A stretch of DNA of 64,000 nt. Source: Maylandia zebra. Lineage: Eukaryota > Chordata > Actinopteri > Cichliformes > Cichlidae. The DNA lies in the NCBI RefSeq assembly GCF_041146795.1, contig NC_135188.1:2091419-2155418 (forward strand), read 5' to 3'. Below the pieces are notes generated by a model. It saw nothing but the letters and a program-made list of their open reading frames with translations. It was not told the DNA's origin and did no database searches. Shown here piece after piece: positions 1 through 64,000 of the stretch. The translations under genes and the position numbers were made by a program. Numbering within the stretch: position 1 is the stretch's first letter; each line of letters opens with the position of its first letter.

Positions 1-375
1 TACAGTGAGTTATTTTGATGGATGTAATTAATGTTTACAATGAAAGTGAATTATATGGTGACTATAATTCCTGAATGTTTGCAACCTTGTAGATAATCTT
101 TAATGTTACTGCAGGTTACAAATAAGTATTGAACCTTGATACTGTGAAATTTTGGATATTGATACTTTGACCTTTGAAACTTGATATTTTAATGTTGTAC
201 AACATGACTGAACTGACGATGATTGAATTGATGATAGCTGATCTGAATCATTGTTACTGTGCACTGTGACACTACTTTAGGTTAATTTGTGAGAGTTATC
301 CTTAAAGGGCACGTGACATATATTTGGCCATTGTTTATAGCTCAGGTTTTTATATGGGACGAATCCAAAGACCTG
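1..375. other. Left edge, no recognised feature
   Basis: AT-rich sequence with no convincing coding potential or recognised repeat. It ends with the CTG at 373-375 that is the left target-site copy of the adjacent Harbinger element. Confidence 0.5.
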
Positions 376-805
376 GGGCCCGTTCTTCGTACCTCGCTAA
401 GTAGGTTAGCCGGATTAGATTGTTGACGATTTCGCGTGATCCTGGATCAGTCGGTTCCCCGAAGCTCATCCGGGACTTGCTGTCATAGCAACAGAGCCGT
501 AAGCGTAAACCTGCTCGGGAGCAGGTTTACTTTATGTAATCAGGATTAGATCGCGGCCACGCAGGTATGTCCGCTTCATTTATACGAAAGCAACAGCGAT
601 ATTTTACCACTGTTGTACCATAAATAAATAACATCAATGTAACTAAAGATAATGCAGCACTTGATCCTTTTATTGATGTCACACAGATACATACAGGTCA
701 TTTCCTAAAAAAAGGGAAATGTACTATTAACATTCTATTACATGTATGTGATTATTACAGATGTAATTCATATTTCAGAGTAGTAATTGTAAATTACTTC
801 GTGTA

Positions 806-1055
806 ATCAAGATGAGAGACCACGGCTATAAAAGCGAAGGTGGATTTGGGAAGCCTGTCGCAGCCATGTCCTGTCCGTATACGCGACCAACCCATTGCGG
901 AAGGTGCAAGATTGATAAGGAGAGTCCTCAGAATTCAGCGTATATTGCGGGACAGACAGGATCCTTTAGCTCAGCGCGACAGTGTGCTCATAGAGAGATA
1001 TCGATATTCCCGTGAGGGTATTATTTACTTAACCAACTTGTTGACGAGGGGGTGC
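806..1055 (+). pseudogene. HARBI1-like transposase, N-terminal remnant
   Basis: Residues such as ARLIRRVLRIQRI and LIERYRYSREGIIYLTNLL align by eye with the N-terminal helical region of Harbinger transposases; the full-length copies nearby have LIERYRF-type equivalents ([10 protein letters not shown]). The reading frame stops being transposase-like after LTNLL, and no IDGTH, VHDS or REM-type catalytic segment follows within the element. This is a deletion relic, not a gene. The start is uncertain because no intact initiator context remains. Confidence 0.7.
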
Positions 1056-1690
1056 AGGACCACCACCTGTCTTTTTTTCCTCTGCCCTTTTCTTGGTTGC
1101 TGTTATGAACAAACTAACAGAGTATTACAGGCCAGTATTACCTTGCCAAGAGACGCAAAGCAATCTAAGAGATAAATATTACCATTCTGTAGAATACTCC
1201 TGTATTCCACTTTTACTTGTTCCCATGTTCTTGTGGGTCCTGTTGTGGCTCTAATGTGAAAGGGGATATAATATAACATATTATAATATAATATAATGCC
1301 ATATGATATTGGACAATATAGTGTCATATGATAGATCTACCCTACCGCCTACTGGTGTTGGCCAGAGGGGCCGATGGCGCGATATGGCAGCCTGGCTACA
1401 ACCGTAGCTGCCTCCACCAGTGTGTGAATGTGGGAGTGAATGAATAGTGGTATCGTAAAGCGCTTTGGGTGCCTTGGAAAGCGCTATATAAACCCAATCC
1501 ATTATTATTATTATTATTAAATTACCTACGAGTTTGATTTGTCAGCAACTTTCTGCCAGCCCTCTCTCCTTGCTTTTGAAGCCTTTGCAGTGTTCTCTTG
1601 CGTTTTAATTAAACTCTGAAACTCCTGAAATCCCTCACTCATGAGTTCTTGCTCTGCTGCCGGAAAATACCGAGCACGCCCCTTGGACAT
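1050..1690 (-). pseudogene. Harbinger Myb-like protein remnant
   Basis: On the minus strand an ATG at 1690-1688 opens a frame beginning MSKGRARYFPAAEQELM and continuing to REGWQKVADKSN, followed by a good donor (GTAGGT after 1530). This is the SANT/Myb trihelix type found in the second Harbinger protein. A later fragment near 1050-1110 reads TKKRAEEKKTGGGPAP, matching the Gly/Pro linker (RKTGGGPPPPP) of the intact copy at 2132. The middle exon with the Trp/Lys-rich third helix was not found, and the intron has been invaded by a retroposon tail. Non-functional relic; strand and domain type fairly secure. Confidence 0.6.
1330..1520 (+). repeat. Short retroposon with L2-like 3' tail and (ATT)n end
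   Basis: A segment ending AAAGCGCTTTGGGTGCC, then AAAGCGCTATATAAACCCA and an ATT repeat. This arrangement is typical of fish SINE/LINE 3' tails of the L2 type. It lies inside the older Harbinger element, so it inserted later. The exact family is not assignable by eye, and the 5' boundary is approximate. Confidence 0.55.
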
Positions 1691-2131
1691 TTTCGCCGAC
1701 CAATCAGCGGGTTGCCGATCAATGTTTCTACTATCGATGCGTAGCCCCTTTTACGACACCCAGTGATGTCACATTCCTGCGTCCAGCTGTAGTAATCGTC
1801 AACAGCAGGTGTGTTCGGGGAACCGGATTAGCGAGCTCACGGTTAGCGCGATGATTTGATCTTGGATGTGTCATTTGATCTTGGATGTAGTAAGCGACGT
1901 ACGAAGAACGGGCCCCTGGGCCCTGTTTCAGGAAGCCGGTTTATTAAACTCAGAGTGAAAAACGATACTCAGGGTTGAGTAACCCCGAACTGTCCAACTC
2001 GGAATATTCGGTTTCAGAAAGGCTGATAACAATTAGTTCAGTCAACGCGGAGTTGCTTTAACCCCAAGTGAAGCGCGCGCACGAGGATACATAAAGCCCT
2101 GATAAGCGGAGCACAGAGTAAGCGAGTCACC

Positions 2132-3314
2132 ATGGAGACGGAGGGAAAGAAGGCGCGGTCAATGTATTTTACAGCGCTTGAGGCCGAAATTCTGATGGCA
2201 GCATATGCCGATAACATGCAAATTTTGCGGAAAAAAAGTAACACAGCCTCAGGTGCCAAAGGAAGGGAGCATGCATGGCAAAACATAGCCGACAGAGTCA
2301 ATGCGTGAGTGTTAATTTAAACATTGATCGAGGGATTTCCACCCATTTAACACATTATTTTATCATATGTTATTTTATTTGTTATTATATACATTTTATT
2401 TTGTGATGTGATGTGAGCGCAGGTGCAACCCAACAGGCCCCAAACGTGCCTGGCAGCAAGTAAAAATGAAATATAAAAATATAGTCCAAACAGGTGAGGT
2501 GTAATTGTATTATGAGCCATAGTGCTTGGTCTGTGTGTCCCATGTAAATCAATTGCAGTTAGAGGCTACATTAATTTTCTTTCTGTAAGCACTTATTGAA
2601 ATTATCTGAGCACATTACAAGTACATATTTGCTTACTCTGTATGCTCAAATGTGGCCCGTTATAGCCAACAGAAAAAAAGCGGAGGCCCGAAAAACAGGT
2701 GGGGGTCCTCCACCACCACCACTCACAGAGGCTGAGCAGTTGGCCCTCAGCCAAAACAGTGGGCGCCCTGTGGCCGAAGGCATCTCTGCGGGGACATCCT
2801 CTGAGTCAATAACCCCGCAAGACACAAGTGCCTACATAGGGGGTAAATTCAAAATAATACATGATGTGCATACATCCTTTCTTCACAGTCACCTTTGCAG
2901 TGCTACTCATTCATTTGATAAACTCTTTACCATAATGGATTATTTTGTAGTGAAGTTATTTTCCTACTGATTTTGCCTTCCCTCAGTCTTGGTTGTCTTT
3001 GAGAGCATAATGACAATGAAGTGTAAGGTGCTTGGTATGTTTGTTAATTGCCATTTGGTCCCTTGTAAGTTATAAGTGACCTGTATAAACCTCATATTCT
3101 ATCAGTTGATGGTGGTGGTGTACTGCATCTGGTGCAGCCTCCTGTTGAGCCAGACCAACATGCAGTTGTGAGTAATACTCCACAGATTATATGAGTTTAC
3201 AGTAGAACAGCAATGTTGTTTATTTCTTTACTGCAGGAAAATAATGAAGAAACATTGACAGCTGTTACAGAGGAGGAAGCAACAGAGACACTTTATGAGG
3301 TTTACATCTTTTAA
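2132..3314 (+). CDS. Harbinger Myb-like (SANT/trihelix) accessory protein, apparently intact
   Basis: Five exons join in phase: 2132-2304, 2423-2493, 2666-2842, 3106-3167 and 3237-3314 (561 nt, 186 aa), all with GT-AG borders. The start METEGKKARSMYFTALEAE precedes a Myb/SANT-like domain over roughly residues 10-80, ending in the Trp/Lys-rich helix RAWQQVKMKYKNIVQ encoded by exon 2. Exon 3 encodes a basic then Gly/Pro linker (NRKKAEARKTGGGPPPPP); the C-terminus is acidic. The domain type is that of NAIF1-like proteins and of the second protein of vertebrate Harbinger transposons, which binds subterminal repeats and escorts the transposase into the nucleus. The other copy (12580-13761) has a frameshift here. 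The last exon is the least certain; the protein could end differently. Confidence 0.8.
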
Positions 3315-3403
3315 TACTTTGTGTACAGGAAACACAGGCGACCAATAAAGCCAGTTGAACAAAAAATCTGTTTATTCTTCTTTCAACATGTTGAGGTGAT
3401 GGG

Positions 3404-4681
3404 TCAAAAGAAATGATTGTGACATATGGTGTCTCTGACTGCTCTTCCATCTTGTATGTCCGTGGGAGGGTCAGGATGTTCATGGTTTGGATCACTGCTG
3501 ATGTTTGGTTCAGAAGGACAGTGTTCTCCTCTAATTGTGGCAATGTTGTGAAGAATCACACATGCCACAATAATGTCACATGCCCTTTCTGGGGTGACCC
3601 TGAGTCTTTGCAGGCACTGGAACCGGGCCTTAAGCATTCCGATAGTCATTTCAATTCTGGCTCTTGTCCTGCAATTAGCCAGATTATATCGCTGCTGTGG
3701 GCCCGGGTCAGGGTAAGGGGTAAGCAAATAGGGTAAACATGGATACCCCCTATCACCAAGCAAGTAGCCAGTGAACTCTCCTAAGACAGAAGGATACACT
3801 TCAGTTCAAATGTCCCTGAAGCAATTGGTCTTTATATATTTTAAAGTATTTTCAACTCACCATGTCCAAATTTTGTGTACATTCACGGAATATTTGTGAG
3901 TCATGGACAGAGCCTGGCCACTTGGCTTCCACATTTGTGATAATGTTGGCAGCATCACATATGATCTTCACAGTGCAGAGAACACAAATTAGCATCCATT
4001 ACTATAATGAAATAATTTGTTAGTTTGAAATGCTACAGGGAACTATGTACCTGTACATTAATGCTGTGGAAGGATTTCCTGTTCACATAGTCTCCTTCAT
4101 TTACTGAAGGAGCAATGATTGGAATGTGAGTGCCATCTATACAGCCAATCACGCCTGGGAACCCTGAAAATAAATGTAGAATTTAAGTAGTAGTCCAGGT
4201 ATCACCACATCATACATTACGTTTTGGTCATCCTGATACCTGCAATTTTGTGGCATCCCTCTTTGATGAATCTTGTGGGTCTATGACCGGGGAACACCAC
4301 AGACGAGTACAGGAGACGTTTCAGTGCTACTGTAACATTCCTGACTGCCCGACAGACGGTAGCCTTGGAAACGTGCTCAGCGTCACCAATATTATACAGA
4401 AAGCTCCCGTTTGCAAAAAACCGAAGTGCAATACAAATAATATGTAATGAACTGAGAGAATGTCCGCGATGTGTCACATGAGCAATATTAGGCCTGAGGA
4501 TGTTATTCAAATAAATTGTAGATTGTGCTGAGAAACGGTAACGTTCGCACAGAAAATCATCAGGAAATGATAAAATGTCCAAACGCGCTCTAATCACTCT
4601 CTCCCGGCGGAGAGCTCTGCGGAGAATTTGGGCTTCACGATCTACTGGCTCTTCAAGGAAGGGACACGCCATGTCCGACAC
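3404..4681 (-). pseudogene. HARBI1-like DDE transposase, frameshifted copy
   Basis: Exons 4681-4240, 4163-4051, 3965-3861 and 3780-3404 correspond one-to-one with the intact copy at 15137-13850. Exon 1 gives the helical N-terminus ([20 protein letters not shown]), exon 2 the first catalytic Asp (GCIDGTHIP), exon 3 the second (GSVHDS), and exon 4 the Glu ([13 protein letters not shown]). Exon 3 lacks 7 nt compared with the other copy: after TTTTGTG the plus strand goes straight to TACATTC, losing CTCAGTG. Exon 3 therefore joins exon 4 out of frame and the Glu-containing segment is lost from the protein. The lost 7 nt lie between two short GTG direct repeats, consistent with slippage. Alternative splicing could in principle rescue the frame, but none is obvious. 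Confidence 0.85.
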
Positions 4682-4901
4682 TTTCTACTGTCAGGTTTCC
4701 GACAAAGGGGCGGAGACAGTCAGGGTTAGTTGTAGTAAACCTGCTAGGGGGCAGGTTAGCTTCACGGCGTGTGTCGTCATAGTGACTCACTCAGGCTTCA
4801 GCTGAACTCGCTTTGTGAAACCGAAAACCCAGAGTTTTCGTTAACTCAGGGTATACTTACTCAGTTTTTCCACTAAACCGGCTTCCTGAAACAGGGCCCA
4901 G

Positions 4902-5735
4902 GTCAGCGATTCCAGAACCCAGAGTGTTCCAGTGTTCACTGGATGGCGAGCCAACCCAAGATCCTAGGAGACGATATACATATACACGCACACTCATTTG
5001 CACATTGATGGACTACAATCCTCTACTGTACAAGTACGGTAGGACATACAATCACACACACTCCTTGTCGGACGAATTCTATTGGAATACACCTGTTTGT
5101 CATGGGTCCCACCGGTACCATTTGGACTTAAAAAAAGACTAATTCTTTTACTTGTGCACAATTTTATTTAATTCTATTTTTTTGCTACTTTGGGGGAAAA
5201 TTTTATACTTGACATTCTGTTAAAACCTGTTGTGATACTGTGTTGTTTACAAATTTATTTTACAAGGCTTAACATCACTAAAGTATTTTTAAAAGCCACA
5301 CAACTGTGTTTGTCTGGTTTCTCTGCCATTCGTGTACCAGAGCTCTAAGAGTCGTTCTCAGTCTTCTGACACTAGCCCAAATTACTCATTACTTTAGTAA
5401 TTATCCATTGGTACTTTATGTAACTCCACGTAAGTGCTACAAACACATGATGTGAAATCACTTAATTAACCTGCTGGATTTGCCAAAAGTTCAAATATTT
5501 ATACTACTTTGGCACATTACTCTTAACTTATTAACAAATTTCCCACGTGTGGGACTAATAAAGGTTATCTTATTAAGTGGCTATTAGTGAGGGTCATGAT
5601 AATCAATTCAATTGAGCAGAAGTGACATTCTTACTTCGATTCGTCCAAATTCATGTGAGTTTCGGTCTGTTCAGCCTGTTTCTGTGTAGCACCAAGCAGC
5701 AGACCTAAACCTGGATGTGCTTCTGGCTTCTGCCT
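4902..5735. other. Intergenic, no recognised gene
   Basis: The first part (4924-5142) stays open on plus for 72 codons, but the translation resembles nothing I know and has no splice or start support. The remainder is AT-rich. No feature is claimed. Confidence 0.4.
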
Positions 5736-5737
5736 CT

Positions 5738-6200
5738 AATCAATCAATCAATCAATCAGTCTTTATTTATAAAGCACTTTTCATACAGAAAAAAAATGTA
5801 GCACAAAGTGCTTTACATAGTTAAAAGCAGCCCACCCCACCCTCCAACTCACTCCCCACACTCTCAATACACATATATCCCCCCACCCACACCCCCACAC
5901 ACACACACACGCGCACACTTAAAGAGTAAAAATTGGGCTGGGCTCGCATGAGCCAAGTGAGGAAACATTATAACAGAGAGCCGTCTGCACCGGGAGCCGG
6001 TCACAGACCGCAGCCTCCGGGATGGGCACACAGCAGGAGGGAGGCCAAGGAGCCCCCCAACCAGGCTGAGAGGACCCCCAGAGACCCAGCAGCCACGGTC
6101 AATAACAGCCCCGGTGCAGAGAGCGCCCTCCGAGGAAACACTGGAGATATGACGCAATACGATGTATACAGGGTAAAATGATAAAATAAATAAGAACAGG
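5738..6200 (-). repeat. LINE-derived 3' end with (TGAT)n tail
   Basis: On plus it begins with a CAATCAATCAATCAATCA run followed by TTTATTTATAAAGCACTTTT, a very common teleost retroposon tail; read on minus it is the 3' end with a TGAT-repeat tail. The following GC-rich part (5930-6160) stays open on both strands but codes nothing recognisable, and an AC-rich low-complexity stretch lies at about 5880-5914. The family (L2, Rex1 or other) is not resolved by eye. Confidence 0.5.
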
Positions 6201-6355
6201 ATACAATATAAATATAAATATAAATAGAGTAAGAAGATTAAAAAATGAATAAGAATAAAATCAATAAATATTAGGTAAAGCCTAAATTAATAATAGAATA
6301 ACAGGATAGAATAAATAAGCATAAAATAAATAAACGTTAAATAAAAGCTAAATTA

Positions 6356-6775
6356 AATCAGAATCAGAATCAGAATCAGAATACTTTATTGATCCCTGGG
6401 GGAAATTATTTTTTGTTACAGTGCTCCATTTTAAACCAACATTAAGACAAGACAGACAATACGCTAACTAAGAATAGTACAATATATACATATATATACA
6501 TACATACATACATAAGTCAGGGTCTTGAGCCTGTTCTTAAAAACATGTACGTTCTCTGCGGCCCTGAGCTCCTCCGGCAGGCTGTTCCACAGACGAGGAC
6601 CATACCACTGAAAAGCTGCCTCTCCGTGAGTATGTGTCCTGACTTTAGGGACAATCAAAAGGCCAGTACCAGAGGACCTCAGGGTCCGCGAGGGTTCGTA
6701 TGATAAAAGCAGATCTGAGAGATAAGAAGGCCCAAGACCATTAAGACATTTAAAAACCAATAAAAGAACTTTAAA
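6356..6775 (-). mobile_element. L2-type LINE, truncated 3' end with reverse-transcriptase C-terminus
   Basis: On minus, 6760-6464 encodes the characteristic extreme C-terminus of fish L2-like LINE ORF2 proteins: KCLNGLGPSYLSDLL, SRTLRSSGTGLL and YGPRLWNSLPEELRAAENV. It is followed by a short 3' UTR ending in GATCAATAAAGTATTCTGAT and a GATTCT repeat (about 6357-6385 on plus). A 5'-truncated, inactive insertion on minus. Family naming is from motif memory. Confidence 0.75.
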
Positions 6776-7408
6776 ATTTTAATGAAAACGGATGAGTGTA
6801 AAATGCAACCATTGTTTGTAGTTTGCTGCCACCTACTGAGTGAAAAAAGAACTGAAGCTGTAAAAAGTCAGTATTCCTAATGATAGGCTTCGTTTTGTTT
6901 CAGTTTCAGTTCACTATACAGCTCATCAAACTGTTTTCCCTTTACGTTTTGATATAATAGCTTTTCAGTACTACTGAGACACATGCTGCCTTTGTCTTCC
7001 GTTAGAGTAATATTTTCTTGAGCTGTGTAACTGGATTTGTTCAAACATAGAGGTAGTTTGGATTCACTGACACAGGAGCCATACGCCCTTTCTGCAGTTT
7101 CTATGCTTCCTTAGCTCGTTTATGTCGCCATTGTTAATCCTGTCCTGTGCAAACAAAAGCCCAAGCTACACTTGTCTGACTGACAGAAGGTTCAAGAGAA
7201 GGACATTTGCTCTCAACTCTTTCCCTGTTGAAATGTTATTCCAAGGAAGTGAGTTTCCTACAGGGTATGGAGGGTTAGTATGTGTTAATGATTTCAGTGT
7301 CATGCAGGGGAAAGCAGCATTCAGTGGAAGCTTCTCGGTGACTGTTTTAAATCCAAATATGACCCTTATTTGTGTCTGTGAAGGTTCTCAGTCATCCAGG
7401 TCATCATA

Positions 7409-7498
7409 GTCAAAGGAGCTTGCAAAGAAAGCTCCTTTGACTTCTTTAAGTTGCAACTTAAAGAAGTCCGGACGCTTTTCTTTGCAAGCTCCTTTGAC
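7409..7498. repeat. Nested palindrome / fold-back repeat
   Basis: GTCAAAGGAGCTTGCAAAGA at 7409 has its inverted counterpart ending CTCCTTTGAC at 7498. Between them is a perfect 26-bp palindrome (7441-7466, CTTCTTTAAG/TTGCAA/CTTAAAGAAG). The left arm is itself followed at once by an inner inverted copy (GCTCCTTTGAC, 7431-7441), so alternative hairpins can form. The preceding GGTTCTCAGTCATCCAGGTC is part of a widespread teleost repeat, so this looks like a rearranged copy of that repeat. Confidence 0.7.
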
Positions 7499-7784
7499 CC
7501 TTATTTGTGGCGCATGTTAACATACAGTCAGCCCAGGAGTTAGTATCAGTGATGTGGTTGTAAAATGAGTAAATACAACCTCAGATTATCACATATTGCA
7601 CAACATCTAAGTTTATTTAGCAAAGGTTGAGTCACAATGCAGAAGCAGTATGTGAAAATCTATACTCTTACTGTTTCCATAGGAATTAAAAAGGTAAGAA
7701 GCAGTCATTTGCTGCTAATAATTTAATGCAAATTTGCAAATGTTAATGCAAGATTTTTTAGGTTAATTAGAAAAATCTCAATTG

Positions 7785-7945
7785 CCCATAGGTGTGAGTG
7801 CGAATGGTTGTCTGTCTCTACGTGTTAGCCCTGCAACAGACTGGCGACCTGTCCAGGGTGTACCCCTCGCCCTATGACAGCTGGGATAGGCTCCAGCACC
7901 CACCGCGACCCTGAAAAGGAGAAGCAGAAGTGAATGGATGAATAC
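7785..7945 (+). repeat. Teleost interspersed repeat, Rex3/RTE-like 3' end
   Basis: Contains the hallmark strings GACTGGCGACCTGTCCAGG and GCTGGGATAGGCTCCAGC, and ends in GTGAATGGATGAATACGATG, a degenerate GATG-type tail. Such sequence is very abundant in fish genomes and is usually a short 3' retroposon end. The family assignment to RTE/Rex3 is from memory. Confidence 0.6.
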
Positions 7946-8458
7946 GATGTTGGGTGAGACTGGGTGGATTTCTGTTTGCTGTTTTGACAATATGAGGCAT
8001 AGTTTGAAGAAATGTGTTTAAGCAATCGAGAAAAACTGTAAAACACTAAAATCTCATTTGTGTTATGATGAAAGTCTTTAATCAAACAGAATTCAAATAT
8101 CAGAAACATTTCACATGTGGAGTTAAAAATGAATCATTGTTTCAACAATTTATTTGTTTTCATAAACAGACAAGAAGACAACAACAATCTGCTCCTCCCA
8201 TTCAACACATGTCAGTCCATATCCCAGCAAACTAAATCATCTCCGTTTACACACATCAAATAGAAACATGAACCACGTGTAATGATTAGACACTTGATGA
8301 ATTTCAAATCTGGTTTGGGGAGTCATTCAGTGAGAAACAGTGAAATGATTTTCAATGTGAAAAGGTGGAGAGCAGGAACAAAAAAGAACTAAAAAAGAAA
8401 CAAAGGGCTTTGGAACCAAGAGGCAGCAGGAGGACAGCTGCAGTTTAACAGCTTCAGC

Positions 8459-9640
8459 TCACTGACAGGAAACAACATGAGAAATATAATCATCCACTGA
8501 CACCTTCACATCATCCCCAGTTTGGATAAATGGAAACATCCTGTGAGCGAAAGTGTGTGTGAAGGTGTGTATGTTAGTATTGGGCCCAGAGAACGACGGC
8601 TTTCCTCTGTTCCAGTCCAGATTCACTCTGATCCTCTGGAGCTTCTTCTGAACTGAGAGAGCAGTGAATCCAGCTGATGGTGAGCGTGTTGAGTATTTAC
8701 CTAAACAGACCACTACTCCCCAAAGCCCAGACTCTATGTTTCCCTTCCTGTTGATAGACTCTTCTACCACACCAAGCATCCAGCTTGTACTGTCTCCAAC
8801 CTCGACATCCCAGCTGTGAGTCCCTGCGTTAAAGCCCTCAGAGCTCATGACAGAATAGAACCAATCAAACCTCTCTGGATTACCAGGAAGCCGCTGCCTC
8901 GCTCCTCCTCTCACTGTTCAGATCTTCAGATAGGATAAGGTCTGGATGAGCAGTGTTTGGGTCCAGAATGAGAGGAGTGCAGGAGACCATGTCCTTCATG
9001 TTGTTCCAGATGTTGAAGGTCAGGTTGCCCAGGTGTTTGGCTCAGTCTATCAGAGCTCCTGAGGGCAGCTGTGGATCATCCAGCAGGGGGCAGCGCTGGA
9101 CTTTTTCCACTGCAGCCTTGTAGTTGTGCAGAAATGAGCCGCCTTCAGCTCTCAGCTCCTCTTCTGCGGCTCTGTGTCTGAAAGAGCTGCTATCTCTCTG
9201 CCCAGAGCCTCCATCTTCTCCTTCATCATCCCTCTCTTCTGCTCCTCTTCCTCCCTCAGTGCGGCCAGCCTGTCCTCCTCTTCCTCTGCTAGAAACTGGT
9301 GAAGCTTCTTAAACTGCTCCTTAATCTGCTTCTCTGTGTGCCGGGCCTGGACCTTAATGTGTTGTGCTGTTTGATCAAACTTCACTTGAATTTCTTCACA
9401 AACCTTTAACTTCTTCTTTAAGGCCTCCAGAGTTTCCTTAAATCCCTTCTTGTTTTGTTGTGCAGCTTCATCGATGGGTCTGAATCTGTGCTTGGTGTGT
9501 TTTTCTGAGCCTCTGCAGACGAGACACGCTGGCTGCTGATGGTCCAGACAGAACAGTTTGAGTTTCTCAGACTGCAGAGAGCCTCTGAAGCTCTCTGATC
9601 TTTCTCCTGTAAGAACAACTCACACAGGTTTTCTTAAAGC
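8459..9640 (-). pseudogene. Intronless, broken TRIM-family gene (B-box, coiled coil, PRY-SPRY)
   Basis: On minus, domains follow in the order of a fish TRIM E3 ligase: a B-box2 remnant (FCLDHQQPACLVCRG, with a following HTKHRF, near 9560-9480), a long coiled coil (9385-9152, rich in Glu/Lys, [19 protein letters not shown]), a linker ([19 protein letters not shown], near 9130-9070), and a PRY-SPRY domain (8914-8459, GTHSWDVEVG, FTALSVQKKLQRIRVNLDW). The frame is broken at least three times: near 9585 before the B-box, near 9150 after the coiled coil, and near 8920 at the PRY start; there is also an in-frame TGA at about 9043 (ALID then stop). No RING domain was seen upstream. Domains that normally lie in separate exons are contiguous, so a processed retrocopy is likely. 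It resembles the btr/TRIM35-like families. Confidence 0.82.
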
Positions 9641-12366
9641 CGGGTTTAAAAGAGCGTCCTCTTTTCGACATTTTCGAGATAGATGATAGATGTCCGGGTT
9701 TTCCTACCCATATGTGTGACGTCATCCCTGAGCTGCTGCTTTGTGAGTTGTTGTTCCGCGCTCACAGACGGGACAGAGCTGCAAAAGAAATTTCCCTCGT
9801 ACCGTCCCGGTACTGGTCATTTTTCTCATTCAGATTAGGCCTTATTTCTCTACCATTATTTAATTCCACTGGCTTTAAGTTTTTTGGGGTTTTTTTGCCC
9901 TTGTTGACTTGTAAAAGCCTATATGACATTTTTTTTGTTTCACCATTCACTAACCGCACCGAGAAGGCATCGTTTAAATGTTTAAAATTATCTTATTTTC
10001 TTCAAGAAAACAGTATTATTAAAGTTTATCATGACTGGGCCGAGTGTCCTCTTTTTTTGGAAATCAAAATATGGTCATCCTACGTGTGTGTGTTTATTTC
10101 GTGTAAACTGCACATTTCTAATTTATTAATTTAAACTACTTCATCTAAACACTAATCAAAACTAGCTAAAATTCTTAAAAGTGTCGAACATAAGCAGCTT
10201 GTACGTTGCTGTTTTCGTAGATACCTTTGTCTCACACGGAACATACATGTTCTAGGGTAAAGCTTCACTTTTTAAAAGTCGGACTCATCACTGCCACGAC
10301 TCAACCGTCTTAAGTCTCGTGAGTTCTACGTGTGCTGTCACGGCACGCGCACACCGCATTTGTACAAATCTTAGAAAGAGGAAGTGACTCGAAAGTTTTG
10401 GTCAGCATCGTTGATGTTCCTGTTGTTCTGCTCAAACTGGTAATCACACACGTTTCAAGTTACACTGAGAACTCACTGATTTAATGCGCATGTAGAGACG
10501 TTCAGTGCAATCAGAAAGACTTTATTTATCCCCAAGGGCCAATTAACAATTAACCTGTTCCTCTTATTTTAAACTGCGAGGTGTGGCGCACGGCATTCAT
10601 ACCAGCTTAATCTGGTACTTTGTGTATACAGGTGGATGTATGGACACTGGATTTATGTCTAATGTTGAAGCAGGCAACATGTAAATGGTCTGGACTGTTC
10701 TGGGAGAACAGAGAAGATGTAAGGATGTTGAGAATTACAGGAATAATAACTAATAGTGAGTCAGTGAAAGATCATCAGCTATCATTATAAGCTCTGCCAT
10801 AATATGTGCCAATATCCTTCATGGTTTGCATTAGATTTGTAAATGTGAGCGAGGCTGACGAGAAGCAGCTGCCACCTTATGCCCTAATGCCAGCGCAGTC
10901 TGACTGCTCAGACGTGCAGATCGTGTGGTAGCCTGGAGCCCAGAGAACACTGTAAAATCAAATGTTTTCATATGTGATTTGTGGGATGCGACTATAAACA
11001 CAGTGTACGGGCTTCGTCTGCTCGGACAGCCTGGTGTGATTCTTTCAGCACGTCAGGAGGTCTCAGCCTGTGTAGCACACTGTGCCTGTTTTTAATTCAG
11101 ACACGTGTGCTTAAAAACAAATCTTTCCCAACTTTGAGTCCTACACTTGGAATGTGACACCATGATGAAGTCTGTCTTTAGTTTGTTTAGAGGCTAAAGA
11201 GAGAGGCTCCCACTAGAGGGATGTTTATTTCAGAGTAACCAGCCAAGAGGGGAAGTCGCCCACTGACGGCAAAAATATGTGTTACAGTTAGGAAACTTCT
11301 GCTCAGTGCAACTCATTAAATCCCAGCACGCTGCGTATTTTCTTTTAGTTATAATCCACAACTTTCCAGATGGCATGTTCAACTTTTCACTCCACCACAA
11401 ATTTTTGACATTTTCTGGTAGTTTAAGGCCAGGGTAAGAAAGAAATCACAGTCCCACCTAAACTGCTGCAACAGTGTAATGCTACATACTTATTAATGCA
11501 TTCATTCAATTAATAATGCGTCTAATAACATTAAGAAAAGCCATCTAGTTTCATTCTTTCACTTTCTTGTAGGTGCCCCGTGCTGCAAATATGTCTGTGC
11601 TATTGTTTCAGTCCCTGCAGAGGCGTTCTGAACCTTTACATGAGCAAAACCAGCAATTCAGAGATTTCTTTTTAAAGCTGAAGATAAAAATGCTCAATTC
11701 TTATGTAAGCAAGCTTAACAATGCTTGCAATGCAATGATGCAAGTATTCAAGTAACAGTAATCATCACATAAAAAAGCACATGTAACAGATTATTACGTC
11801 CATCGTTTTTAAGCAAGAAAAAAAAAACTGAAAATATTGACAAAATGTGGCAATGAAGTAGATGCAGAATAAACGAGCCGTGTTCCTGTACACACCTGTT
11901 CACCTGCACGCGAACACAAATATCTCATCAGCTGATCACAGCGACGCAGGTCTGTGCATTTAGGCACGGTTAAGATGGCACGCTGAAGTTCAAACCAAGC
12001 ATCAGGATGAGGACGTATTTCAGAAGCTGATGGAAAATAGGAAGAAAAGAGTAACTCAGCACGTGTTACAACAAAGGTGTGCAGACGTCCAGATGTTAAA
12101 CCCTGAAGCAGATGAGTTCAGCAGCAGAGGCCAAACTCAGCGTTACTCCTGTCACGTAACTTTTCAGTTTATTCAGAAGCATGCGTTATATTTCACAAAA
12201 CGAGAAACTGGGTTATGTGTAAAATGTGAATTACAAAGAATTTTATAACTGTAATCTAATCTCTGTGTAAACAGCTGTCAGTAAAGTGCACTGGATGTTA
12301 CAACACGGAGGGAGAGAGTTTATTTTCCATAGGTAATAAACTTTGTTGTCATTTGATTCAGAGCAG
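9641..12366. other. Intergenic stretch, mostly unrecognised
   Basis: The 140-codon open frame at 9712-10134 is not recognisable and is probably chance or an old repeat. A degenerate retroposon tail (GACTTTATTTATCCCCAAGG) lies near 10519. The remainder is AT-rich with scattered stops and no RNA gene I can see. The final bases CAG (12364-12366) are the left duplication of Harbinger copy 2. Confidence 0.4.
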
Positions 12367-12579
12367 GGCCCTGTTTCAGGAAGCCGGTTTAGAAAACTCA
12401 GAGTGAAAAACGATACTCAGGGTTGAGTAACCCCGAACTGTCCAACTCGGAATATTCGGTTCCAGAAAGGCTGATAACAAGTAGTTCAATCAACGCGGAG
12501 TTGCTTTAACCCCAAGTGAAGCGCGCGGACGAGGATACATAAAGCCCTGATCAGTGGAGCACAGATTAAGTGAGTCACC

Positions 12580-13761
12580 ATGGAGACGGAGGGAAAGAAG
12601 GCGCGGTCAATGTATTTTACAGCGCTTGAGGCCGAAATTCTGATGGCAGCATATGCCGATAACATGCAAATTCCGCGGAAAAAAGTAACACAGCGACAGC
12701 TGCAAAAGAAAGTGAGCATGCATGGCAAAACATAGCCGACAGAGTCAATGCGTGAGTGTTAATTTAAACATTGATCTAGGGATTTCCACCCATTTAACAC
12801 GTTATTTTATCATATGTTATTTTATTTGTTATTTTATACATTTTATTTTGTGACGTGATGTGAGCGCAGGTGCAACCCAACAGGCCCCAAACGTTCCTGG
12901 CAGCAAGTAAAAATGAAATATAAAAATATAGTCCAAACAGGTGAGGTGTAATTGTATTATGAGCCATAGTGCTTGGTCTGTTTGTCCCATGTAAATCAAT
13001 TGCAGTTAGAGGCTACTTTAATTTTCTTTCTGTAAGCACTTATTGAAATTATCTGAGCACATTACAAGTACATATTTGCTTACTCTGTATGCTCAAATGT
13101 GGCCCGTTATAGCCAACAGAAAAAAAGCGGAGGCCCGAAAAACAGGTGGGGGTCCTCCACCACCACCACTCACAGAGGCTGAGCAGTTGGCCCTCAGCCA
13201 AAACAGTGGGCGCCCTGTGGCCGAAGGCATCTCTGCGGGGACATCCTCTGAGGCAATAAGCCCGCAAGACACAAGTGCCTACATAGGGGGTAAATTCAAA
13301 ATAATACATGATGTGCATACATCCTTTCTTCACAGTCACCTTTGCAGTGCTACTCATTCATTTGATAAACTCTTTACCATAATGGATTATTTTGTAGTGA
13401 AGTTATTTTCCTACTGATTTTGCCTTGCCTCAGTCTTGGTTGTCTTTGAGAGCATAATGACAATGAAGTGTAAGGTGCTTGGTATGTTTGTTAATTGCCA
13501 TTTGGTCCCTTGTAAGTTATAAGTGACCTGTATAAACCTCATATTCTATCAGTTGATGGTGATGGTGTACTGCATCTGGTGCAGCCTCCTGTTGAGCCAG
13601 ACCAACATGCAGTTGTGAGTAATACTCCACAGATTATATGAGTTTACAGTAGAACAGCAATGTTGTTTATTTCTTTACTGCAGGAAAATAATGAAGAAAC
13701 ATTGACAGCTGTTACAGAGGAGGAAGCAACAGAGACACTTTATGAGGTTTACATCTTTTAA
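12580..13761 (+). pseudogene. Harbinger Myb-like protein gene, frameshifted
   Basis: Same five-exon layout as the intact copy at 2132-3314. In exon 1 the A run after GCGG (12677-12682) has six A instead of seven, so codons after RKK change frame and reach TAG at 12733-12735 after about 51 codons, inside the DNA-binding domain. Later exons (for example the RKTGGGPPPPP linker near 13138-13165) remain open but are out of reach. The flanking 20 bp also differ from copy 1 more than elsewhere. A single-base homopolymer difference could be a sequencing or assembly error, in which case this gene would be intact. Confidence 0.8.
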
Positions 13762-13849
13762 TACTTTGTGTACAGGAAACACAGGTGACCAATAAAGCCA
13801 GTTGAACAAAAACCTGTTTATTCTTCTTTCAACATGTTGAGGTGATGGG

Positions 13850-15137
13850 TCAAAAGAAATGATTGTGACATATGGTGTCTCTGACTGCGCTTCCATCTTG
13901 TATGTCCGTGGGAGGGTCAGGATGTTCATGGTTTGGATCACTGCTGTTTGGTTCAGAAGGACAGTGTTCTCCTCTAATTGTGGCAATGTTGTGAAGAATC
14001 ACACATGCCACAATAATGTCACATGCCCTTTCTGGGGTGACTCTGAGCCTTTGCAGGCACTGGAACCGGGCCTTAAGCATTCCGATAGTCATTTCAACTC
14101 TGGCTCTTGTCCTGCAATGAGCCAGATTATATCGCTGCTGTGGGCCCGGTTCAGGGTCAGAGTAAGGGGTAAGCAAATAGGGTAAACATGGATACCCCCT
14201 ATCACCAAGCAAGTAGCCAGTGAACTCTCCTAAGACAGAAGGATACACTTCAGTTCAAATGTCCCTGAAGCAATTGGTCTTTATATATTTTAAAGTATTT
14301 TCAACTCACCATGTCCAAATTTTGTGCTCAGTGTACATTCACGGAATATTTGTGAGTCATGGACAGAGCCTGGCCACTTGGCTTCCACATTTGTGATAAT
14401 GTTGGCAGCATCACATATGATCTTCACAGTGCAGAGAACACAAATTAGCATCCATTACTATAATGAAATAATTTGTTAGTTTGACATGCTACAGGGAACT
14501 ATGTACCTGTACATTAATGCTGTGGAAAGACTTCCTGTTCACATAGTCTCCTTCATTTACTGAAGGAGCAATGATTGGAATGTGAGTACCATCTATACAG
14601 CCAATCACGCCTGGGAACCCTGAAAATAAATGTGCAATTTAAGTAGTAGTCCAAGTATCACCACATCATAAATTAAGTTTTGGTCATCCTGATACCTGCA
14701 ATTTTGTGGCATCCCTCTTTGATAAATCTTGTGGGTCTATGACCGGGGAACACCACAAACGGGTGCAGGAGACGTTTCAGTGCAACTGTAACATTCCTGA
14801 CTGCCCGACAGACGGTAGCCTTGGAAACGTGCTCAGCGTCACCAATATTATACAGAAAGCTCCCGTTTGCAAGAAACCGAAGTGCAATACAAATAATATG
14901 CAATGAACTGAGAGCATGTCCGCGATGTGTCACATGCGTAATATATGGCCTGAGGATGTTATCCAAATAACTTATAGATTGTGCTGAGAAACGGTAACGT
15001 TCGCACAGAAAATCATCAGGAAATGATAAAATGTCCAAACGCGCTCTGATCACTCTCTCCCGGCGGAGAGCTCTGCGGAGAATTTGGGCTTCACGATCTA
15101 CTGGCTCTTCAAGGAAGTGGCACGCCATGTCCGACAC
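13850..15137 (-). CDS. HARBI1-like DDE transposase, apparently intact
   Basis: Four exons join in phase: 15137-14696, 14619-14507, 14421-14310 and 14229-13850 (1047 nt, 348 aa, close to the size of vertebrate HARBI1 and Harbinger transposases). The N-terminus ([20 protein letters not shown]) leads into a helical DNA-binding region with RATVCRA-like helix-turn-helix residues ([11 protein letters not shown]). The catalytic triad is visible: Asp in GCIDGTHIP (about residue 157), Asp in GSVHDS (about 206) and Glu in [13 protein letters not shown] (about 270). The conserved block [19 protein letters not shown] joins exon 3 to exon 4. The enzyme cuts the element ends and integrates at 3-bp CWG targets. 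The partner Myb-like gene of this copy is broken. Expression is unknown, and the start ATG is by analogy with copy 1. Confidence 0.88.
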
Positions 15138-15357
15138 TTCCTACTGTCAGGTTTCCGACAAAGGGGCGGAGACAGTCAGGGTTAGTTGTAGTAAACCTGC
15201 TAGGGGGCAGGTTAGCTTCACGGAGTGTGTCGTCATAGTGACTCACTCAGGCTGCAGCTGAACTCGCTTTGTGAAACCGAAAACCCAGAGTTTTCGTTAA
15301 CTCAGGGTATACTTACTCAGTTTTTCCACTAAACCGGCTTCCTGAAACAGGGCCCAG

Positions 15358-16191
15358 GTGTGTGATTCCAACACAAAGGTCAGAGTTACTCAATACATTA
15401 CCCAACTTTAGAATATTAATATATCTAACAAAGCTTATCGTGAGTTAAAGGATCATTTTCACCCTAAAACAAAGAAAAAAGTCATTTTCAGAGCCTTCAA
15501 AGTTTCATTTGAGATTCATTTCAGGTCACGTGTTAGCAAACAGACAGTGTTCAGGTATTAAACACACAGCACCTCGTGCACGTTTGTAACCATGGGATCC
15601 ACACATTCAGCAACACAGTAGTGTTATTATTGTTTTGGGTGGGGGCAGCTATAGATTAGAATCACGTGTGACCTCATGCTGCTGATGGATGCGTTGCAGT
15701 CACATGATCCAATCATGCTGTGGAGCAATGAAGTCAGGTGGGTGCAGGAAAATGTCTAGACCGGATTTGTTTGCACTATAAAGCAGCTCGGGATAACGTT
15801 GCCACTGGGCCACACTGGCCCTGTTTATCTGTGGGGAATCGTGCACGGGTTCACGTGTGAGTGACTACACCTACAGCGCAGCGTCATTTTGTAAATAAAG
15901 GCGCGTTTTCTTTGATTTGCGGTTGTCTCGAGTGCATGCTTCCACAGCCGTCACACATACTGCTGTCATATTTAGCCACCGGGAGTCAAGGTCAGTGTGG
16001 TTCAGACCACGACCACCTGTCAGAGCGTCACAATTATTTTGTCAGTCAATTTCCACACGCCACTCACATGATGGGTTACATGTACCTGCAGCTGAAGTCA
16101 TGACGAGCAGTTGGCAGTTGGGGAAAGAATTATTACTGTAAATGGTGACAGAAGAAGGTGGATCTATTTGAGTCACTGCAGATTTTTGTTT
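15358..16191. other. Intergenic, no recognised gene
   Basis: No splice-supported coding sequence. Open frames of 74-80 codons at 15861-16141 overlap each other in different frames and match nothing I recognise. Confidence 0.4.
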
Positions 16192-16195
16192 TTAA

Positions 16196-16350
16196 CCCTC
16201 TCCAGGCAGGCGTTGCCGATTTGCAACAGTTAAAAACTAACAACCTGATTACCTCACATACATATTTTATGAGTTTTGTTTACTCAGAAGTACCACTGCA
16301 GGACTTGGTTGTGCATTAGCAACAAAAAGTTTGATTTAAGCCTGAGAGGG
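16196..16350. mobile_element. piggyBac-type MITE (155 bp)
   Basis: Ends are CCCTCTCCAGGCAGGC and its imperfect inverse GCCTGAGAGGG. They are flanked on both sides by TTAA (16192-16195 and 16351-16354), the signature target-site duplication of piggyBac transposons. There is no coding capacity, so it is a short non-autonomous derivative. Confidence 0.78.
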
Positions 16351-16354
16351 TTAA

Positions 16355-17869
16355 ATCTGAGTGCAGGCCTGCATGAGGGCAGAATATAAGGGTGTTATTT
16401 CTGGATATGCCACACTACAAACCCAGAGGAGCACTTGTGATAAAACCCAGGCTGTAAGTATCACTGGGCTGCTTTCCAGTTTGTAAAAGAGGACACTTAA
16501 AATACAGTCACCTGTCTGACCTGTCCTATATTTAGCTGCAGTATAAGCTGAAGTTCCCACCACATTCTGTGTCTGGAAAGTATTTCCTTGGGGGAAATGG
16601 GAAATTATTTTGCCCTATTTATAAATATGAAAACGTATGTGATGTCAGCACGTGTCCCGGGCCTCATGCGCTATAAATCTGGTGCTAATAGTCTCAATCT
16701 TGTGGCTAGTCCGTGACCCACTCAGGCATCTTCTTGAGCTATTTCAGAGGTGCAGTGTTGTGCAAACATGCAGGAGGGCAGATATACGGGTCTGAAAGGG
16801 CATTTCCTGTTTAGAAATTAGATGCAGGCAAAAATGGCTCACCTTGGTTTGTGTACTGTAAAAATGACTGTGAGCTGCTGAGTTTTCCCACTACTGTTGT
16901 GGGTCTAGCTGGGAATGAGCTACATGAAATCCAGCATTTACTCAGTGACAAAACAAAGAGCTGGTTATCCGTGTTGAGGCTATGATCCCAAAAACTTCAA
17001 CAACTCCTTCAGAGAGGTTGTGCACTGCCTGCTACACCGAGTCACCAAAGAATTATAGCTATGCAAACAGATAAATTCAGCTACCACTTGCTTCCCCTTC
17101 AGCTATCTGAACAACCTCAGCTACTAAAGTGGCATGTCCCATATTTACAGTTGCGTTTACATGCACTCATCATGTGTTTGAGCCTTTAATGACTTCTTTG
17201 AACTGTTCTTTTTCCAGAGTGGGATGATGCTACAGCATACATCTTTAATCATGTTAAAAACAGGAACTGGGTGCACAACTTTGACTTTCATTGTCAAAAG
17301 CATGCATACACCCCACTAATATTTGGTTAAATCCCCCTTAGCAAGTTTCACCTCAACCCCTTTTGGTAGCCATAAAGAAAAGTTGCCATCAAACAACCAA
17401 ATTCCTTCATCTCAGGGTGACAGTTTGGGTTTTCCTTGGCAAAGTAGTGACGCGTGTGAATGACTCCTGCTTCTTCTTGGAGTCTGCAGTTGTTTAAAAA
17501 TGACTCAGAGAGACTTTCCCAACTTGTGTCCAATTCTCCTTTTTAGACAGTCACTGGCGAATGCTGTGAAACGAATCCTTCTTATGCTGATAAAGAGAAA
17601 CCACCAGCTGTATCCAATCATGATCACTAACAAGAATTTAATGGGCTCTGACCTCATCAGGTTAAAAGCCATTTTTAGAACCTTCAGCTCAACTTATTAA
17701 AAGAGTTGCATGCATGTATAAAAACAACACTATGCCAGTGGTCATGCGTGATGGTAGCAGCATGCTCTGGGTGCTCCCAGAAAGTACAACCTCCAAAGTC
17801 TTCATTGTCATCTCAAATCAACTGATTATTGGTTATAGATTATTAAAACTCAAATCAAAACTGATTTTG
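16355..17869. other. Intergenic, no recognised gene
   Basis: No exon with splice support on either strand. A stretch around 17260-17500 looks like an old repeat but its family could not be named. Confidence 0.35.
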
Positions 17870-18157
17870 GAACGGATGATCCAACACAGCTGATTGAAAT
17901 GGCTAAATGACCTCCTCAACATGTCTTGAAGTTCTCCAGAGGCCTGGTAATGAACTCATGAGTCAGGTGTGTTGACCCAGGGTGAGATCTAAAACCTGCA
18001 GGGCACCAGCCCTCGAGGCCTGGAGTTGGCCGCCCCTGCTGTAACGGGCTGGATGATAGTAGAAACCCTTCACATAATGCAATCTGTATAACTGAGAAAA
18101 TTAGTTTTATAAAAATGTTAAAATTCAAATTAAATAAAAACATAATTAGAAATGTAG

Positions 18158-18187
<30 letters not shown>
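17870..18187 (+). repeat. Interspersed repeat followed by poly(A)
   Basis: Contains CCCTCGAGGCCTGGAGTTGG, a string frequent in teleost dispersed repeats. The right end has an uninterrupted run of about 28 A (18160-18187), consistent with a retroposed tail. The left boundary is approximate. Confidence 0.45.
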
Positions 18188-18188
<1 letters not shown>

Positions 18189-18657
18189 AGTACAAACTGG
18201 GTGCTGAGCAACTAACATCCACCACGACCATAGCTACATCTGTGTTTCCTGTTCACATTTATTTATTTTTAAAAAGCCCCCAAATCCATAAATTTACATT
18301 ATATACTTAATCTCTTCTAAATAAGCCGGTAATCTGTGTCACTGAGCTGCTTCTTTAAACACAGAAAGATTCATTTTCATCCTCCTTACATAATGCTATA
18401 CACAACACATAAGCCTGCTGATTTTAGAACGGCCCAGCACACGGTCATCAGTTTCACACTGCAGGCCTGCTTTAATAGACCCTGGCAGGCTTATTAAGAG
18501 CTCAGCGCAGTCACAGCTGTAGGATTTAAGATGAAAGGCAACAAGCAGCATTGATAACATTCAGTATGTGATCCAACACCAACGTAATCTGCAGACGTTT
18601 TATGTCACTGTGACAGAAACAACAACACGTTTGTTCCCTTCAACAGCAAATAATGCT

Positions 18658-18663
18658 TTTATT
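18658..18663 (-). promoter_or_regulatory. Probable poly(A) signal of nmrk2
   Basis: TTTATT on plus reads AATAAA on minus, about 490 bp downstream of the nmrk2 stop codon, so it predicts a short 3' UTR. Other AT-rich hexamers are nearby, so the exact site is uncertain. Confidence 0.5.
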
Positions 18664-19150
18664 GACAGGTGAATGTGGCTGGCACATAAATGGTCCAATA
18701 CAAGCTGTTTAATGTAATGGTAACGAGCAGTTCAACAATCACCTTCACAGAAATAACTGAAACATTGATCATCAGAAAAATGATAAAAAGACAACGATAA
18801 GTTAACATTCATTCGTCCATTTCCAAAAAAATGAATATTACAAAAAATCTTCATAAAAAAAAAAAAAAAAATCACTGGGTCTATTTACAGATTGTGTACA
18901 GGTGTGGAGACGAGTCCTCCTGCTGCAAGACACAGAAAACAAAACTGTTAAACAAGTCTGCATACGCCACACTTAATATTTTCATCAACATTTGTACAGG
19001 TTGTATGATGCATCTACTTCTTCAAAATCTGAATGTTTTAGCTGTACAAACAACTGAACTCCATTTGTCTCCAGTAGGAGACAAATGTCTAAACTTGTGT
19101 ACGGTTTATGACATTAGTGACACAGTGGCACACTCCCTCCACCTCCTTAC

Positions 19151-19878
19151 CTATAAACGATTGAGCAGGTTGTTCTGAATGTCTTCATACACCTGGCTGT
19201 AGATTTCCTGTTTGGATTTCAAGCCATCGAGGTACACTGCAAAGAAAATGATTTAGTCATACGTTTAATGCTTTTACTCCCAACATACAGGGACGGCAAA
19301 GATGTCCTCACATAATCCAGCTGCTACATACCGATATTCAAGCCACTGTCCTCCATCTGTTTCCTGTGTTTCAGGTACATGGGCCACACGTGGCCATCGA
19401 ACAGGCCGGGAGGGTCAGGGACGGTGTACTGTCTCGTACTGAAAGTGACAAAAATACAGTGAGAACTTCCACTTGAAAAGAGGAAAAACAGTATGAGTGA
19501 AATCTTTCATTGTTCACCTTCTTCTCCTCTTGCACTCCTCGTAGGGTATCGAGATGTAGTAGCACTTGTCGAAGACGTCCAGCAGGGGCCTAGAAGGCAG
19601 AAAGAAAAGTGACGCAATGATGTACAACATCTTCAGAGTCAAAGGAGTTCAGTTATGCAACTGTTCAGATGGCGCCTTATCTACACCTCTGACAGTCATC
19701 ACTAGCGCACTGAACAGCGTCAGAGTTGCACCTCGACAGCATCTTTCTGCTGAAGGCCTTATCTCTAACTGCAGGACCTGCCTGAGCTGGCGACGTGGGC
19801 GTCACTGAACACGACTGAGTGGTAAGCACGCTACACTAACATGTGACACGGCAGAAATCATACCGCCTAATGTGTATT

Positions 19879-19924
<46 letters not shown>

Positions 19925-21448
19925 GAGAGATATAGATATATATCTATATAGATATATATCTATATAGATATAGATATCTCATTATTTTTTCATCATCAAC
20001 CAAATGTGCTCACAGTGCGAACAATACTTCATTTATTAAAAGATATGAAAGTCTGCTTTAGACCTACGGGTAGTTGTAGAGCAGGAAGCCCTCCACAATC
20101 AGGATGTGGATCTGCTCGTCAGTGTTGGCCAAATCGGAGGAAGAAGACAAAGGGACACCGTGAGATCTGGCAAACTTCACCGGGTTCTCAATCCAGGCTT
20201 TTATCGTGTTGGTCATGGCCTCCATATCCAACGCCGTGATAACTATAAAGAAAGATTGGAGGCAAAAAAAAAAAAAAAAAAAATGATGGAAAGAAGAGAA
20301 AAAGATTAGAACAAACCCAAGCAAACAATGTAATTTATTGGATGTGTGGTTGTTGTTTGCGAGCTACTGAAGGCTACAATAAACTTTTGATGTGCATGAT
20401 TACGGTTGTGTGCAATTATGGATTGTGGAGGTAAACTATGTTAAAATGGGCAGCTATGTGGATATAAGATTAATGAGTCACTGGCAGTCTTCGGGTGAAG
20501 TCTTACCATCCCACTGTTTAAAGCCGTCCTCCCCGACTTCTATCTGATCGGGTTTCTGAAATAACAGTGACCAATAAAACACTGCTGCAACCTTACAGCT
20601 CTGAACACTTGCAGATCCCACTCACATGCCAGAGTTATTAAGGCCAAACAAGTGAGTACAGAGGGTACACAGCAAGGGGCATGCACAAAACAAAGCAAGC
20701 CGTTCACACAGGTATGCAGCTGTGACTAAACTGGGGGGGAGGGGGGAAAGGGAGCAAAACACATCATCTAATGTAGTAGTGCTTATACGGAGAGAAATAA
20801 GAAAAGACTCAATAACAAGAGAAGTTGATGTTAACAGCTATCTTAAGAAAATGTAGATGAGGAGTATAAATGGATAAATTCAAGGATGTGGGGAAGGGAA
20901 AACAAGACCGAAGCAGTGAGGCGAGACAACAAGGGAAAGACAACTCTGGATCTAATCTGGAGAACAAAAAGTGGGGGGATGTGGTGGGGTACCCCTCAGG
21001 GAAGCCCTCCTATTTTGTTGAAATGCAAATATCACGCAGTGTCCAAAGAGGAGAAAGCAGCATGGGGAAAAAACAAAACAAGAAACCAAACAAAACAAAA
21101 AACCGAAAACAATCCACTAGCTTACACTCACCTTGAAAAAGTCATCCTGATGCACGACACAGCAGTTGGGCAAAGTCTTGATCAAGTTATTTGTCAGAGT
21201 GGTTTTACCACCATTAGTCACCCTGTAAACACAAAGGCACAGGGTGATAAAAATGCCCGCTATCACCACAGCAAAATTAATGACCTTCCGTTAGCTTTAT
21301 GGCAGCGAGTATTTATGCATTATATTGAGCTTTGTTAATATTCAACATAGTAAATTTGTGTACATTATTAAAAGGAAACAAATGAAAACACAAAAACTCT
21401 GGGAGCAAGTTAAGTTTAAATGTGTTACATTTAAATATGTTGCACAAG

Positions 21449-21508
<60 letters not shown>

Positions 21509-21960
21509 TGTTATGGCAACACTAAACTCAGATCTCCCTCCACTTTTGAGCTGACCTCGCGGTGAATTTTCAAAAGTCCCGCTCGATTTATAACAACAAA
21601 CCGACCGGACCGGATGTGACTTTGAACAGGTTTGTGGCGGGCAGCTGATAAACACGCGGCCAAAAATGATAACATCTATGAATCTGAGACAAACAATCAC
21701 CATTACAAAAAACAAAAACCCTGAAGCACCAGTTTGGCAAAAACAAACCTGCACCAGCAATAACGTGAACTTCACCACACAGTGCAGTCAGAGCATCGCC
21801 GCAGCGTGACCCTGCTCCACTGTCACTGTGTTTAGTCGACTTACATCAGCCATTTTTCACGTTAACGGATAAAAGGAAACGTTAAAACCGTTGACTTGGT
21901 AGTTAAATAAATGCGATAAGCTAGCCAAACTTACCCGCCAATTCCTATAATGCACTTCAT
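19151..21960 (-). CDS. nmrk2: Nicotinamide riboside kinase 2
   Basis: Seven exons: 21960-21935, 21222-21132, 20555-20507, 20242-20068, 19589-19518, 19438-19332 and 19236-19151, all GT-AG and in phase (606 nt, 201 aa). The N-terminus [18 protein letters not shown] has a Walker A P-loop (GVTNGGKT, residues 9-16). It is followed by HQDDFFK (about 33-39), where the Asp pair is the catalytic/substrate region of NRK enzymes. VEGFLLYNY and PYEECKRRR correspond to the strand and LID segments, and [14 protein letters not shown] is strongly conserved. The enzyme phosphorylates nicotinamide riboside to NMN in NAD+ salvage, in the cytosol. The length is nearer human NMRK1 (199) than NMRK2 (230), but position next to atcay and zfr2 matches the NMRK2 locus, so nmrk2 is inferred from synteny. 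The first exon encodes only about nine codons. Confidence 0.93.
19880..19990. repeat. (AAAT)n microsatellite followed by a large AT palindrome
   Basis: An AAAT/AATA repeat (about 19880-19922) runs into an inverted repeat at about 19919-19986. Its arms are ATAATGAGAGATATAGATAT and the inverse ending ATAGATATCTCATTAT, with GATATATATC repeats between. It lies in an nmrk2 intron (between exons at 20068 and 19589). Confidence 0.8.
21451..21508. repeat. (AAT)n microsatellite
   Basis: About 19 tandem ATA/AAT units in the first intron of nmrk2. Confidence 0.9.
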
Positions 21961-22150
21961 CGTCTCGCTTCTTCCGGACAGGTCTCGTTCAAACAAACAG
22001 TCACGAACAACTTTCACCAAGAACGAAAATCCCAAATTTTAAAAATAAGAATTTTAAACGATCCAAAAATACTTCCGGAAACCTTCCCTTTCGCTCTCAG
22101 CGTGTTTCTCTGTAGTACTGCGAGCGGGAGGCGCGCTAATTTATATCCAG
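21961..22150 (-). promoter_or_regulatory. Probable nmrk2 5' UTR and promoter
   Basis: The sequence just upstream of the nmrk2 start is GC-richer than its surroundings. It contains two ETS-type cores (TTCCGG near 21972 and a palindromic CTTCCGGAA near 22072) and no clear TATA box at the expected distance. The transcription start is not determined. Confidence 0.4.
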
Positions 22151-23845
22151 CCCGAGCTCTACAACGTCACAGCGAACGTGGGCGTGGTGTGTTCTCGTGG
22201 TCAGGCGTGCTCGTGCTCTTTTTCCACCTTGTGCTACGTGCCGTCAGAGCCGTTCTGTGTGTACCTTTTTAGCAGCCAATCAGCTGCGGGCAGAGCGCCC
22301 AAACCCCTCGCCGGCCAATCAGAAGCTGGTAACTTTCACCCATTTCCTTATTGTTTCCTCGCTCACTGATGTCCATATGAGAGCCAGATGGTGAGGCGCT
22401 CGTACTATTCCATTCAGCATCTAATCCACCTGCAGAGTCAGCGGCCTGTGGAAAACTACCATTGATGGTGTCAAATGGATGCATAAAAATAACACTAATA
22501 TTTTACAGTATGGTCATGTGCTCGGGTGAAAGTCAAATTAGGAGGAATAATAATAATTAGAACGTCATTGAACCTAGTTAGGGGTGAGAAATTAAAGGAA
22601 AAACGTGACACAGTCAGTACAACATATGATTTTCTTTAATTTGATGTTTTGACGATAGTTGTAGAAAGCGGGTACTGTTTCATTTACCTGATTTAAGATA
22701 ATAAAACCATAATTATATTAATACTAAGCCATGGCAAAATGCCCACCCTCTGAAAACTGGAGTCTGGGGTTCTGCTCCCTATAAGTACTTCAGTTTTTCC
22801 TTTATTTTATCATACTTCAGTGAAATTTTAAGAACAAAATGCTGGGACCATAGTTTGTCTGCTACTAATGTTCATTAAATTAAAAGCAGCCACAGTAGAT
22901 CATCTGACTCTTTGGCATGAAGAGCAATATGCTTCTTGTCTCTGACTAATTTTCAAACTGAGGTTGTTGATAATATATCATCCCAGTGAGCATCCATGTG
23001 TGAAGTGTGTCAGATGGTAAAAATGGCATGTATTTGTATAGCGCTTTAGTCAGGAGTGTGAGGGCAGTGTGAGCTCCATTGTGAGCCAGCGAGCAGCACC
23101 TACATAAAAAAAAAACTTAATTAGGACGAAGGAGAAGTCACAGGTTCAGCTGTGAAGTGGAGCATGCCTGATGTTTACTTTCTGCCACAAATGTTCTTGC
23201 TAGGTTGTGTCATAAATGAGGTAAGAGACAAATGAGTGAATATTTCGAGAGAACACGTGGAGGTTCTAGTAGATGTGAATTACAGCCTTCATAAAGTGTT
23301 GTTTATGGCCTTGATCTGTTTCCCAGTACATGTGTTTGTGTCCACGTGCACGTTGAGGCTCAACAGTCGACAGTGAACATCATAAAGTTGTGATGGGCGA
23401 GTCTTCTAGCTGTGTTGCAATTACAAGTCTTCCTAGATCCAAGAAAACGAGGAAACCTTCACATGAGTGTCGGCAGTCTTCAGCAGCTACAGGCCATCCC
23501 TGCAAGTGGGAGGGTCACACTGTAAATCCAGTGTGAGCTGGTTTGTGTAACTTTAAACTAACAATTACGACAAAGGAAACAAAAGCTCACACCAAAGAGC
23601 CATCCATGAACATAGTTATGGGACACTGTAGACCCCAGATAGTTAGGACAGTTTGTACTCTTAATATGCTACTGTGAAACTACTGTTTTATTAGCTCTGA
23701 ATTTAAGGCCAAATCAATGTATTTTTTCCATATATTTTGACATATAATAGAGAATAACATTGGCAATGGTTTCATTAAAGTCAATATTTCAGTAGATACG
23801 AGGTAAGTTGGCTTTTCAGCATATAGCATCTTAAAATAAACATTT
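22151..23845. other. Intergenic between nmrk2 and a Tc1 relic
   Basis: No exon with splice support. A short relic resembling a retroposon tail (GTATAGCGCTTTAGTC) lies near 23036. Nothing else was recognised. Confidence 0.35.
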
Positions 23846-23849
23846 TTTT

Positions 23850-24779
23850 AAATGTCTGTATCACTGCAGAGGCGAGGCCATAGATTAAGATATATTAGTA
23901 TGGTCTGCTTTGATTCATCATGGCGTTGATTCAACAGGGTGCAGGAAACATTCTTCAGAGAATTGGGTCCATATTTATTGATAGTAGCGCACACATCCCA
24001 AATGTGCTCTACTGGACTGAGATGCGGTGACTTTAAAGGCCACATGATCACAGTGAACTCACTGTAATGTTCAAGGAACCAGTTTGAGCTTCGTGACACA
24101 GTGTGGTCATACAGGTCTGGACATGGGCAGGAACAACAGACAGGTAAGCTGTTTTATTTAAACACTGCTCAAACTTTTGGCCAAAAGCATGGCAAGAAAA
24201 CGTACCCCACACCACCATCACCATCAGCATGAATCATTAAAACGAGGCAGCGTGAGAGGAGTAAACAGTAATGGCCTACACCGCCAGCTATCAGCCACCT
24301 ATAATGACACCTCGGCACATCTGAATAGATCCTATGATTGCAGGGTGGGACAGTGTCTCACAAACTGTTCATACCTTGGCGGTAACGACCGTTAGCTTAT
24401 TAAATGATTAACAGAGGGTCAAAGATTCTCAGAAGCACCTCGAAGGGGAGAATCCCACCACGGGTTAAATGATATCTGGAACTCTCGTTTAGTTGTTTTG
24501 GAACTGAAAAGGTCTCTTAGATAGAGAGAGAGAGAGACAGAAAAAAGTCCACTTGCTCAAAAAATGACCTGGGTGACTGAGAAACCTACACAAACATCTT
24601 CTGTTGTCTAATTTTAGTAAGCCGTGGTGACCGTAACCTCAGTTTCCTGTTCTTTGCTGACAGGACTGGCACAGCATGTGCTCTTCTGCTGCTGTAACAC
24701 ATCTGCTTCGCATGTGCACTGAATCGGTGCCACATACGTCTCAGGGAGCAGGTATACCTAATGATGTGGCCAGTGAGTG
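23850..24779 (-). mobile_element. Degenerate Tc1/mariner element
   Basis: On minus, 24099-23848 encodes a decayed transposase C-terminus (NWFLEHYSEFTV and SPVEHIWDV, from an ancestral SPDLNPIEHLWDV-type motif). The right terminal repeat is clear: GGTATACCTAATGATGTGGC through CAGTGAGTG to 24779, followed by TA. The left terminal repeat is not recognisable. It belongs to the same family as the elements at 27.06-28.38 kb and 55.6-56.3 kb. Confidence 0.7.
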
Positions 24780-25039
24780 TATATTGTACATGTAAACACT
24801 TTTCAGAACTGTCGTTGCATCACGTCACACACTACTGTTTTGGTGCTGAGAAAGAGTCGCCCTGTTACACGTTGTTCTGTGAAAAAGCCGCCACACACCC
24901 ACCTCCATGTGACACCCAGGAAGTCAAGCCAATATTTGCAAACAGCTCAGAGAACATACAGTAGTTTAACACGCATGTAACCAATTTAAGCCCAGGCAGT
25001 GCTCTAAGCAACAAACAGAGAACATATGATGAGGAACAA

Positions 25040-28000
25040 TTTATTCAGTCATATTTACAGGCAGAAACAATCATGGAAGCTTCAGGAGAGTGAAACAGTT
25101 CATATGTGAGCAAACATTTTACAGCAGGTATGGTCGGTTTATGGGTTGAAACATTACAGATTTTGTGCTTTTATAGTCAGAATGAACAGTTTATGCACGA
25201 GTGTGACTCAAATAAAAAACATAACCAAAAAGTAAAATGCTACACTGTACATTCCTTCATTTTTCCAGATTTCCCCGAAGCATTTGGTTCGACAATAGGC
25301 ACTCGGTTCAACCAACAAACGACCAGCGAGAGGCGTCCCCCTCGCAGAATGAAGACGGGACGCTGCCAGGTCGGGTTTGCCAGTGAAAAACACTCTTAAA
25401 GGATCACAAAAAGAAAAGTTCAAGCTTTTTGTCCAACTTTGCCACTCTGGAAAGGCAACAGAAGAGGAGTAAAGTAAGTCGGCACTTTATAAACAGACTT
25501 TTCATTGGTCAGATTTTCTGTACCAAAAATGCATAAGAATGCCCACAACCTACAAAAACACAAGTCATACTAACAACAGCTCAAAATGCATAAATCTATC
25601 ATAGTCTTAAACTACCCAAATTCAATAGTGCAAAACATACGAGCAGTTTACAGACAATCAAGTCATGAAGTCCACACAGAAGTAATCCTATGCTTCAGTC
25701 TTCCTGCTACAATAATTTGAAAAAATGGAAGACACAAAGAACCAGAGTTAAACCGTCCAGAGGTGCTGACACTGCTGATCACTGAGGACGTTTCTGAATG
25801 ACCAAAACATTCACTCATTAATCTGGAATTAAATTCAGACGTATTAATTGCGACCCCGTCCGAGAGAAAGCGTCACTGCTTCATGTGCAGTTTGTCAAAC
25901 TTTGTCTGCTTTATGTCTTGACTTTCATCACATCTTTACAGAATCTATACAAATTTGTTGTAGATACTTTGCACACGTGTTAGTATTACATTTATGGGAA
26001 CCTGTAATATGGAGTTTAGCCAAAATATTATCTAAATACAAAGCATTCAGTGTTGTATGAAGGCTGTTTATGTGACTATGTTACACAAAATAAACAATAT
26101 ATTGCTTGAACTTACCTAAATAATTTTACAATCTACAGGGACTCCTGTAGATTTTCCAGTATGGGTCACAAACTGCAGTAAGCGCTCACGTTCCTGCCTT
26201 TTCTTTTAAACACTCAGGATGACTGAGGCACATAATGACACCGGGTACAGAGTAAGTGGAGGCGATCAAAGGAAACTTCACAGAGCTAAAGGACCCCCGC
26301 ACCAGCAAACGTTAGCACATGTTGACATGTCAGAACAGCATATGAGAGCGCTTCAAAGGGCCTTATGATGCAGCAGCTATGAGGTAAAAAAATAAAATAA
26401 AGCATCTGATACATTGGAAAAGCCTTGTTATCTACATCTGACGCACACGACATTCACATGAACCGGCACGAATATAAATGTGAGTTTGTTCCAGTGGTCT
26501 CGTACTGACCCAGATCTCAGTTAAAGGAGCTTCAAGATTCGCTCGTGTTTTTAAACTGTCACGATTTTCAGGTAATTTTGCCCTCATTAACTTCAAGCCT
26601 GTAATCTCTGACTCGAACAACGAGGAACAAGGAGGCTCATTATAATCCAGCACGAGCTCCCTAACAGCAGATTAAAGAATGAACGAATCGAGCAGCGGTT
26701 TCAGGTTTTAAATCAAATCTGGTAACAGAGTAGTGACTTCATTTAGTGTGGCCATAAAACCCCTCTGGGATAGAGGAGGGGTGAGTTCCCAGTGGCATTA
26801 TGGGACGGAGCATTTATTTTGTTTTGATCGGACAACGACGGCACAAATCGTCAGCGGGATGATGACACGAAGCTTGTGTAGACTTGCTGGACGTTCACGC
26901 TCCACTTCAGGTGAGCCCTGCACAAACAGAAAAGAGCACAAAGAACTATCATGTCTGCACAATAAAAACATGTAAGTGTTATTTTAGACAGTGCAGCTGT
27001 CTATGAGGGACAGAAAAGGCCCACACTGTGTGCTGGAAGCATTTCCTAGAGATGTGGGTCTATACTGACACAATAACATCAGACAGCTGCAGTAGATTTG
27101 TTGGTTGAACATCCATGATGTCCATCTCCCGTTCAACCACATCCCAAAGGTGCTTCACTGCACTCGAATGGTCTCCGCAGTCACCAGATCTCAATCCAGT
27201 AAACTTGTCATGTTCAAGAAACCAGTTCTGAGTTTTGTTGCACGGCACATTATCCTGTTGTAAGCACCCATATGCAGATGGGTCCATTCATGCTGACAGG
27301 CCATCCCCCACACCTCCGTCACACCAGTCTGCACCACCACTATATGAGGCAGGATGGATCCATGCTCTCGTGATGTTTTTGCCACATTCTGACCCTACCA
27401 GCTGAATGTCACTGCAGAAATCTTGACAAAACACTCGCCCAGCTGACAAAACACAAGCACTGCACATTGCACAGCATACACAGTGTAGTCTATGCAGTGA
27501 GGAATGCTTGGACCGTTACACAGACCTACTCCACATATGCATAGCACAGCACAGGAGAACCACCTCAGTAGGACGAGATTCAGCTGGATATCTGCACTTG
27601 TAAAAGAGGGAGGACATGTTTGGTTATGCTAATGTTCCCATTTTGGAGCAAGAAGACAGAGGAGACGTTTTCATTAAGTATAAATCGTTTAACAGAGACG
27701 GTGCCTTACAGCATCAGGAATCAGCCACCCACAATGCAGTTTTGGAGTCTCTTTGCAAGCTGATTCAACCCACGCTCACATAATGAAGAGCGCGATGGAG
27801 CAAAGTCTCACGAACAATTAACAACTTGGTGGAAATGACCCTTAACGACTTGCTTCATTAACAGTGGGCCAATAATTCCCAGGATTATGTCCAAAGGGAG
27901 AATCCCACTAGAAATTGAATACCAAGGATTTTCCACCAGTTGTTTTTGAACTGAAAAAGGTTCTTGAACACGAGGTCCAGTTTCCTTTTCCTCAAGCGCT

Positions 28001-29569
28001 AAAAACTGACCCAGATAACAGAGAACGTACACAGACAATCTGCTGTGGTCCTGTTTTGGCGAGCCTGTGAGAACTGTAGCCTCGGTTTCCTGTTCACAGC
28101 TCACAGGAGCAGCAGTGTGGTCTTCTGCTGCCGTGTACCACCTGCAGTGGTTATTTCACTTACTGCTGCCTTCCTATCAGCTCACAGATGTCTGGTCATG
28201 ACCTTTGACCTCTGGCATCAACAAGGCATTTTACCCACTTGTATGGGTTTAAACTTCAGCAGTTTGACTCGACTACGTCAACATGCCACAGTGTATCGAA
28301 CTACTGCCACGTGATTGGGTGATTCGAAATTTGCATTAAGGCAGTTGAAGGAGTGTACCTAATGAAGTGGCCTGTATGAGTGTATGATGGGTCAGTCCTA
28401 AACTAAAAATGATCTCTTTTCAAGTAGTTTAAAAAATTGACAAGAATCTTGCTTCTGCATCTCAGTGATGTGTAGCACACTGTCTCTCTGAGCATATCAG
28501 CCGGACAGTCACAGGTCACTACTCTATACAACCTTCAGCCACCTGGTTTCTACCAGCATGTGCTGCCACATTAGCAGCCTGTAAGGATATTATCGATTAA
28601 AACAAACAAACAAACTATCCACTGAAATTTTAGCCTGAATCAGGTTCTGTACAGGAGTTATCTACCTCAAGGACTGACAATATGACTTAAAATGAACAGT
28701 ATTAACCTCTTCAGTCAGCCATATGTTGATGATAAAAACACCAAAATTGTTTGAAATCCAGGAAACTTCATCCAGAGATACAGCACAAACTGTGTAAGGC
28801 TAAAGTTTGGTGAAATATGTAAAATACCCCTAAAATCTAAAAACAAAACAAAGTTTGTTCCCTCATCACATCACTTAAATGACGTGGAAGATACAGAATA
28901 TGTACGTGACCATCAGCTGGGTTAAGTTAACACAAAATATGAGATTATAAGAATCTCTGAAGTACACGAGAAACTGAGAAATGTTGTTTCACAGCTGTAA
29001 CTTTAGAAAGCAGAAAAGAAGCTGCACCAGACAGAATCAAGCAAACGTAGAGAAAGAAACACTGAAGGAGAAAAGCTCAGCTAATGACAGAACCTCAGTA
29101 TTTAAAGGCAGCGAAGAAGCACACATCACACGAGTACCAACTCACACCGTGCAAACTGTGAAACTGCGTCCTGCTCAGTTCTACTTTTAGCACCAAAGCA
29201 ATCAGATGAATATTTTTTCAGTTTGTGACCCTGACAATGCGCAACAGACGAACCTGTCATCATAGAACATTAATCCAAAATTAGGACACATCATAGACCC
29301 AGAGTGATGTACTTCTATAAACATAAACTGGAATCTGCAGAGGCTTAATGGGCGATGCGGTAAACTCGTGTGAGAGCAGAGCACCATCTTGTGGCTGAAA
29401 TAAGAAGTGCAACGTTACCTTCAAATCTCCGTCCGTCTCAGAACCCTTGACCTACAATCATTGATTTTGGCCTGAAAAATAAAAGTAAAGGTAAGAGCTG
29501 TGATAACGAACTGAAACCTGATGAGCTTCTGAGTTTGTTGTCACACATTAAAATGTGGTTAGAGGACCT
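25040..29569 (-). other. Probable long 3' UTR of atcay (with an inserted Tc1 relic)
   Basis: From the atcay stop codon to a TTTATT (AATAAA on minus) at 25040-25045 there is no other gene on minus. Mammalian ATCAY is known to have a long 3' UTR, so part of this span is likely transcribed. The end is a guess; an earlier poly(A) site is possible. A degenerate Tc1 copy (27056-28382) and a perfect short hairpin (26130-26153) lie within it. Confidence 0.4.
27056..28382 (-). mobile_element. Degenerate Tc1/mariner element in the atcay 3' region
   Basis: On minus, 27287-27060 reads YGCLQQDNVPCNKTQNWFLE then HLWDVVEREMDIMDVQPTNL, the decayed second-Asp and third-Asp regions of a Tc1-family transposase. 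The right terminal repeat is GTGTACCTAATGAAGTGGCC through ATGAGTG to 28382, followed by TA. The left end is eroded. Stops and small deletions make it inactive. Confidence 0.75.
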
Positions 29570-29642
29570 CTACCTCTCAGACTTTTTCACGGGCTCCTGT
29601 GGGGCTGGATGCTGTTGCTGCTGTCTCTGCTCCTGCTCAATC

Positions 29643-29721
<79 letters not shown>

Positions 29722-32700
29722 TACATACACAGAGTTATTCGATGGGAGTCTTGTGTAGCCAGTTATCCAGTTCTAAGTGCTTAAGCCACTCTTAATTCTG
29801 CACACAGTTATATGTATATAATAATATGCACGAGGTTGGCGCGTAATGCTATTTAAAACTGCACAAAGCTATATCTTACCTTTCCCTCCGCGCTTTAATC
29901 CTCTCCTCGTCAAATCTGAAAACGAGAGGCGCTGTTATATCCTCACATCACACAGTAAATCCTGCCATCTAAGTCCTCTTTTTAGGAACTGAGGCAATAA
30001 TCTTATTTTACATTTATTCAAACAGCAGTCTTGTTCTCGGTTTGGTTTAAATGAGTAATAACTTTAAAAAAAGAAAAAAGGATTAACCGCTGCCTGCAGG
30101 TAAAGCTCACGTTCTCCATCTAGTGGTCACAGATACTTACTGCACCACACACTCGGGGACATGGACGTGCTCCATGGGCACCATTTCTGCCAGTTCGTCC
30201 AGGCTGTGGACGTACTGGATCTTATTCATGAACTTCACACTGCAGAGGACGAGAGAAAAGCAACACAACAGTTACACAGATACACAAAAAGACAAACAAT
30301 AAAAAAAATCTGCAGCAAACAGATCCACGCTGTCAAACTGATATTTTAAATGAGAAACAGATTAAAGTTATTATAGTCGCTCTGTGTCAGACCTCCCGTC
30401 TCAGGGATGTTTCCTTTCCTGCACATTACACTTCATTCTGCTCGACCCGGCTTTATACTTACTATGAAATCTTGATTTTATTGTATTATTCTGTAAAATT
30501 AACCCATTTACCCATATGGGGACATAGTTAGTAGCAACTATGTAACAAAGTAACAAGTGAGCTTAGTTTATAGACTTGACAGGACTGTCTGATCTCAAAT
30601 AGCTATCAGAAAAATAAAAAGCACATCCCAAACAAGGACTCAGTTTTCGGGAGGTCAAAAGACATCGTGTGGCCTGTATCGATTAACCTTCAGGTCTTAA
30701 TGGAAAACGTTCAGTGTTTGATATTCAGCTTGTTCGTATCACCTGATAAAAGGCCTCGATATAGCCAGGACGGTGCGTATAAACCACGTGGGATGAGCAA
30801 TGACTAGAGACTTCAGGTTCTTCCTCAATCTGCCAGAAAACAGAAAGAAAACGTTTGTTAACAGAGCTGCATCGTTGTTTACACGTTTATGCTTTGTGTG
30901 TGTGTGCTTAAAAGTTTATTCCAATTTTATTCCCAACTGCCAAACAGGACTCAGAGCCATCGACAAGCTTTCACTGACTGACAGCTTGAGAAAACTTTTA
31001 TTTCTCTCCCTTTCATATCTGTCAATATCAGCATCGTGTATGTGGGATGATGGAGATGAGCCAGAGTTCAGCGCTGATGTGAACATCTCCAAAAAGATCT
31101 ATATAAAGAAATTCCCAATACGCTAGATATCAATCAATGTATTGAACTTTTTTCTGACCTTCTGTCGATCATTTGGTAGCATTTCTTCAGCCAGCTGATG
31201 CCAGGCATCTTGTTCCGAGGAGTTGCTCCGTTCATGTAAATAATCAGGTAATCCTCGGCAACGAGCATCTCCAGACTGCTCACCACATACCTGGAGGGCA
31301 CGAGAGTTATGATTTCCTGTTGGGTGCAGTTCAAAATGTGTTGATATACAGGGCTTAAAAGTGCGAGTAAGTTGGCTCTGACTGAGAGACGCACAGGAAG
31401 AGGTTTTCCATGATGTAGTGGTAATCTGCACAGCTGCTGTCAGGCAGGTAACAAGCAGAAAACACAATGATGGCATTCAGGCCTTCGCCGTAATAACCTG
31501 AGGAGAGAGAGTTTAAGCTTACTGTCATGGAAATCTTCACAACAAACCAGAGGAAACATATTGAATGTTTAAACTGAGACATTTTACTACTTCCTGAAAA
31601 ACATTAAGTCATTTTTACACATGACTGGTTATAAAGAGAGCATCTCAGTTTCACCAGTTGGCAAAAAATGCATCTACAAAACATAAAATTGTGAAGACTT
31701 TGAATATCTCATCCTCTACAGTACATTATATCACCAACAATTCAGAAAACCCGGAAAAATCTCTGCATGCAGGCAACAAGGGGAAAGTTCATGATGAGCG
31801 TCAGGTGTTCAGGCGTCAGTCTGTCATGGAAATCACTGCATCCACAAATCACTGCCTGTGCACACGATCACACCATATATATATATATATATATATAAGG
31901 ATTTTAAGGATTATTTTATTGCTAATTGAGAGCTTTTTCTGACTCTCACCTCCGTGTGTGATGACCCGAAGGTAAGGTCTGATGACCTGCATGTCGATGC
32001 GATGTTCCTGTTCTCCGATGATCACTGTTCTCCAGAGGCGTCCGTTGTTGGCATTCCCATCCTCGCCCACCTCTCCGGATCTGTCAACGGGATTTGCTTT
32101 CGCTGATGCCACCGGTGTGTCATCTGGGCACGAACAGAGTTATGCTGAATCATTTTAGTTGAAGGGAAACATTGATCATAATATGTGTAAGCTCCTTTTA
32201 AGTTAGGTTGTGTTACAGATCCTTTCCTTTTGCAAAGTCTCTGTAAAAATCGACATGTATTAGTATGTTTAGGTTAAAGAGCACAGTGTAACTTCTCAGC
32301 TGACATTTTATGGTACGTGCATGGATACATGTAGTGAATTTTCAGCTTAAATAGCAACAAAAAACCCTTTTTGCCTAAAGTTCAGCCTCAACTAGCTTTT
32401 TGAAGCTGATGGATTAATATCAGGAGTAAAAACAGCGACCTGTTATGGATCTGCTAACCTTCCCACTCCAGGTCATTGCCATTCGTGATGAACTCGAGTG
32501 AGTCGGTTTCATCTGGAGTGTCGATGTCGTCAACGTTTATGTCCAGGTCATCCGGCGTGTCCAGGAAGTCATCTGACAACAAAGAACCTTCACTTTGATC
32601 CAGGGAGAGGTTCATCTCCGGGGCGATCAACGTACGCCTCTTCCGGTGGGATGAGGACACACCGCCGCTGCCTCCTCCTCCCGGTGAGCTCACGTTCAGG

Positions 32701-34555
32701 GAGGTAGGATGAGCTACAGTGAGACCAGAGGGCAGGAGGAAAGAGACTGTGATTCATGCCACACAGAGAGGGGTTTGTCATCAATAATGATCATTCGGTG
32801 ACCCCCGACTTGTTGGTGTTACTTACAGGTTCTGTCATCTGTGAGACCACAGGAGGGGTCCATGTCTCCGTACTCTGGTAGTGGTCTGGTTGGAAACATG
32901 CATACACTATGTAAGCATTTAGCGCTGTGTTTGCCCAATCTATTACACGACAGAGAGGAAGTTGTGATGCTGCAGAGAGTAAAGGTTCAGCCACACAGTA
33001 CAAAAACCCATCATTTTTCCTCAGCTGAGATAAATGCATCCTAAAGCACGTCCTACTTTGTAACTATGACCTCATAATAAAATGGATCCATGTGATTAGG
33101 ACCGTGTTAAAAGGTCCAAGCTAGGCATGGGTGTTGTCACTAATCTGGCTAAGCGCTGAAAAGAAGAGCACGCAGAAGAGGATAGAGATGGTTATTAACT
33201 TGTCTCCGGGGAGAGACGAAGATTACAGCGCCGCCGGGCAGGGTGTGAGTCAGAGCGGATGATGGAGGGGTGGAGAAACAGTTTGCATGCAAACAAAGTG
33301 TCTGCATTTCTGCTTCTGTTTACACTCTGCACAGAAGGAGGAGAGGATGGGAGGACATCAACATCTTCCTCTTCTTCCCTCCTTGTCAAATGTGTCTAAA
33401 GCAGAAAAAGCAAGCAAATGGGGGCAAACGTGCTTGCACCTGCATGTGTTGTCTGTCGGCAATAAAACCCGAGGAACAACCGAGGAGCTGAGTGCACAGC
33501 TGTGCTCTCACTGGTTAAAAAAAACTGGGAGGAGGAGAGAGCTCTAGCGCAGTGTTGTTCAGCAGAGAGGGTCTTAGCTGCATTCCCGTGAAAGCCAACC
33601 GTCTCATCCTCCCATTCGCGGGAGGACAGTTGTGTGACAGTGCGGGCTCCTCCTGAGCCAACAATCACGCTTCAGCCCACAGAAACAGACACTGTGCCTC
33701 TATTCCCCGAGGACCCCTGCAGTGACTACTGATCCGCCGCTTCCTTTGTCACAAATGAAGCTCTTTTTTTTATAGAAATGCAAACTGACGAGGGGGGCGA
33801 GCTCAAGCTCATCTGTTTATGTCTGCATTATCTCTTAAGATCAGCACGAACCACTGATGCTTACCTTACGGAGACAGCGCGGGGCTGCTTTTGTCCAAGC
33901 CGATCCTTAATGATCTTTATCTTTTACCTCACGCACCTCTGTGTTTGGGCTCATTCCCTGTCCTCTCAGCTGGTGTGAGCCAAACCGGAGCAGAGCATCA
34001 CTCTGATTCTTCTTTAATAACTGACTGACCCTCCGTCTTTAACCACAACCTGCCACCATATTCCTGAACTGGTGTTGTTGATCAGCGACTGCCGTTGCGT
34101 CACATGACGTTGCCCGACACCGCTTCCAAGACGGCGCTGCACCTGCTCCCTGGCTTCCTGCCTCCCCCATCCAACAAAGGAGGAGGGAAAAGGGAGGAGG
34201 AGGAGCAGGAGGAGGAGGATGGAGCCCAGTGCTGATTTTCATCACACTTTCCTGCCACTTATTTTCTGCTCATTAAGCTCTGAATTTCAGCCACTGCTCA
34301 TCAAATTCCCATAATTATAAACAATATCGCAGATCTTATCCTGTTGTGGAAAATTACCAATCAGCTGAGGATTTAAAGGAGAATAAGTGGATTTTTTTTT
34401 TAAATCTTACAATCAGTTTTCATCATCACATCAACACGACCGCGCATTAGATGCCTTTAAAAAGTGGAAGGATCATACCTGGGGAAGTCTTCATCCTGCC
34501 ACTCGTCTTTTACTTCCATGTTCTCCATTCGTAGAGTCGCCTCTGTGGTGCCCAT
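29570..34555 (-). CDS. atcay: Caytaxin (BNIP-2/CRAL-TRIO domain neuronal adaptor)
   Basis: Ten coding exons: 34555-34479, 32885-32827, 32713-32459, 32123-31950, 31497-31395, 31290-31159, 30829-30743, 30239-30141, 29915-29880 and 29642-29570; in phase, 1095 nt, 364 aa (human 371). The start [12 protein letters not shown] and the acidic block [20 protein letters not shown] (about residues 75-100) are diagnostic of caytaxin. [20 protein letters not shown] leads into the CRAL-TRIO (BCH) domain ([53 protein letters not shown]). Caytaxin is a brain-enriched adaptor binding kinesin light chain and glutaminase; human loss causes Cayman ataxia. The KLC-binding ELEWE-like segment is present (NDLEWE). 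The C-terminal tail after [17 protein letters not shown] is short and Gln-rich (EQRQQQQHP) and differs from the mammalian tail. The last acceptor directly follows a (GT)36 tract. A 5' UTR intron ending near 34578 is plausible. Confidence 0.94.
29645..29716. repeat. (AC)36 microsatellite at a splice acceptor
   Basis: Thirty-six AC units on plus, read as GT on minus, ending immediately before the TAG that forms the acceptor of the last atcay coding exon. No pyrimidine tract separates repeat and acceptor. Confidence 0.95.
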
Positions 34556-34578
34556 CCCTCAGAGAGGAGAGCAGGGGC

Positions 34579-37504
34579 CTGGAGGTGTGCAGAGAGTTTT
34601 TATGAGCAATAGCACTCGCAGTCACAGACCAAAGGTGTCACACATTGCTGCACTGCAGGAACATGTGTTTTGGCCTGTATGCTGAGGGAAAAGTCAAATA
34701 ATTGACTCTCTTTCATTATAATTAGGGGGCTTAAGTCACTGCAGCTCACGTGGTTTTCATCCCCCCGGCCCACCGGAGCACATGTGAGAGGCATGTGACT
34801 GGATCGGACTGAGCTCGCTTTTCTGCGCTCAGAAATCCTTCAAAAGTCAAATATGAAAATTGACTTTGGCCTCGCCTGGAATTCCACAGGCAGACGTGGA
34901 GGACAAAACTGACTCCTCTTTAAGTCTACCACACCTCTGCTTTCTCAGGCTTCCAGGCACTAACACAATTAAATAGAAAACCTGAAAAGCATGAATTAAT
35001 TTGTGCTTAAGAGCTTAGAGAGAATTCTCAGTCAACTGCACGAGTCCTAAAGTTCTGCTTTCCTCATGCTTTTCCGAGCCTGTTCCACAGAGCGATGGAA
35101 GCATTTCCACTCTTGGGTTGCAGGTTGCACTTAGAAACAGAATGAAAAGGTGTGTTTAGCCACAAAAAATGTGCTGTAGTACAACCAGCCCCAGTGCGAT
35201 GATGACATTCAGCAGTGCATACCGAAATAATAGCAACACTGTGATATAATCGCTAGGAGTGGTGTGGTTTTGGCAGCAGCACTTGTGGCTGTGTATGAAA
35301 TGGAAGGCAGTCAAATAACTAACAAAGGAAATAATTTGTTTCCACATGTTTTGTTTTATTGTGCACAAGAAAAATTCTTGTGTGGAGGCAAGCCAGCAGG
35401 CGTAAATCGCAAAATCATGTTTATAAAAAAATAAATGAACACCATGTAACTGTGAGCGGGTTGTTTCTTCCCGGTCTTCAGATGTGAACATCAATGATTT
35501 CTGCAAAGCCAATCAGCACCAAAAGGTGCAGTAAAATGGCTCCACAGCCTTTCTAGGTCACCCCAAGTGGAGCATCCAACAGAAAAGATTTCTCACATTA
35601 ACGGACAATCGTGCATGCGTGTGCAAGCTGTGTGACCATGCATAAAATAAATGCAAGGATGTTAAACTCACACGAGTGGCGTGAGATCTCCCGATGTGGA
35701 GCGTCTTCTTCGTCCTCAGTCACAGATGCACAGATTTGAGGGGAGACCGCCCCGCTGCTCCACATCAACAGAAAAGCGTGGGTCAGTCTAAAATTCCTCC
35801 TCCTCTTTCTCTCTCCGTCTCTCATTCATTCGTTCGGAGTCACGCACGCGCACTTGTGCACGGACACAGTCATACACTGTCCTCGATGTCCGCGGCTCGC
35901 CAGCAGCAGGTGTCTGAGGACAGGGGGCACCTCTGTTCTGGACCCCCCTCTCCTCTCCTCCGCCTCTGGTCACCTTTGTTGGGGAAAGACTGGCCGTGAA
36001 GAGCGAGCCGACAGCCTTGCCTCTCAGCTCTTACTTCCACACCACCGAGACACAAAATTCCTTTAATGGGAACGCATCTGCTCTGGCATCGTGATCTCTC
36101 TCTATATATATATCGACCCCCCCTCTCTTCTCCCTTAATGTGGACCCAAATACCTTTGGAGAAGCTTTTTCTTCTCACCACAGTATCAATTGAAAAGCTT
36201 CTTTGGGCTTCCACTGTATTTACATTCCTCCATGGAAGTAGCTTATTTATCCCTGCAGCAACTTGGGAAAAATAAGCACCAGCCTCTGTCTCCTTTTAGT
36301 CCCATCAGATAATCCTGCTGTTGTTTTCAGTGGTGGTCTGTGTGGCTGCTGTTCCCTGGCAACAGCATCTCTCTCCATCCATAGCCTCTCTTCAGCCTCT
36401 ATGCCTCCTTGCTCGTGCCTCTTTCATACCTGCTACCCCACAACATGAATTATTCAGACCCTTACTTCACTTTCTGCCAGCCAATCATATCACCCCTACA
36501 GCTTCACCGCATACTATGGCTGAAAATACTTGTTCTGCACATTCCTAAAAGGTCTCTTTTACTGTGTCCATAAGGCCTCGTGAGTAATTACCCGCGAGAA
36601 AAAGCTTTTAACAAATATTTGTGTCCCTCTTATGCATAATAAGGGTTTTCCTCTTCTTCTTTTTTTTTGTACGGATCCTGAGCTGATGCCCTTAAAACCC
36701 CCAAGGTCAAACGATGCTTTTTAGCATCGTGGACATAGTGCACCTTTATACGAAACGTCCAGAAGAGCTGAATGTGATGGTGCTTGGTATGACTCACCCC
36801 AGGCAGCTGGGTTAACATTAGACTGTACCTCAATTATCAGAGGCACGCAACACCCGTCCAATCACCCAGCCATTCACACCCAGAGTATTAAGCAAAGCGA
36901 GAGCATTCACTCCAACGTACTTCCGTCTCCGCTAAAATTTATTTATTTACGTATATATCAATTAATCGTTCATAAAATTGGTATAACAAATAATAATTAT
37001 ACAAATCAGTACAAAATGTAAAACAGATAAAAAGCAGAAAAGAGAAGGAAACAAAATAAAGCAGTGCCTTTACTCAAGCATAAAACTGGAGTTAATTAGT
37101 TAAATTGACTTTTTTTAATTACAGTTTTTTTTTTTAAAATATGATCTGTTTGTTGAAATTTAAAATAAGACCAGATCCAAAAAACTATATGTAGGGCATT
37201 AAGTTTGTGTGGGGCAAAGGAGAACATAAATATGTTAACATAAATATAAACATGGATGTCACTAGATTGTCAATTAGCATGTAAAGGTTAAATATATTAT
37301 ATTTCTAGCACTATTGCTAAAGTTTGTTCGCGTGTTCTCATGCCACAGCTCACGCATTCTCTGTTATGACACTATTATCTCAGCAGTTTCAGGTTGGGTT
37401 TATCATTACACTGGCATACAGTTTTGAGCCATACCTGAATAGTGTTTAAGACACAGATATACGGTGTCATTTAGCGCTATAATAATAATATTAATAATAA
37501 TAAT

Positions 37505-37555
<51 letters not shown>

Positions 37556-37877
37556 AAGAAGAAGGATTATTTTTAATCTCAGCGGGGGGGGGGTTAGTGC
37601 GCATGCGTGTAGCGATTGAGTGGAGAAGTTATGAAAATCTATATATATTAACAAGGATATCATATATATATAGAAATTATACACTGACCGCAGACTTTAC
37701 ATGGCGCACACGGAGTTCCTCGCTGAAAGCTCCCTGTTTGTAACCGTTTCGTGTCTTTCCGATCCAGTTCCGGTATGTGACCGTTAGCAGCAGTCGAGGG
37801 GGGGAACTATCTTGAGTTTCGGTGTCACCGCTCCGCTGCTGTTTGTCAGCACACTGTACTGTACCGGAGATGCCAAG
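34579..37877. promoter_or_regulatory. Divergent atcay-zfr2 intergenic/promoter region
   Basis: About 3.3 kb separates the two divergent start codons. It must hold the zfr2 promoter and probably the atcay 5' UTR exon(s) and promoter. GC-rich, Pur/Pyr-rich DNA at 35690-36000 is a candidate atcay upstream exon/promoter, but no first exon could be fixed. An (AT)-rich block is at 36103-36112 and the proximal zfr2 promoter is at about 37680-37877. No other gene was recognised. Confidence 0.45.
37480..37552. repeat. (AAT)n microsatellite
   Basis: An imperfect then perfect AAT/ATA tandem run about 300 bp upstream of the zfr2 start. Confidence 0.9.
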
Positions 37878-60060
<22,183 letters not shown>

Positions 60061-60294
60061 CCTCTGCCTCCGGAGCAGAGGCATTTACTAGTTTAGAGAC
60101 TGGTAGAATGTCACAACATTAAACGTTCTTTCTTTTCTCGAAAAACAATCTTAACACGCAGCTATACACGTACAAATATAACTTTGACTCTACATGTTAC
60201 ACATCTACCCTTAAACTGTGGGGGATGAAGCTTCGGAAGGAGGGAAGGGACTGACGATTGGTTGCAATTCCTTCTGATTTCAGTGTGCGGAGTG

Positions 60295-60300
60295 AATAAA
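60295..60300 (+). promoter_or_regulatory. zfr2 proximal poly(A) signal
   Basis: AATAAA 235 bp after the zfr2 stop codon. A second AATAAA lies at 61247-61252, so two 3' UTR lengths are possible. Confidence 0.5.
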
Positions 60301-61246
60301 GGGAGTAAACTCCTTTTTTTACACGCAGTATACGAACCACCACTAATTTGTGTGCCGTTGTGTTGTTTGCTATGATGTTAAAGCCTCCAGTGCAGTTTAA
60401 ACATCAGCACCTTAAACTTTATTTGCAGCTTTTCTCCGTGAAGAAAAAGCTGGACGCTGCTGCTCTTCGGGCGAGTTCAGTTTTATCATCCCGACTCTTG
60501 AATTAACACTGGTGCAGAATATTTGCTGCTGAAACTGGTTTCTAAGATTGTGAAAAGTGGGCAGGAAGCTTTGAAACTGTGAGGGAGGTCAGATAAGAGT
60601 GAGCGAGCACAGTACATGAAGTGATCTTTACTTTGCTTAAGGGTAACACACAAAAAAAATCCCCCTGTTTCCAAATAAGTCTAAAATAACCGGCCCACCA
60701 AAGGTGGCTTTCTCTGGTGATAGTTAATCTGCCTCTGAAGGGAGAAATCTTCCTTGGTGCAGTTCAGTAGCATGCTGAGGGACTGAAGCACTGTATGCAG
60801 CCATAATTGTATAATTTAAATAATATTACCTAGTAATCTTTTTTCTTCCAGAGTATGGTTAGAAGAAGAGAGAAAATGAGACTGAATACTTACTGAAATG
60901 ACTAAATCGTTATAGTCCTTTTGACTTTCTTCCTTGTGCCTGCCTCATGTTATGTATTACTGATTAAGAGGAACAATTATGGGTTTTGTCTGGTTTGAAT
61001 CTTGATGAGCGGTATGTCACAGAGACAAAGGAGCCGACGTTTTACGCACCTCTGGCTCAGAGTTGATGCGCATTTTTAGTTTTATCTTCATTTACCAACA
61101 GCATCACAGTATGCTACTTGCTTATTTTATTTCCGAGGGATGCTGCGGTCTGTTTTTTGTATTGTTGAAACGGGAAGCGTGAACCTCTCTGTCCTATTAT
61201 TTGAATGTCTTTGTAGTGTTGCCTAAAGTTGAGGGGAGATACTAAA

Positions 61247-61252
61247 AATAAA
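61247..61252 (+). promoter_or_regulatory. zfr2 distal poly(A) signal
   Basis: AATAAA about 1.2 kb after the stop codon, just before the CpG-rich segment that may start the next gene. Confidence 0.5.
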
Positions 61253-61329
61253 GAGGAAAAAAACACTCTTCGGGCTTTTTCTGTCTTGTGATGTAATAAA
61301 AAGCGTCGCTGTGTCTCAAACTGCGCTTT

Positions 61330-61785
61330 CCTAAATATTGAGGAAGTGGTTCACGCGGACATTGAGCGCGCGCCACCGCGAGCGCTCACAAGGCTCTGAG
61401 ATGTGAATAAAGACGAGGAGCGGCTGCGGACGGGCTGGAGACGATGAAGAAATTCAGCCGAAAATAAGTTTGACGGAGAGTGCCCGCTGAGGAGGCCTGG
61501 AGCCTGGTGGTTTCTCCTGCTGACAGGCTCTCCCCAAAGAGCCGCAGGTACTGAAACATTTATGCCGACGAGGACTCGGACGGACGGCGCTGTCTGGGCG
61601 TTCATCTTCTGGCTTTGACTTCGACAGAGGCGGATTTATCGAACAGCAGCTTTGAATTGTACTGCATCTGTTTGCGTTTTATTACAGGACAGACGGCGCT
61701 TTTTATCTTTCCTGGCTGTTCGGAGACCTTGTTTGCTCGGCCAGGTGTTCAAAGAATTATCCAGCCAGCCCTGCTGATGGCAAAG
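61330..61785 (+). other. Possible promoter and first exon of a downstream gene
   Basis: A GC- and CpG-rich island (GCGCGCGCCACCGCGAGCGC around 61365) is followed by sequence ending CTGATGGCAAAG and a strong donor GTACGT at 61786. An ATG at 61777 would give only three codons (MAK) before the donor; earlier ATGs open short upstream frames. In human the neighbour beyond ZFR2 is MATK, so matk is a candidate, but there is not enough coding sequence to name it. Confidence 0.4.
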
Positions 61786-64000
61786 GTACGTACTGCAGAT
61801 GTGTGCAGCTGTATTTCAGATTATAGGCTAACGCTAATGTGATTGATAAAGTATGTACTAAGTACTCATGTCTTAATCCAAATTTACACCCGAGTGTCGG
61901 CTTTATTTATACGGCACATTTAATTACACGTAAACCATAAAACCACAAACCGTGTAGTCAGGCAATAAACCAAACAAGTAGGATACAAGTCAACACAAAC
62001 ACACAGTTATGAACTGTAAGCCTGTCAGAATTTAAATCTTTTGAACCGTAAACACAGATGTAACTGACCTCGGATCAGCAGGCAGCTTGCACCAAATTAC
62101 CGAAAGCGCCCTCAGCTGAGATCTGATTCTCGGGACAGTTAAAAGATCTCAACCTGCTCAGGTCTGACTGCGCAACTCAGAGATGCACTGGTGGCCAAAC
62201 CCTTTGAGTGCGTTATGAACTAATAAAAGGGTTTTTTCCCCAATAAAGTGACTTCAGCACTATTTTGAATTCTATATGTGCGTGTAAGGATTCAGGACGA
62301 GCTGAAGTAGTCCTGATGATTCTGATACTGCTGCAGATAGAGTTCTGCGGTATTGCTCCACGGGCAATTTTCTCAGTGAGTTTCATATGAGATTTTTCTA
62401 ATTTTTGATATATATTTTTAAAAAATGTAACATGCAGTTCCGTTACAAATAATGTTATGGACTTTATTGTGTTTCACAGAAATAGATGATAAATATCAGA
62501 GCTGGCACCAGCTCACCGCCGACTCTGTCACTAAATCTGCCATAACATCGAGTCAGTCTGATATCAATCTCCGTTTGAATGAGGTCAAGTTGGCAATCAC
62601 ACGCAATGCGTTCCTGGTAATACAGCCGTAAACTGTGACAGACTGTCAGAAATCACATATCTGTTACTGTCTACGTACACAGAAAAGTTTCTCAGCATCC
62701 TTCCTGTTCTGTAGGGATACAACCTGAATACAACCAGCTGGCACTCAGTCGCAGACTCATTCAAACTGACCGCAACATGTTGAGAATCTGTCTGCATTTA
62801 TAATTTAAACAGCAGTTATTCAACAGTCTCCCAGAGAATGAGTCCAAGTCAGACTGCGACTGTTTGCAGAAAGGTTTCCTCCTGTCAGGCGACCTGTGCA
62901 GTTATCTTGCGATCAACTGGATGAATGTGACAAATTTAAGTACAATCAGCACACAGCCACAGATATCTATTTTTTTTTTAATTAATTAATCTGTCTAATT
63001 GTTTATGCAAGGTGTTGTCCTGTTTTTGCTTGTATGACTGAGCCATTAGTTTGCTTTGAGTTAGGACGTTGGCTTTGTCAAGCCAAATGTGTCCAGGAAT
63101 CTTTTGGCTTTAATGTATTAAACAGCATTAATCGATGTAAAACCTTTGGAAATATCAGGAACTTGCATGAAGGAACAGAGAATCACATGTGTCCTTTTAC
63201 ATTAACAATACTGCCATTAAAGCACTTCAATAGTCATGATTTTAACCTTATTTGAACAAATGAACAAAGGCAGGATGGAAATACTGGCAGTGCAAAATGT
63301 CAGAGTTCATATTTATTCAGGGTGGGGACAGAAATGATACATCATAATGTGGCAATATTGTATCAATACAGGGACACTAAATGTTAATATTTTATTAGAC
63401 AAAATTAAATATTCTGGGAATGCTACGAACAAGACTTCTCATCTCATCCTGAGATGACGTCAACCGAGAAAACTTAAATTTCTTAACTCATGTTTTCTCT
63501 ACCTTACCATGCAGTGTTTCAAAAATGATGCTCATATGTCACAAACTCTTTGAGAACTTGATGCGTAGGCTATCATTCTCCCCCAAACGGAGGGAGTCTG
63601 TCATCGTTTCCATTTGTTTCTCTGTCTGTTTGTTCGCAGTCTGTCCACAGTTTTCAAGATATCGTTCTCAGATTTTGCAGATACCAGTAGCAGATAATAA
63701 CATTTAATTCTGATGGAAATCAGGCAAAGGTCATTGGTCAATAAAAGGAAATCAGTTGATCATTTCATGGAGGTCCAATATTTGTCGCCGGTAGATATAT
63801 TTACTAAAATTCTTGGCCAAAAGATCCGACCTCCAAAAAAAGGAAATTCTCATTTTGTTGGTGTATTTTTTACGCCGACCAGAATAAAGTCGACAACCAA
63901 CCACCAAACCAAGACGGGCTGTGGGTGTCCAAAAGAGATATGTTCAAATGCTTTGGTTTTATGCTGGTTGTTCAGTGGTCTCACAAATCATCACTACGAT
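61786..64000. other. Right edge, no recognised exon
   Basis: AT-rich sequence without splice-supported exons or identifiable repeats. It could be the first intron of the putative downstream gene. Confidence 0.35.

What the first reader, a model, noticed from the sequence alone, without database searches (positions are those of the whole stretch)
1919..15354. Two near-identical Harbinger copies are broken in complementary genes
Copy 1 (1919-4898) keeps an open Myb-like gene (186 aa over five exons) but its transposase lost 7 bp in exon 3. Copy 2 (12367-15354) keeps an open 348-aa transposase with both Asp and the Glu, but its Myb-like gene lost one A at 12677-12682 and stops at 12733. Harbinger mobility is known to need both proteins. 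The two copies share terminal repeats, so this 13-kb interval could supply a complete two-part system acting in trans, able to mobilise both copies and related MITEs. The breaks are seen directly; trans-complementation is inference.
Basis: partly seen in the sequence, partly recalled or inferred. Interest (0 to 1): 0.75.

Follow-up and report, generated by a model that had tools for sequence, protein, structure and literature searches.

The report
Two decayed copies, one common transposon
The two jumping-gene copies really are broken in opposite genes, but they are two ordinary members of a young family with many copies, some of which look intact, so the pair is not a special two-part system; copy 1 does turn out to sit end-to-end on a related element, an arrangement that recurs elsewhere in this genome.

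Summary
The breaks are real. Copy 1 (1919-4898): open 186-aa Myb-like gene, transposase frame lost through a 7-bp gap. Copy 2 (12367-15354): open 345-aa DDE transposase, Myb-like gene frame-shifted (A6, not A7).

The trans-complementing-pair reading is not supported as special. Of 27 full-length copies compared (a capped, copy-1-biased sample), 5 keep both genes open with canonical splice sites. Copy 2's lesion is shared by three other loci, so it is no read error. 235 of 351 pairs are more alike than copies 1 and 2. A random pair looks complementary 11% of the time. Movement in trans does occur: 10 of 39 further copies are one 1.8-kb deletion derivative lacking parts of both genes.

Of 40 X right ends, 7 have this Harbinger exactly at their CWG and 1 has another X; of 39 left ends, none. 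The middle base of the CWG duplications disagrees (A against T) in 6 of 34 Harbinger and 10 of 34 X copies, more than mutation should give. Family: NuwaI-type PIF/Harbinger, a new member of a known kind.

The parts
1919..4898 (.). Harbinger copy 1 (2980 bp)
   Evidence: exact TIR ends; alignment with copy 2
1919..1943 (+). copy 1 left TIR, 25 bp
   Evidence: sequence
4874..4898 (-). copy 1 right TIR, 25 bp
   Evidence: sequence
1916..1918 (.). CTG shared between element X and copy 1 (left triplet of copy 1)
4899..4901 (.). CAG on the right of copy 1: mismatched with the left CTG
2132..3314 (+). copy 1 Myb-like gene, exons 2132-2304, 2423-2493, 2666-2842, 3106-3167, 3237-3314; open, 186 aa
   Evidence: Pfam Myb_DNA-bind_5 2.7e-15
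3404..4672 (-). copy 1 transposase gene, exons 4672-4240, 4163-4051, 3965-3861 and an exon 4 from 3780 (open frame of that exon runs to 3404); frame lost, stop near 3646
   Evidence: 7-bp gap
3874..3875 (-). site where copy 1 lacks 7 bases that the other 26 full-length copies have
12367..15354 (.). Harbinger copy 2 (2988 bp)
12364..12366 (.). copy 2 left target duplication CAG
15355..15357 (.). copy 2 right target duplication CAG
12580..13761 (+). copy 2 Myb-like gene, frame-shifted at the A-run 12679-12684, stop 12733-12735
13850..15128 (-). copy 2 transposase gene, exons 15128-14696, 14619-14507, 14421-14310, 14229-13850; open, 345 aa
   Evidence: Pfam DDE_Tnp_4 5.2e-37
376..1915 (.). element X: 1540-bp internally deleted Harbinger of another family, TIR GGGCCCGTTCTTCGTAC, abutting copy 1
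373..375 (.). X left triplet CTG (matches 1916-1918)
858..1058 (+). X remnant of a transposase N-terminus (limits read by eye)
   Evidence: 43% over 53 aa to copy 2 transposase; translation
1529..1690 (-). X remnant of Myb-like exon 1 (limits read by eye)
   Evidence: 33% over 52 aa to copy 1 Myb-like protein; Pfam below its cut-off, E 0.045

Best explanation
Copies 1 and 2 are two independent insertions of one young, multi-copy PIF/Harbinger (NuwaI-type, CWG duplication) family that has decayed unevenly. In this family a source element supplies a DDE transposase and a Myb-like DNA-binding protein, and copies move by cut and paste, including defective ones helped in trans. The complementary breaks of the two window copies are a coincidence of decay, not an arranged pair: copy 2's Myb-like lesion is shared with copies at other loci (most simply inherited from a source already broken), and copy 1's transposase gap is seen in copy 1 alone. 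Copy 1 lies at the right-hand CWG of an internally deleted Harbinger element X, most likely because it landed there. Shown: the breaks, the copies with both genes open, the shared lesion, the deletion derivative, the X junction and its recurrence. Inferred: which proteins moved which copies, the order of X and copy 1, and any current activity.
For: Of 27 full-length copies, 15 have an open Myb-like gene, 9 an open transposase and 5 both, under canonical splicing. A6 with a frame-shift is shared by copy 2, L052, L053 and L058, each with its own flanks and matching triplets; L081 has A6 plus a further local change and an open frame. The gap of copy 1 is in 1 of 27. Copy 1-copy 2 identity 97.7%, with 235 of 351 pairs more alike; in the tree they group with L067 and L077. 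One derivative (positions 1-825 joined to 1997-2988 of copy 2) forms 10 of 39 further copies, with matching triplets in 5 of the 10. X-Harbinger junctions at separate loci and in both orientations. Both proteins were required for Harbinger3N_DR and mPing mobility (PMC2836001, passages read).
Against: The 27 copies are a sample biased towards copy 1 (best 40 of 608 first-look candidates; copy 2 itself is not among the 40). 43% of informative site pairs are incompatible, which suggests mosaic copies, though the nearby-site test was only suggestive (37 of 500 shuffles as low). Conversion could therefore have spread A6, and the tree is soft. Independent slippage of the same run is possible (L051, A5). 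One of the five both-open copies (L082) has a changed residue beside the second Asp, so 'open' does not mean active. Nothing here tests expression or protein function.
Confidence: 0.85

Rival explanations
1. One reading: the two copies together act as one autonomous system in trans, copy 1 giving the Myb-like protein and copy 2 the transposase, and move both copies and relatives.
For: Both single genes are open with canonical splice sites and recognisable domains; copy 2 has only 6 private substitutions among 27 copies, so it looks young; trans-movement does occur in the family.
Against: Copies with both genes open exist elsewhere (5 of 27), so the pair is not needed; copy 1 has mismatched triplets (CTG/CAG); no expression evidence; complementarity expected in 11% of random pairs.
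Confidence: 0.1
2. X plus Harbinger is a composite unit: X's left TIR and Harbinger's right TIR moved together, carrying copy 1 to this place.
For: The first four junctions found had the same layout, and the outer triplets agreed in three of the four (not in the window), the inner one differing in L091. L106 also has equal outer and different inner triplets.
Against: L097 and L106 have Harbinger in the opposite orientation on X. X of the window and L089 are 99.2% alike but their Harbinger parts only 97.1% (338 of 351 pairs more alike). Conversion among Harbinger copies could blur this second point.
Confidence: 0.1
3. The breaks are sequencing or assembly errors.
For: One break is in a homopolymer, the classic error site; L051 shows A5 at the same run.
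Against: A6 on the same CCGCGG background at several separate loci, and a 7-bp gap is not a typical homopolymer error.
Confidence: 0.04

Closest known systems
NuwaI group of the PHIS (PIF/Harbinger-ISL2EU-Spy) superfamily (PMC4482050: section 7 and passages read)
   Same: CWG target duplication, separate DDE transposase and Myb/SANT genes, TIR length within 12-61 bp.
   Different: About 3.0 kb here against an average of about 4.5 kb for NuwaI autonomous candidates; with the CWG assigned to the target the Harbinger TIR starts GGC, not the usual GGG (X starts GGG); the middle base of the duplication often disagrees.
Harbinger elements of teleost fish, e.g. Harbinger3_DR of zebrafish (PMC9179366: abstract, introduction and first part of results; PMC2836001: passages)
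   Same: Two genes, TIR about 25 bp, 3-bp duplication, two proteins needed for movement.
   Different: No sequence of a named fish family could be compared here, so which family it is remains open.
mPing/Ping/Pong of rice (PMC2836001 and PMC4561436: passages read)
   Same: Non-autonomous copies moved in trans by two proteins; duplication with an A/T middle base; non-matching duplications studied as excision substrates.
   Different: TTA/TAA in place of CWG; plant element; no end-to-end hot spot is mentioned in the passages I read.

Membership tests
PIF/Harbinger | DDE_Tnp_4 transposase with D, D, E | tested here: met
   PF13359 5.2e-37 over the whole profile; motifs CIDGTH, GDRGYP, VEMTIG in copy 2. 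Naming these three as the triad is from recall.
PIF/Harbinger | second gene with a Myb/SANT-like domain | tested here: met
   PF13873 2.7e-15 in copy 1
PIF/Harbinger | TIR of 25-50 bp and 3-bp target duplication | tested here: met
   25-bp TIR; matching triplets in 28 of 37 copies with both ends
NuwaI group | CWG target duplication | tested here: met
   34 of 37 copies with both ends have CWG on both sides; W disagrees in 6 of these 34
NuwaI group | TIR usually starting GGG | tested here: inconclusive
   Harbinger starts GGC after CWG; X starts GGG
NuwaI group | transposase falls in the NuwaI clade | not testable with these tools
   no named eukaryotic transposase sequences available; no relative among solved structures by sequence
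autonomous Harbinger | both genes intact in one copy | tested here: not met
   neither window copy; 5 of 27 full-length copies have both genes open

The most novel reading that the evidence does not exclude
In this genome CWG-type Harbinger elements favour one end of resident X elements as a landing site, possibly because the DNA-binding Myb-like protein docks on X's right subterminal repeats, and the incoming element keeps the 3-base overhang of its old site, which pairs with the new CWG and leaves mismatched middle bases. Elements would thus stack end to end and carry a one-base memory of where they came from.
Probability: 0.25. Interest if true: 0.55.

Novelty: new member of a known kind. 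Interest (0 to 1): 0.35.

Why it matters
As a pair of broken copies it matters little; it shows ordinary decay in a family with other members whose genes are open. The wider data set is more useful: a young two-gene transposon family with open copies, a lesion shared between loci and a deletion derivative gives a natural test of movement in trans, and the end-to-end junctions on X and the mismatched CWG triplets make target choice and the excision and insertion chemistry of CWG Harbingers open to testing.

Tried and rejected
Relatives outside the genome: copy 2's transposase in viral contigs gave no relative; the 18-bp TIR gave 0 stretches in viral contigs and 41 in prokaryotic genomes, which I take as chance matches of an 18-mer in a very large collection, did not test further and did not use. 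Solved structures by sequence: no match at E up to 1 for the Myb-like protein and only E 0.69-0.7 matches to unrelated ligases for the transposase. No tRNA and no Rfam family at its gathering score in the window. Structure prediction was not tried: the spliced proteins are not read letter for letter from the DNA, and the sequence-level domains were already clear.

Composite-unit idea for X plus Harbinger: favoured at first on four loci, put second after opposite orientations were found. Selection by codon position: only a weak third-position excess in the transposase (segregating 11.2, 9.8, 14.5% at positions 1, 2, 3), none in the Myb-like gene (11.2, 8.0, 8.0%), noncoding 11.5%: not used as an argument. 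Local recombination test: 37 of 500 shuffles as low as observed, suggestive only. Splice forms of copy 2's Myb-like gene that avoid the stop exist on paper (six combinations), but all shorten or alter the Myb-like domain.

Papers: nine searches; two searches found none. Passages of PMC9587614 (composite-like Kolobok elements) and PMC2213677 (PIF/Harbinger of Medicago, nested insertions) were read and show nothing like the one-sided junctions; other listed papers not named in this report were seen as listings only.

Whole-genome counts of A6 and of the junctions were wanted but not obtained: the genome search answered only.
Full report
What is there. The window holds two Harbinger-type DNA transposons at 1919-4898 and 12367-15354. 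An 18-base TIR probe with up to three mismatches finds their four ends and nothing else (mean 0.06 in shuffles). Aligned with each other they differ by substitutions and a handful of indels; over aligned bases of the element they are 97.7% identical. Gene models read from the sequence give a plus-strand Myb-like gene of five exons and a minus-strand transposase gene of four exons, with GT-AG introns. Pfam confirms both (Myb_DNA-bind_5 2.7e-15; DDE_Tnp_4 5.2e-37).

The breaks. Copy 1's Myb-like gene is open (186 aa). Its transposase lacks 7 bp in exon 3 and shifts frame before the second Asp. Its Myb-like gene has A6 where copy 1 has A7 and stops at 12733-12735.

One caveat on copy 1. Exon 4 begins TTAG|GAG|AG|TTC. 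With the canonical donor, use of the AG five bases downstream would leave an open 340-aa frame. It is a possibility on paper; no RNA is available.

The genome. The assembly holding the window (962 Mb, 63 contigs) was reachable only twice by search. A search with copy 1's first 682 bp gave 40 places at 96-100% over all or nearly all of the query, copy 1 included and copy 2 not, plus one short piece, from 608 first-look candidates. I fetched the other 39. 25 are full length; with copies 1 and 2 that makes 27 compared. 10 of the 39 share one internal deletion (positions 1-825 joined to 1997-2988 of copy 2), and 4 are otherwise rearranged or interrupted (L051, L056, L057, L084). The sample is capped and biased towards copy 1's 5' end.

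State of the genes. Requiring a start, no early stop and canonical splice sites, 15 of 27 have an open Myb-like gene, 9 of 27 an open transposase, and 5 of 27 both. In 11 of 27 the first transposase intron ends AC instead of AG; I counted these as broken. 'Open' is not 'active': L082, one of the five, has a changed residue beside the second Asp, and L075, counted as transposase-open, is altered just after it. From this table 10 copies are Myb-only and 4 transposase-only, so two random copies are complementary with chance 11%. Copies with both genes open exist; the window pair is not needed to explain mobility.

Shared lesion. Copy 2's A6 frame-shift is also in L052, L053 and L058, all with the same CCGCGG background. 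L081 has A6 with a further local change and an open Myb-like frame. Among all 41 copies the run is A7 in 33, A6 in 7 (L073 and L077 by an A-to-G change without loss of length) and A5 in 1. CCGCGG copies with A7 also exist (L071, L075, L078, L087). The four frame-shifted copies have different flanks and matching triplets. So this is unlikely to be a homopolymer read error. Most simply, the lesion was inherited from a broken source that moved with help from other copies. Against this: 4477 of 10296 informative site pairs are incompatible, so copies may be mosaics, conversion could have spread the lesion, and the tree is soft. The recombination test on nearby sites was only suggestive (37 of 500 shuffles as low as observed).

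Movement in trans. The clearest evidence is the deletion derivative: by its coordinates it lacks the end of the Myb-like gene (part of exon 3 and exons 4-5) and of the transposase gene (part of exon 3 and exon 4, with the second Asp and the Glu). It shares one breakpoint and sits at 10 places, 5 with matching triplets. Hence proteins from other copies have moved defective ones.

Copies 1 and 2 are not a special pair. 235 of 351 full-length pairs are more alike than they are. Copy 1 has 14 private substitutions and copy 2 has 6 (mean 6.9 over 27).

Copy 1's left flank is another element, X (376-1915), with ends GGGCCCGTTCTTCGTAC and CTG on both sides. X carries remnants of a related transposase (43% over 53 aa) and Myb-like gene (33% over 52 aa), so it is an internally deleted Harbinger of another family. 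X and copy 1 share a single CTG. The same junction stands at L089, L090 and L091, and at L092 a deleted Harbinger abuts a second, itself rearranged, Harbinger through one CAG.

How often. A search with 419 bases of X's right part (ending with the window's CTG) gave 40 places at 99-100% over all or nearly all of the query, plus one at 93%, from 742 candidates. I examined the right ends of all 40 and the left ends of 39 (L112's is missing). Harbinger ends abut the right end in 7 of 40 (window, L089, L097, L106, L116, L123, L128; the last three seen by about 30 bases only). In L097 and L106 the Harbinger lies the other way round from the window and L089. Another X abuts in 1 of 40. At left ends no Harbinger or X end was found in 39 (Fisher two-sided p = 0.005). 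Three of the 40 (L104, L129 and the C18 locus L122) are one repeated locus by their flanks, so 8 of 38 against 0 of 37 is the fairer count; I did not recompute p. At that locus L104 and L129 read X-CAG-flank, while C18 reads X-CAG-X(inverted)-CAG-flank, so one X lies at the right-hand CAG of another; whether C18 gained it or the others lost it by precise excision is open.

Reading of the junctions. Opposite orientations and unequal divergence (X of the window and L089 99.2% alike; their Harbinger parts 97.1%) speak for repeated independent insertion rather than one composite unit. Against that, L091 and L106 have equal outer triplets with a different inner one, as a moving unit would. CCWGG occurs about 1,680 times per Mb in the rest of the window, so X right ends at 4 of 41 Harbinger left flanks is far above random use of such sites; X's copy number is known only as first-look candidates, so I give no factor. 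The triplet context is the same at both X ends, so a right-end bias should come from further inside; the right end carries a short direct repeat (window 1854-1869 and 1873-1888) that I do not see at the left. Docking of the Myb-like protein there is my inference.

Mismatched triplets. Where both sides are CWG, the middle base disagrees in 6 of 34 Harbinger copies and 10 of 34 X copies (10 of 32 with the repeated locus counted once). By contrast the outer C or G is changed in 6 of 76 copies with both ends, over four such positions each (L055, L072, L076, L109, L114, L127), and the middle base is C or G on one side in 3 of 76 (L076, L093, L110). The 20 X copies read whole or nearly whole are 98.6-99.5% identical to the window's X. 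Mutation should therefore not explain 16 of 68 A/T disagreements. In rice mPing, cleavage at the duplication is proposed to leave 3-base overhangs, and non-matching duplications moved less well in yeast (PMC4561436, passages read). I suggest that old-site overhangs are sometimes kept at the new site; this is inference. It also suggests that copy 1 (CTG/CAG) is a weak substrate.

Place among known things. CWG duplications, separate DDE and Myb/SANT genes and TIR length fit NuwaI of the PHIS superfamily (PMC4482050, section 7), whose 16 host animals there include 12 bony fish. Teleost Harbingers are described in PMC9179366 (abstract, introduction and first part of the results read). That both proteins are needed is from PMC2836001 (passages). 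The host is probably a ray-finned fish, which is inference. Paper searches touching end-to-end insertion brought nothing on it among what I opened; they cover open-access papers only, most listed papers were not opened, and I recall work on nested MITE multimers in cereals, so I claim no priority.

Verdict. The end-to-end hot spot and the mismatched triplets are the parts worth following.

Noticed in passing
window 376-1918: Internally deleted Harbinger element X abuts copy 1 through one CTG; Harbinger abuts 7 of 40 sampled X right ends and 0 of 39 left ends.
   Followed up: yes
L122 (C18:29993410-29993560), L104, L129: One repeated locus with a single X (L104, L129) and with two X in inverted order (C18): a natural filled and empty pair; gain or precise loss not resolved.
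   Followed up: partly
copies L050-L088 and X copies L093-L130: Middle base of the CWG duplication disagrees in 6 of 34 Harbinger and 10 of 34 X copies.
   Followed up: partly
full-length copies, transposase intron 1 acceptor: 11 of 27 copies read AC in place of AG at this acceptor; an in-frame CAG lies nine bases downstream. These could be a subfamily with altered splicing or a broken transposase.
   Followed up: no
L050, L055, L066, L074, L076, L078, L079, L080, L083, L087: One deletion derivative of about 1.8 kb makes up 10 of 39 fetched copies.
   Followed up: partly
L092 (C9:12610500-12617500): A deleted Harbinger and a second, rearranged Harbinger abut head to tail with one shared CAG.
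   Followed up: partly
L054, right flank: A piece of an inverted Harbinger right end without its TIR lies directly beyond the CAG.
   Followed up: no
window 8462-9619, minus strand: Open frames with PRY/SPRY and B-box domains (TRIM-like) between the two copies.
   Followed up: no
window 50348-51043, plus strand: 232-aa open frame with a weak DZF N-terminal match, below Pfam's cut-off.
   Followed up: no
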